DNA of 51,363 nucleotides, taken from positions 1 to 51,363 of the forward strand of contig WHTT01000046.1 of NCBI GenBank assembly GCA_009377605.1, written 5' to 3'. The notes beneath the pieces were generated by a model. That model did not search any database, was not told where the DNA came from, and saw only the letters and a list, made by a program, of their open reading frames with translations. Below, piece after piece: positions 1-51,363 of the stretch. The position numbers and the translations under genes were made by a program. The DNA comes from Luteitalea sp. GTDB lineage: Bacteria > Acidobacteriota > Vicinamibacteria > Vicinamibacterales > Vicinamibacteraceae. Positions within the stretch are counted from its first letter, which is position 1; each line of letters starts with the position of its first letter.

Positions 1-660
1 CTGATGCGGGGCACGACCGATCTCAATCCCCGGATTCGCACCGCGCGCGGGCCCCACGGGGCCCTGGCCCGCTTCGCCGGACGGTGCCTGCAGGACGTAC
101 TGCGCCTCCTGCCCCGGCGTCGGCTTGACCTCGACGTCGAGTGGGACCGCCCCGGCGATCAGACCCTGCGCCTGCGGCTGGTGTTGATCTGGACGCGGTC
201 CGAGCGGACCTACACGATCCTGGTGACCAACGTCTCCCGAGGGATCCTGACGGCGCGCCACGTCACCGAGCTGTATCGGTTGCGGTGGCAGATCGAACTG
301 GTCTTCAAAGAATGGAAGTCCTACGCCAATCTGCACGCTTTCACCAGCGCCAATCCGGCGATCGTTGAGGGCCTCATCTGGGCCAGCCTCTGTGCAGCTG
401 CGTTGAAGCGCTCCCTCGCCCACGTCGCGCAGCGGAGCCGCACGACCATTCCCATCTCCACGCGCATTGTGGCCATGTGTGGGGCCCACATCCTCCCCCG
501 GCTCGTGCGCTCGGCCCTGACCGGGTTTCGGCATCTCGAGGCCATCGTGCACGACACCCTGCGGTATCTCTGCGACAACGCGGCTCGAGCGCATCCCCAA
601 CGCGACCGCGTCCGTGGCCGCATGCGCTTCGGGCTCGATTACGTCGGTGTCACGGCTTAA
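1..660 (+). CDS. IS4-family transposase, C-terminal part (cut by window edge)
   Basis: This is the C-terminal part of a DDE transposase of the IS4 family; the reading frame is open at the left edge, so the N-terminus lies outside the window. The diagnostic signature is visible around nt 270-315: LYRLRWQIELVFKEWK fits the IS4 Y-(2)-R-(3)-E-(6)-K motif and carries the third catalytic acidic residue. The family cuts and rejoins the ends of its own insertion sequence. The gene ends with TAA at 658-660. It cannot be judged here whether the element is intact or active, because its left end and the first catalytic aspartates are missing. A short GGGG-TTTT tandem repeat follows it and may be part of the element's end. 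Confidence 0.8.
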   Translation: MMRGTTDLNPRIRTARGPHGALARFAGRCLQDVLRLLPRRRLDLDVEWDRPGDQTLRLRLVLIWTRSERTYTILVTNVSRGILTARHVTELYRLRWQIELVFKEWKSYANLHAFTSANPAIVEGLIWASLCAAALKRSLAHVAQRSRTTIPISTRIVAMCGAHILPRLVRSALTGFRHLEAIVHDTLRYLCDNAARAHPQRDRVRGRMRFGLDYVGVTA

Positions 661-686
661 GTACCAAGCTATGAGGCGGTATTAGC

Positions 687-729
687 GGGGTTTTCGACGG
701 GGGTGGGGTTTTCGACGGGTCGGGGTTTT
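687..729. repeat. Short tandem repeat after the transposase
   Basis: Two copies of GGGGTTTTCGACGGG (687-701 and 705-719) are followed by a partial third copy, GGGGTTTT (722-729), with a period of about 18 bp. It lies 27 bp after the transposase stop codon. It may belong to the terminal region of the IS element or mark an insertion boundary; the sequence does not decide. Confidence 0.5.
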
Positions 730-909
730 GGCGGAAGTTGACCGAACGTCCGTTATCAGACGCCCTCAGCACCACCGCCGCATTGCCCACCGCCTGCCCG
801 GCTTCCGGTTCCATGATCTGCGACACGGTGGTCACGGACCTGCTTCAGGCCGGCGAGCCCGAGCACGTCATCGAGGCGGTGACCGGGCACCTGTCCCGGA
901 GAATGCTGC
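728..909 (+). pseudogene. Tyrosine recombinase/integrase fragment with frameshift
   Basis: This is a scrap of the C-terminal catalytic domain of a phage-type integrase. Nucleotides 800-826 read GFRFHDLRH, the box II HxLRH region that carries catalytic His and Arg. The family's usual continuation is found one base later, in the next frame: VVTDLLQAGEPEHVIEAVTG, then HLSRRML, ending at 909. A one-base excess near 827 separates the two parts. The nucleophilic tyrosine segment that should follow RRML is missing; the downstream sequence is unrelated. The upstream part is also not recognisable. The fragment is therefore inactive and is evidence of past mobile-element turnover next to the IS4 gene. 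Confidence 0.65.
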
Positions 910-1142
910 CGCCAGGCGGCCGCTTGGGTCGAACGGAATGCGGCGGTTCTCCTTGTCCTTCGTCGTGTGGCCAGGGATGCCGATCGTGTGCCCCGGGGTG
1001 GGACAGCAGGGATGCTGAAGCCTACCACTCGCGTTGCCGCACCACAACTCGCGCTCCATGCGGTGCGTAGGAATCGCTCGCTTGCACGAGCTGCGCGTGT
1101 GAACCACCACCCGCCACATTCAGCAGGCGAGTCACGCGATTC

Positions 1143-1162
1143 CTACGTACCTGCGTAGTGAC
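1143..1162 (+). promoter_or_regulatory. TACGTA inverted-repeat site upstream of the tail-tube operon
   Basis: The site CTACGTACCTGCGTAGTGAC is an imperfect inverted repeat about 105 bp before the first gene of the operon. A near-identical 20-mer occurs at 8162-8181 and a weaker one at 2963-2982. The sequence GCGATTCCTACGTA (1136-1149) also has an inverted partner with one mismatch at 1064-1077, which suggests a second half-site. An operator for a helix-turn-helix regulator is inferred. The rest of 910-1266 shows no gene. Confidence 0.45.
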
Positions 1163-1266
1163 ACCCGCACAATCTTCGTGTGGACTTGTTACATGGGATG
1201 CAGCCCACGGCGCCGGCGAATCGAGAGCGCTGCGGCTGACGCGTCGCCGTTTGTGGGCCTAGGTAG

Positions 1267-1683
1267 ATGATGAAACCACTACGCGTCTACGCTTTGGCGG
1301 CGACAGTAGGCAGCTTCTGTGTTCTTTTCCTTATGCTCGGTGGTCGCTACGCGGGCATCGTGCCTGAATGGGCCGGACAGCTGGCGTGGTTGGTGCTCGT
1401 CCTGTCTGGCTCTGGTCTCTGCGGCTATCTGCACCCTCACAACGCCTGGCGCTGGGGCGCTGTAGTTATAGGCGTTCAGCCGTTGGTAGTTGTTGCTGTG
1501 TCGTACGTTGTCGGCGAGTTGGAGCATCCATCGAGCTCGATGGGTGGCATGGTTGCCGTCGCCATCTTTTCGACACTGGCGCTCCTCATAAGCCCTCTGC
1601 CCATATTAGCCAGCTCTCTCGGTGGAGCTGTTCGCAAGAGACTTTGCGCCAAGTGCAGTTGGACATCGAGCTCAGCGCAATGA
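1267..1683 (+). CDS. Small membrane protein, four predicted TM helices
   Basis: No family is recognised. The 138-aa product is mostly hydrophobic, with four likely membrane helices at about residues 8-27, 37-54, 62-80 and 91-112, and a short basic, Cys-containing C-terminal tail. It is the first gene of a tight operon: its TGA (1681-1683) overlaps the ATG of the gp19-like gene (1680-1682) in an ATGA arrangement, so translation of the two is probably coupled. The TACGTA inverted repeat lies about 105 bp upstream. A role in anchoring or helping export the next product is possible but is only inference from the coupling. Confidence 0.65.
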   Translation: MMKPLRVYALAATVGSFCVLFLMLGGRYAGIVPEWAGQLAWLVLVLSGSGLCGYLHPHNAWRWGAVVIGVQPLVVVAVSYVVGELEHPSSSMGGMVAVAIFSTLALLISPLPILASSLGGAVRKRLCAKCSWTSSSAQ

Positions 1684-2249
1684 CACCACCCGCGCAACGA
1701 AAGGACCTCGTTGTGGCTTCTCCCCTGATGTCTATCGGCACACCGCAGCTTGCACGTCGGTTGGCACGGATCTCGCGCGCCGCGTTGTGGATGCTCGTGG
1801 CCGCTGCCATGGTGCTCCTCACCGTCCCGCACGTCCGCGCGCAGGCGCCGACGGCCGCTCGGGTTTCCCTCGTGATTGACGAGGTCGAGATCGCGTCCTT
1901 TTCTGAGCTTGCCGAGATCTCGTCGACTACGCAGCATGTGAACCCCTTAACCGGGCTCCGGCTCGTGCAGCCTAACGTCTTTAGCAACATCGTTCTGCGA
2001 CGAGGCCTGACAAGCGATACCGAGTTGTGGGACTGGTATGAAAGCGGCACAGATCGCATCGGCGTGCCTCGAGGCAAGAATGGAGCGGTTGTCCTCCACG
2101 ACCGTGCAGGGACACCGATTCTGCGGTTCCACTTCGAGAACGCTTGGCCCTCGAAGATCGAAGTTGGCGAGCTCCAAGCGGGGCCCTCCGTCGCCTTGAT
2201 CGAGACCGTGACCTTGACATGCGAGAGCATCAGGCGGGTGGCACCGTAG
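1680..2249 (+). CDS. T4 gp19-like phage tail-tube domain protein with signal peptide
   Basis: The C-terminal 125 residues match the phage tail-tube protein family (T4 gp19-like, the inner tube of contractile injection systems). The family pattern is visible: a substrate strand VSLVIDEVEIASFSELAEIS, then PNVFSNIVLRRGLTSDTELW, a short turn, HDRAGTPILRFHFENAWPSK, and a closing VALIETVTLTCE. The family is normally 140-170 aa and cytoplasmic. Here it is preceded by a basic segment and a hydrophobic stretch ending in VRAQA (about residues 30-57), which reads as a Sec signal peptide. If translation starts at the internal ATG (1728) the signal peptide is of ordinary length. The gene overlaps the upstream membrane gene by four bases and is followed 17 bp later by a collagen-like secreted protein. 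No sheath, baseplate or AAA ATPase gene is in the window. Export of a tube-like subunit is unusual. Confidence 0.75.
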   Translation: MTPPAQRKDLVVASPLMSIGTPQLARRLARISRAALWMLVAAAMVLLTVPHVRAQAPTAARVSLVIDEVEIASFSELAEISSTTQHVNPLTGLRLVQPNVFSNIVLRRGLTSDTELWDWYESGTDRIGVPRGKNGAVVLHDRAGTPILRFHFENAWPSKIEVGELQAGPSVALIETVTLTCESIRRVAP

Positions 2250-2266
2250 GAGGTGAGGGAACGACG

Positions 2267-2953
2267 ATGAGAAGACTTCGCGGAATAAGCCGGGTCGCTG
2301 TTGTAGGGACGGCGGCAGTCGCGTGTGTCTGTGGGTATGCCCGCACGGTTGCTGCGCAGAGTGACGAGATCCACGCATGCGCCTCCACGCTGGCCATGCG
2401 AATCGTCGACGCCACAGAGGCCTGCCGGCCGTGGGAGACCCGCTATGTCTGGAACCAGGAGGGCCAGCCAGGTCCCGCCGGTCCACCTGGTCCTCCGGGA
2501 GGGTTCACGGGGCCGATTGAATCGCGCACGACCGAATCGGGAGCCTCCGTCCTCTGCCCTAGCGGGGGAGAGTGCGTTCCCATCTCTCTGTCGGCCACCG
2601 GCGAGATGCTGACTGTCGCTGACGGCACCCAGATCGTGGCCACGGCGACCGTCGTAGCGCGGGCCGATGCGCCATCCTCCGAGGCCACATCGGTGAGCCT
2701 CACCTGCATACTCGAGCACCGACGGGTCGACTCGCCTGTCTGGGGAGTGTTGACACCGGCGTCGCACGCAGTGTTCACGGGTCTCAATGATTCACGCCTG
2801 TGGGACGCCGGCCTGAGGTTCACGCTTCCCCTGCAAGGTGCGCGTGTCGTACCGAGCGGCATCTGGGACCTCGAAGTAAGGTGCGGAACCCTGAACCATG
2901 AGGTCGTCATCACGGCCGCCAGCCTCCAGGTTTCGGTTCTCCCAGCGCCGTGA
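2267..2953 (+). CDS. Secreted protein with short collagen-like segment
   Basis: The 228-aa product starts at ATG 2267, chosen because a strong ribosome site (AGGAGGTGAG, 2248-2257) lies ten bases upstream. Residues 1-27 form a signal peptide ending near VAAQ. A cysteine-containing module follows, then a short Gly-X-Y run, GQPGPAGPPGPPGG, and a C-terminal region of about 150 residues rich in beta-type sequence with several cysteines. The layout of an acidic Cys module followed by GxPGPxGPPGP is common in secreted bacterial proteins of unknown role. It is the third gene of the operon with the gp19-like protein, so it may be a surface or extracellular partner of it. No enzymatic motif is seen. 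Confidence 0.65.
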   Translation: MRRLRGISRVAVVGTAAVACVCGYARTVAAQSDEIHACASTLAMRIVDATEACRPWETRYVWNQEGQPGPAGPPGPPGGFTGPIESRTTESGASVLCPSGGECVPISLSATGEMLTVADGTQIVATATVVARADAPSSEATSVSLTCILEHRRVDSPVWGVLTPASHAVFTGLNDSRLWDAGLRFTLPLQGARVVPSGIWDLEVRCGTLNHEVVITAASLQVSVLPAP

Positions 2954-2962
2954 CGTCGCCGA

Positions 2963-2982
2963 CCCCGTCGCAACGTAGTGAC
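2963..2982 (+). promoter_or_regulatory. Weak third copy of the TACGTA-type site
   Basis: CCCCGTCGCAACGTAGTGAC matches the 8162-8181 site at 15 of 20 positions, including the whole right half ACGTAGTGAC. It lies 28 bp before a small open frame that has a strong ribosome site. It is counted as a degenerate copy of the same site. Confidence 0.3.
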
Positions 2983-3010
2983 ACGTATCGTTACGGGAGA
3001 GGAGGAACGT

Positions 3011-3157
3011 ATGCGACTGAACAGATATGTCAGCGACATGGTGCCATCGCCGACGACTTGGTTTGAAACGAGTCTGGCACGGGAGTTGTGCCACATCGGT
3101 GAGTCTTCGACGGAGTCGTGCCAGGCGCGTTCTCCCACGGCACACGCCTCACCCTGA
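3011..3157 (+). CDS. Possible small protein (48 aa)
   Basis: A 48-codon open frame starts at ATG 3011 with a strong purine-rich ribosome site, GGGAGAGGAGG, just upstream, and ends at TGA 3155-3157. The product begins MRLNRYVSDMVPSPTTWFET and has three cysteines but no signal peptide or known motif. The start context and the upstream TACGTA-type site argue for expression; the unremarkable composition argues for a truncated remnant. It may also be a leader left after gene loss. Confidence 0.3.
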   Translation: MRLNRYVSDMVPSPTTWFETSLARELCHIGESSTESCQARSPTAHASP

Positions 3158-3206
3158 GGACGCGCGAGTCTCGCCGAAACGCGAAGCGTGAAGACGGAAG
3201 GTTGGC

Positions 3207-6200
3207 CTACATTCCGTCCGCCTTGGATCTGAGTGTTCGACCGAAAGGTCGGGCGCCGGAGAGGAGGTGGACCTTCCCCTCAGGCTTCTCGTCCGGGCGA
3301 GCTTTGGGCGCGTCGCCACGCCGGCGGGGTCGTCGGGTCGGAATGATGAGCGTGATACGCGTACCGTCGCGAGGAGAGGAAACGACGTCGAGCTTGCCAC
3401 CGAGTGCCCGAGCCCGGCGCGCCATGCTCACCAAGCCGTTTCCGTCTCCCGTCTCCGGTCCGGAACAAAACCCCTTGCCGTCGTCTCGAATCACCAACGC
3501 AAGAGTGCCTGCGTCGACGCTGAGATCAATCTCGGCCGTCGTGGCCCCAGCGTGTCGGACGATGTTGTTGACCGCTTCTTTGAAGATGAGGAAGACCTCG
3601 CGCCGGACATCGGTGCCGAGCGGGAGGTCGTCATCTGCCGCGGGCGCGGAGAAGCGAAGCCGAATATCGCGCGCGGTGAACACGTCGCTGGCGAAGCGCC
3701 GCATCCGCAGTGCGAGATCGTGCAGCCGGTCCTTGGTGGGATCGACCGCCCACACGATGTCGCTCATCGAATCGACGGATTCCTGAGAGATGTCGGCGAT
3801 GGACGACAACTGCTGGGCGACGCCGGGGGACGCCTGCGCGACCTGCTGCGCCGTGACGCCGCTCAGTAAGGCGATCTTGGAAAGGTTCGAGCCGATGTCG
3901 TCGTGTAGATCCGTCGCGATGCGCACGCGGACGCGCTCGAGCTCGACGAGGCGCGACACACGATAGCGGTGAACGACCACAGCCAGCGCCCCCGCGGTCA
4001 GCGCATACAGCAGCACGAACCACCAGCGCAGCCAGAAGGGCGGCAGCACACGGAAGGTTACCGACGCCGCGCGCGGGCTCACCACGCCCTCGGGATTGAC
4101 CGCGCGCACGAGGAATCGGTAGTGCCCTGCGGCAAGGCGCGCGAACCGGACGGTTCGGTCGAGCGTCGGTCGGCTCCACTTCTCGTCGGCACCTTCGAGC
4201 TTGTACTGGTAGCGAAGCTGCCCGCCGGCGCCAAAGCTCGACCCCACGAAATCAATCTGCACCGCCCCCGCCCCGGGGATCCCCCCGAGCGCCACGCCCG
4301 TCTCGCCGAGCGCGCTCAACAGCACCGATTGCTCTCCGACGACCGCCCCGTCGATCGCGACCTGCGGCGCGCGAGCGGGGCGGTCGGGAGCCGGCACGAA
4401 GCGCGAGAGCCCCGCGTGGCCGTGGAACCAGAGAGCGCCGCGCCGGTCTCGAAACGCGCTCAGGTCGATCTCATTCGAGATCAAGCCATCTGACCGGGTA
4501 TACAGCCGGATGTGGCCGGTTGCGGGATCCAAGCGGTTCAATCCTCGGAGTGTCCCGAGATAGATCCGCCCACGGATGTCCTCCGTCACGCGCAGCACGT
4601 GATCGCTCGCCAGACCTTGCGCAGTCGTGTACCGCACACCCTCGAGAGGAAGTCGGTCGGGCCGGTCTACCCGGAGAACCCCTCCGCCATTTGTGGCCAC
4701 CCAGAGTCGGCCGGAGCCATCGACATGAACCGACACCCAATCCCCCGGCGGAATCCCATCCTGCTCACGCAAGGGGAGGAAGCGGCCGTTCTTGGATCGG
4801 ACCAGGCCGCCGTCGCGGAAGCCGATCCACAGCGTGCCGGTGCGATCCTCGGCGAAGCTCGACGGTCGATTGAATGGAGGTAACCCATCCGCGTCCGAGT
4901 AGATCACGAGCCGGTCCGTTGCCCGCTCCCACCGTGCCAAGACCCGACGATTCGTCGCAGTGGTCCCCATCCAGACGTCGCCGCGCACATCCTCGTAGAC
5001 GCTGATGATGCCGTCGTTCCCCAAACCATCGCGCGCCCCGTATGTCCGCAGCGGCCGTGTCCGCGGCAGATCGGCAAGTCGCATGCCCGGCGGGTACCGA
5101 TGGAGCCCACGCCGGGTCCCGACCCACCATCGACGATCCCGATCCTGTATGACGGCGAGCACTGTGTCGAGCCAGTAGTCGTGCCGCGGGAGCGCCGCCG
5201 CGATCCGGACGAAGCGGCGACCGTCAAAGCAGCTTAGGGCGCCGTTCTGCGTGAACGCACACACCTGCCCGTCACGCGCTGCGAAGGCGCTCGTGAATCC
5301 ATCTTCGGCGTCAGCTGGGTTGGGGAAGGCTAGGAAGCCACTTTGCGCAAACCTCAAGGCGCCGTTGCCCGAGGTCGCCGTCCAGATGTTGCCATCGGCG
5401 TCTTCAAGGAGCGGGGTTGCCCAGAGTCGGCTGACCGGCATGTCATAGGACTGGAACCGAGAGCCATCGAACTCCAGTAATCGCTCCGGACCTGCCAGCC
5501 ACACATGGCCGTTGCGTGCGATGGTCAACCCCCTGACCGGCGCCGGAATGCCGTGCCATTCAGCCGTCCCGGACACCGCATCCCCCGGGGCGTCCGGAAG
5601 CACGACAGCGCCCGCCGTGATCTCTCGATCCGCGAGCCGAATCGTGGGAATCGGCTCGCTGCGGACGTGAAGCGACGCGACCGGTTTCGGCACGATCACA
5701 CTTACACCGTGGTTGTGGCCAATCCACAAGCGACCGACAGGATCGTGGACCAGCGCCGCCACGGCCCGGTCATTAGGCCATCGGTACCACACCATGCGGC
5801 CATCCGGGAACCGTCGTGCGAGGCCCGCTGACGTGCCAACCCAGAGGCTCCCGTCGCTTTCCTCGGCGAACGCATGGACGAGCACCGACCATTCCGCTTT
5901 GAACACGACGAGCGGAACGCGTGTGAACCGCAACGGCTCGTCCCACCGCTCGGTCACAAAGAGGCCGCGATCGGTGCCGGCCCAGATCCGACCCTGTCGA
6001 TCCTCGTGGAGCACATTGACGCGGTTGGCTGCACCGTGTGGCCCTACGCGATACGTACGGAAGCGCCATGCCTCAACCGTCGGTTGGGCTGGGCGAACAC
6101 GAGAGAAGTCCACCGAACGACCGCGCGCGGAGACATCGAACCGAATGACGCCTCCACCGTCGCTCGCCAGGAGGTACCGCCCGCCCCGCGTGATGAGCAG

Positions 6201-6551
6201 ATCGTTGATGGCATGGTACGGCAGGCCGGTCTCGGGTCCGTACGTGGTGAACCGCTCGCCATCGAACCGACTCAGGCCGTTCGCCGTGCAGAACCAGAGA
6301 AAGCCTTCCGGGTCCGAGACGATGCGGAAGACGCGGTCGGCCGCGAGACCGTCTGTTGTGCTGTAGGTGCGAATCGGTAAGCGTTCAGCCGCGCTGGCGG
6401 CGGGCAGGCTGTCGGCGCTGTAGACCCTGGCGGGGTGACGCTGGGCGTGAGCGGGGCTGGCGACTGCGAAGGCACCGATCAGACAGAAAAGCAGAACACT
6501 GATGCGGAAGCTGGACGCTAGCGCGGCGGGTCGGCGCCTGAGCCCCATCAT
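3207..6551 (-). CDS. Beta-propeller sensor histidine kinase (Reg_prop, Y_Y_Y, HisKA_3)
   Basis: The 1114-aa product is a membrane sensor kinase of the kind that reads periplasmic ligands and phosphorylates a NarL/LuxR-type response regulator. A signal peptide (residues 1-37) is followed by two-component propeller repeats over about residues 45-770, seen as recurring motifs such as DGLAADRVFRIVSDPEGFLW and LWIGHNHGVSV. A Y_Y_Y domain lies at about 780-845 (YQYKLEGADEKWS), then one TM helix (about 847-866). The HisKA_3 dimerisation domain has its phosphoacceptor His in ATDLHDDIGSNLSKIALLS (about H883). A HATPase_c domain carries the N box EAVNNIVRHAG (about 992-1002) and G1 box DDGKGF (about 1022). 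There is no receiver domain and no response-regulator gene next to it, so it is an orphan. Two adjacent ATGs (6551, 6548) are possible starts. Confidence 0.92.
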   Translation of the reverse strand: MMGLRRRPAALASSFRISVLLFCLIGAFAVASPAHAQRHPARVYSADSLPAASAAERLPIRTYSTTDGLAADRVFRIVSDPEGFLWFCTANGLSRFDGERFTTYGPETGLPYHAINDLLITRGGRYLLASDGGGVIRFDVSARGRSVDFSRVRPAQPTVEAWRFRTYRVGPHGAANRVNVLHEDRQGRIWAGTDRGLFVTERWDEPLRFTRVPLVVFKAEWSVLVHAFAEESDGSLWVGTSAGLARRFPDGRMVWYRWPNDRAVAALVHDPVGRLWIGHNHGVSVIVPKPVASLHVRSEPIPTIRLADREITAGAVVLPDAPGDAVSGTAEWHGIPAPVRGLTIARNGHVWLAGPERLLEFDGSRFQSYDMPVSRLWATPLLEDADGNIWTATSGNGALRFAQSGFLAFPNPADAEDGFTSAFAARDGQVCAFTQNGALSCFDGRRFVRIAAALPRHDYWLDTVLAVIQDRDRRWWVGTRRGLHRYPPGMRLADLPRTRPLRTYGARDGLGNDGIISVYEDVRGDVWMGTTATNRRVLARWERATDRLVIYSDADGLPPFNRPSSFAEDRTGTLWIGFRDGGLVRSKNGRFLPLREQDGIPPGDWVSVHVDGSGRLWVATNGGGVLRVDRPDRLPLEGVRYTTAQGLASDHVLRVTEDIRGRIYLGTLRGLNRLDPATGHIRLYTRSDGLISNEIDLSAFRDRRGALWFHGHAGLSRFVPAPDRPARAPQVAIDGAVVGEQSVLLSALGETGVALGGIPGAGAVQIDFVGSSFGAGGQLRYQYKLEGADEKWSRPTLDRTVRFARLAAGHYRFLVRAVNPEGVVSPRAASVTFRVLPPFWLRWWFVLLYALTAGALAVVVHRYRVSRLVELERVRVRIATDLHDDIGSNLSKIALLSGVTAQQVAQASPGVAQQLSSIADISQESVDSMSDIVWAVDPTKDRLHDLALRMRRFASDVFTARDIRLRFSAPAADDDLPLGTDVRREVFLIFKEAVNNIVRHAGATTAEIDLSVDAGTLALVIRDDGKGFCSGPETGDGNGLVSMARRARALGGKLDVVSSPRDGTRITLIIPTRRPRRRGDAPKARPDEKPEGKVHLLSGARPFGRTLRSKADGM

Positions 6552-6767
6552 AGTTGCACTACTGCTCGAAAGACTAAACGCCTCGACGCTCCCATACGAA
6601 CATACGAACAGTTGCTAGCCCAACTGGAACAAGCTGAACCGAGGTCTACTGTGGCTTCTCATTGTCCTTTATCTGTCTGGGCCACGATGGACTTTGTACG
6701 CTCCCACAGCAGAGCTCTCCAAGGTCGCCGAGCGCGCGACGCGCGGTGGCCAAGCGGGCCGACTGGG

Positions 6768-7801
6768 CTACGGCTCGCAATTCTGCGGAACGGGGTCGTT
6801 ACCTGTGCCCGGGTCACAGGTGTCGTTGCCGTCGCCGCCATCGAGCGTGTCGTCGCCGTCGCCGCCGTCGAGCGCGTCGTCGCCGCCCAAGCCCCACAGC
6901 ACGTTGTCGAACGCGTCGCCAATGAGCGTGTCGTCGAACTGCGAGCCCTGGACGTTCTCGAAGTCGACCACGATGTCGTTGCCGGCAGCTCCGCCTGTGG
7001 CCTCGAGGGCGAGGTTGACTTCGACGCCAGCGCCGATGTCCGCGTACGTCAGGAGGTCAACCTCGCTTCCACCGTAGGCGATGTCATCGCCCGCGCCGGG
7101 CCAGATTTTGTCGTCGTCGGGCCCTCCGCTGATGGCATCGTTGCCCTCCCAACCGCTGAGGCTGTCGTCGCCGCCCAGGCCGATAAGGATGTCGTCCCCG
7201 CCCAAGCCTCCGAGCGAGTTGGGGCCGTCGTCGCCGATGAGGGTGTCGTCGGCATGGGAGCCTATGACGCCTTCGATGTTGGTGAATGCTTCGGGATGAT
7301 CGCAGTCGTAGTCGGGCGTGATGGCGCTCTGGAAGCGCAGGTCAACCTCCACGCCTAGGGGGCCGGGCATTTGGTTGTAGGAAACGCGATCGGCGGTGCC
7401 GTCGCCGCCGTCGATGCTGTCACAGCCGCCGAGTCCCTCGAAGGTGTTGTTGCCTTCGTCGCCGATGAAGGTGTCGTTGAACGCCGAGCCTATGGCGTAC
7501 TCGATGTTTTCCAAGGTATCGTTGCCGTCGCCGCCGCGGTGGCGGTGCCCGCGACAAGATCGACGATCACCCCTGTCACCCCGTCTGGTTCCGGGTCCGC
7601 ATTGTCGTATCGCGCCGTGTCAACACCGTCGCAGCCGTTGAGCGTGTCATTCCCCAGGCCGCCATACAAGGTGTCCGTAGCCAGGCCGCCGATGAGCGTG
7701 TCGTCGCCGGGGCCGCCAGCGATGTACATCCGCCGTTGGGTGGCTCCGCTGGTGTCGGCGCTGCACTCGTCTGTCGCGACGCCGAAACCCTGACCTGTCA
7801 C
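6768..7801 (-). pseudogene. RTX-type calcium-binding repeat protein, frameshifted
   Basis: Two frames on the minus strand together encode a hemolysin-type calcium-binding repeat protein. The N-terminal frame (7801-7490) contains AGGPGDDTLIGGLATDTLYG and runs to VDLVAGTATAAATATIPW. The correct continuation, GGDGNDTLENIEYAIGS, is found in the next frame, which carries about ten further GGxGxDxL/I repeats down to 6768. A one-base shift lies in a GC-rich run near 7535-7550. RTX nonapeptides fold into a beta roll that binds calcium after type I secretion. The start is unsure: GTG 7801 is possible, and the frame is open about 120 bp further upstream. The ending PQNCEP lacks an obvious type I secretion signal. 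If the shift is a sequencing error, the gene is one 345-aa protein. Confidence 0.75.
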
Positions 7802-7851
7802 GATGTCGTCATCCGCGCGGGTGTCAGGCAGCCAGACCGCGGTGTCAGTGA

Positions 7852-8094
7852 TCGTTTTCCGCCAACGGCGCTCTCGTGCTGTGGGGCAACGGGAGACCCG
7901 AGCCGAGCACCAGCGTCATCAACTACTCGGCCGGCCACTCGCCATCGGTCGCGAATGGTGCGATCGTGAGGGGCTGTTCGAGATCAGGAGCACCGGGTAC
8001 CGCCTGTAGCCCTTCGGAAGACATTGCGGTGAAGGCATTGGGCACCCGGACGCACGTGCTCATCGACGTTGTCGGTTACCTGCCCGCGAGCTAG
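7852..8094 (+). pseudogene. C-terminal fragment of a secreted protein (DVVGY-type terminus)
   Basis: An 81-codon frame runs from just after an in-frame stop (7849-7851) to TAG at 8092-8094. Its product contains INYSAGHSPSVANGAIVRGC and THVLIDVVGYLPAS. This pattern, an N-x-aG-x-anaaiv strand and a terminal hVxiDVVGYf, is a common C-terminal beta-domain ending of large secreted bacterial proteins. Nothing upstream in this frame continues the protein; the sequence there is the antisense RTX gene. It is read as the surviving 3' end of a lost gene, in a cluster of decaying secreted-protein genes. Confidence 0.5.
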
Positions 8095-8161
8095 GCCTGC
8101 CTGGGCCTGGCGGAGAGCGCATTTCCCACTGTCCCGCGCATGTACCGCCGACTGGGGATTC

Positions 8162-8181
8162 CTACGTACCTACGTAGTGAC
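8162..8181 (+). promoter_or_regulatory. TACGTA inverted-repeat site upstream of the serine hydrolase
   Basis: CTACGTACCTACGTAGTGAC contains a perfect inverted repeat (CTACGTA, CC, TACGTAG). It shares 24 of 25 bases with the site before the tail-tube operon when the flanking GATTC is included. A GATACG box (8192-8197) that could serve as a -10 lies 11 bp after the site. The stretch 8095-8204 has no other content. Confidence 0.5.
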
Positions 8182-8204
8182 GCGAGCGCGGGATACGGTC
8201 GATC

Positions 8205-8345
8205 ATGACAGGTCGCGCGACGCGAACGGCTCTTACCACCATCGACTGTCCCGGCGCGATCGACACTGGCCGATTGACCATCAACCTGTTCGGCCAGCGG
8301 GAGACGAAAGAAGAGTGTGACCTCCCGCGAAGGAGCCCTCGATGA
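8205..8345 (+). CDS. Possible small leaderless ORF coupled to the serine hydrolase gene
   Basis: A 46-codon frame starts at ATG 8205, seven bases after a GATACG box, and ends with TGA 8343-8345, overlapping the ATG of the next gene (8342) in an ATGA arrangement. The product contains TTIDCPGAIDTGRLTINLFG and has no membrane segment. The spacing would suit a leaderless mRNA start, and the overlap would couple translation. No homolog is recognised; it may be a remnant of a secreted protein. Confidence 0.28.
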   Translation: MTGRATRTALTTIDCPGAIDTGRLTINLFGQRETKEECDLPRRSPR

Positions 8346-10645
8346 CCATGAGTCGCATTGCCAAGAGATCTGCGTGGGGCCGTTCCGGACGCGCAGGCCT
8401 GTGTCTGCGGGTGTTGGCGGTTGGGCTCGTGATCGCGGCAGGCTCGCTGCTCCTCGCGGCGGAGCCCACCGACCGCGTCCTACAGCTGCTCACGGACAAC
8501 TCGACCGGTGGAACGGTCGGGCTCTATCTCAAGGAAGTGGAGGGCCCCGTTCTCGCGGCGGTCAACGAAGGCTACGTCTTCGAGCCGGCGAGCACCATCA
8601 AGGCGCTCATTCATTTCCACGCGATGCGCCAGGTCCAGGAAGGCAACGTCACCCTGGAAACGAGTGTTCCCTGGATGGCCGACGAGACGAAGTTCGACGA
8701 CGATGGCAACTATATGCCTGGCGGTGACGACTGTCCCACGGATAATACCGTGGCTCAGGTCGACGACTTGGCCACGGTCTTACAGCTGATGATGCGCGTC
8801 TCCGACAATGCCGCGACCCAGGCCCTTCGAGACTTCTTCGGTGACGCGGACATCGATAGCACTCGTCAGCTCCTCGGCATGAACGACTCGCTCTACCAAC
8901 ACCCGATCGGGTGTGGTGCGGACGCCGTCGCCAATCACAACCGACTGACCCTGGTCGACGCCGGGAAGCTGTACGAAGCCGTCGCGACAGGATTCCTGGA
9001 TGATGACATTCGCGCCCAGGCCTACAACCTCATGATCCATCACCCCGCCAATCCGCCCCAGGTCGGGCTCCTGCTCGACATCATCGAGCAGGAGGGACAG
9101 GGGCTGGGCCTCACGGCCGCGCGGCTGGATAGTTTCAGGCTCAAGACCCGGTTCGCGGCCAAGGCAGGAGGATATTCTCTTTCCGACGGCGAGTACACGT
9201 CCATTGCCGGATGGGTGGAGATCCCCTTCGAGGAAAACTGCTTCGAGGCTCCAAGGGAGTATGTCTTTGGCGCATTCATCGATGCCGCGGACAGCATCGA
9301 TGCGAATTTCAGCATCGGGAGCGCGGCCGAGCTGCTCAGAGAGCAGATTCGCGCCGGGTTGGAGAGCTGGGCGGTCGGCGGATGCGCCGAGTTTCTCAAC
9401 CTGATATCTCCCGGCGGCACCGACGTCGTTGGCGAGTCGCACAAGGTGTCCGCCAGGGTGCGCGACCACTTCGGCGACCCGGTGAGCGGCATTACGGTAG
9501 ATTTCAGCGTCACGGGCGGACCCAGCACGGTCGATGGGGACCCGAGCAGCCCAAGCCCAGCGAACGGCAGCGCGCCGACCGATGGTCACGGTTACGCGAC
9601 CTTCACCTATACCAACACACAAGCTTCGCACGACGTAATTACAGCCATCGTTCTCATTCAACCAAACGCACCGAAGGAGCTGGAGCGGTTCATTTCGAAG
9701 ACTTGGCACCCGATCGAGGCGAGTATCAACGACGTCGTCGTCCAAGAGGGAAACGCTGGCAGCTCGCCTACGACGTTTACTATCGCCCTCTCTGCGCCAG
9801 CCACGGCGCCGCTCACAATCAACTTCTCCACAGCCGACGGCACCGCCACGCAGGACGACTACGTCGCCGCCTCGGGTCCAGTGCCGTTCGCCCCAGGCGA
9901 CGCGACCAAGGACCTGGTGGTCCCGGTCAAGGGCGACACGTTGGACGAGCTGGATGAGCAGTTCTCGGTCAAACTGTTGAACGTCGTTAGCGCCATCGAC
10001 GTCGTGCTCACCGACGACACGGGTGTGGGCACGATCCTGGACGATGACCGCGACGGTGCGTTCTCCTGCCGCGCGAGTGTGCTCAACCTGGCGGGGGTCC
10101 AGCCGGTTCTCGCGAACGCCTTCGACGTTCCGTGCCAGGACGAGCATCGGACGCTGGCGCAAGTGACGCTGTCGGCAGGGCTCCTCGCGGTGAACGTCAA
10201 GGGTCTGGACGCGCTCACCGATCAGACGCCCGACGATCTCGAGTCAGCCGACCCTGCGCCTGGCGACATCGGTGTGGCGCAGTCCCGGGTTGACGCGGTC
10301 ACCATCTCAACGCTCGGTCTCAACATCGCGCTCGAGCTGATTTACTCCGACGCCGCAGCGCAGTGCGTCGAGGGGCCCGGCGGCCTTACGCCCCAACTGT
10401 CCAGCTCCTCGTCTGTCGCCGGCTTGTCGATCAACGGCGTGCCGATCACGGTCGGCTCTGCGCCGCTCAGTATCCCGCTCGTGATTGGAACGCTCCATCT
10501 CAATCACACGGTCACGACCGGCAACTCGGTCACACAGCGAGCCGTCTTCCTGGACACGTTGCTGACCGACGTCATCATCGCGGAATCGAAAGCCAACTTC
10601 GAAGGCACGAGCGCCCATCCATCGGGGAACCCGTGCCTGCAGTAA
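8342..10645 (+). CDS. Exported class A beta-lactamase-fold serine hydrolase with Ig-like, Calx-beta and C-terminal domains
   Basis: The 767-aa product starts at ATG 8342 behind an AGGAG site. Residues 1-40 form a signal peptide. Residues 45-345 form a penicillin-binding/beta-lactamase fold: catalytic STIK (S84-K87), SDN (154-156) and KAG (274-276) stand in the correct order for class A enzymes. An Ig-like/Big-1 domain (about 352-440) and a Calx-beta domain (about 458-568, with EGNAGSSPTTFTIALS and a terminal GTILDDD) follow. The C-terminal 190 residues resemble the domain found in choice-of-anchor P family proteins. The enzyme part could hydrolyse beta-lactams or peptide bonds in the wall; the long beta-rich tail implies a surface-attached or shed protein, so a plain beta-lactamase is unlikely. 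The TACGTA site lies about 160 bp upstream. Confidence 0.85.
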   Translation: MTMSRIAKRSAWGRSGRAGLCLRVLAVGLVIAAGSLLLAAEPTDRVLQLLTDNSTGGTVGLYLKEVEGPVLAAVNEGYVFEPASTIKALIHFHAMRQVQEGNVTLETSVPWMADETKFDDDGNYMPGGDDCPTDNTVAQVDDLATVLQLMMRVSDNAATQALRDFFGDADIDSTRQLLGMNDSLYQHPIGCGADAVANHNRLTLVDAGKLYEAVATGFLDDDIRAQAYNLMIHHPANPPQVGLLLDIIEQEGQGLGLTAARLDSFRLKTRFAAKAGGYSLSDGEYTSIAGWVEIPFEENCFEAPREYVFGAFIDAADSIDANFSIGSAAELLREQIRAGLESWAVGGCAEFLNLISPGGTDVVGESHKVSARVRDHFGDPVSGITVDFSVTGGPSTVDGDPSSPSPANGSAPTDGHGYATFTYTNTQASHDVITAIVLIQPNAPKELERFISKTWHPIEASINDVVVQEGNAGSSPTTFTIALSAPATAPLTINFSTADGTATQDDYVAASGPVPFAPGDATKDLVVPVKGDTLDELDEQFSVKLLNVVSAIDVVLTDDTGVGTILDDDRDGAFSCRASVLNLAGVQPVLANAFDVPCQDEHRTLAQVTLSAGLLAVNVKGLDALTDQTPDDLESADPAPGDIGVAQSRVDAVTISTLGLNIALELIYSDAAAQCVEGPGGLTPQLSSSSSVAGLSINGVPITVGSAPLSIPLVIGTLHLNHTVTTGNSVTQRAVFLDTLLTDVIIAESKANFEGTSAHPSGNPCLQ

Positions 10646-10669
10646 GCGCTGAAGATTGCTAACGAGGCC

Positions 10670-10728
10670 CTGCCTCAGACCGTCGAGCATGTGGGGTGTC
10701 GAGCTAACAGCAAGCCGGTCTGAGGCAG
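10670..10728. repeat. 13-bp perfect inverted repeat, hairpin after the hydrolase gene
   Basis: CTGCCTCAGACCG (10670-10682) is repeated in inverse as CGGTCTGAGGCAG (10716-10728), with a 33-base loop that itself contains GTCGAGC twice. It lies 24 bp after the hydrolase stop. There is no T-run, so it is either an intrinsic-like or processing hairpin, or one edge of the element that follows. Confidence 0.55.
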
Positions 10729-11200
10729 TACTATGCCGAGGCTCCGACGTCTCGCCTCCCACGGGCGCTTCGTTGCCTGCGCCCCCGTGTTCCATCGTGC
10801 GCCCCTTCTTCGCTCCTGACGCGCCTGTGGCGCGACGCCCGTCAGGCCCGGGGTATTTCTTTCCGGCGGGTCCCCGTGCCCGCCCTTCGCGATGGAGAGG
10901 TCGAGACCTCCCAGGTTCCTGGGGAACCCTTCCGAGCATGCCCCGCTCTTCGACCCCGGCGGACCGGACATCCCTCGCCCTGGCGGGACGCCCGATGCAG
11001 CCTTCCGCTCAGAAAACAGCGTCGGCTCCGCACTCAGTTTCCTTTCGAGGCTCTATCACGCGGCCTGCTCAGTCCCTGTGTACGCTTCGCAGCCAGGGTC
11101 GCCCCTGGACCACGCAACACTCGGTTCCGGCTGGTGGCTACCCGTTACCGGGCCAGGACTCGCACCTGCTGGGTTCCGCTAGGAAGTTTCAGTTATGTGT
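10729..11200. other. Unassigned non-coding segment, possible dispersed element
   Basis: About 470 bp without a convincing gene. A 185-codon frame crosses it on the plus strand, but its product is a low-information Pro/Ser/Arg-rich sequence with no domain and no ribosome site. From memory, stretches like AGGCTCTATCACGCGGCCTG and TCCAGGCTTGCCCTGGCGCA resemble sequence that recurs in unrelated genomes as a dispersed non-coding element, perhaps linked to a retroelement; that impression cannot be tested here. The 13-bp inverted repeat stands at its left edge. The stretch 11200-11390 also holds nothing recognisable. Confidence 0.3.
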
Positions 11201-11390
11201 ACGCGCTACATAACGTCCTCCTCCTCCAGGCTTGCCCTGGCGCAATTTCCGCTGAAACGCGCGACGGCTTGCCTGCGATGCATCGACGGCGGTGATGCGG
11301 CGTGCGCCAGATGGGCGTGTTCGATGTCGGGCGCAAACGCCGGACGATTCCCCCGGCCAGCCGCCGGGCGCTCCTGGCCCGCGACCGCTG

Positions 11391-11421
11391 TTGACATGAA
11401 GTCCACTTCAAGTCGTAGGCT
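11391..11421 (+). promoter_or_regulatory. SoxR-box promoter without an obvious target gene
   Basis: TTGACA (11391-11396) and TAGGCT (11416-11421) are separated by 19 bp, the long spacer typical of MerR-family activated promoters. The 22-bp stretch 11393-11414 is a near-perfect palindrome (arms GACATGAAGT and ACTTCAAGTC, one mismatch) with the CTTCAAGT-type half-sites of SoxR boxes. It points right, toward the 3' end of ynfA, which runs the other way; only a 9-codon frame lies between. The natural target may have been lost. Confidence 0.6.
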
Positions 11422-11486
11422 GCGTTGAGCCGACGTGCTGGACGAGGAACCGGCGGTCTCTCAATCCTGGGGCTCCAGCATGAATC

Positions 11487-11807
11487 TCAACGAGGGGCGT
11501 ACATGATCACCATCACACCAATCAAACAGAGCACAGCACCGACGATGTCAAAGACATCGGGTCGAGTGCCGTCAATCGTCCATCCCCATAGCAGCGAAAG
11601 GACAATGAAGACACCGCCACAGGCGGCATAGACGCGGCCAAAATGTGCCGGCTGATAGGTGGGCACGATCCCGTACAACACGAGGGCGATGCTGCCGGCG
11701 AAGCCAGACCAGACCGGGGCCGTCTCGCGCCACCAGCGCCAGACCAAGTACCCACCGCCGATTTCAAGCAGACCCGCAACGAGGAAGAGGAACAACGAAT
11801 GAATCAT
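11487..11807 (-). CDS. ynfA: YnfA-family small membrane protein
   Basis: The 106-aa product is a YnfA (UPF0060) family inner-membrane protein with four hydrophobic helices, matching the family length. It contains the conserved LLEIGGGYLVWRWWRE in helix 1 and GRVYAACGGVFI later. The start at 11807 is chosen because MIHSLFLFLVAGLLEIGG matches the family N-terminus and an AGGAGCG ribosome site precedes it. YnfA is related to small multidrug-resistance-like transporters; its substrate is not settled. It is divergent from the OsmC gene, 74 bp apart, and a SoxR-type promoter lies just beyond its 3' end, in a cluster with soxR, so a stress-export role fits. Confidence 0.88.
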   Translation of the reverse strand: MIHSLFLFLVAGLLEIGGGYLVWRWWRETAPVWSGFAGSIALVLYGIVPTYQPAHFGRVYAACGGVFIVLSLLWGWTIDGTRPDVFDIVGAVLCLIGVMVIMYAPR

Positions 11808-11881
11808 CGAGCTCGCTCCTGTCACAAACGGACGGCAACACCTACGATGCAGGTGGCGGCCGGTGTGGATGTGCATATCTG

Positions 11882-12322
11882 ATGGCTACATTTTCCAGAC
11901 CCGCGACACTTGAATGGGACGGTGACGTCACGAGTGGCAGTGGACGCGTGACAGCAGCTTCCGCGGCCTTCGCGGTGCCCGCCACGTTTCCGAGCACGCT
12001 CGGTGAGCCTGCGGGGACGACGACGCCGGAAGAGCTGTTGGCAGCGTCGCACGCGACCTGCTACGGAGTCGGTCTGCGATCTCTGATCGGCCGCCGTGGC
12101 GGTTGGGCACGGCGTGTGACGGTCACGGCCATCATCACGGCCGAGAAAGGACCGCAGGGCATTCGAATTCAATCATCGCATTTGGCGACCGTGATCGAGG
12201 CGCTCGAAGGCATCGACCAGGCGCAACTCCAAGAGCTTGCACGTGAAGTCGAGGAAGGGTGCGCGATCTCCGTCGCACTACGAGGAACCGTTGCGATCAC
12301 GTCCGAGGTCACCATCGAGTAG
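11882..12322 (+). CDS. OsmC-family peroxiredoxin
   Basis: The 146-aa product has the OsmC/Ohr fold: an N-terminal beta half (LEWDGDV, then a GxPAGTTTPEELLAASHATC segment) and a C-terminal half with VEEGCAIS. The two redox-active cysteines, in SHATCY (about C60) and EEGCAIS (about C127), are both present. The family reduces organic hydroperoxides in the cytoplasm using dithiol donors. The start is ATG 11882; the frame is open further upstream, but that part lacks family similarity. It is divergent from ynfA and convergent with soxR. With the SoxR boxes nearby, it belongs to a redox-stress cluster. The convergent gap (12323-12380) contains a small CCCC...GGGG hairpin. Confidence 0.88.
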   Translation: MATFSRPATLEWDGDVTSGSGRVTAASAAFAVPATFPSTLGEPAGTTTPEELLAASHATCYGVGLRSLIGRRGGWARRVTVTAIITAEKGPQGIRIQSSHLATVIEALEGIDQAQLQELAREVEEGCAISVALRGTVAITSEVTIE

Positions 12323-12380
12323 CCCCCGTTAGTAGGGGACCAGACGCCCCTTAATTGCTGTAGATGGCTGACCGCAAGTC

Positions 12381-12845
12381 TCATTGTCGCAGTGAAGCTA
12401 GGCGACGCGACGGCTCGATCCAGTAGCGAGGACCGGGGCCGCGCCGCGCGGCGCGATCAGCCGGGTTTGCCAGCGCGCATCGATCGAGCGACAGGCAGCC
12501 GCAGCCGATACATTCCGTGAGCCCTGCGCGCAGGCGCTCCAGCTCCGCAATCCGCACATCGATGCGCTTGGTCCAAGAGCTTGACAACCTCGACCAGTCG
12601 GAGCGCTCCGGCACACGGCTCTGCGGCAGCTTGGCGAGCTCTGCCCCGATCTCGTCCAGCGTGAGCCCAATCTTCTGCGCGAACACAATGAAGGCAACGC
12701 GTCGAATCACGTCCCGCGCGTAGCGCCTGTGGCCCGACGTGTTTCGTTCAGCGCGGATGAGCCCTCGCTCTTCGTAAAAGCGCAGCGCCGACGTCGCGAC
12801 TCCACTACGTCTTGCCAGCTCGCCAATCGTGAGCACGTTTCCCAT
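12381..12845 (-). CDS. soxR: Redox-sensing MerR-family regulator SoxR
   Basis: The 154-aa product is a SoxR: an N-terminal MerR helix-turn-helix (LTIGELARRSGVATSALRFY, then EERGLIRAERN), a dimerisation helix, and the [2Fe-2S] ligand cluster CIGCGCLSLDRC with the four canonical cysteines spaced C-x2-C-x-C-x5-C. Redox-cycling compounds oxidise the cluster and switch on the bound promoter. The start at 12845 gives the standard N-terminus MGNVLTIGELARRSGVA. A perfect 18-bp SoxR box lies 30 bp upstream, between soxR and the divergent DUF5519 gene. Outside the enterics SoxR usually acts directly on transport and redox genes, which fits the neighbours. Confidence 0.95.
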   Translation of the reverse strand: MGNVLTIGELARRSGVATSALRFYEERGLIRAERNTSGHRRYARDVIRRVAFIVFAQKIGLTLDEIGAELAKLPQSRVPERSDWSRLSSSWTKRIDVRIAELERLRAGLTECIGCGCLSLDRCALANPADRAARRGPGPRYWIEPSRRLASLRQ

Positions 12846-12871
12846 GAAGACAGTGTTGGCGAGATCCCTGC

Positions 12872-12902
12872 TTGACTTCAAGTGCACTTGAAGATGCACG
12901 AT
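12872..12902 (+). promoter_or_regulatory. SoxR box promoter between soxR and the DUF5519 gene
   Basis: CTTCAAGTGCACTTGAAG (12876-12893) is a perfect 18-bp palindrome matching the SoxR-box form. TTGACT (12872-12877) and CACGAT (12897-12902) are spaced 19 bp apart around it on the plus strand, pointing at the DUF5519 gene. The -10 is weak, as expected for an activator-dependent promoter. Confidence 0.8.
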
Positions 12903-12940
12903 GAGTGCATGCGAATCCGGGCGATCAACGGAGGCTCCTA

Positions 12941-13384
12941 ATGCAGAGCGACCACAAGAACAGCACCCTAGCGGATGCAATCGCCACCGCGGCTGCAAGC
13001 ACCGGAGAGCTGGCGGTTTCGCCTGACTTGATGACCCCGAGTGCGGCGCGGCAGACAGTGATCGAGGAGATAGCGCGCTGGGAGGGCGTGACCGTGCACG
13101 ACCACGGGATGGGCGGTGTCGAGTTCCGTCTCGAGCGTCGGGAGCTCGGACACCTACACGGCATCATTGCCGACCTTCCATTCCCGCGGCGTATCCGCGA
13201 CGAGCTGGTCGCCGCCGGGCGAGCCCGACCTCATCACGTGCTGCCAGATTCTGGCTGGGTAACCGTACCGATGCGGACGTCCTCCGAGGTCGCGGAAGTG
13301 ATCGCGCTGTTCCGACAGAACTACGATCGCGCGAGGGCTGCTCGAGCACAAGGGCAAGCACACAGGCACCACACGTCACCGTAG
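12941..13384 (+). CDS. Luciferase-domain (DUF5519) protein, likely SoxR target
   Basis: The 147-aa product matches the DUF5519 or luciferase-domain family: WEGVTVHDHGMGGVEFRLER, RELGHLHG, LPFPRRIRDELVAAGRARPH and HHVLPDSGWVTVPM are the conserved blocks, with the ELGHLHG and HHVLPDSGW histidines. The biochemical role of the family is not known to me. ATG 12941 is chosen because GGAGG precedes it by six bases; another start at 12905 would add twelve residues. The gene is divergent from soxR, with the SoxR box between them, so induction by redox stress is inferred. Confidence 0.75.
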   Translation: MQSDHKNSTLADAIATAAASTGELAVSPDLMTPSAARQTVIEEIARWEGVTVHDHGMGGVEFRLERRELGHLHGIIADLPFPRRIRDELVAAGRARPHHVLPDSGWVTVPMRTSSEVAEVIALFRQNYDRARAARAQGQAHRHHTSP

Positions 13385-13934
13385 TGGAGAGGACGATTCT
13401 GGTGGCAGGTGTCGACCGGCACTGTCGGACGCTGTGCGCGGCGATCTCTCCGCACCCCACACGCTGGAGTCCAGCATCGGTTTCCGACACGTGATCGGGC
13501 TCCGCCACCGGCATGTGGGCACTCGCCTGCAATCGTGGGGCGACGTGTTCCCGATACTCACGCGGTGGATGGACAGCGAGACCACGCAAGAACGCACACT
13601 CCTCTCGCGGGCGGACCAGCGATCATCGAGATGCCCGCACAGGAGCGACTGCGCGATTACATTCTCGACGCGCATGCGAGCCACGAAAGCGAGTGTGCCT
13701 CCGACGACTAGTCACCCGCCATGGCACGTCACGGTGGCGGCAAATCGTCCTTTCTGAACTCTCATGTCGCACGCGCGCTCCACAGCGCGCGTGCCCCCTT
13801 TTCTTTCGAGGGTCGCCCCGAACCCTGGCATTCCGTCTGGAAAGGAGTACAGTCTGGCGGCAGGGGCCGAGCGAATAATCGCCTCGCGCCGATCTTGCCA
13901 TTCGACGACGTGGGAGGCGAGCACGCGGATAGTT
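13385..13934. other. Stretch without a supported gene
   Basis: About 550 bp in which several overlapping frames are open but none has a clear start, a domain or a continuous family match. One plus-strand frame (13434 on) includes QSWGDVFPILTRWMDSETTQ, which reads like real protein but stops matching after about 60 codons; the neighbouring frame then contains IIEMPAQERLRDYILDAHA. It may be a frameshifted remnant of unknown family. Confidence 0.3.
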
Positions 13935-14063
13935 TAGGTCGGCGAGATCGCCGACAACCACGGCGAGGTCATGCTCGACACACGTTGTCGTGGCGAACCC
14001 AGCCGCTTCCAGCCAAGCGAGCTGCTCGGCAATCGTGCTAGGCGTGTCGTAGACGCCGTCAAA
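13935..14063 (-). pseudogene. C-terminal remnant of a SAM-dependent methyltransferase
   Basis: Minus-strand reading of 14063-13935 gives FDGVYDTPSTIAEQLAWLEA, then AGFATTTCVEHDLAVVVGDL. This matches the end of class I SAM-dependent methyltransferases, where a helix (xxeqlawLeaAGF) precedes the final antiparallel strand. The catalytic Rossmann part is absent; the frame begins where the membrane protein gene ends. It is read as a truncated remnant. Confidence 0.4.
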
Positions 14064-14742
14064 GGAGCTGACGACGGCGGATTGCCGGGAGATAACGCAG
14101 CACGGAAATCAGCCAGAACAGTCCGACGCCAGCGGCGAACAACGAGATTCCCTGCTGGTGCAACGGTAGGCGTTCCGCTCGATAGCTCAAGTGGCCGCTA
14201 CCGAGGCGAAGACTCTCGGCGAGGCTCGCCCAGACGTGGAGGGCCATCAGTGCGGCCATCGCTGCGCCAAGAGAGAGGATGGTCAGAGCGACAGCGGCGG
14301 CGCGCCATTCGTCAACGGCAAAGCGGTGCGTGACGAATCCCGCCAGCACATATGCACCAAAGGCGTAGACCACGGCGAACGACACGAGCACCATGACATC
14401 GAAAGGGTCGTTGCGTCGCGTGGCATACGCTCGGACGAGCGCGATATCCACTGCGTGAATCCGGGACACGGTGCCGAACAGAAACGCCATGCACTGGTTA
14501 CGCGTTTGTCCGTATGCCTCCCATCCCTCTTGCCGCGCCGGCGCCACCACATCCGCATAGTGGATCGCGATCGTCTCCGCCGACTCTGCGTCTCTCCGCA
14601 AGTGGGCCTGATCAGCTGCACGCGACAGGTCTAACGGGCGAGCCGTCTCGGTGGGCCACTCGCAGCCTTGCCACCGCGGCTCGCCCCGACCGCACGCTGT
14701 AAGGGCCAATGCCATCAGGACGAGGATCTCGAGTTTAAGCAC
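14059..14742 (-). CDS. Putative lipoprotein/membrane protein of unknown function
   Basis: No family is recognised. The 227-aa product, starting at GTG 14742 with GAGG upstream, begins VLKLEILVLMALALTACGRG, a lipoprotein signal peptide with lipobox LTAC. A polar region of about 90 residues follows, then three or four membrane helices (about residues 110-215, including VMVLVSFAVVYAFGAYVLAG), ending RYLPAIRRRQLL. A lipobox followed by several TM helices is unusual, so the first segment may instead be a plain TM helix. An ATG at 14817 would add 25 residues with no signal-like features. Its stop lies at the edge of the methyltransferase remnant. Confidence 0.55.
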   Translation of the reverse strand: MLKLEILVLMALALTACGRGEPRWQGCEWPTETARPLDLSRAADQAHLRRDAESAETIAIHYADVVAPARQEGWEAYGQTRNQCMAFLFGTVSRIHAVDIALVRAYATRRNDPFDVMVLVSFAVVYAFGAYVLAGFVTHRFAVDEWRAAAVALTILSLGAAMAALMALHVWASLAESLRLGSGHLSYRAERLPLHQQGISLFAAGVGLFWLISVLRYLPAIRRRQLL

Positions 14743-15159
14743 CGCGGCATCCTCAACATTGACACCGAGAGACCTGGCCTTCACATGGATACGGTCTGGC
14801 GGGAGCCAGGTGTTCACCCATCACCCGTGGTGGACGCGAGCTGCCGGGACGTGTTCCTTGCGCGAAGGCGGAAAGGCCTCCTCGTTACATCCGTGTATCC
14901 ACTACACACGCCTAGCCGCCTCCTGCAAATCGAGAATCGACCGAAGGGTCCGACAGATGTCTCACGCCGCAGGTTGACCAGCTCAAGAATTCGAGGCTAT
15001 ATCCCAATTGAGTAGGACTCTTCTGCGTATGCCTCGCCAGGCTTATATGGTTGGCCAGCGGTGTCCTTCACATCGTTCCGAGTGAATCTGTTATAGGCAC
15101 CCGGCCCAGCGTATCGGCAGTAGAATGCGGCGTGACCCGCGCAGAGGAGTCGACGCGCG
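14743..15159. other. Gene-free stretch before the ADOP permease
   Basis: About 400 bp with no supported coding frame. Short plus-strand frames here are mostly antisense to the lipoprotein gene. No clear promoter, terminator hairpin or RNA gene was found. The last 20 bp contain GAGGAG, a likely ribosome site for the permease gene. Confidence 0.4.
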
Positions 15160-17574
15160 ATGCGACTACATGACGATGTTCGCGTGTTCGTTCGGACCTC
15201 GCGACGCGTGCCGGTCGCGGTCTCCACCACGGTGTGCGTGCTGGCGTTGGCCATGGGCGCCACTGCCGTCGCCTTCAATTTCCTCGACGCCATCCTGCTG
15301 CAACCATCGCCCGTACGGGACGTCAATCGGCTCGTGAGCATCTGGACGCAGACGCCGGGCCGCGAGCAGCCGCCCTCCGAGTCGTCGTACCCGCAGTATC
15401 GCGAGTGGCGGGAACAGGGCCGCACGGTCTTCGAGGATGTGACGACAATGGGGTCGATCAACTTTCCGCAGCAGTTGATCGGGCGAGGCGAGCCAGTGCG
15501 GGTGCACGCGCGGGCCGTGTCCGACAGCTTCTTCGACGTGCTCGGGGCCAAGCCACTGCTCGGGCGTACGTTGAGGCCGGCGGACAACGACGTCGCCACG
15601 GCGGAGCTCGTGCTCGTGATGAGCTGGGGACTGTGGCACCGGCAGTTCGGCGGGGACCCCGCGGTCATCGGCTCGCCCATCCGGTTGGACAAGCGGACCT
15701 ACACGGTGGTCGGCGTCATGCCGCGTGACTTCCAGTATCCGGCCGGTGCGGAGGTGTGGTTCCCGCTGGCGCCGGGCCATCCGCACCTGGTGGACGACCG
15801 ACGCATCGGCTGGCTGGAGACCATTGCGCGCCTGCGCGACGGCGTCGGGTTGGAGTCCGCCCGCCGCGAGGCCCAAGCCATCGCGATGCGCGGGTTTCCT
15901 CCGGGGACGCCGCAAGTGGACGTGCTGTTCGTGCCGCTGCGCGAGGAAATCTTCGGCCTGTCACGCCCGGCGCTGGTCGTGCTGATGTTCGCAGCGCTGC
16001 TGCTCCTGCTGATGGCGGCCGCCAACGTCGGCCACCTGCTGCTGGTCCGCGCCACGGCACGGCGCAAGGAGCTGGCTGTGCGCCAGGCGCTGGGCGCGAG
16101 CCGCGCACGCCTCGCGCAGCAGCAGTTCGCCGAGTCACTCACGCTCGCCGTGACCGGCGGCGCCGTCGGACTGCTGCTGGCTGCCTGGGCCGTCAAGGCA
16201 CTGCTGCCGTTCGTGCCGATCGAGATCCCGGGCCTCCACCGCGTCGGGATGAACGCGCGCACCATTGCCGTGACCGGAATCATGTCCGTCGTGACCGCGG
16301 TCCTCACCAGTGTCGCGCCGCTGATGTTCGCGTGGATTCGCGCGCCGGCGGAGACGCTCAACGCCTCGAGCGCGGCGACCATGGAGACGCGGGGCGGCCA
16401 GCGGCTGCGACGGGCGTTGATGTGTGTGCAGATCGCGCTGTCGGTCATCGTCCTAATTGGCGCGGGCTTGTTGGTGCGGAGCTTTCTGGCGATCAAGAAC
16501 GTCGAGCTCGGCTTTCACCCGGCAAACGTCGTCAAGATGGACGTAGCGCTCGACGACGACGCGTCCTACGACGAACTACTACGCCGCGTCCGGCGACTAC
16601 CCGGCGTGAGGGCGGCCGGCGCTGTCTACCTCGCGCCGCTGGAACACGGGCCGATCGGCATGGACGCACCGATCGTCCTGTTCGGACAGCCGCTCCGCCC
16701 CGAGTCGTACGATGCCAATCCCGCGGTCAATTGGGAAGCGGCGACGCCTGGGTACTTCGAGGCGATCGGTCTGCCGCTCGTGCAAGGGCGTGTGTTCGAC
16801 GACCGGGACACCGCCGACTCACCAGCCGTCGTCGTCATCAGCGAGAGCTTGGCTCGCTACCTGTCGCCCGATGGTCGGGCGGTGGGCCGGCGGCTCGTCA
16901 CGCTCGACGGCCCAAGAGACGATGCCGGCCGGCCGGTGTGGCAAGACGTGGTCGGCGTGGTGAAGGACGGCCGCTATCGTGAGTTGACGCGGACGCGGTT
17001 CGATGTGTACTTGCCGCACACGCAAACGGCGCCGGCGGTGAGGCATCTGGTCGTGCGCGGCGACCGCGATCCGCTGGCGCTGGTGGCGCCAATCCGCCCG
17101 ATCGTCCGTGCGATCAAGCCCGGCGCGATCGTCGACGGCATTGTCCGACTGGAGGACGTCGTCATGCGGGCGCGGGCGGGGTGGACGTTCAACGCGTTGG
17201 TGTTCACGCTGTTCGGCGCGCTGTCGCTGGTGCTGGTGGCGGTGGGATTGTTCGGCCTGCTCGCGTACGCGTCCGCCGCACGCACGCGCGAGATCGGCAT
17301 CCGCCTGGCGTTGGGCGCCCGGCGGTGGCACATCGCACGCCTCATGCTGTCCGAGGCCATGACGGTGCTCGGCGCTGGCTTGGGGTTGGGCCTCGCAACG
17401 GTATGGGTGACCTCGCGCGCGCTGGAGTCGCTGCTGTTCGGCGTGTCGGCTCAGGATACCGTCACCTTCGCCGCCGCCGCCGTGTTGGTGCTGGCAATCT
17501 GCGCTGTGGTGAGCTGGTGGCCTGCGCGTGCTGCGATGTCGGTCACGCCGCTCGTCGCCCTGCGGCGCGACTGA
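15160..17574 (+). CDS. ADOP-type ABC transporter permease (FtsX/MacB fold)
   Basis: The 804-aa product has the duplicated MacB_PCD-FtsX layout of ADOP permeases, which are abundant in Acidobacteriota. An N-terminal TM helix (about 20-42) is followed by a periplasmic MacB core (VFEDVTTMGSINFPQQLIGR to about residue 255) and an FtsX domain with three helices (about 280-400). A second core (about 440-640) and a second FtsX domain follow (about 680-800, with ARTREIGIRLALGARRWHIA). The conserved RKELAVRQALGASRARLAQQ and its repeat at the C-end mark the two FtsX halves. The family has no ATPase domain; partners are encoded elsewhere. A PadR regulator often precedes such genes, but here the upstream 400 bp is empty. 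Substrate is unknown. Confidence 0.9.
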   Translation: MRLHDDVRVFVRTSRRVPVAVSTTVCVLALAMGATAVAFNFLDAILLQPSPVRDVNRLVSIWTQTPGREQPPSESSYPQYREWREQGRTVFEDVTTMGSINFPQQLIGRGEPVRVHARAVSDSFFDVLGAKPLLGRTLRPADNDVATAELVLVMSWGLWHRQFGGDPAVIGSPIRLDKRTYTVVGVMPRDFQYPAGAEVWFPLAPGHPHLVDDRRIGWLETIARLRDGVGLESARREAQAIAMRGFPPGTPQVDVLFVPLREEIFGLSRPALVVLMFAALLLLLMAAANVGHLLLVRATARRKELAVRQALGASRARLAQQQFAESLTLAVTGGAVGLLLAAWAVKALLPFVPIEIPGLHRVGMNARTIAVTGIMSVVTAVLTSVAPLMFAWIRAPAETLNASSAATMETRGGQRLRRALMCVQIALSVIVLIGAGLLVRSFLAIKNVELGFHPANVVKMDVALDDDASYDELLRRVRRLPGVRAAGAVYLAPLEHGPIGMDAPIVLFGQPLRPESYDANPAVNWEAATPGYFEAIGLPLVQGRVFDDRDTADSPAVVVISESLARYLSPDGRAVGRRLVTLDGPRDDAGRPVWQDVVGVVKDGRYRELTRTRFDVYLPHTQTAPAVRHLVVRGDRDPLALVAPIRPIVRAIKPGAIVDGIVRLEDVVMRARAGWTFNALVFTLFGALSLVLVAVGLFGLLAYASAARTREIGIRLALGARRWHIARLMLSEAMTVLGAGLGLGLATVWVTSRALESLLFGVSAQDTVTFAAAAVLVLAICAVVSWWPARAAMSVTPLVALRRD

Positions 17575-17684
17575 AGGCGGGGGGCGGTCGGCTGCGCCGC
17601 GCCCCGCTCATCGTGGCGGTCCCGTGACACCGCCACGTACGCCAACCGGCGATTCACGAAAGGTGCTCGGTGTATCGCCGACGC

Positions 17685-17712
17685 TTGACTTATTCCTTCA
17701 TAGGAATATGAT
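17685..17712 (+). promoter_or_regulatory. Promoter with palindrome in the spacer, ArsR gene
   Basis: TTGACT (17685-17690) and TATGAT (17707-17712) are 16 bp apart, and the spacer is filled by the inverted repeat TATTCCTTCATAGGAATA (17691-17708; 7-bp arms). Such a site would block polymerase when bound, as ArsR autorepressors do. The -10 overlaps the first ATG of the ArsR frame, which affects the choice of start. Confidence 0.65.
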
Positions 17713-18040
17713 CGGGAACGTGCCGCGTGCCGCCACGACGTCGGATGCGTTCAATGCCATCGCGGAGCCACGCCGACGAGACATCCTCGAGTATCTCGCC
17801 GCGCGCGAGCGTCCCGTCGGGGACATCGCCGTGGCGCTGAGGCTGGCGCAGCCGTCGGTGTCCAAGCACCTCCGCGTGCTCCGCGATGTGGGCCTGGTCG
17901 GCGCGCGGCGCGACGGCCGTCAGATCTTCTATCGCACCAACGCCGATGGCCTCAGGCCGCTCCACGCGTGGACCGGGCGGTTCGAACGTTACTGGCGGAA
18001 CCAGCTCACGCGCATCAAGGAACGCGCCGAGCGCAATTGA
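17708..18040 (+). CDS. ArsR-family transcriptional regulator
   Basis: The product (110 aa from ATG 17708) is a winged-helix ArsR repressor: AFNAIAEPRRRDILEYLA, then LRLAQPSVSKHLRVLRDVGL as the recognition helix and the wing VGARRDGRQIFYR. No metal-binding CxC motif is present in the recognition helix, so it is of the non-metal type commonly paired with SRPBCC proteins, as here. The ATG at 17708 lies inside the -10 box of the promoter, so a transcript starting near 17719-17720 could not contain it. GTG 17720, in frame and at the expected transcription start, would make a leaderless mRNA and a 106-aa protein. The downstream SRPBCC gene begins 46 bp after the stop. Confidence 0.85.
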   Translation: MIGNVPRAATTSDAFNAIAEPRRRDILEYLAARERPVGDIAVALRLAQPSVSKHLRVLRDVGLVGARRDGRQIFYRTNADGLRPLHAWTGRFERYWRNQLTRIKERAERN

Positions 18041-18085
18041 CGCGCGGCGCACGAAGACACACACGACATCGCAACAGGAGGCCTC

Positions 18086-18535
18086 ATGCCCGCAACCGCT
18101 CCGGCGCTCGACAACCTCAGCGTCAACATCACGCAGGAAGTTCACGTCCGCTCGTCAATCGCCGCGACGTTCGCGGCACTGCTCGAGGAGATCGGACCGG
18201 AACACCAGATCCCCGACGGCCCGTCGATGCCGCTCACGCTCGAGCCATGGCCGGGCGGCCGCTGGTTTCGAGACCTCGGCGATGACAACGGGCACTTCTG
18301 GGGTCACGTCCAGGCCATCAAGCGGCCGACGCTACTGGAGATCACGGGACCGCTGATGATATCCGCACCAGTGGTGGCAAATGTGCAATATCGCCTCAAG
18401 GAAGTCGACGGTGGCACGCTGGTGACGCTGCGGCACACGATGTTCGGACCGATTCCAGAGGGCTACAGCGAAGGAATGGCTCAGGGCGTCCCACATCTGT
18501 TCGAGCGCATTCGGAGGCGCGCCGAAGCCGCGTAG
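18086..18535 (+). CDS. SRPBCC (AHSA1-like) domain protein
   Basis: The 149-aa product is a START/Bet v 1-like ligand-binding protein of the SRPBCC/AHSA1 family: VHVRSSIAATFAALLEEIGP begins the fold, LTLEPWPGGRWFRDLGDDNG and HFWGHVQAIKRPTLLEITGP are its central strands, and a long C-terminal helix (SEGMAQGVPHLFERIRRRAE) closes the pocket. AHSA1-like proteins of this kind usually share an operon with an ArsR repressor, as here. The ligand is unknown. An AGGAGG site lies just upstream of ATG 18086. Confidence 0.85.
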   Translation: MPATAPALDNLSVNITQEVHVRSSIAATFAALLEEIGPEHQIPDGPSMPLTLEPWPGGRWFRDLGDDNGHFWGHVQAIKRPTLLEITGPLMISAPVVANVQYRLKEVDGGTLVTLRHTMFGPIPEGYSEGMAQGVPHLFERIRRRAEAA

Positions 18536-18726
18536 GCTCGCGCGGCTGTTGCGGATCGCGCGTGCATCTACGCGAGCGCGTCCCGTACGACCACAGCGAT
18601 GCCTCGTGGGTCATCGCTGTCAGCCCTGCGTGTTCCGTTCAGAGCGTCAGACATCGGCAAGCGTTCACCGACGGGGCGTCGTGCCGTCGATGTCCGTGAA
18701 GCCGTCCTCTTTCGCGAGACCCGGAC

Positions 18727-18799
18727 AAGGGGCTGGCGCCCGCCAGGCGTCAGCCCCTTGGCTCGCCAGTGGGCCTCGCCCGTCTGGCTCGCCAGTGGG
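18727..18799. repeat. Terminator-like hairpin followed by a 15-bp direct repeat
   Basis: AAGGGGCTGGCGCC (18727-18740) pairs with GGCGTCAGCCCCTT (18746-18759), a 14-bp stem with one G-T position and a 5-base loop, ending in a short T-run. It suits termination between the SRPBCC operon and the convergent oxidoreductase gene. TGGCTCGCCAGTGGG follows twice (18759-18773 and 18785-18799). The rest of 18536-18888 shows no gene. Confidence 0.6.
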
Positions 18800-18888
18800 G
18801 TCGAATCCTGCTGACAGCGTCATTCGCCTTTGAACTGTCCCAAACATCCGCTGGCGCCACATCAAACGTTCTACTCTCAACGCCTCGG

Positions 18889-20469
18889 CTACAGCGTCCA
18901 GCCTTGCCGGTATTCGCGACGCAGGAACTCGTTTGCCGCCGGCGCGTTGGTGATACGCATGTTCTCCGCGTCGTACTCGATCTTCGTGCCGGCCTGAAGG
19001 GCAACCACGCCCAGCAGCATGACCTCGGTCAGCCGCGCCGCATACTCGAACGGCGAGGTCGCTTCCCCCTGCCCTTTGCAAGCATCCACCCAGTTCATCT
19101 CGTGCGACGTCTGGATGCGCGGGAACTTCTCGGGCGGCGTTCCGACGGAATCATGCAACGAGGCCGGTAGCAGGCGCGGGTTTGCGCCGTAGGTCTCGTG
19201 GAGTAGCTTGCCCTTGTCGCCGACGTAGAGCACGCCGCCTCCCTTGTCTACCTGCTCATCACCCAACTCCTCGGGCGTGGGCGGCAGCAGGGCGCCGTCG
19301 TACCAGGTGAGCTTCACGGGCGGCATGCTGCCTCGTGCCGGAAACTCGTAGTGCGTCATCGTCGCCATGGGGTACGACGCCTTGTTGAACGGCGTCGAGA
19401 CGGTCTCCACGGAGGTCGGGAAGCCCAGATCGAGCGCCCAGAACGGGTGATCGATGAGATGCGCGCCCATATCGCCAATCGCGCCAACACCCCAGTCGAC
19501 CCACCCGCGCCAGTTGAACGGGTGATAGACGGGGTGGTAGTCGACGACCGGGCCGGGCCCGAGGAAGAGATCCCACTCGAGCCCCTGCGGCTTCGGATAA
19601 TTGGCAGCCATCGCGATGGCGAGACGATCCATCACTGCCTCGACGTTCCAGCTCGTGGCGTCTGGCTCCGGCTTGGCTTCCGGCCGCGGAATCCCCTGTG
19701 GCCAATAGGCAAGTGGACGATTCGTCCAGACGTGCACGTGGCTCACGTTGCCAATCGCCCCCGCCGCGATGTACTCGTTGATCAGGCGCGCATCGTCGGT
19801 CGAGTGCCCCTGATTACCCATCTGCGTGACGACCTTGGGGTTCTCCTTGGCTTTCTTGGCCAGCTCGCGCGCTTCGTGAATCGACCAGGTGAGCGGCTTC
19901 TGCAGGTACACGTGCTTACCGAGGCTCATGGCCGCCGTCGCGATCACCGCGTGTAGATGATCAGGTGTGGCAATGACGACCGCGTCGATGTCCTTTTGTT
20001 GGTCGAACATCTGGCGGTAGTCGGTGTAGCGCTTGATCGAGGCGAAGCTCTGGGAGAGTTCCTTCGCATGCGCGATCTCGTCTTGCATCCGCTGGCGCTC
20101 TTCGGGGGTCTCCGCCTTCTCGAGACGCGCTTGCGCCTTCTCGAGACCGCTGAACATCTCAGTAAAGCCCTTCTCCGTGTAGCCCCAATCCACATCGCAG
20201 AGGGCAACGATGTTCTCGCTGGCAAGCGCGCGGATGTTGCTCTTGCCCATACCACCGACTCCGATGCCGGCGATGTTCAACCGATCGCTGGGAGGCGTGT
20301 AGCCCGCCCCGCCGAGAACGCGGCGGGGGACGATTGTCAGCCCGGCCGCGGTGAGGGCTGCGCTCGTGAGAAAGTCACGGCGAGGCATCTTGCCGGTCGT
20401 CTCCGCCCCACGCGCCCCCGCGGTGCGGGAACCCTGCTTCTCTCTACTGGTCTTCGATTCGTCCATCAT
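18889..20469 (-). CDS. Tat-exported Gfo/Idh/MocA oxidoreductase
   Basis: The 526-aa product begins at ATG 20469, where GGAG precedes by six bases. After a polar N-terminal stretch it has a twin-arginine signal, [20 protein letters not shown], which exports a folded, cofactor-loaded enzyme. The NAD(P)-binding motif [18 protein letters not shown] follows, and [20 protein letters not shown] with [11 protein letters not shown] supplies the conserved EKP-type dinucleotide-site position, here QKP. The C-terminal domain resembles GFO_IDH_MocA_C. A charged helical insert of about 45 residues ([20 protein letters not shown] and following) in the Rossmann half is unusual. The family oxidises or reduces sugars; the substrate is not evident. 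It is divergent from a TonB receptor, so periplasmic carbohydrate metabolism fits. Confidence 0.9.
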
Positions 20470-20530
20470 GGCGGGCTCCAATCGGTCTGAATTCAACATT
20501 TCTGATTCGAGGAGTAGCATTGTGGCCGTA

Positions 20531-20638
20531 AAGGGATCAAGGGATCAAGGGATCCCCTTCCCCTTGACACCTGTTCGCATCGAACAGTAGAGTTCGCCCG
20601 TCCAGGCAGCTAACAGAATACGTTCTGTTTAACAGAAC
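20531..20638 (+). promoter_or_regulatory. Divergent regulatory region with tandem repeat, promoter and palindromic operators
   Basis: GGGATCAA occurs in tandem at 20533-20553. TTGACA (20564-20569) with TAGAGT (20588-20593) 18 bp later forms a promoter toward the TonB receptor. The spacer carries a perfect palindrome CTGTTCGCATCGAACAG (20571-20587). Downstream, AACAGAATACGTTCTGTT (20612-20629) is a second palindrome, and a third AACAGAAC follows at 20631-20638. Shared CTGTT/AACAG cores suggest one dimeric repressor binding several sites; no regulator gene is adjacent. Confidence 0.6.
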
Positions 20639-20682
20639 ATCTGTCGTCTTTACCCAGCTGCGGCTCGAGGAAGGATGTTGTC

Positions 20683-23600
20683 ATGCGCCAATTACTTCTT
20701 GCGCTAGTGGTCGTCACGCTCACCGCGCCATCGGTCGCCAACGCTCAGGAGGCTCGCGGCGTGATTCAGGGCCAGGTCGCCGATCCGAGCGGTGCCGCCA
20801 TTCCGGGCGCGAGCGTGGAGGTCCTCAACGTCGCCACGGACGTGACAACGACGGCAACGTCGAACGAGAGCGGCAATTACCGGATGCCGTTCCTCAATCC
20901 CGGCACCTATCGCGTGACGGTCTCCCTCGACGGCTTCACATCGTTCGTCCGCGACGGCATCGAGCTGCACGTGGCCGACGTGCTGGCCATCGATGCCACG
21001 CTGCAGGTCGGGCAGGTGACCGATCAGGTCCAGGTGACCGCGAATTCTGCCGCGGTGGATCGTGTGTCCTCCAGCCTTGGCCAGGTGGTCGATGCGCGGC
21101 GCATCGCAGAGTTGCCGATTCGCGAAGGGAGCGCGGTGGAGCTCGTGTCGCTGGCTCCGGGGGTGACCAATACGACCAACCTGCGCCTCCGCAAGGCGCC
21201 GTTCAACAACGGCCTGTCCCAGTTCTCGACGGTGGGTATCGGTGAGAAGCGAAACGACTTCACGCTCGACGGTGTCGCGAACGTCGCAAACGACCGCGTG
21301 GCATACAGCCCACCCTCGGCGGCGGTCGAGGAGTTCAAGATTCACACGACAACCTACGACAGCGCCATCGGCAACACCATGGGAGCCGTGGTCAACATCG
21401 TTACCAAGAGCGGGACGAATGAGCTGCACGGACAAGCCTACGAGTGGTATCGCAGCTCGGCGCTCGACGCGCCGAACTTCTTCGACGACCGAGCCGATCG
21501 CCCCAAGCGAGATTATTCCGACAACCGCTTTGGCGCGGCTGTCGGCGGGCCGGTCATCTCGAGCCGTACGTTCTACTTTGCGAGCGTGGAAGCCAATCCC
21601 TTCGAGGTGCCGCAACCCACCGTGCAAACGGTGCCCACCGAACGCATGCGCGGCGGCGATTTCTCGGAGCTGCTGGCCCTCGGGTCCGAGTACCGGATCT
21701 ACGATCCTGCCACCACGCGACCGCACCCGACCGAGCCTGGCCGCTTCGTCCGCGACCCCTTTCCCGGCAACGTCATCCCGCCCGATCGCCTCGACCCGGT
21801 GGCCAAGGCGATTCTCGACTACTGGCCGCTGCCCAACCAGGCAGGCACCAGCGACGGCCGCAACAACTACACGAACCCGACGCTCGTGGCCGACGAGACG
21901 TACTACACCGCCACGGGGCGAGTGGATCACAGCGTGTCGAGCCGGCATCGCATCTATGGCCGCTTCAGCTGGGACTTCTGGGAGGAGGAGAAGAACGACT
22001 GGTACGGCAATCTGTCGAATGGCATCTTCCTCAACCGCAAGAACCGCGTGCTTGCCGTCGATGATGCCTATACGATCCGAAGCAACCTCTTGGTCAACGT
22101 CCGCGGCGGCTTCACACGGCAGCTGTTCCCGGAACGCCGGCGCAGTCAGGGATTCGACCTCGCGTCGTTGGGGTTCGACCCAGCGCTCGCGGCGCTCGCG
22201 CCAGAGGGCGCCGCAACGTTCCCGCACCTCGATTTCTCGAACTACTCGGACTTCAGCAATTGGGAATCGGGGGACGGCTACTTCACGACCGACGTCTACT
22301 CCGCCAACGGCAGCCTGATGTGGCTCGTCGGCAACCACAACCTGAAGCTTGGATCGGAGTACCGTCACTACATCGAGCGAGCCAGCCGGTTCCCAACGGC
22401 TGTTTCTCCCTCGCTCTCATTTGCCACGGACTGGACGCGAGGGCCGCTCGACAATTCTTCGGCGGCCCCCATCGGACAGGACCTTGCCTCGTTCTTGCTC
22501 GGCTACCCCACCGGCGGCGAAATGAGCCGCGTCGCCGAGTACTCCGAACGGACCAGCGTGATCGGCTTCTACGTTCAAGACGACTGGCGTGTGCGAGGAA
22601 ACCTGACGTTCAATCTGGGACTGCGTTACGAGATCGAGGCACCGCTCACTGAAAAGCAGAACCGAATGGTTAGTGGGTTCGACTTCGACACCCCGCTCCC
22701 GATCGAGGACACGGTCCGCGCCAACTACGCGCTCAACCCGATCGCAGAAGTGCCGGTCGATCAGTTCCAGGTGCGCGGCGGCATGCTCTATCCGGACACT
22801 GGTGGCCCCTCCGAAGCGTGGGAGCGCAATTTGGCGAACCTCATGCCACGCGCCGGCTTCTCCTGGGTGCCGATGCCGAAGACCGCTGTGCGCGGCGGTT
22901 ACGGCCTTTTCTACGACATGCTCGGGACCAACCGGATGACCGTCAATCAGGTGGGTTTCTCGCGCGACACCGCCGTGGTCCCCTCGCTCGACAGCGGGCA
23001 GACCTTCATCGCGACGCTCGCCAATCCACTTCCGGATGGCCTCCTCGAGCCCACCGGCAGCTCACTCGGTCTCATGACGAACGTCGGCCTGGACGCAGAC
23101 TTCCCCTACGTTGGTGACGTGCGAGCGCCGCGCAGCCACCGCTGGTCGCTCGGTGTCCAGCAGGAGCTGCCCTGGCAGATTCTGCTGGAGGCCACATACG
23201 TTGGCGCACGCAGCGAGCACCTCCCCGTGACGCGCGAGCTCAATCCGATACCGGCGGAATATCTCTCGACGTCGCCGGTGCGAGACGATGCGACACACGA
23301 CCGGTTGACGGAGGCAGTGCCCAATCCCTTCGCCTCGCTGCTGCCGGGCACCAACTTGGCGGGGGACACTGTGGAGCGGCGACAACTGCTCCGCCCGTAT
23401 CCACAGCTCACCTCCGTCCAGGCCAGCGAGACAATTGGCGAGGTGGACTACCACGCCTTACAAGGGCGCGTGGAACGTCGCATGTCGAGCGGCCTCACAC
23501 TCCAAATGGCGTACACCTGGTCGCGGACGATGACCGAGACGGGATTCCTGAATGCCACCGACGAGCGACCCGAGCGCGTCATCAGCCCATTCGATCGTGC

Positions 23601-24132
23601 GCACGTGCTTTCCACCAGCGGCATCTGGGAGCTGCCCGCCGGGCGCGGCCGCCGCTGGGGAAACAACTGGAGTCCACTTGTCGAGGGCCTGCTCGGCGGC
23701 TGGCAGGTGAGCTTTCTCTTCAAGGCCCAGAGTGGCGCGCCGCTCGCCCTTGGCAACTTCCTGTTGGCCGAAGGAGCAACGGTGGACGACATCGCGCTCC
23801 CGCGCGGCGATCGCAGCTTCGAGCGTTGGTTCAACACGGACGCCTTCGAGCTCGCCTCGTCTCAGCAGCTCGTCTCGAACGTACGGACCCAGCCCACACG
23901 CTTCAGTGAAGTGCGCGGCCCCGGGTACGCCGTCCTGGACCTCGGCTTCCTGAAAAATCTCGCCGTGGGTGGTCGTACCCGGCTCCAGCTCCGCGTCGAG
24001 GTCTACAACGCGCTCAACCGCACGAACTTCAATAACCCGAACACGTCGCCAACCAACTCGGCGTTCGGCACGATCAGCGCGCAGAACGGGTTGCCGCGGC
24101 AGCTCCAGTTGGCAGCACGGGTCAGCTTTTGA
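20683..24132 (+). CDS. Oar-like TonB-dependent receptor
   Basis: The 1149-aa product is an outer-membrane receptor of the Oar/CarboxypepD_reg class typical of Acidobacteriota. Residues 1-22 form a signal peptide. A carboxypeptidase-regulatory-like beta-sandwich (about 24-110, ARGVIQGQVADPSGAAIPGA) precedes the plug domain (about 115-240, with DVVTKSGTNELHG-type ending seen as NIVTKSGTNELHGQAYEWYR). The rest is a 22-strand barrel ending in ARVSF, a terminal aromatic residue expected for barrel insertion. It imports a ligand too large for porins, using TonB energy. The divergent oxidoreductase and the palindromic operators suggest a carbohydrate or related substrate, but none can be named. Confidence 0.92.
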   Translation: MRQLLLALVVVTLTAPSVANAQEARGVIQGQVADPSGAAIPGASVEVLNVATDVTTTATSNESGNYRMPFLNPGTYRVTVSLDGFTSFVRDGIELHVADVLAIDATLQVGQVTDQVQVTANSAAVDRVSSSLGQVVDARRIAELPIREGSAVELVSLAPGVTNTTNLRLRKAPFNNGLSQFSTVGIGEKRNDFTLDGVANVANDRVAYSPPSAAVEEFKIHTTTYDSAIGNTMGAVVNIVTKSGTNELHGQAYEWYRSSALDAPNFFDDRADRPKRDYSDNRFGAAVGGPVISSRTFYFASVEANPFEVPQPTVQTVPTERMRGGDFSELLALGSEYRIYDPATTRPHPTEPGRFVRDPFPGNVIPPDRLDPVAKAILDYWPLPNQAGTSDGRNNYTNPTLVADETYYTATGRVDHSVSSRHRIYGRFSWDFWEEEKNDWYGNLSNGIFLNRKNRVLAVDDAYTIRSNLLVNVRGGFTRQLFPERRRSQGFDLASLGFDPALAALAPEGAATFPHLDFSNYSDFSNWESGDGYFTTDVYSANGSLMWLVGNHNLKLGSEYRHYIERASRFPTAVSPSLSFATDWTRGPLDNSSAAPIGQDLASFLLGYPTGGEMSRVAEYSERTSVIGFYVQDDWRVRGNLTFNLGLRYEIEAPLTEKQNRMVSGFDFDTPLPIEDTVRANYALNPIAEVPVDQFQVRGGMLYPDTGGPSEAWERNLANLMPRAGFSWVPMPKTAVRGGYGLFYDMLGTNRMTVNQVGFSRDTAVVPSLDSGQTFIATLANPLPDGLLEPTGSSLGLMTNVGLDADFPYVGDVRAPRSHRWSLGVQQELPWQILLEATYVGARSEHLPVTRELNPIPAEYLSTSPVRDDATHDRLTEAVPNPFASLLPGTNLAGDTVERRQLLRPYPQLTSVQASETIGEVDYHALQGRVERRMSSGLTLQMAYTWSRTMTETGFLNATDERPERVISPFDRAHVLSTSGIWELPAGRGRRWGNNWSPLVEGLLGGWQVSFLFKAQSGAPLALGNFLLAEGATVDDIALPRGDRSFERWFNTDAFELASSQQLVSNVRTQPTRFSEVRGPGYAVLDLGFLKNLAVGGRTRLQLRVEVYNALNRTNFNNPNTSPTNSAFGTISAQNGLPRQLQLAARVSF

Positions 24133-24164
24133 GCGTCGGGGTGGGTGGGACGGCACAGAGGCAG

Positions 24165-24194
24165 GGTGAGGGGGTGACCAGGTGAGGGGGTGAC
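24165..24194. repeat. Two direct copies of GGTGAGGGGGTGAC
   Basis: The 14-mer occurs at 24165-24178 and 24181-24194, with CA between. It sits in the convergent gap between the TonB receptor and the permease gene and is one of several short intergenic repeats of this window. No function is visible. Confidence 0.6.
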
Positions 24195-24201
24195 ACCACA
24201 C

Positions 24202-25419
24202 CTACTCATATCTCAACGCCTCGATCGGGTTCAGCCCCGCCGCGCGACGGGCGGGATACCAGCCGAAGAACACGCCAATCGACGCGGCGCAGGCGAACGA
24301 CAGGGCGACGGCCGTCGGAGAAATCACGATGCTCCAGGAAAGCAGTTGACCGATACTCGCCGACACGACGACACCGAGCAGGACGCCGGCAGCGCCGCCC
24401 GCGAGGCAGAGCGTGAGCGCCTCCGCGAGGAACTGCCTCAGCACGTCGCGGCGGCGTGCGCCAATCGACAAGCGTAGGCCAACCTCCCTGGTCCGCTCCG
24501 TGACGGAGACGAGCATGATGTTCATGATGCCGATGCCACCCACGAGGAGGGAGATCGCCGCGACACTGGCCAACAGATACGTCATGGTCGTCGTCGTCGA
24601 CGTGAGCACGCTCGCCATCTCTTCGTAGGTCCGAACCATGAAATCGTCATCCTCGCCAGGCACGAGACGATGACGCTGGCGAAGCAGGCCGGCAACGAGC
24701 TCCGAGACGGCGAGCGCTGACTCTCCGTCCGCAACAGAGAGGGTGATGTTGCTCAGGTGTGTCACGCCCAGCAAGCGCTTCTGTGCCGCGGTAAACGGCA
24801 CGATCACCGTATCGTCTTGGTCCTGCCCCATCGGTGATTGGCCTTTCCGCGCGAGCACACCGACGACCTTGAAGGGCTGCTTGTTGATACGAATTGTGGC
24901 ACCAATCGGATCGCTTCCCGCACCGAAGAGCTCGTCACGCACGGACGCACCAAGGACCGCGAACTTGGCCGCACGTGCGACATCCGCGTCCGTGAAGAAG
25001 CTGCCCTGCTCCAGCGGCCATGCACGAATCACCGGCAGATCGGCGCCAGCGCCCTGGACTTGCGTGGACCAGTTCGCCGCCGTCGTGACCACTTGCGCAC
25101 GCGTGCTCACGCCGGGTGACACGCCCTGAACTCCCGGCACCTCGCGCAGCGCGTCGGCGTCGGCCGGCGTGAGCGTGCTCGTAGCGCCTTGGCCCAGCCG
25201 TACGCCGCCGGCATTGAGCGAGCCGGCCGTGATGGTGACGACGTTGGTCCCCATGCTCGCAAGGCGGGCTTGAATGGAGGCGCTCGCGCCGTCGCCGATC
25301 GCCATCATGACAATCACAGCGCCGACGCCGATGATGACGCCGAGCGCCGTGAGCCCGGAGCGCATCACGTTTCTGCGCAAGGCCTCGAAGGCTATTCCGA
25401 ATGTCATCCAACTCTTCAT
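24202..25419 (-). CDS. MacB-like ABC transporter permease (ATPase-less)
   Basis: The 405-aa product has the MacB permease layout: TM1 (about 20-42, SGLTALGVIIGVGAVIVMMA), a periplasmic core (about 45-245), then three helices of an FtsX domain (about 280-395) with VSVTERTREVGLRLSIGARR and the ending WYPARRAAGLNPIEALRYE. MacB itself carries an N-terminal ATPase domain; that part is absent, and no ATPase gene lies between this gene and the adaptor gene. The start at 25419 is preferred because AAGGA precedes it by nine bases; 25428 is possible. It lies directly downstream of the adaptor and Spy/CpxP-like genes, so tripartite efflux of an envelope-damaging compound is inferred, with an ATPase from elsewhere. 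Confidence 0.88.
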   Translation of the reverse strand: MKSWMTFGIAFEALRRNVMRSGLTALGVIIGVGAVIVMMAIGDGASASIQARLASMGTNVVTITAGSLNAGGVRLGQGATSTLTPADADALREVPGVQGVSPGVSTRAQVVTTAANWSTQVQGAGADLPVIRAWPLEQGSFFTDADVARAAKFAVLGASVRDELFGAGSDPIGATIRINKQPFKVVGVLARKGQSPMGQDQDDTVIVPFTAAQKRLLGVTHLSNITLSVADGESALAVSELVAGLLRQRHRLVPGEDDDFMVRTYEEMASVLTSTTTTMTYLLASVAAISLLVGGIGIMNIMLVSVTERTREVGLRLSIGARRRDVLRQFLAEALTLCLAGGAAGVLLGVVVSASIGQLLSWSIVISPTAVALSFACAASIGVFFGWYPARRAAGLNPIEALRYE

Positions 25420-25426
25420 CGCGCCC

Positions 25427-25495
25427 ATCCTTCTTCGTGCTCTTCTTCTTCGTGCCCTTCGTGTCCTTCGTGGTTGATCCCCTTCGTGTCCTCGC
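25427..25495. repeat. CACGAAGG-type low-complexity repeat at an operon junction
   Basis: On the minus strand this gap reads as imperfect repeats of (A)CACGAAG, for example GGACACGAAGGGCACGAAGA followed by AGAGCACGAAG. It fills the gap between the adaptor gene and the permease gene, where an ATPase gene would be expected. Such CACGAAG runs occur between genes in several phyla of soil bacteria, from general experience; the origin is unknown. Confidence 0.55.
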
Positions 25496-25501
25496 TTGCC
25501 A

Positions 25502-26836
25502 TCAACCCCCGCGCGGCGCTCCCCTGCCGCCCCGCCGTGGGAACGAGGGCAGGAGCGGCGACCCGGATGAGCCCCCCGTCGCGGCCCCTGCAGCGACGGA
25601 CGGCTGGCCGACCACCACCTCGGCGCCCTCCTCGAGCCGACCGCCGACAATCGCCGAGGAGGTGCCGTCACCAACACCGAGCTCCACCGGCACCCGCTCC
25701 ACTCCTCCATCGTCTAGCCGCCAAACCGCCGCACGGCTGCTGGCGGTCGTCGAGCTGCGCTCCTCGTCTTCTTGGCGCTCGCCGCTCGAGCGACTGAGAG
25801 ACGCAGGCTGCACGATCGCATTGCTGGCCGCGCTCGACTGCGCGCTGGGAGACTTCTGCTTTCCGAAAGCAGCCAAGACCTCAGCCGACGGGTTGAACCG
25901 CAACGCCGCCGTCGGCACGCGCAAGGCATCGTCATCTCGCGCAACCTCGATGCTGACCGTTGCCGTCATGCCCGGTTTGAGCTTGAGCCCAGTGTTGGGT
26001 ACCTTGATCTCCGTCGTGTAGCTCACGACGTTCTGCTCGACGATCGGCTGGAGGTGTACCTGCGACACGGTGCCGCCGAACTCGTCGTCACCGTAGGCAT
26101 CGACATGAAACCGCACGGGCTGCCCCACCTGCACCCGGCCGATGTCCGCCTCGTCTACGCTCGCATTGACCTGCATGGTTCCAAGGTCGCGCGCAATGAC
26201 GAACAGCGTCGGTGTCTCGAGGCTTGCCGTCACGGTCTGGCCCACCTCGACGTCGCGCGAGAGCACGATGCCGTCGACCGGCGCGGTGATGATCGTGTGT
26301 CCCAGATTGACCCGGCTCTGCTCCAATGACGCCCGCGCCTGAACGAGTTGCGCCTCCACTGATTTCAGAGCCGCCCGGCTGACCTCGGTGGTGATGCGGG
26401 CCGAGTCCAGATCGGACGCGGCGAGGAGCTGATCGCGCGCCAGCGCCTCGGCCCGTGCCTGCTTCTGTTCCGCATCCTTCACCTGGACCCGCGCGCTCTC
26501 CACCTCGGCCTCCAAGCGGCGCACGCTCGCCTCTGCCTGTTGAAGCTGCGCCTCGAGCGAAGCCGGGTCGAGGGTTGCGATTACCTGCCCGCGCTTGACG
26601 ATGTCGTTGAAGTCGGCAGCCAGCGTTTTGAGAGTACCCGTGACCTGACTGCCGACCTCGACCGTGTCGACCGGCTCGACGGTGCCGGTCGCCTCGACCG
26701 TTTCGACGACCGGCCCTCGCGTCACCGTTGCCGTGAGCAGGCGAGGCTCTGTGCTGGTGGCACCGGCCCGGTAGTACACAACCGACGAGGCCACCACCAC
26801 CGCAACGACCACTGCTGCCACCAGTTTGAGTTTCAT
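25502..26836 (-). CDS. MacA/HlyD-type periplasmic adaptor subunit
   Basis: The 444-aa product has an N-terminal TM anchor (residues 4-23), then the adaptor order: membrane-proximal strand VETVEATGTVEPVDTVEVGS, lipoyl half QVTGTLKTLAADFNDIVKRG, a coiled-coil hairpin (about 93-180, rich in Ala/Glu/Gln), the second lipoyl half with ITAPVDGIVLSRDVEVGQTV, and a beta-barrel domain (VDAYGDDEFGGTVSQVHLQP). Residues 325-375 are a Ser/Glu-rich insert before the last strands, longer than in MacA. It bridges the inner-membrane permease and an outer-membrane channel. It lies 92 bp after the Spy/CpxP-like gene and upstream of the permease in one operon. Confidence 0.9.
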   Translation of the reverse strand: MKLKLVAAVVVAVVVASSVVYYRAGATSTEPRLLTATVTRGPVVETVEATGTVEPVDTVEVGSQVTGTLKTLAADFNDIVKRGQVIATLDPASLEAQLQQAEASVRRLEAEVESARVQVKDAEQKQARAEALARDQLLAASDLDSARITTEVSRAALKSVEAQLVQARASLEQSRVNLGHTIITAPVDGIVLSRDVEVGQTVTASLETPTLFVIARDLGTMQVNASVDEADIGRVQVGQPVRFHVDAYGDDEFGGTVSQVHLQPIVEQNVVSYTTEIKVPNTGLKLKPGMTATVSIEVARDDDALRVPTAALRFNPSAEVLAAFGKQKSPSAQSSAASNAIVQPASLSRSSGERQEDEERSSTTASSRAAVWRLDDGGVERVPVELGVGDGTSSAIVGGRLEEGAEVVVGQPSVAAGAATGGSSGSPLLPSFPRRGGRGAPRGG

Positions 26837-26928
26837 GTTGTCGCTCCTGCGGAGCGCGCTGGTAATAGTGGGCTAGCGAGGGGCCCTCGTTCAGGCCCCC
26901 TCGCCTGATACCGTCGCTGATCTGTCCA

Positions 26929-27450
26929 TCAATTCTGCGGCGGGTGCTCTCCGGATTGCCGCCGCTCCAGATGCCGTTGCCGAAATTCGGCACGCCGCTC
27001 CTGCCACTCTGCGTGCAGCGCCTTGGCCTTCTCCTGTTGCTCCGGCGTCAAGATTTGAAAGACCTCCGCGTGGATGCCTGCGTGCAGCACGGCAGCCTCC
27101 GTCTGGACTGCGGCCAGATCGGCGGCTCGCGCCTGAATCTCGGCTTCGTCGGCGGGTACGGTCATCGCCGCAGCCGTCAACGCCTCGCGCGCGGGCTGGA
27201 GCTTTTCAGAGATCGCCTGGAGCTCGGCGCGATGCTGCTCCCGAATCGACCGCACCAGCTCACGCTGCTCGTCGGAAAGATCGAGCTGGCGAAGCGCCCA
27301 GACGCCCGGGCCTCCCATATGCCCGTGGCTGCCTGGACCGTGCCAACCACCCGGCCCAGGCTGTGCAAGGGCCAGGGCACCAAGCGCCATCACCCCCGCC
27401 GTGCTGAGCGCTACAACCGTCATCTTCACTGTTCTCGTGTTGGACATCAT
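26929..27450 (-). CDS. Spy/CpxP-like periplasmic LTxxQ protein
   Basis: The 173-aa product begins at ATG 27450 (GGAGG ten bases upstream); ATG 27447 is equally possible. A signal peptide runs to about residue 30 (ALGALALAQ), followed by a Gly/His-rich segment (GPGGWHGPGSHGHMGGPG) that may bind metal. The mature part is helical, with two LTxxQ-type motifs, LDLSDEQREL and LTPEQQEKAK, as in Spy, CpxP and ZraP. These proteins are periplasmic chaperones or sensors in envelope stress. It is divergent from an OmpR-type regulator and its kinase, a CpxP/CpxR/CpxA-like arrangement, and heads an efflux operon. Confidence 0.85.
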   Translation of the reverse strand: MMSNTRTVKMTVVALSTAGVMALGALALAQPGPGGWHGPGSHGHMGGPGVWALRQLDLSDEQRELVRSIREQHRAELQAISEKLQPAREALTAAAMTVPADEAEIQARAADLAAVQTEAAVLHAGIHAEVFQILTPEQQEKAKALHAEWQERRAEFRQRHLERRQSGEHPPQN

Positions 27451-27611
27451 TGTTTTTCGACCTCCATTCCATTTGACGGGTAGACGTGTGGCGGTGCCAT
27501 GGCGCAATTGTGAAAAAACGATGGCAACGCGCGGTTCTCGGCGGGAAAACGAGGGCTGTGCGGGGCTGTGCCCGTTTTTCCCGCTAGACTGATTGAGAAT
27601 CGAGAATCGCC

Positions 27612-28361
27612 ATGTCAGCGCAGGAACCACAGGCAACCGAGCGGCACGAGTCACCGCGCCGCGTGCTCGTAGTCGAGGACGAGCGGCACATCCGCGATCT
27701 GGTGGCGCTCCATCTCCAGCTGGAAGGCTGGTCGACCTCGTCTGCGGGTGACGGGCGAGAGGCGCTGCGCCTGGCCCGCGAGGAACGATTCGATCTGGTC
27801 ATCCTCGATCTGATGCTTCCGGGGCTCGATGGCTTGACCGTGCTGCGCGCGGTTCGGCGGGAGTCGATCAATCAGGATGTTCCGGTCCTGCTGCTGACGG
27901 CACGCCGAGAAGAGGCAGACAAGGTGCTCGGCCTCGAGAGCGGCGCCGACGACTATCTCACCAAGCCGTTCGGTGTCCGCGAGCTCGTTGCCCGGGCGCG
28001 GGCACTGACCCGCCGGCGGCGCACGCTGCCGGAGATCACGACTGCCGGGGCGAACCAGCCGCCCGTTCATCTTCAACACGTGGCGATCGATCCAGCGCGC
28101 CGCCGAGCGAGTGTCGACGGTCGTGACGTCGACCTGACGGCACGGGAGTTCGACCTGCTCTATCTACTGCTCTCCAACCCCGGCATCGTGTTCAGTCGCC
28201 GAACGCTGCTCGCGCGCGTGTGGAAGGGAGAAGCCTTCGTCACCGAGCGCAGCGTCGACACGCTCGTGAAGCGCCTGCGGCGAAAGATTGAGCGAGACCC
28301 GGCAACCCCCACGATCATCGTCACAGTGTGGGGCATTGGGTACCGAGCCGCCGATGTCTGA
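27612..28361 (+). CDS. OmpR/PhoB-family response regulator
   Basis: The 249-aa product has a receiver domain (about 17-130) with the acidic pair VVEDE, phosphoacceptor D66 in VILDLMLPG, the conserved Thr in VLLLTARREE and Lys in YLTKPFG. A winged-helix DNA-binding domain follows (about 155-248: LTAREFDLLYLLLSNPGIVF, ERSVDTLVKRLRRKIE, IITVWGIGYR-type ending). A basic, Gln/Glu-rich segment of about 15 residues precedes the receiver. The kinase gene starts at 28354, overlapping the last eight bases. The gene is divergent from the Spy/CpxP-like efflux operon, 161 bp away, which is its likely target. Confidence 0.93.
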   Translation: MSAQEPQATERHESPRRVLVVEDERHIRDLVALHLQLEGWSTSSAGDGREALRLAREERFDLVILDLMLPGLDGLTVLRAVRRESINQDVPVLLLTARREEADKVLGLESGADDYLTKPFGVRELVARARALTRRRRTLPEITTAGANQPPVHLQHVAIDPARRRASVDGRDVDLTAREFDLLYLLLSNPGIVFSRRTLLARVWKGEAFVTERSVDTLVKRLRRKIERDPATPTIIVTVWGIGYRAADV

Positions 28362-29805
28362 TCCAATCTGGTATCGCAGCCTCTACTGGCGCATCGGCCT
28401 TGGCTTCATCGTCTGCGTGACGGGGTTGCTCGTCGCGCAGGGGCTGCTGTTCCTGTGGCTCACGGGCCATGGCGGCGGCCCGCTGGGCAGCCAGTCACCA
28501 CAGCGACTGGTCGAGCTCGTCGCGTCTGATATCTCGGCAGCGCTGGACACCGACCCTCAACTCGACATCGAGGAGTACGTGCGAGAGCAGTTCGGGCGCG
28601 TGCGACAGCCGTTTCTCGTCGTGCTCGTCGACGGGCGCCTCGTTCAGAACCGTGCGTTCGCTCTGCCGCCGCGGCTCGTTCGGTCGGCGCGGGTGGCGCT
28701 GAGGCATTCGCGCGCGTTCGAGCACCTGCGACACCTTCGTCGGCTCCATGGGCCTGCACGGATCGTCTCGCGCGACACCGTGGTCGGCGTGGTCGTGCCG
28801 ATCTTCCACGGACGGCCGTTCGTGTTTGCGATTCGCGAGTACGGTCCCGAGCTCGCGGCGGCGGCGGTTGCGCTGCTCTTTGCTGGGACGACAGGCATGG
28901 CATTCTTCGTCTTTCGCCCGGCACGTCGCCGGCTCAGAGTGCTCGAGCGCGCGACGGCTGCGATTGGCGCGGGCGACACCAGCGTGCGGGCGCCGGAGCG
29001 CGGCGGCGACGAGGTCGCGCTGCTGGCGCGGGCGTTCAACCGTATGGCCGCGGACCTCGAGGCCCGCGCACGCGAGCTGCAGGCCTCCGACCGGGCACGA
29101 CGCCAGCTCCTTGCGGATGTGTCACATGAGCTGATGACCCCGCTCACCGCGATCCGCGGCTACCTGGAAACCCTGGCGATGCCGGAGGCAGCGCAGGCCC
29201 CGGCCGCACGCCAGCGGTATCTGGAGATCGTGACCGACGAGACGCTTCGGCTCGAGTCGATCATTGGCGACCTGCTGGATCTGGCCCGCCTCGAGGGTGG
29301 CGGCGTGGCGCTCGAGCGCGAGCCCGTGCCCGTGGACTGGCTCTTCGGCCGGATCAGAGAGCGCCACGGCACCGTCCTGCAGGAGAAACGGATCACGCTG
29401 GACGTCCAGATCGCGCCCGGTGCCGACGCCGTCAACGGGGACGCGCGGCGTCTCGAGCAGGCAGTGCAGAACCTTGCCGCGAACGCTGTACGGCACGCGC
29501 CGGTAGACGGACGGGTCACATTGTCAGCCGAACCTATCGACGGTCACGTGCGACTGATGGTTCGTGACACGGGTCCCGGCATTCCCGCCGAGCACCTGCC
29601 GCTCATCTTCGACCGCTTCTACAAGGTGGATATGGCGCGAGACCACGGCTCCTCGGGAAGCGGGCTCGGCCTGTCGATCGTGAAGGCCATCGTCGATGGC
29701 CACGGCGGGACGATTACCGCATCCAGCCCTCCGGAGGGTGGCGCGCTCTTCGAAATGGTCCTCGACAAGGCCAGCACGGTCGAGCCGGGAGGTGGCGGCT
29801 CGAGC

Positions 29806-29820
<15 letters not shown>
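28354..29820 (+). CDS. Envelope sensor histidine kinase, partner of the upstream regulator
   Basis: The 488-aa product starts at ATG 28354, overlapping the regulator gene by eight bases, so translation is coupled. TM1 lies at about 14-37 and TM2 at about 166-187, enclosing a periplasmic sensor of about 125 residues rich in Arg. A HAMP linker follows (about 188-240). HisKA has H258 in LLADVSHELMTPLTAIRGYL; HATPase_c has the N box QNLAANAVRHAP, G1 DTGPGIP, F box FDRFYKVD and G2 GSGLGLSIVKAIVDGHGG. It should phosphorylate the regulator at D66. The layout and linked Spy/CpxP-like gene make it CpxA-like. Its 3' end overlaps the convergent reductase gene by 15 bp. Confidence 0.93.
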
Positions 29821-30840
<1,020 letters not shown>

Positions 30841-31024
30841 CGCTGCCTCCGTCTGCGCACAAACGAGCGCTGAGGCTCAGTCTAGCCGACCTGCCAGCGT
30901 CGCGGCATCGCACGAAAGGAGGAGACGAGAATCGGCCCCATGGTCTGCGCCAATTGAATTGACGGAGCGTCCACGCTACGATGCCGACGATGGCATGACC
31001 GCACGCACGAGGAGGCAAGTCCGG

Positions 31025-31756
31025 ATGACCGAACCAGTCGAGCGAGATCCGTACCGCGGCCGGAGTCCGCGAAAGATCCCTGCCTACAGCTCGTTCGAGG
31101 CCTCCCGCTACCTGCGGATTCCCGAAAACACTGTCCGCAACTGGGCATTCGGCTACGCGCAACGGACGGGCCCTGGCAGGACCATGCGCTCGAGGCCCTT
31201 ACTCAAGGCCGCCGACACACAGCGCCACCTCTTGTCGTTTGTCAATCTGGTCGAGCTGCACATGATCAGCGCGCTACGTCGCGACCACAATGTTCAGATG
31301 CCAAAGATCCGACGCGCGATCGACTATCTCGAGGCCAAGCTGAGATCGCCGCACCCGCTGATCGACGAGGAAATGGAGACCGACGGAACAGATATCTTCA
31401 TCAACAAGTACGGCTCGCTGATCAACGCCTCACGGGACGGACAGCTCGCAATGAAAGCCTTGCTCCAGGCTCACTTGAAACGCATCGAGCGCGACGAGCG
31501 CGGGGTTGCGGTTCGATTGTTCCCATTCACCCGCAAACGCGATGCGGATACGATTGTAGAAGCACCCAAGCTCATTGCCATCGATCCAGCCGTTGCATTC
31601 GGGCGGCCGGTGATCGTCGGGTCACGCGTCCCAACTTCAGAGATCGCCCAACGCTTCCAAGCAGGCGAGTCGCCCAGTGAAGTCGCCCAAGATTTCGGGA
31701 GAACCGAAGAAGAGGTCTGGGAAGCGATCCGCTGCGAGTTCCCAACGGCCGCCTAA
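31025..31756 (+). CDS. DUF433 antitoxin with N-terminal MerR-like region
   Basis: The 243-aa product starts at ATG 31025 behind an AGGAGG site nine bases upstream. The N-terminal part (YSSFEASRYLRIPENTVRNW) resembles a MerR-like helix-turn-helix used in antitoxins. A middle region of about 110 residues is helical. The last 60 residues are a DUF433 domain: IAIDPAVAFGRPVIVGSRVP, then TSEIAQRFQAGESPSEVAQD, and a closing TEEEVWEAIR helix. DUF433 proteins are antitoxins of PIN-like toxins and bind their own operator. The toxin gene overlaps its last 80 bases. It should neutralise the toxin and repress the operon; the family is known, the operator here is not seen. Confidence 0.85.
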   Translation: MTEPVERDPYRGRSPRKIPAYSSFEASRYLRIPENTVRNWAFGYAQRTGPGRTMRSRPLLKAADTQRHLLSFVNLVELHMISALRRDHNVQMPKIRRAIDYLEAKLRSPHPLIDEEMETDGTDIFINKYGSLINASRDGQLAMKALLQAHLKRIERDERGVAVRLFPFTRKRDADTIVEAPKLIAIDPAVAFGRPVIVGSRVPTSEIAQRFQAGESPSEVAQDFGRTEEEVWEAIRCEFPTAA

Positions 31757-32168
31757 GCGACTCGTCTTCTACGTAGATGAGTGCCTCGGCCGGCACGTGC
31801 CGCACGAGCTTGCTCGTGCCGGTTACGACATCCGACCGTGGTACGAGTACTTTGCAGGCCAAGAAGACGTCGAGTGGCTGCCAGCGATCGGGAAACGGGG
31901 CTGGGTGCTCCTTACGAAAGATAAGGACATCCGGCGCCGCCCTCTCGAAATCGAGGCAATTATCAACGCGCGCCTACGAGCATTTGTGCTTACTGCAACC
32001 GAGCTCAGACGCGAGGAGCAGGCGACGATTCTTCTGAAGGCGATGCCGAAGATCCACCGCATTTGCCGACGCACGGGACCGTTCATCTACAACATCACCC
32101 GCTTGGGCTACTTTGCCGAGATTCCCAAGCGTCTGCTCCGTCGCCGAACACGCCGCTTGTCAGGCTGA
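31677..32168 (+). CDS. PIN-like (DUF5615) toxin
   Basis: The 163-aa product is a DUF5615/Mut7-C-like PIN domain, a metal-dependent RNase fold. VFYVDECLGRHVPHELARAG carries the first acidic residues, and LLTKDKDIRR the second pair; GYFAEIPKR ends the fold. GTG 31677 is the only start in frame; the domain itself begins after about 30 basic residues. The start lies inside the antitoxin gene, 80 bases before its stop, in another frame, which suggests translational coupling and a fixed antitoxin excess. It likely cleaves RNA when free. ATG is absent upstream. Confidence 0.8.
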   Translation: MKSPKISGEPKKRSGKRSAASSQRPPKRLVFYVDECLGRHVPHELARAGYDIRPWYEYFAGQEDVEWLPAIGKRGWVLLTKDKDIRRRPLEIEAIINARLRAFVLTATELRREEQATILLKAMPKIHRICRRTGPFIYNITRLGYFAEIPKRLLRRRTRRLSG

Positions 32169-32204
32169 AACAAGCCGCGGTCTCACCTCGAACAAGCGAG
32201 GGTC

Positions 32205-32426
32205 TTAATTGAGCGCGCACGCGCCGGGGCCCCGCGGATCGCCGCACTGGCCACACGGCGCGGGTGACTCATCGAAGGACTCGCCGCGCGTGCTCACGGC
32301 AAAGGCGGAGAGCTGCTTGTCGAGCGCCGTCGACGCACACGATGGGCATTCGGGCTGGCGGCTGCCGAAGACGATGGTCTCGAACCGGTGCTCACAGGCC
32401 TGGCAGATGTACTCGTAGATAGGCAC
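32205..32426 (-). CDS. FmdB-family zinc-ribbon protein, likely leaderless
   Basis: The 73-aa product begins VPIYEYICQACEHRFETIVF, the standard FmdB N-terminus, with the zinc ribbon C-x2-C (residues 8 and 11) and CPSC (about 27-30). Two further Cys occur near the end, CGQCGDPRGPGAC. FmdB-type proteins bind zinc; a role in regulation is assumed for some. GTG 32426 is chosen for the family match. A TATAAT (32438-32433, minus strand) stands six bases before the GTG, so transcription should begin at or next to it, leaving no room for a ribosome site. A leaderless message is inferred. Confidence 0.82.
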   Translation of the reverse strand: MPIYEYICQACEHRFETIVFGSRQPECPSCASTALDKQLSAFAVSTRGESFDESPAPCGQCGDPRGPGACALN

Positions 32427-32485
32427 AGCGAAATTATAGCTGGGCTCGCGGAAAACCGAGCCTGCGCGGCGGCAGAAAGATTCCC

Positions 32486-32517
32486 TTGACAGCACCGCTA
32501 ATTATCGATAACGATAA
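32486..32517 (+). promoter_or_regulatory. Promoter with palindrome before the GntR regulator
   Basis: TTGACA (32486-32491) is followed by the inverted repeat TTATCGATAACGATAA (32502-32517; arms TTATCG and CGATAA, 4-base centre) that covers the -10 area. It lies 14 bp before the regulator start. Autorepression by the FadR-type regulator is inferred. Confidence 0.6.
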
Positions 32518-32531
32518 GACATTCGTCTGGC

Positions 32532-33266
32532 ATGACTAGCTTGCCTCTTCAGCCGCTGAAGACGGGATCGTTGAGCACCCAGGTGTTCGAGACCCTGCGT
32601 ACCGCCATCTTCGCTGGGCAGTTTCAGCCCGGTGATCCGCTTCGCGAGCTGCACCTCGCACGTGATCTCAACGTGAGCCAGGCCACGATTCGCGAGGCGC
32701 TCGTGCAGCTCGAGCGCCTCGGCCTCGTCGTACGCACGCCGAACGTGGGCACACAGGTCACCAAGCTCTCGCGCCAGGACATCGCCGAACGGGTCGAGCT
32801 CAGGACGATCCTGGAGGAGCGCGCGCTGGCTCAAGCCGCCGCGCGGATGGATGCGGCACAGTTCACCGAGCTGGGCCGCCGGCTCGGGCAGTTGACGACT
32901 GCCATGGCCAGAAACGACTACTTCGAGGCCGCACAGGCCGATCTGGCGTTTCATCGCTACATCTGGGAGCGTTCCGGCAACCACACGCTGTACCGCACGC
33001 TGGATCAGCTCGCCGTCCCGCTGTTTGCGTTCGCCAGCATCGTCCGCGGCGCCACCCAGCAGCACCTCGATGATCTCGTGCGGTCGCACGAAGGCCTCGT
33101 CTCTGCGCTTCGACAGAACAATGTGCAAGCGATTCGAACCGCCTTGCGTCGGCACTTCCAGCACGGGTTGTCGGAGGTCGAGATTCATCGCCTGACTAGT
33201 GCCGCCGCCCGCCTACGTCGCCCGCGCCGCGGGCGGCCTGCGACCAAGTCCAATCGAGGCAAATGA
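32532..33266 (+). CDS. GntR/FadR-family regulator (NanR-like by context)
   Basis: The 244-aa product has an N-terminal GntR winged helix (VFETLRTAIFAGQFQPGDPL, then LNVSQATIREALVQLERLGL and a VRTPNVGTQV wing) and a C-terminal FCD helical ligand domain with the metal-site pattern: DLAFHRYIWERSGNHTLYRT and RSHEGLVSALRQNNVQAIRT, ending in a histidine-bearing RRHFQHG. The C-terminal 25 residues are basic. It heads a run of co-directional genes for sialic-acid catabolism and its stop overlaps the start region of the receptor gene (2-bp gap). By context it likely controls that operon in response to a sugar acid. Confidence 0.9.
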   Translation: MTSLPLQPLKTGSLSTQVFETLRTAIFAGQFQPGDPLRELHLARDLNVSQATIREALVQLERLGLVVRTPNVGTQVTKLSRQDIAERVELRTILEERALAQAAARMDAAQFTELGRRLGQLTTAMARNDYFEAAQADLAFHRYIWERSGNHTLYRTLDQLAVPLFAFASIVRGATQQHLDDLVRSHEGLVSALRQNNVQAIRTALRRHFQHGLSEVEIHRLTSAAARLRRPRRGRPATKSNRGK

Positions 33267-33267
33267 C

Positions 33268-36200
33268 ATGCCCATATACCGCGGCGTCGCCCTGCTGTGC
33301 ATGTTGGTCGCGTCAAGCGCCGCCTCGGCCCAGATCACTGGCGGCGCCATCGTCGGCGTGGTCACGGACGCTGGCGGCGGCGTGCTGCCGGGAGTGACCG
33401 TCACGGCCACCAACATCGCCACCAACCAGGCAGCGGTGACGCACACGAATGCTCAGGGATACTTCGAGTTTCCGCTCCTCCCGGCGGCCCGCTATCGCCT
33501 CGAGGCACAGCTCCAGGGATTTCAGGCCACGAGAGTCGAGGCGCTCGAGCTCAACGCCGGCGTCCGGCGCCGATTCGATGTGAGGCTGGCAATCGAGGCG
33601 GTCACCGATCGCGTGGACGTCGTCGCTGCCGCACCGCTCGTGAATGCAACCACCACGTCGCTCGGCATTGTGATGGATCAGCGTCAGGTGGAAGCGTTGC
33701 CGCTGAACGGACGGAACTTCCAGCAGCTCGTCGGCCTTCAGGCAGGGGTGGTGAACGCGCCCTCTTCCTCCACCGGCGGGCGGGGTGGCATCGAGTTCAA
33801 TGGCTCCCCAGCGCTGGGGAACAATCTCATGCTCGACGGCGTCGACATGTCCTTCGGCGAGAACAACGGATCTGCCAGTGACACGTCGGCTGGCGCGAGT
33901 GGTGGCGCTCTCATCAACACGATCAGCGTCGAGGCGGTCGCCGAGTTCAAGGCCACCGGCAGCGCGTTCTCTGCAGAGTATGGAAGGGCGACCGGCGGCG
34001 TGCTCAACGTCACGACCAAGTCCGGCTCGAACCAGCTCCACGGCACGGCGTTCGAGTTCTTCCGGCATGACGCGCTGGATGCAAACAGCTTCTTCTCGAA
34101 CCTCGACGGCGCGCCGAAGCCACCCCTGCGCTGGAACCAATTCGGCGGTAATCTGGGCGGCCCCGTTCTTCGAGATCGACTCTTCTTCTTCTTCAACTAC
34201 GAGGGGGCCCACGTACGCCGGAGCGACGCCGTGACCGGCAATGTGCCAACGCCACTGCTCATCGACCGCGCCGCGCCCGAGATGCGCGAGGTGCTCCAGG
34301 CCTTCCCCGATACGTTCGAGCCGACCGGCGACCCATACGTAGGACTACACCGGCGCAACGACGAGCGGAGGAACGACGAGCACACCTATATGGGGCGTGT
34401 GGACGTGGAGAGAGGTCAGCATCGGCTGGCGGTGCGCTACAACTACAACCACCAAGACTTCTTCCAGCCGATCATGCCGCCCGAGCATCCTCGGGTCTTT
34501 CCCACGCGGTTGCACAACGCGGTCGTGCAAGACAATTGGACGATCTCTCCCAGCGTGTTCAACGAGCTACGGGTTGGGATCAACCGCTCCGACCTGAACA
34601 GGCATCACGTGGGCACCGAGCTGACGCCCGCCTGGATCTCTGTTTCCGGGGGAGGCCTCACCGGCTTGGGATTGCCGAGCGATATTCACTTCATGACGAC
34701 GACCTACTCGATCAATGACAACCTCACGTACGTCCGGGGGCGACATTCGATCAAGGCGGGCTTCGAGATTCGGAACGTCGACAGCAAGCGGTTCCAAATA
34801 GGCCTGCCGACGCACCGCTACAACGGCGTCGATGACCTCATCGCGGATCGGCCGAACGACATCCAGGTCATCTTCGGCAGCGAGAAGCCCCTCGATACCA
34901 CCAACTACGCCGTCTATATCCAGGATGACTGGCGGGTCAGCAATCGATTGCAGCTCAACGCCGGCCTGCGCTATGAGTACTCGCCGCCCTTGAGCGGTGC
35001 CTTCAATGTTGCCGGCTCGGATCCATTCGGTCCGTTCAACAACCGTGGTGAGCCGATGTTCGATGCGGATCGCAACAACTTCGGACCACGGCTGGGTGTC
35101 ATCTATGACGCCATCGGCGACCAGCGATTGGTGCTACGAGCCGGCGGCGGTGTGACGCATGCTCCTGCGCAGCCGTTCTTCTATTACGACATGGCGTACA
35201 TCGATCCGAACGTCCCCTTCCTCGCAACATTCACCGAGAACGACATCCCAGCCGGACTCCCGACGGCGTTTCCGTTCCCACGGTCCTTCGTGACGGAGGT
35301 GGCCGAGAATCCGAGCCTGCTCCCGGAGGGTTTCAATCTTTCGCGCTCGGTCGCTGACTACGATCGGGCAGACGAGTACGCGATCCAGTGGAACGGCGCC
35401 GTGCAGTATGCGCTCACGTCACGAGCCTCGCTGCAAGCAGCCTATGTGGGCAGCCGGGCGCTGAAGCTCTACTCCACGCGCTCGCTCAACCTCGTCGATC
35501 CGATCACCGGCGAGCGCCCGGATCAGGCAGTTGGCGAGGTCGTCTTGCGTGAGAACGCGGGTCGCTCGAAGTACGACGCCCTTCAGCTCTCGCTCAATCA
35601 ACGGCTTTGGAACGGCCTCGCGTTAGACGTGTACTACACCTATGGCCGGAGCCGCGGCTATTACGGGCCCGACGGTACCCTCGTCAGAGATGCGACCGTG
35701 CAGGACCCGAACGACATCGCCGGCTCGGCCGGCCCGAAGCCGGGTGATGTCCGTCATCGTTTCGTCAACGTCCACTCGTACGAGCTCCCAACACCCGGCT
35801 TCGGCGACTCTGGACTCGCTCGCGCGCTGCTTGGACACTGGACCATTCAGGGCATCATCACCTGGCGCAGCGGACTGCCAATCAACGTGACGGCCGGGCG
35901 TGATCTCGTCGGCAACCGTCGGGTGGACGGGCAGCGCCCCGATCTCGTGCCTGGTGTGGATCCGTACATCAAGGACACGGACGGCCTGGTGTGGCTGAAC
36001 GCCGCGGCGTTCGATGTGGACCGACCGCTTGCCGAAGGACGATTCGGTAACCTCCCCTTCAACGCGCTCCGCGGGCCGTCGGCGCTCACCTACGATTTTG
36101 CGCTGCACAAGCGCTTCGACGTGACTGGCGGCCACCAGATGACGCTCCGGCTCGAGGCCTTCAATGTCCTCAACAGGAAAAACCTGAACAACCCGGTCTC

Positions 36201-36285
36201 GAACCTGTCGACCTCGACGTTCGGCCAGATCACAGGAGCCAGCAGTGGTCGCAACATCCAGATTGGGCTCAAGTATGCGTTCTAA
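33268..36285 (+). CDS. Oar-like TonB-dependent receptor of the nan operon
   Basis: The 1005-aa product starts at ATG 33268, one base after the regulator stop, with GAGG upstream. Residues 1-22 are a signal peptide, followed by a CarboxypepD_reg-like domain (about 25-105, AIVGVVTDAGGGVLPGVTVT), a plug domain (about 118-255, ending NVTTKSGSNQLHGTAFEFFR) and a barrel ending GLKYAF with terminal Phe. It imports a ligand across the outer membrane. Its position as first structural gene before a sulfatase, mutarotase, symporter, sialidase and aldolase suggests a sialylated oligosaccharide or free sialic acid. The sulfatase start overlaps its last 11 bases. Confidence 0.92.
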   Translation: MPIYRGVALLCMLVASSAASAQITGGAIVGVVTDAGGGVLPGVTVTATNIATNQAAVTHTNAQGYFEFPLLPAARYRLEAQLQGFQATRVEALELNAGVRRRFDVRLAIEAVTDRVDVVAAAPLVNATTTSLGIVMDQRQVEALPLNGRNFQQLVGLQAGVVNAPSSSTGGRGGIEFNGSPALGNNLMLDGVDMSFGENNGSASDTSAGASGGALINTISVEAVAEFKATGSAFSAEYGRATGGVLNVTTKSGSNQLHGTAFEFFRHDALDANSFFSNLDGAPKPPLRWNQFGGNLGGPVLRDRLFFFFNYEGAHVRRSDAVTGNVPTPLLIDRAAPEMREVLQAFPDTFEPTGDPYVGLHRRNDERRNDEHTYMGRVDVERGQHRLAVRYNYNHQDFFQPIMPPEHPRVFPTRLHNAVVQDNWTISPSVFNELRVGINRSDLNRHHVGTELTPAWISVSGGGLTGLGLPSDIHFMTTTYSINDNLTYVRGRHSIKAGFEIRNVDSKRFQIGLPTHRYNGVDDLIADRPNDIQVIFGSEKPLDTTNYAVYIQDDWRVSNRLQLNAGLRYEYSPPLSGAFNVAGSDPFGPFNNRGEPMFDADRNNFGPRLGVIYDAIGDQRLVLRAGGGVTHAPAQPFFYYDMAYIDPNVPFLATFTENDIPAGLPTAFPFPRSFVTEVAENPSLLPEGFNLSRSVADYDRADEYAIQWNGAVQYALTSRASLQAAYVGSRALKLYSTRSLNLVDPITGERPDQAVGEVVLRENAGRSKYDALQLSLNQRLWNGLALDVYYTYGRSRGYYGPDGTLVRDATVQDPNDIAGSAGPKPGDVRHRFVNVHSYELPTPGFGDSGLARALLGHWTIQGIITWRSGLPINVTAGRDLVGNRRVDGQRPDLVPGVDPYIKDTDGLVWLNAAAFDVDRPLAEGRFGNLPFNALRGPSALTYDFALHKRFDVTGGHQMTLRLEAFNVLNRKNLNNPVSNLSTSTFGQITGASSGRNIQIGLKYAF

Positions 36286-37840
36286 TTGGCAGATCAGATG
36301 GATCGCCCTCTGTTGGATGTGGCTCTGCTCGGGCGACGCTGTGTACCTCCAAGTCGCGGACCCTGCCGTCAAGGCTACGGCGGAGAAGCAGCTGAACGTC
36401 CTCTTTATCGCCGTCGACGACATGAATACGGAGCTGGGCGTCTACGGTTCTCGCATCGCACTGACACCCAATATCGATCGTCTCGCCGAGCGCGGGCTTC
36501 TCTTTCGGCGTGCGTATGCCCAGCAAGCGGTCTGCAATCCGTCGCGCGCCTCGCTGATGACTGGCATGAGGCCAGACACGCTGCGTGTCTGGGACTTGCG
36601 CACGCACTTCCGCGACACGCATCCGCAGGCGGTCACCCTGCCGCAGCTGTTCAAAGACCACGGCTACTTCACACAGGGCATCGGAAAGATCTTCCACAAC
36701 TGGGGTGCCAAACCCAGCATTGCGATGGATCCGCCGTCGTGGTCCGTCCCGCAGACATACAACTTCGCGCCCCACTTCAGCGATTGGTACGTCCCCGGCG
36801 CGCCGCGAGGCACGCCTGCCGATGGGCAAGGCGCACCCACGCAGCGGGCCGACGTGCCGGACGAGACCTATTTCGATGGCCGCATCGCGCAGGAGGCAAT
36901 CCAGTCACTTCGGCAACACAAAGACGAGCCCTTCTTCCTCGGCGTTGGCTTCTGGAAGCCGCATCTACCGTTCAACGCGCCAAAGAAGTACTGGGACCTC
37001 TTCGACCCGGATGCCATCCCAGCGCCCCTGCCGGCCGGTCCGCCCACCGACGTGCCCAAGATCGCCCTGCACGATTTCCGAGAGCTGCGCGGTTACGCCG
37101 GGATGCCCAAAGAGGGCCCGCTCACGCCGGCGCAGGTTCGGCACCTGCGGCACGGCTACTACGCCGCGATCAGTTACGTCGACGCGCAGATTGGCAAGGT
37201 GATCAACGAGCTCGATCGTCTCGGCCTGTCGGACCGTACGATCATCGTGCTCTGGTCCGATCACGGTTTTCACATCGGTGAGCACGCGCTATGGGCCAAG
37301 ACCTCCAACTTCGAGCGTGACGCCCGCGTGCCGCTGATCATCAGCACACCGGGTCAAAAGACCGCCGGTCGCCAGACCAACGCCGTCGTGGAGCTCCTCG
37401 ACGTCTATCCCACGCTCGCTGATCTCGCCAATCTCCCTCGACCCGACGCACTCGAGGGCATCAGCCTACGCCCACTGCTCGACAACCCCGATCAGGTGCT
37501 GCACTCCGCTGCACTCACGCAGTTCCCACGACCGCCCTACTTCAGCCAGCAGCCCCACGCCATGGAACGGCCCGACGTCATGGGCTACTCCATCCGCACC
37601 CCTCGCTACCGCTACACTGAGTGGCGCGACGTCGACAGCCGCGAGACCGTGGCGCGTGAGCTTTACGATCATGACAACGACCCGATCGAGAGTATCAACC
37701 TCGCCGACTCTCCGCGCTTTCGGAACCAAGTCAGCGACCTGGCGGGTCTGCTCGAACGCGCCGTGCGTTCCGGGGCTGGCGCTCGCAACGCTGATGATGG
37801 TCTTGCCGGCCCGCGGAGCGGCAGGGCAAGAGTCCGATAG
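36275..37840 (+). CDS. Sulfatase, iduronate-2-sulfatase-like
   Basis: The 521-aa product starts at ATG 36275, overlapping the receptor gene by 11 bases. A signal-like segment (about residues 6-25) precedes the alkaline-phosphatase-fold core: NVLFIAVDDMNTELGVYGSR carries metal ligands D48-D49, and CNPSRASLMTG is the sulfatase signature with C87 as the residue converted to formylglycine. SDHGFHIGEHALWAKTSNFE supplies the second Asp/His metal pair. The overall sequence resembles iduronate-2-sulfatase (S1_7-like). It would remove sulfate esters from a glycan in the periplasm before or after sialidase action. A formylglycine-generating enzyme is needed but not encoded here. Confidence 0.93.
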   Translation: MRSNWQIRWIALCWMWLCSGDAVYLQVADPAVKATAEKQLNVLFIAVDDMNTELGVYGSRIALTPNIDRLAERGLLFRRAYAQQAVCNPSRASLMTGMRPDTLRVWDLRTHFRDTHPQAVTLPQLFKDHGYFTQGIGKIFHNWGAKPSIAMDPPSWSVPQTYNFAPHFSDWYVPGAPRGTPADGQGAPTQRADVPDETYFDGRIAQEAIQSLRQHKDEPFFLGVGFWKPHLPFNAPKKYWDLFDPDAIPAPLPAGPPTDVPKIALHDFRELRGYAGMPKEGPLTPAQVRHLRHGYYAAISYVDAQIGKVINELDRLGLSDRTIIVLWSDHGFHIGEHALWAKTSNFERDARVPLIISTPGQKTAGRQTNAVVELLDVYPTLADLANLPRPDALEGISLRPLLDNPDQVLHSAALTQFPRPPYFSQQPHAMERPDVMGYSIRTPRYRYTEWRDVDSRETVARELYDHDNDPIESINLADSPRFRNQVSDLAGLLERAVRSGAGARNADDGLAGPRSGRARVR

Positions 37841-38780
37841 TGGCGGCCTCGGCGAGGCGGCCCTACCTAGTGCGACGTCGAGCCTGGACGAAGCAGAGCA
37901 CAGTCAGACCAGCACCTTGTCCTGGCAGCGAAGCGGCGACCTGCCGCGTCCCCTGGCCGGACACGCGGTGGGCTTCAGTCATGGCGTGCTGATCGTCGCG
38001 GGCGGCACCGATTTCCCGACGCCGCTGTTCGAGGGCGGCAGCAAAGTGTGGTTCGATTCCGTCTACGCGCTCGAGCCCGCCGCCACAGAGTGGCGCGCAC
38101 GCCATCGGTTACCGCATCCACTGGCATACGCGGCTACTGCAACGATGGGTAATCGGATGCTGGTCGTGGGTGGTTCGGATCAGGCACGCCATTACGCCGA
38201 CGCCTTCACGCTGGAATGGATCGGCGGCAAGATAACGCAACGAGCGCTGCCGCCGTTTCCGTCGCCCATCGCCATGGCGGGAGCTGCCGTCATCGGACAG
38301 ACGCTCTTTGTCGTCGGTGGGCAGCGCCAGCCGGATGACACGGAAGCACTCGCGTCCGGCTGGGCGCTCGACCTGTCCTCTCCCGCACCGGCGTGGCGCG
38401 CTCTGCCACCGGTTCCGGGCCCTGGCCGCATTCTGCCGGTGGTGACGGCTCAGCAAGGGCGGCTGCATGTGATCAGCGGTGCCGCGCTGCGGCGCGCGCC
38501 GAGTGGCAAAGCAACGCGCCGGTATCTTAGCGATGCGTACTCGTGGACACCAGACGAGGGCTGGCAGCGGCTTGCCGATGTGCCTCGCCCAGTGGTGGCA
38601 GCGCCGGCGGCACCGTTCGGACAGTCTCACATCCTCGTGTTCGGCGGTGACGATGGCACGCATGCGAGCCGCGTCGAGGAGTTGAAGGATCGACATCCAG
38701 GCTTCAGCCGCGACGTCCTTGCGTATCACACAATTACCGACACTTGGACGACGTTCGGTACGATGCGAGCGGTTTGGTGA
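37794..38780 (+). CDS. nanM: Kelch-repeat NanM-like mutarotase, 3' end frameshifted
   Basis: The product is a six-bladed Kelch propeller like N-acetylneuraminate epimerase NanM: repeats such as HAVGFSHGVLIVAGGTDFPT, AYAATATMGNRMLVVGGSDQ, AGAAVIGQTLFVVGGQRQPD and SHILVFGGDDG are visible. It converts alpha-sialic acid, released by sialidase, to the beta anomer. The last blade is cut: the frame ends TFGTMRAVW at 38780, while its continuation, GLVTTHAVMRGDTVVLAGGE, opens the next gene in another frame. A single-base shift near 38760-38770 would join them. The start is unsure: ATG 37794 leaves only a short signal segment (MMVLPARGAAG); GTG 37656 would overlap the sulfatase by 185 bases. Confidence 0.82.
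   Translation: MMVLPARGAAGQESDSGGLGEAALPSATSSLDEAEHSQTSTLSWQRSGDLPRPLAGHAVGFSHGVLIVAGGTDFPTPLFEGGSKVWFDSVYALEPAATEWRARHRLPHPLAYAATATMGNRMLVVGGSDQARHYADAFTLEWIGGKITQRALPPFPSPIAMAGAAVIGQTLFVVGGQRQPDDTEALASGWALDLSSPAPAWRALPPVPGPGRILPVVTAQQGRLHVISGAALRRAPSGKATRRYLSDAYSWTPDEGWQRLADVPRPVVAAPAAPFGQSHILVFGGDDGTHASRVEELKDRHPGFSRDVLAYHTITDTWTTFGTMRAVW
37842..37867. repeat. Palindromic repeat within the 5' end of the Kelch gene
   Basis: GCCTCGGCGAGGC (37846-37858) is a palindrome followed by GGCCCTACC. The combination resembles the element at 50279-50369, which also carries a CGCCTCGCCGAGG core and GCCCTACC end. It encodes GGLGEAALPS in the Kelch protein, just after the sulfatase stop. Confidence 0.45.
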
Positions 38781-41506
38781 CGACTCACGCCGTGATGCGT
38801 GGGGACACCGTCGTGCTCGCTGGTGGCGAAGACCGGCCGGGACATCGATCGGCTGCGGTACTTCAGGGGCGGCTGGCGCCGACGAGCCGGCCGTTCGCGC
38901 CGCTGGATTACGCTGTGCTGGCCGCTTACTTCGTGCCGCTCCTCCTCATTGGCAGGTACTTTTCAACGAAGAACGAGTCCACCGAGGATTTCTTCCTCGG
39001 TGGACGCCGCGTGCCCTGGTGGGCCGCAGGCCTGAGCATCTACGGCACACAGCTCAGCGCCATCACGTTTCTCGCCATTCCAGCGAAAGCGTACGCGGAA
39101 GACTGGGTATTCTTGCTGGCCAACCTGTGCATCCTCGCCATCGCGCCAGTGGTCGTGTTCTTCTATTTGCCCTTCTTCCGCGGGCTGCAGATCACGACCG
39201 CGTATGAGTACCTCGAGCGGCGCTTCGGGCTCGCGGTCCGCCTTGCCGGAAGCCTTGCCTTCATCGTCTTGCAGGCGGCTCGCATGGCGATCGTGCTCTT
39301 TCTTCCGGCGCTCGCGCTGCAGGCGGTCACCGGTCTCGACATCTACCTGTCCATCGTGTTGATGGGCCTTCTCTGCACGACGTACACGATGCAGGGAGGA
39401 ATGCGAGCCGTCATCTGGACCGACGTCCTCCAGGTGGGGACCTTGCTGGGGGCGGCGATCGTGAGCCTCGCACTGGTCGTAGCGCATGTGGAAGGCGGGC
39501 TCGGTGCCGTCGCTCGGATTGCGTCGGACAATGGCAAGCTCCACATGTTCACCTGGAGCTGGAGTGCCACGATCGCGTCGGTGTGGGTGGTCGTGATTGG
39601 CAACATCTTCACGAATCTCGTGCCCTACACGGCGGACCAAGCTGTCATTCAGCGGTATTTGACCACGTCGAGCGAACGACAAGCGGCACGTGCGGTGTGG
39701 ACGGCCAGCCTGCTCACGCTGCCGACGTCGGTACTCTTCTTTGGTGTAGGAACGGCGCTCTACGTCTTCTATCGGACCCACCCATCCCTGCTCCACCCCG
39801 CGGTGGCCACCGACGCCACCTTCGCCTGGTTCATTGGCCGACAGCTTCCGGTGGGCGTGTCCGGCCTCGTCGTGGCGGGCGTGTTTGCGGCGGCGATGTC
39901 CACGCTGAGCAGCGGCATCAACAGCATTACGGCGGCGTTGGTGACCGACTTCTACGGGCGCTTCCGCACGGACGCCACAGATGCGGCACGGATGCGGCTC
40001 GCGCGTCGCCTCACGATTCTGGTCGGCCTGGGAGGGACCATCAGCGCGTTGATGATGGCGACCTGGAACATCCGATCGCTGTGGGACCTATTCCTTCAGT
40101 CGATCGGGCTGCTCGGTGGCGGTCTTGCGGGTGTGTTCGCGCTCGGCATTTTCACCCGTCGGGCTCACGGCATTGGCGCGCTCGTCGGCCTTGCAGCGAG
40201 CGCCTTGCTCCTGCACTTCGTACAGCAGCATACGGCTGTGCACTTCTTCTTGTACGCCGCCATCGGAGGCACGACCTGTATGGTTGTCGGCTACATCACC
40301 AGTCTGTTCATCCCTTCACGGAGTCCCGCCCTCGACGGCCTGACGGTGTTTACGCAGAAGAGGAACCGGGTACCTTTTCGGGCGCGAAAAGGTGCCCGGT
40401 TCCTTTTCTACAGCCTCGGCCTGGCGCTCGCGAGCACAACGCTGGCCGCCTCCGATGGCGCGCCGGTAGAAACGGATGTCTATGTGGCTGGACACGACGG
40501 CTATCACACGTATCGCATTCCGTCGGTCATCGCCACACCAAAGGGGACGCTGCTGGCCTTTGCCGAAGCGCGCCGCGAAGGCCGGGGCGACGCTGGGAAT
40601 ATCGATCTGGTCCTCAAGCGCAGCACAGACGAGGGGAAGAGCTGGTCGGCGATGCGGGTGATTGGCGACAACGGCCCGAACACGTTCGGCAATCCCTGTC
40701 CAGTCGTCGATCGCAGCACCGGAACGATCTGGCTTCTCACCACGCAGAACCTGGGTGAAGATAGCGAACAGGAGATCATCGATCAGACCGCCGTAGCGTC
40801 CCGTACCGTGTGGATCATGAAGAGCCGAGACGATGGGCTCACCTGGTCGGCGCCATTCGAGATTACCAGGAGCGTCAAGCGTCCTGAGTGGACCTGGTAC
40901 GCGACTGGCCCCGGCGTGGGTATCCAGACCAGGAGCGGGCGCCTCGTCGTCCCCGCCAACCACGCCGTGGCGGGTACGGGCGGCCATCGCTCGCACGTCT
41001 TCTTCAGCGACGACCATGGCGCCAGCTGGCAGCTTGGTGGCCACTCCGTTGCAGGTACGAACGAGAGCCAGGTCGTAGAGCTCGCCGACGGACGCTTGAT
41101 GCTGAACATGCGCAACCATCCGAGCAAGCCCGCGAACTTCAGAGCTGTCGCTCTCAGCCAAGACGAAGGCCGGAGCTTCGCCGTCCCCGTCTACGACCGT
41201 ACGCTCGTCGAGCCACCGGCACAGGCGAGCCTTCTGCGTCTTTCACTGACGAGCACGCACGGTCGAAACCCGTTGCTGTTCGCGAATCCGGCCAGCACGA
41301 AGCGCGAGCGAATGACCGTTAGGCTCAGTCACGACGAGGGCACTACGTGGCCGGTGTCTCGCGTCATCCACGAGGGCCCGGCGGCGTACTCGAGCCTCGT
41401 CGTCTTGTCAGACGACACGATTGGTCTACTCTACGAGCGTGGAGACAAAAATCCTTACGAGAAGCTGACCTTTGCGCGGTTCGGTCTCGGTTGGCTCACA
41501 GAATAG
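38744..41506 (+). CDS. Fused SSS-family symporter and sialidase
   Basis: The 920-aa product has three parts. Residues 1-45 are the displaced last Kelch blade (VVLAGGEDRPGHRS). Residues about 48-530 are a sodium:solute symporter with about 13 TM helices, including GGRRVPWWAAGLSIYGTQLS and SGINSITAALVTDFYGRFRT. Residues about 556-920 are a GH33-like sialidase with the YRIPS motif, and four Asp boxes: STDEGKSW, SRDDGLTW, SDDHGASW and SHDEGTTW. At the joint (537-555) the codons come from a long hairpin, followed by a signal-peptide-like FYSLGLALASTTLAASDGAP that has no start codon of its own. So uptake and sialic-acid release are encoded by one frame. The first in-frame ATG after the Kelch piece is at 38795. 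Confidence 0.9.
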   Translation: MDDVRYDASGLVTTHAVMRGDTVVLAGGEDRPGHRSAAVLQGRLAPTSRPFAPLDYAVLAAYFVPLLLIGRYFSTKNESTEDFFLGGRRVPWWAAGLSIYGTQLSAITFLAIPAKAYAEDWVFLLANLCILAIAPVVVFFYLPFFRGLQITTAYEYLERRFGLAVRLAGSLAFIVLQAARMAIVLFLPALALQAVTGLDIYLSIVLMGLLCTTYTMQGGMRAVIWTDVLQVGTLLGAAIVSLALVVAHVEGGLGAVARIASDNGKLHMFTWSWSATIASVWVVVIGNIFTNLVPYTADQAVIQRYLTTSSERQAARAVWTASLLTLPTSVLFFGVGTALYVFYRTHPSLLHPAVATDATFAWFIGRQLPVGVSGLVVAGVFAAAMSTLSSGINSITAALVTDFYGRFRTDATDAARMRLARRLTILVGLGGTISALMMATWNIRSLWDLFLQSIGLLGGGLAGVFALGIFTRRAHGIGALVGLAASALLLHFVQQHTAVHFFLYAAIGGTTCMVVGYITSLFIPSRSPALDGLTVFTQKRNRVPFRARKGARFLFYSLGLALASTTLAASDGAPVETDVYVAGHDGYHTYRIPSVIATPKGTLLAFAEARREGRGDAGNIDLVLKRSTDEGKSWSAMRVIGDNGPNTFGNPCPVVDRSTGTIWLLTTQNLGEDSEQEIIDQTAVASRTVWIMKSRDDGLTWSAPFEITRSVKRPEWTWYATGPGVGIQTRSGRLVVPANHAVAGTGGHRSHVFFSDDHGASWQLGGHSVAGTNESQVVELADGRLMLNMRNHPSKPANFRAVALSQDEGRSFAVPVYDRTLVEPPAQASLLRLSLTSTHGRNPLLFANPASTKRERMTVRLSHDEGTTWPVSRVIHEGPAAYSSLVVLSDDTIGLLYERGDKNPYEKLTFARFGLGWLTE
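40356..40409. repeat. 25-bp-stem palindromic element at the symporter/sialidase joint
   Basis: AGGAACCGGGTACCTTTTCG (40361-40380) pairs with CGAAAAGGTGCCCGGTTCCT (40385-40404) around a GGCG loop, and the pairing extends five more bases on each side. All 25 pairs are Watson-Crick except two G-T pairs. Such a stem is typical of dispersed intergenic repeats, yet here it is read in frame inside a gene. Confidence 0.8.
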
Positions 41507-41507
41507 T

Positions 41508-41546
41508 GGTCAGTGGTCAGTGGCCACTGCTCTTTGACCACTGACC
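41508..41546. repeat. GTGGTCA palindromic repeat between sialidase and aldolase genes
   Basis: GGTCAGTGGTCA (41508-41519) pairs with TGACCACTGACC (41535-41546), and CAGTGGCCACTG (41518-41529) is a palindrome inside. It starts two bases after the sialidase stop codon and ends 20 bp before the aldolase start. It may act as an mRNA processing or termination hairpin. Confidence 0.65.
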
Positions 41547-41566
41547 CCTATTCATCGAAAGATCCC

Positions 41567-42466
41567 ATGATTCCCAGAGGCGTTCTTCCCGCTGTCGTCA
41601 CGCCCTTCGATTCCAACGGGCGCTTCGCGCCGAAGCCCTTCGAGCGGCTCTTGGAGCGGCTGTATGGTGTCGGCGTGCACGGTGTGTATCTGTGCGGTAC
41701 AACAGGCGAAGGCTTGTTGCAATCGCGCGAGGACCGGCAACGCGTCACCGAAGTGGCCACTGCCTGCACACCGACCGACCGCGACGTCATCGTCCATGTC
41801 GGCGCACCTTCGCTCAGCGAAACCATCGAGCTCGCGGCGCATGCCGCCCAGGTCGGCGCGCGGGCCATCAGCAGCCTTCCGCCGCTCGCCGGTCCGTTCG
41901 GATTTGCAGACGTCCGCGAGTTCTATGGCAAGCTCGCCGCCGCCAGCTCTGTTCCAGTCATCGTTTACTACTTTCCGGCGTCTTATCCATCCATCACGAG
42001 CCTCGAGCAGCTCGAAGAGCTGTGCGCGCTCCCGAACGTCGTCGGCGTGAAGTTCACGGACTTCGACCTCTACACGATGGCGCGAATCGCGCGACCCGAT
42101 CGATGCGTGTTCAACGGTCGAGACGAGGTGTTCGCGGCAGGTCTTCTCATGGGCGCCGATGGCGGTATCGGCAGCTTCTACAATCTGGTACCGGAGCTGT
42201 TCGTCCGCATCCACACGCTCGCTCGGGAAGAGCGATGGACGGAGGCACGTACCGCTCAGCGCGATGTGAACGCGCTCATCACGCTGACGCAACCCTTTCC
42301 GCTGTTTCCTGCGATCAAGCAAATCCTCGCGTGGTCGGGCATCGACTGTGGCACCTGCCTGCCTCCGCGGCGACCTTTGAATGATGCGGAGCGCGCAGCG
42401 TTGCACAGAGCGCTCATCGCTAACGGCTTCGGTGCTCTGCTGAGCACGTCGCCCACGTGGGCGTGA
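41567..42466 (+). CDS. nanA: NanA-like N-acetylneuraminate lyase (DapA family aldolase)
   Basis: The 299-aa product is a class I TIM-barrel aldolase of the DHDPS/NAL family: VVTPFDSNGRF at the N-terminus, LCGTTGEGLLQSREDR with the carboxylate-binding GTTGEG (44-49), a tyrosine in IVYYFP (Y134/Y135), and the Schiff-base lysine K162 in VVGVKFTDFD. It would split sialic acid into N-acetylmannosamine and pyruvate in the cytoplasm. Family members also make dihydrodipicolinate or cleave other keto acids, so the assignment rests on the sialidase, mutarotase and symporter next to it. ATG 41567 is chosen from the family N-terminus; an upstream start would run into the repeat. Confidence 0.82.
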   Translation: MIPRGVLPAVVTPFDSNGRFAPKPFERLLERLYGVGVHGVYLCGTTGEGLLQSREDRQRVTEVATACTPTDRDVIVHVGAPSLSETIELAAHAAQVGARAISSLPPLAGPFGFADVREFYGKLAAASSVPVIVYYFPASYPSITSLEQLEELCALPNVVGVKFTDFDLYTMARIARPDRCVFNGRDEVFAAGLLMGADGGIGSFYNLVPELFVRIHTLAREERWTEARTAQRDVNALITLTQPFPLFPAIKQILAWSGIDCGTCLPPRRPLNDAERAALHRALIANGFGALLSTSPTWA

Positions 42467-42641
42467 CGCGTGGACTGTTGGACATGACAGGCCGTCAAGC
42501 CGTCAGCTCATCGTAAGCCCAACCGAGAACTGCTGCGAGCGTCACCAGGACCGTAGTGCTTCACCGAAACGGTGTCCTCCCCTAGATCGAGCGTCCACGT
42601 GTCGTCGAACGTCATGTCCGGCAAGGTTGGTGTGCTGGATG

Positions 42642-43112
42642 TTATCCCTTTACGCTCGTATGATCGTGAACGATACGCCACTCACCGTCCAGGTGCCGCA
42701 GCACGAGCGTGAAGATGCCGCCAGACTCCGTGCTGTTCCTGATGAGGTGCCAGCGGCCGAGCACCCAGGCCGCGTCTCCCCCGAGCATCGTGATCTCGAG
42801 GTCCTCGAAAGCGAGCTGCCCCATCGTCTCGACGTCGCCACCGTAGCGCTTGCGGTAACGCTCGTAGGTCGCCTGCCACCCGCGGCGAACCTCGGCGCCG
42901 GAGGTGAACAGGAGATCGGGGCTTCGCCAATACGCCGCCATGAAGCGTTCGAGGTCGCCGCGATTCCAGGCGGCCACCTGTTCTTCGAGCAGCGTGCGGA
43001 CACTCCGAACCGCCGTTCCCTCGTCAGATGGGCGCGAGGCCTCCTGGGCGTGCAGCGGCAGGGCCAGAATCAGCATACTCAGGGCAACGGCAGTGAGCGC
43101 GCGTATAGACAT
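42642..43112 (-). CDS. Secreted SnoaL/DUF4440-like protein
   Basis: The 156-aa product has a signal peptide (about 1-22, ALSMLILALPLHAQ) and an NTF2-like fold: LLEEQVAAWNRGDLERFMAA starts it, followed by YWRSPDLLFTSGAEVRRGWQ, TYERYRKRYGG and the pair of strands AAWVLGRWHLIRN and GEWRIVHDHTS. DUF4440 proteins share this cone-shaped pocket; enzymes and non-enzymes both occur. Orientation is opposite to the nan operon, with a 175-bp gap (42467-42641) that shows no gene. Confidence 0.82.
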   Translation of the reverse strand: MSIRALTAVALSMLILALPLHAQEASRPSDEGTAVRSVRTLLEEQVAAWNRGDLERFMAAYWRSPDLLFTSGAEVRRGWQATYERYRKRYGGDVETMGQLAFEDLEITMLGGDAAWVLGRWHLIRNSTESGGIFTLVLRHLDGEWRIVHDHTSVKG

Positions 43113-43204
43113 GGCGACAAGGTCCTACACGTCCTTCCGAGCGCAAGAAAATTGCTGGCTGGGACTTGCGCGGCAGGAGGCTTCTAGCATAGAACGAGAG
43201 CACC

Positions 43205-44554
43205 ATGAAGCGCCGCGACTTCCTCAAAGCGGGCGGCTTTGCCGCCCTGACCCTGTCCACCCTCCCCATGCGCTCCTTTGCCCAAGCGCCACAGCGCGTG
43301 GGGCTCATTGGCTCCGGCTGGTACGGCAAGACGGACCTGCTACGCCTGGTGCAAGTGGCTCCGATCGAGGTGGTCTCGCTCTGCGACGTCGACACGGAGA
43401 TGTTGGCCAAGGCGGCCGCCCTGGTGGCGACGCGCCAGGCCTCGAAAAAGACGCCGCGCACCTACGACGACTATCGCAAGATGCTCGCCGAAAGAGATCT
43501 GGACATCGTGCTCATTGCGACGCCGGATCATTGGCACGCCCTGCCGATGATCGCGGCGGTCGAGGCCGGGGCCGATGTCTTCGTCCAGAAGCCGATCAGC
43601 GTCGACGTTGCTGAAGGTCAGGCGATGCTGGCTGCCGCCCGCAAGCATCGACGCGTGGTGCAGGTGGGAACGCAGCGACGCAGCACGCCGCATCTCGTCA
43701 ACGCGCGGGATCGGGTTGTTCGCGAAGGCAAGCTCGGCAAGATCGGTCTCGTCGAGATTTACTGCTACTACCACATGCGCGCGACAGAGAACCCGCCGGA
43801 CACGGCGCCACCCTCCTATCTCGACTACGAGATGTGGACCGGTCCCGCGCCGATGCGGCCGTACAACGAGCTGGTGCATCCGCGCAGGTGGCGCGCGTTC
43901 ATGGAGTACGGCAACGGCATCGTCGGCGATATGTGCATCCACATGTTCGACATGGTGCGATGGATGTTGGAGCTCGGCATGCCCCAGCGTGTGTCCTCGT
44001 CTGGTGGCATCCTCGTGGACAAACAGAGCAAGGCCAACATCACCGATACGCAGACCGCAACGTTCGACTATGGTGACCTACAGGTCGTGTGGACGCACCG
44101 CACGTACGGCGATCCCCCGGACCCGAAGTATCCATGGGGGGCGACCTTTTACGGAGACAAGGGCACGCTCAAGGCAAGCGTCCAAGGCTATGACTTCGTC
44201 CCGTCCGGGAAGAATGCCGGCCCACCGATTCACGAGGACGTGACATACGAGTTCGACAAGTATCCCGAGGACAAGACCGAAGAGGATCTCGAGACGCACG
44301 TGGCGCCAGCCGTCCGCGCCCACATGCGGGACTTTCTCTCCTGCATCGAGAGCCGCGGCCGACCGGTGGCCGACATCGAGCAGGGTTACATGTCGACAAC
44401 CGCCTGCATCCTGGCCAACCTGTCGCTCGAGGTGGGACGAACGCTCACCTGGGATCCGGCGAAGGGTCAGATCGTTGGCGATGAGGAGGCCAATCGGCTG
44501 CTACGCCGCCCGTACCGAGGGCCCTGGAAGCACCCGGAAGCTGACGCCGTGTGA
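43205..44554 (+). CDS. Tat-exported Gfo/Idh/MocA oxidoreductase
   Basis: The 449-aa product starts with a twin-arginine signal, MKRRDFLKAGGFAALTLSTL, then the NAD(P) motif VGLIGSGWYGKTDLLRL. IVLIATPDHWHALPMIAAVE with DVFVQKPISVDV gives the conserved QKP cofactor-site segment, and the C-terminal domain has WTGPAPMRPYNELVHPRRWR, GNGIVGDMCIHMFDMVRWML and FLSCIESRGRPVADIEQGYM. This resembles the exported sugar oxidoreductases of Acidobacteriota and Planctomycetes. It is about 20-25% like the protein at 18889-20469 by eye and lacks that protein's helical insert. It may act on hexosamines or related sugars; the substrate is unproven. Confidence 0.92.
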   Translation: MKRRDFLKAGGFAALTLSTLPMRSFAQAPQRVGLIGSGWYGKTDLLRLVQVAPIEVVSLCDVDTEMLAKAAALVATRQASKKTPRTYDDYRKMLAERDLDIVLIATPDHWHALPMIAAVEAGADVFVQKPISVDVAEGQAMLAAARKHRRVVQVGTQRRSTPHLVNARDRVVREGKLGKIGLVEIYCYYHMRATENPPDTAPPSYLDYEMWTGPAPMRPYNELVHPRRWRAFMEYGNGIVGDMCIHMFDMVRWMLELGMPQRVSSSGGILVDKQSKANITDTQTATFDYGDLQVVWTHRTYGDPPDPKYPWGATFYGDKGTLKASVQGYDFVPSGKNAGPPIHEDVTYEFDKYPEDKTEEDLETHVAPAVRAHMRDFLSCIESRGRPVADIEQGYMSTTACILANLSLEVGRTLTWDPAKGQIVGDEEANRLLRRPYRGPWKHPEADAV

Positions 44555-44565
44555 GCGTTGCGCCG

Positions 44566-47010
44566 TCAATCGCCCTGTGGCCGCGCTGCGAGCTTCTCGA
44601 AGGGGATGTCGAGAATCGGGTATTCGTCCCATGCATTGAAGTCGAAGTGCCACCACTCGGTCTCGTAGACGGTGAAGCCTTGAGCTTCCATCACCCTGCG
44701 CAGCAGGGCTCGATGCCACCGCTGCCGCGACGTACCCCCGAGGTAATCGGGGAATGAGCGGTCCGAGAACTCATCGTATCCGCTCACCATGTGCACCGCC
44801 TTCCCGGTCTCGAGCTCGTACATCGTCAAATCAACCGCGCATCCTCGATTGTGTCTGGACCCTTGCGACGGATCGGCAACGAAGATGCGCTGCGCTGGCG
44901 GCGTGGCCTCCCAGAACATCTTCGTCACGGTCCATGGGCGATACGCATCATGAATGAGTAGACCGTACCCATGGCGCTTCAGCTCTTGGTGGGCCCGCAC
45001 GACGGCTTCCGCCGCTGGCCGCTGCATCAGCGCGCGCGGCTCCGGGTAGAAGGCCGCACCCATGAAGTTGTTCGTAGTCGCGTAGCGGATGTCGTAATTG
45101 ATCGTCTCATCCAGCGACGAGAGCTCAACCAGATCAGGCGGACGCTTGCCCGCTTCGACGGGCGGCTGCGACGCCGCGGCCAGCTGGCGGAGCGCGGCCA
45201 CCGGCTGGAGCGGTGTGATGCGGAACGTGCCCTCGTCTAGACCAACCGGGCGCCGCTCGAAGCGCACGCCGGCCGCCATCACTTCAGTCGCCTGTCCCTT
45301 GGCATTCCGGATGAAGCGCAGCTTCTCTCCGTCGTAGAGACCAGACTTCGGGAACGCGAAGAGATCCGGACCGAGCTGCTCGAGTGGGTAGAGGAAGAAC
45401 CACTCGATGAGCGCGTGCAGCTTCCCTTCGCGCTCGAGAATGTAGAGCACGTTGTGATCCCATCCGTACTCGCCGATCAAGCCAATCCAGGCCTCGGGTG
45501 CAGGTGCGGGAATGGTGGCATCCTTCACGGGGCGGTAGCTGACGCCGTTCATCAAGAGCACACCGTCACCGCCCCGCTTGATCGACTGGCCATAGGCGAG
45601 CCGGTCATCGACCACGAGCTCTTCGTCCGACGCACCGCCAGATCTCAACTTCGCCTGGAAGCCCTCCATGGTCGCCACGAGCGTACCGTGGCGATCGGCC
45701 AACTCGATACGTTGCTCGCCGCCGGGCGCGACGTACGTGCCAGCCCACTGCCTGGCGGTCTCCGGCGAGACCGCCCGAGAAAGCGTCAGCTCCGGCAGCG
45801 GCTTCCCGTCGCGCACGGCAAGCAGTGACGACATGGCCTCTCGCGCGATGTGGCGCATCACCGCGTTCGCAGCATCCATGGTCGTCGCGAGCACGACACC
45901 GAGCTTCGCGTCTGGCATGGCCTGAAGCTCCGTCGCGAAGCCGTAGATTGCACCGTTGTGGCCAACCACTCGCTGGCCTTGGAGCTCGCGCACGCTGAAG
46001 CCGATGCCAAAGCCTTCGGTTGCCCCGGCGGGTGCAAACTGTGGCACCCACATCGCCTCCAGTGTTTCGGGCTCGAGGAGGGCGCCGTTCGGTCCCTGAC
46101 CTCGGCGAAAGAGCACGCTCATGAAGCGTCCGAGATCGCTCACCGTCGAATACATGCTGCCGGCCGGGGCCATGCCGAGCTCGAATGTTGGCGCCTCGAA
46201 CTGGCGGCCGAAGTAGGTCCACATGTACGCCTTTGCCAGCGCCTGGGTAACAGCCGTCGTCGGCGCAAACGTGCTGTGTTTCAGCCCGATCCGCGCAATG
46301 ACGTCCTCTTGCAGCGCTTGCACGAACGGCCTCTTCGTCAACACCTCGACGACGCGGCCAACGACCGCGATGCCGGCATTGGAATACTTTGTGTGTGTCC
46401 CAGGCCCGTAGATCAGCTCCGTGGCGTTGAGCGACTGAACGGTCTCCTCCAGCGACGGCGCGGTGTCGTCGAAGTAGTGGCCGGTTGGCGGCTCGCGCTG
46501 TAGGCCAGACCGGTGCGACATCAGGTGTCGCAGCGTGACCGGCGTTTCGAACGGATTCTTCGGGGTGAACTCCGGCAGGTACGTCGTCACCGGCTCGTCG
46601 AGATCCCCTTGGCCGCGCTCGACGAGCTGCATCACGGCAATGTCCGTGAACAGCTTCGACACCGAGCCGACGCGATACACGGTATCTTCCGTGGCGGACG
46701 TCTTGCGGTCCGGATCCGAGTACCCGAATCCCTTGGCCCAGACGATGTCTTGATCGTCGACGAGGGCGATGGAGACCGCCGGCAGGCCCTTGTCCTGCAT
46801 CTCATGCGTAATCAGGCGCTCGATACGTGCGATGGCGGCTGCGTATCGCGCCGCGCTCTCCGCCTGCGGGACCGGCTGCGCCGCGGATATGAACGCTCGA
46901 CCGGCGAAGGCGACGATGAGCAGGCTCCCCAGCATGGCGCCGCCAAGCCAGGCGATGCCCCTGCCTCGCCACCTCTGCTCCCCACTGATCGGTCGTCGCA
47001 TCGTTAACAT
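44566..47010 (-). CDS. Serine hydrolase (beta-lactamase family) fused to VanX-type D-Ala-D-Ala dipeptidase
   Basis: The 814-aa product (ATG 47010; ATG 47001 is equally possible) has a TM segment at about residues 20-42. A class C-type penicillin-recognising hydrolase follows (about 55-380): SVSK (S116-K119), YSN (HTKYSN) and HNG (VVGHNGAIYG) are in order. A beta-rich linker of about 190 residues comes next. The last 190 residues are a VanX/DdpX zinc dipeptidase with HNRGCAVD (H720, D727) and EWWH (E785, H788), all zinc and catalytic residues present. Together they could trim peptidoglycan stems and split D-Ala-D-Ala in the periplasm. Separate genes are usual. The upstream end abuts the TonB-receptor remnant. 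Confidence 0.9.
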   Translation of the reverse strand: MLTMRRPISGEQRWRGRGIAWLGGAMLGSLLIVAFAGRAFISAAQPVPQAESAARYAAAIARIERLITHEMQDKGLPAVSIALVDDQDIVWAKGFGYSDPDRKTSATEDTVYRVGSVSKLFTDIAVMQLVERGQGDLDEPVTTYLPEFTPKNPFETPVTLRHLMSHRSGLQREPPTGHYFDDTAPSLEETVQSLNATELIYGPGTHTKYSNAGIAVVGRVVEVLTKRPFVQALQEDVIARIGLKHSTFAPTTAVTQALAKAYMWTYFGRQFEAPTFELGMAPAGSMYSTVSDLGRFMSVLFRRGQGPNGALLEPETLEAMWVPQFAPAGATEGFGIGFSVRELQGQRVVGHNGAIYGFATELQAMPDAKLGVVLATTMDAANAVMRHIAREAMSSLLAVRDGKPLPELTLSRAVSPETARQWAGTYVAPGGEQRIELADRHGTLVATMEGFQAKLRSGGASDEELVVDDRLAYGQSIKRGGDGVLLMNGVSYRPVKDATIPAPAPEAWIGLIGEYGWDHNVLYILEREGKLHALIEWFFLYPLEQLGPDLFAFPKSGLYDGEKLRFIRNAKGQATEVMAAGVRFERRPVGLDEGTFRITPLQPVAALRQLAAASQPPVEAGKRPPDLVELSSLDETINYDIRYATTNNFMGAAFYPEPRALMQRPAAEAVVRAHQELKRHGYGLLIHDAYRPWTVTKMFWEATPPAQRIFVADPSQGSRHNRGCAVDLTMYELETGKAVHMVSGYDEFSDRSFPDYLGGTSRQRWHRALLRRVMEAQGFTVYETEWWHFDFNAWDEYPILDIPFEKLAARPQGD

Positions 47011-47012
47011 AG

Positions 47013-47505
47013 TCAAAAATCGACGCGGAGTCCGAGTTGTTGCCGGCGCTTCTCGTACGCTTCGATTGGCAGGCCGAAGCTCTGATGCCCAGAATCGTCG
47101 AAGAGTCGGCGTCCAGGCGCTCCAGGCCAACGAAGAAGAAGAGGCGATCTCTCACGACCGGCCCACCAAGGAAACCGCCCCAACGCTGCTATTCGAGCGG
47201 CGGCGCCTCGTCTTCGTACACGGGCGCGGCGTTCTCGAAGAAACCGGCGAAGGGCACGGCATCCCAGGCGTCGTTGCGGAAGAAGGCATACGCGCGTCCG
47301 GTGAACGTGTTGGAGCCGCTGCGCGTGATGACGTTCAGCAGCCCACCCGAGGCAGGGGACTCTGCTCGTCCGAAATCTTGCCGCGCACGGTGGCCATCGT
47401 CGTTTGCGCGGCCACGGCGGCGCTTGTGCCGAGTGACAGCGCAAGCGCCAACGCCAAAGGCCAGTGCGACGAGCGCCCCCGAGCCGTACGTCGCGAGGGC
47501 CGCAT
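47013..47505 (-). pseudogene. TonB-dependent receptor reduced by deletion to both ends
   Basis: The minus strand holds pieces of one Oar-like receptor in three frames. At the 5' end, MRPSRRTARGRSSHWPLALA continues with a signal peptide and TTMATVRGKISDEQSP. A plug piece follows, GGLLNVITRSGSNTFTGRAY to PVYEDEAPPLE, then an in-frame TAG, then QRWGGFLGGPVV and RDRLFFFVGLERLDADSS. The last piece is the true C-terminus, EKRRQQLGLRVDF, with the terminal Phe of a barrel. About 2.5 kb of barrel is missing. The ATG at 47505 overlaps the stop of the upstream gene, so it was once in that operon. Confidence 0.75.
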
Positions 47506-47906
47506 CAGCTCTTCGCGCCCTTGAACGTCCCGCTCGCAGCGAGGGTCGTCGTCCCCGGATTGAAAGCCTTCCATGTTCCCTCGAGCGCCGCGCCCTCCAG
47601 GGTGCCTTCGATCTGCACTTCCGCGCCATCGGGCGTGTCGTACTCCATGGTGACCTTCTCGCCGTCGACCACGACGGACGTGAAGGTCGCCGTGTAGCCG
47701 GCCTCTCCCGAGTCGGGCGTGGTATCGACCGTGCCTCCGAGCCCATTTTCGGCATCGTGCTCGATGGACATCGTGTACTTGCCGGTGCCCTCGCCCTCCC
47801 ATGTTCCGACCCACTTCCCGACGATACGGTCCCCTGCGTCCTGCGCACTGAGCAGGCCCAGGCTGCACACGAAGCCGACGAGTAGGAGTGACAGAGTCTT
47901 GCGCAT
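47505..47906 (-). CDS. Small secreted beta-rich protein of unknown function
   Basis: The 133-aa product starts at ATG 47906 (GAGGAG seven bases upstream), giving a signal peptide MRKTLSLLLVGFVCSLGLLS. The mature part is about 110 residues of beta strands: IVGKWVGTWEGEGTGKYTMS, TVTMEY-type alternation and GTLEGAALEGTWKAFNP, ending SGTFKGAKS. This pattern, G-x-W-x-G near the start and L-x-G-x-W later, recurs in many small secreted proteins of unknown role. It shares a TGATG overlap with the receptor pseudogene, so it was its operon partner. Confidence 0.7.
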   Translation of the reverse strand: MRKTLSLLLVGFVCSLGLLSAQDAGDRIVGKWVGTWEGEGTGKYTMSIEHDAENGLGGTVDTTPDSGEAGYTATFTSVVVDGEKVTMEYDTPDGAEVQIEGTLEGAALEGTWKAFNPGTTTLAASGTFKGAKS

Positions 47907-47952
47907 GTAGCTGCTCCTCGGAATGCGTACCATTGCCCCAGCCCGCGCGATT

Positions 47953-49506
47953 CTACCAGGTCGCTACGTCCTGAGGGCCATCCAGGGTATCGAGGAACTC
48001 GCGCACGACGTCACTCGCGTCGCGCCGGTCTCCTTCGACCGCGTAGTTCAACCGACGCATGGTTGGCTCGTCGATTCGACCGGCGATCGCCTCCAGCGCC
48101 CGGCGGATGCCCGGCTCGCGCAGCAGCGTCGCCGTGGAGACCACCGGCACCGCGTCGTACGGCGGGAAGTAGCGTCGGTCATCCTCGAGCATCGTGAGGT
48201 TCAGCGCGTCGATCAGCCCCGCCGTGGCGTCTCCGGCAATGACGTCGACACTGCCGGCAGCGAGCGCACGATAGGTCAGCGACAGCTCCATGACGCGCGG
48301 TGAGCGCTCGAAGCGGAGCCCATATGCGGCGACAAAGCCGCGATAGCCGTCGGCACGCTCGAGGAACTCGTAGCCGAAGCCAGCCTGGAGGCGGTCGTCC
48401 ACACGGGCAAGATCACTGACGGTCCGCAGCCCGAGCGTCTGCGCGTCGCGCTGGCGGACGAGGATGGCGAACGTGTTGTTGAAGCCGAGCGGGGCCAGCA
48501 GGCTGCGGCCCGTGCGTGCATACGCGTCTCGCACCAAGGCGATCACTCGCTGGCGATCGTGGGCGACCGGCTGGCGGAAGATCGCTGTGAGCGCCGTGCC
48601 CGTGTACTCGACGTAGACGTCGATCTCACCCAACGCAAGAGCACGATCGCAGATGAACGTCCCGCCGAGATTCAAGCGACGCTCGACCGACAATCCGCCG
48701 AAGCGTTCCAACGCCTGCGCGACGATCTCGCCCAGCACGATCTGCTCCGTGAAGTTCTTCGATCCGACAACGATGGTGGCGCGTGACGAGCGGCTGGGGA
48801 GCGCCAGGAGCACGGTGCCCACGCAGAGTGCGATCAGAATCGTGACCGCCGCCGCGAGCGTCCAACGTCGCCTGCGGCGCGGGGAGACCGCTCGCTCGAC
48901 GAAGGTCAGCAGCGCATCTGCGGCAAGCGCCAGGGCGGCGGCCGGCACGGCACCGGCAAGGATGACCGTCGAGTCCACCATCGACAGACCTCGGAAGATG
49001 TACTCACCCAGCCCACCGGCACCAATGGCTGCCGCGACCGTCGCCGTGCCGACGTTGATGACCGTCGCGACGCGAACACCCGCCATCATGGACGGCAAGG
49101 CCAACGGCAGCTCGACCTGCCGGAGCAGCTGTCCTGGAGTCATGCCGAGCGCAACCGCCGCCTCACGCACGTCGCGATCGACGCCCTGGATGCCTGTGAC
49201 CGTCGTTCGCAGGATGGGGAGCACGCCGTACAGAATGAGGGCGACGATGGCGGCGCGTGGACCGATGCCGCCGACCAACGGCAGCGGAATGAGGAACCCG
49301 AGCAGCGCGAGGCTCGGGATGGTCTGCACGATGTTGGCCACGACCATGAAGGGCGCGCCAATGCGCGGCCGGCGCGCCGCGATGATGCCGAGCGGCACGG
49401 CAATGGCCGCCGCCGCGAGCGTGGACGCCACAACCAGGATCAGATGCACGCCGAGCGCGGACATCACCTCGTCACGGTGCGCCACCCAAAAGGTCAACAG
49501 CCCCAT
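47953..49506 (-). CDS. OpuC-like glycine betaine/carnitine/choline ABC transporter, fused permease and binding protein
   Basis: The 517-aa product joins two usual subunits. Residues 1-235 form an OpuBB/OpuCB-type permease with five or six TM helices, including VVANIVQTIPSLALLGFLIP and the EAA loop VREAAVALGMTPGQLLRQVE. A further TM helix (about 218-238) leads to an OpuAC-type substrate-binding domain (about 245-510): IVVGSKNFTEQIVLGEIVAQ, then EIDVYVEYTGTALTAIF and a GDATAGLIDALNL segment. It imports osmoprotectants such as betaine or choline. The ATPase gene (49513-50262) is directly upstream with a 6-bp gap. Confidence 0.9.
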   Translation of the reverse strand: MGLLTFWVAHRDEVMSALGVHLILVVASTLAAAAIAVPLGIIAARRPRIGAPFMVVANIVQTIPSLALLGFLIPLPLVGGIGPRAAIVALILYGVLPILRTTVTGIQGVDRDVREAAVALGMTPGQLLRQVELPLALPSMMAGVRVATVINVGTATVAAAIGAGGLGEYIFRGLSMVDSTVILAGAVPAAALALAADALLTFVERAVSPRRRRRWTLAAAVTILIALCVGTVLLALPSRSSRATIVVGSKNFTEQIVLGEIVAQALERFGGLSVERRLNLGGTFICDRALALGEIDVYVEYTGTALTAIFRQPVAHDRQRVIALVRDAYARTGRSLLAPLGFNNTFAILVRQRDAQTLGLRTVSDLARVDDRLQAGFGYEFLERADGYRGFVAAYGLRFERSPRVMELSLTYRALAAGSVDVIAGDATAGLIDALNLTMLEDDRRYFPPYDAVPVVSTATLLREPGIRRALEAIAGRIDEPTMRRLNYAVEGDRRDASDVVREFLDTLDGPQDVATW

Positions 49507-49512
49507 TGGATG

Positions 49513-50262
49513 TCAAGGTTCCGCGACCGATTGCTGGAAGAATGGGCGCACGCGAGGATCCTCCGAGGCCGCCACACGGTCGGTCCGGTCCCAGGCCACG
49601 AGCTCGCCGCTGTCGAGCACGCCGAGCCACTCACTGAGCAAACGCGCTTCCGCGACATCGTGTGTCACGAGCACCACGGTCTTCCGCAGTCGCCGCTGGA
49701 TGCGGAGGAACTCGCGCTGGAGGTCGCGCCGGGTCAGCGAATCCAGAGCGCCGAACGGCTCGTCCATCAGCAGGATCGGCGGGTCGGCCGCCAGCGCGCG
49801 CGCCACGCCCACCCGCTGCCGTTGTCCTCCGGAGAGCTCATCCGGCCAGCGGGGCGCGAACTCGTCAGGCGGCAGGCCGACGAGCGTCAGGAGCTCTCGC
49901 GTGCGCGCCTCGAGACGCGTGGCCGACCAACCCAGCAACCGCGGCACGAGCGCGATGTTCTGCGCCACCGAGTAGTGCGGAAGCAAGCCGACGTTCTGGA
50001 GCACGTAGCCAATGCGGCGACGGAGGACGTAGGCATCCCAGGCACGTGTGTCGCGCCCCTCGACGAGCACCGTCCCCGCGGCAGGCGCCAATACACGGTT
50101 GATCAACTTGAGGAGCGTGCTCTTGCCGACGCCGCTCGCGCCTACAATGGCGACGGAAACGCCGCGCGGGACGCTGAAGGACAGATTACGCAAGACCGGT
50201 GGTCGGCCTGGGTGTGTGAAGGAAACCGATTCGAAGGCAATCGCAGGAGACGCAGGGTCCAC
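49513..50262 (-). CDS. opuCA: ABC transporter ATP-binding protein (OpuCA-like)
   Basis: The 249-aa product has Walker A GASGVGKSTLLKLIN (about 36-50), the Q loop LQNVGLLPHYSV, signature LSGGQRQRV, Walker B ILLMDEPFGALD and the H loop VLVTHDVAEA. It lacks the C-terminal CBS pair of some OpuCA proteins. The family energises osmoprotectant uptake. The gene precedes the fused permease/binding protein by six bases, so the pair is a complete importer. Confidence 0.9.
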   Translation of the reverse strand: MDPASPAIAFESVSFTHPGRPPVLRNLSFSVPRGVSVAIVGASGVGKSTLLKLINRVLAPAAGTVLVEGRDTRAWDAYVLRRRIGYVLQNVGLLPHYSVAQNIALVPRLLGWSATRLEARTRELLTLVGLPPDEFAPRWPDELSGGQRQRVGVARALAADPPILLMDEPFGALDSLTRRDLQREFLRIQRRLRKTVVLVTHDVAEARLLSEWLGVLDSGELVAWDRTDRVAASEDPRVRPFFQQSVAEP

Positions 50263-50278
50263 CGGGCCGATGATAGCA

Positions 50279-50369
50279 GGTAGGACGCCTCGCCGAGAGG
50301 TCCTGACGGCGCCTTCGGCGAACGCGCCCTACCATCGGCGGTGGGTCGGGACGCCTCGCCGAGGCGTCC
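50279..50369. repeat. Palindromic repeat pair before the DinB gene
   Basis: GGTAGGACGC (50279-50288) pairs with GCGCCCTACC (50324-50333), with one mismatch, and encloses CGCCTCGCCGAGAGG and GGCGCCTTCGGCG. A second perfect palindrome, GGACGCCTCG-C-CGAGGCGTCC, lies at 50349-50369. Both share the CGCCTCGCCGAGG core seen near 37850. A family of dispersed palindromic elements is inferred. Confidence 0.65.
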
Positions 50370-50394
50370 GTTAGTCTTGGAAAGAGGTAAGAAA

Positions 50395-50889
50395 ATGGGA
50401 GGACGGAAGACGGACATGCAGGACAAATCGCTTCGCCAGCATCTCGCCGAGCTGCTCGACGGTGGCCAAGCCCATCTCGAGCTCGAGGATGTGCTGGCTG
50501 ACGCGCCCTTCGATGCCTGGGGCAAACGTCCACCGGGCGCGCCGTACACGCTGTGGCAGTTGCTCGAGCACTTACGGATCTGTCAATGGGACATTCTCGA
50601 GTTCAGCCGGCGCCGCGAGCACGTCTCGCCGGAGCACCCTCGCGGGTATTGGCCGCCGCGCGACGGCCCGCCAAACGAGGAAGCCGTCGCCACGAGCCTC
50701 GAGGCATGCCGCCGCGATCTACAAGCTATGCTTGCGCTGGTTCGAGATCCGAAGACGGATGTGTTTGCGCGAATCCCGTGGGGCGATGGACAGACGCTCC
50801 TCCGAGAGGCGATGTTGCTCGCCGATCACAACGCGTATCATCTCGGCCAGTTCGTGCTCCTGCGCAAGCTCCTGGGCGAATGGCGGTGA
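50395..50889 (+). CDS. DinB-family protein
   Basis: The 164-aa product is a four-helix DinB/DfsB-type protein: LRQHLAELLDGGQAHLELED is the first helix, LWQLLEHLRICQWDILEFSR supplies the first metal-site His (LEHL), and MLLADHNAYHLGQFVLLRKL the HxxxH pair of the last helix. Such proteins may bind a divalent metal and act as thiol-dependent transferases; this one's role is unknown. ATG 50395 follows an AAGAGG site; ATG 50416 is an alternative. Confidence 0.85.
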   Translation: MGGRKTDMQDKSLRQHLAELLDGGQAHLELEDVLADAPFDAWGKRPPGAPYTLWQLLEHLRICQWDILEFSRRREHVSPEHPRGYWPPRDGPPNEEAVATSLEACRRDLQAMLALVRDPKTDVFARIPWGDGQTLLREAMLLADHNAYHLGQFVLLRKLLGEWR

Positions 50890-50897
50890 AGGGAGGA

Positions 50898-51239
50898 TCA
50901 TGCGGTCCGCATGACTCGCCTGATCGCCTGCGCCAGCTTCTGCCACTTCGATTCTTCCCGCGTCAATTGTCTGCGTCCCGCTGGGGTGAGGCGGTAGTAC
51001 TTGGCCGTGCGATTGCGATCTGGCATGGGCTGCCATTTGGACGCAATCCACCCCTTGCGGTGTAAGCGATGCAGGGCGGGGTACAGCGACCCGTGCTCGA
51101 CCTGCAGCACCTCGTCTGAGGTCCGCTGGATGTGCTTGGCGATGGCGTGGCCATGTGCCGGCCCGAACAGCAGCGTCCGAAGGACGAGCATGTCGAGCGT
51201 TCCCTGCAAGAGCTCGATGCGATCCTGTTCCTTTGGCAT
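50898..51239 (-). CDS. PadR-family transcriptional regulator
   Basis: The 113-aa product is a PadR winged-helix protein: [40 protein letters not shown], then [20 protein letters not shown] and a short C-terminal helix with [22 protein letters not shown] 51239 gives the family N-terminus [16 protein letters not shown]. In Acidobacteriota such PadR genes often stand before an ADOP permease; downstream of this gene lies the convergent DinB gene, so any target must be elsewhere. Confidence 0.9.
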
Positions 51240-51315
51240 GACTCTAGTGGCTAGGGTAGACAGTCTGCCCTCCATCACGTGCCACTGTCAACCGGAGACC
51301 TCGGCGGATGTCAAG

Positions 51316-51360
51316 GCGAAATAGAAATGTCCCCGTTCTTAGCGAAATAGAAATGTCCCC
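51316..51360. mobile_element. Two 19-bp direct repeats, probable insertion-sequence end
   Basis: GCGAAATAGAAATGTCCCC occurs at 51316-51334 and 51342-51360, 7 bp apart. Repeated short terminal blocks of this kind, with an AAATAGAAATGTCCCC core, resemble the ends of IS21-like elements, from general experience. The rest of the element would lie outside the window. Confidence 0.55.
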
Positions 51361-51363
51361 TCT

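Follow-up and report, generated by a model that had tools for sequence, protein, structure and literature searches.

A solitary eCIS Cis1-type tail-tube protein carrying a putative Sec signal peptide in a Luteitalea genome

Results

Three closely spaced genes at the start of the contig

The DNA analyzed here, which we call the window, is 51,363 nucleotides long and makes up the entire contig C46 of a draft Luteitalea genome (G000; 6.8 Mb, completeness 97.5%). Three open reading frames on the plus strand, at 1267-1683, 1680-2249, and 2267-2953, lie close to its beginning. The first encodes a small membrane protein of 138 residues with three or four hydrophobic segments. The second, the tube-like gene with which this work is concerned, starts inside the stop codon of the first through the overlap ATGA and encodes 189 residues when read from there; later in-frame starts are possible at 1728 and 1791. 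The original prediction held that this gene is translationally coupled to a gene for a four-TM protein. The frames do overlap by ATGA, and the TM count may be three as well as four. The third frame opens with an ATG at 2267, 17 bases past the stop of the tube-like gene, and has its own Shine-Dalgarno sequence, GGAGG. Its product is a predicted secreted protein of 228 residues having an IHAC...W module and a few Gly-X-Y triplets.

A scan for promoters and terminators between 600 and 3300 of the window gave nothing better than shuffled sequence. The contig starts within an IS4-type transposase gene, of which the C-terminal part is present at 4-660 on the plus strand, 600 bases upstream of the operon; the assembly is therefore broken at a mobile element, and we regard this gene as context outside the system. 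Farther along, at 6768-7801, lies a gene for an RTX-like repeat protein with GGDGDDTLDGG motifs, which occupies two overlapping frames and is possibly frameshifted.

Family and predicted fold of the tube-like protein

The tube-like protein was compared with protein family profiles and scored 66.9 bits against PF06841 (cut-off 28.2) and 69.9 bits against TIGR02241, above the curated cut-off of 62.4, with residues 59-186 aligned in both cases. PF06841 was its only Pfam match, and the Hcp family PF05638 was not matched. By these profile scores, the product of 1680-2249 is a genuine member of the gp19/TIGR02241 family of tube subunits, as had been proposed from family motifs. The AlphaFold2 model (pLDDT 74.9, from an alignment of 8 sequences) likewise has a gp19/Hcp-like fold. 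Foldseek matched it to 9gts with an E value of 6.5e-7, and VIA-align gave a Z score of about 10.8 to the tubes of PVC, AFP, and Hcp. The window model and the model of a genuine tube relative, L070, both matched the tube fold of PVC, AFP, the Streptomyces coelicolor CIS, and Hcp, so the structure prediction upheld the fold expected by the original prediction, at the level of the monomer.

A predicted export signal shared by four proteins

Known tail-tube proteins are cytoplasmic parts of phages, eCIS, and T6SS. Typical TIGR02241/PF06841 members are encoded beside sheath genes, whereas the window protein is encoded alone and has the features of an exported protein. Residues 1-55 are arranged like a Sec signal peptide, RLARISR-AALWMLVAAAMVLLTV-PHVRA/QAP, encoded at 1680-1841 on the plus strand. 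The n-region is RRLARISR, the h-region is AALWMLVAAAMVLLTV, and a V-x-A site precedes the sequence QAPTAARVSL, with the likely cut at VRA/QAP. The mature tube-fold domain would then be encoded at 1842-2249 on the same strand.

Three further proteins share this arrangement. One is a second copy in the window genome, on contig C15, which is 60% identical to the window protein over its full length and also has a signal peptide. The others are single solitary homologues in G210 and G277, genomes from other families of the same phylum. We refer to these four as the exported proteins, the signal peptide having been called for each from composition and conservation. The hydrophobic stretch of the window protein reaches 2.54 on the Kyte-Doolittle scale (14 residues), and values before the domain range from 2.14 to 2.54 in the four exported proteins versus at most 1.28 in all other homologues examined. 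In all four the signal peptide sits directly before the natural Cis1 N-terminus (TAARFSI...). We conclude that the tube-like protein is probably exported through Sec, and the signal peptide that had been noticed in the window protein alone thus recurs at other loci.

The window and C15 copies differ with a dN/dS of about 0.31 and their frames are open throughout, indicative of purifying selection on both. Duplication of the whole region was considered and rejected, as the two loci share no more than the tube-like gene, the collagen-like module, and regulator and beta-lactamase-like families that are common. Among 193 genomes of the class and 396 drawn from the phylum, the exported form was seen in no further genome; a genome of the same genus lacks the gene, and order-level searches around G210 and G277 (12 genomes) added no members. 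The exported form is thus rare among the genomes searched in the phylum of the window genome, to which these counts apply.

Secreted repeat proteins abound in the C15 region around the second copy. A near-identical pair of secreted proteins (GQGID.PNAKEVQAVSQIEPGSPAAVGLPVTVTNAPAEPVPVNG) is encoded at L053 13272-13910 and G000:C15:39247-39894, in the region where the second exported copy lies along with two collagen-like genes; one of the pair was compared with Pfam and had no match.

Sheath and other machinery

Gene calling in the window yielded no further tail gene, consistent with the earlier claim that the rest of a tail is missing, and this extends to the sheath at the genome level. A search for the sheath family PF04984 found none in the whole of G000, nor in G210 or G277, and the same search was positive in G002 and G423. 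The same combination, a signal peptide and no sheath match, is therefore present in G210 and G277. No other eCIS relics were seen among the called genes in the neighborhoods of the four exported copies.

The window genome does have a T6SS-like cluster on contig C36 with two Hcp genes (PF05638), separate from the tube-like gene; the other genes of this cluster were recognized by sequence and order and not by family search. Within the cluster (L076 1241-19916), a peptidoglycan-binding-like gene lies between the two Hcp genes, which are divergent. No Hcp gene (PF05638) was found in G210 or G277. Hcp, a tube protein released when the T6SS fires, lacks a signal peptide. The window protein has the same fold as Hcp by Foldseek and VIA-align but differs in its Sec-type signal and its eCIS lineage, described below.

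Placement in the eCIS Cis1 lineage

A scan of species genomes with the two G000 paralogues as query found nothing. With an alignment of the four exported sequences, a scan of 84,980 species genomes recovered seven loci, none of them exported. All seven are first tube genes of eCIS-type clusters from Acidimicrobiaceae, Ilumatobacteraceae, Pseudonocardiaceae, and Chloroflexi. In at least four of them (L069, L070, L071, and L075), the gene called immediately upstream is sheath-like; in the other three the frames called there were poor. The window protein is 31-41% identical to these nearest tube relatives, and among solved structures its closest relative by sequence is 8bl4, an S. coelicolor CIS entry.

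A maximum-likelihood tree was built from 77 family members. In it, the exported proteins grouped with the seven tube loci and a Streptomyces tube whose gene adjoins an annotated sheath gene (support of 100/99 for the 12-row clade and 99/95 for the 10-row clade), separate from the tube proteins native to their phylum. As to whether they fall inside or beside the Cis1 group, holding the machine proteins together gave an AU p value of 0.139; holding the exported proteins together as one clade, as for a single origin, gave 0.41. Judged from this tree, the exported proteins belong to the actinobacterial/Chloroflexota eCIS Cis1 tube lineage, either nested within it or as its sister. Two other sources were rejected. 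The canonical tube genes native to the same family or class, with copies in G002, G003, G005, and others, lie elsewhere in the tree, and for a phage source, the window protein had no match in 50,697 phage records and none in IMG/VR.

The S. coelicolor CIS (PDB 8bl4/9gts) is reportedly a contractile injection system, described in a published study. The Cis1 protein of this and other actinobacterial eCIS shares the domain, the tree lineage, and the core motifs with the window protein. In contrast, the window protein has a signal peptide, its gene is solitary in a genome with no sheath match, and its beta2-beta3 segment is roughly 7-12 residues shorter.

A shortened beta2-beta3 loop

The segment between the end of strand 2 and strand 3 measures 31, 31, 31, and 26 residues in the four exported proteins versus 34-40 in 69 of the 70 others. 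The sole non-exported homologue with a short segment (27 residues) is encoded at L024 1423-1860 in G110 and sits on a very long branch. The segment forms a hairpin, E36-43/E46-53, in the AlphaFold2 model of L070. In the window model there is no hairpin, and residues 32-46 are disordered with pLDDT under 50, which could be due in part to an alignment of only 8 sequences. The loop also has fewer charged residues in the two G000 copies. The core strands and the ENAWPSK motif are conserved and common to the exported proteins and genuine tubes.

In most systems, the beta2-beta3 loop is the largest inter-ring contact of tail tubes (PMC8718954). Its deletion abolishes tubes in T5 and leaves mostly hexameric rings in YSD1 (PMC8718954), and changes to the extended loop of Burkholderia Hcp1 leave hexamers unable to stack (PMC4650826). 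Given the shortened loop and these known deletions, the exported proteins would be expected as rings or monomers and not as tubes. The shortened hairpin leaves room for another stacking mode.

Neighboring genes

The small membrane protein has no relative in the 193 genomes of the class and no Pfam, NCBIfam, or PHROG match, and it is therefore classed as an orphan. The third gene had been described as encoding a collagen-like secreted protein. Its signal peptide and secreted character stand, and like bacterial secreted collagen-like proteins it has Gly-X-Y triplets after the signal peptide and IHAC...W module. There are only about four of them, however, a far shorter collagen stretch than in those proteins and too few for the Pfam collagen model, and the protein had no Pfam match; collagen-like is thus a generous label.

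A search of the whole genome with this protein returned one other match, at C15:27987-28205. The second exported copy is 4.3 kb away from this match, and a further collagen-like gene on C15 starts 1.4 kb beyond the match. A 1.2-Mb sample of at least 41 other contigs of the genome contained no IHAC...W module. The chance of a single match falling within 4.5 kb of the second copy is about 0.0013, as a post hoc estimate. Relatives of the module occur in 15 of the 193 genomes of the class, including genomes without exported tube-like genes, and at the G210 and G277 loci neither the TM nor the collagen-like neighbor is present. The suggested collagen-like partner accordingly gains from its recurrence near the second copy and loses from its absence in G210 and G277, so that the link would be local at most. 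The trio proposed as an operon does not hold as a unit, since by these comparisons the three-gene arrangement is not conserved.

Discussion

A functional eCIS or phage inner tube comes with a sheath, lacks a signal peptide, and has a long beta2-beta3 loop, and the window protein departs from this on all three counts. With its export signal, partly missing stacking loop, and no sheath gene, a tube part here seems to have been put to a different use beyond the cytoplasm. Our preferred reading, to which we assign a probability of roughly 0.6, is that a Cis1 inner-tube subunit left its machine and took on a new role as an exported protein of the envelope or the extracellular space, present as rings or monomers. 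An eCIS Cis1-type subunit would have become separated from its contractile machine and gained a Sec signal peptide, which would let its folded domain act in the periplasm, on the surface of the cell, or beyond it. The beta2-beta3 hairpin, the lock between hexamer rings, would have been largely lost, making a soluble monomer or single hexameric rings the most likely states. The protein might then be a module with a binding or structural role, in the envelope or in the secreted fraction, and would not form a conduit tube. The secreted collagen-like protein would be its most plausible partner in the window genome.

The main competing explanation is a secreted tube, pore, or fiber, as the original prediction had raised, in which the exported subunit polymerizes beyond the cytoplasm and the collagen-like protein may take part. 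The complete tube fold of the model, the core strands and ENAWPSK motif retained as in genuine tubes, and collagen-like neighbors at both G000 loci would all fit such a polymer. We nonetheless disfavor it as unlikely, because the inter-ring loop is short in all four exported proteins, with fewer charged residues in two of them, and deletions of the same loop in phage tubes stop tube formation or give mostly single rings (PMC8718954). No conservation of the partner was found outside the window genome.

The exported subunits might instead interfere with contractile machines, whereby periplasmic or released protein binds the injection tip or tube of an attacker, or the cell's own T6SS, and blocks it. 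A Cis1 domain that keeps its ring-forming strands yet would not stack is what might be expected of a natural dominant-negative, and the host has a T6SS-like cluster with two Hcp genes. G210 and G277, however, have neither T6SS Hcp nor PF04984 sheath, so self-regulation would not be general, and we judge interference of either kind improbable. A decoy against contractile weapons may still be the most striking reading left. More broadly, and only tentatively, a tube subunit exported by Sec as free rings, acting either as such a decoy or together with a collagen-like protein as a scaffold of the envelope, could represent a new functional class of proteins with the tail-tube fold, one that belongs to no contractile machine.

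The gene could also be a decaying remnant of a lost eCIS, the upstream sequence resembling a signal peptide by chance. Such decay would account for the shortened loop, the sparse distribution, and the nearby IS4-type transposase fragment, but signal peptides occupy the same position at all four loci, which come from three genomes, the two G000 copies have a dN/dS of about 0.31 with open frames, and no other eCIS relics accompany any of the four, which makes decay quite improbable. That the protein serves a functioning eCIS or T6SS whose genes lie elsewhere in the genome, for example as a tube-tip or terminator variant, might be suggested by the cluster on C36 but is very improbable, given that the genome has no PF04984 sheath, that T6SS tubes are made of Hcp and assembled in the cytoplasm whereas the window protein has a signal peptide and an eCIS lineage, and that some genomes with a homologue lack both Hcp and sheath.

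We found no precedent for an exported or solitary tail-tube protein in the literature searched. The recruited Cis1 subunit that we favor would be a case of the tail-tube fold escaping its machine, in a small set of exported, solitary, loop-shortened proteins from several families of one phylum, and it raises the testable question of what a tube subunit is able to do once it is outside and non-stacking. It also bears on annotation, in that the label "phage tail protein" need not imply a tail. Solitary tube-family genes of another sort are found at L052 8241-8675 in G532 and L055 9551-10120 in G003, genomes with no PF04984 sheath match. They are without signal peptide and have unrelated neighbors, and they constitute a second kind of orphan tube gene, one whose product is cytoplasmic.
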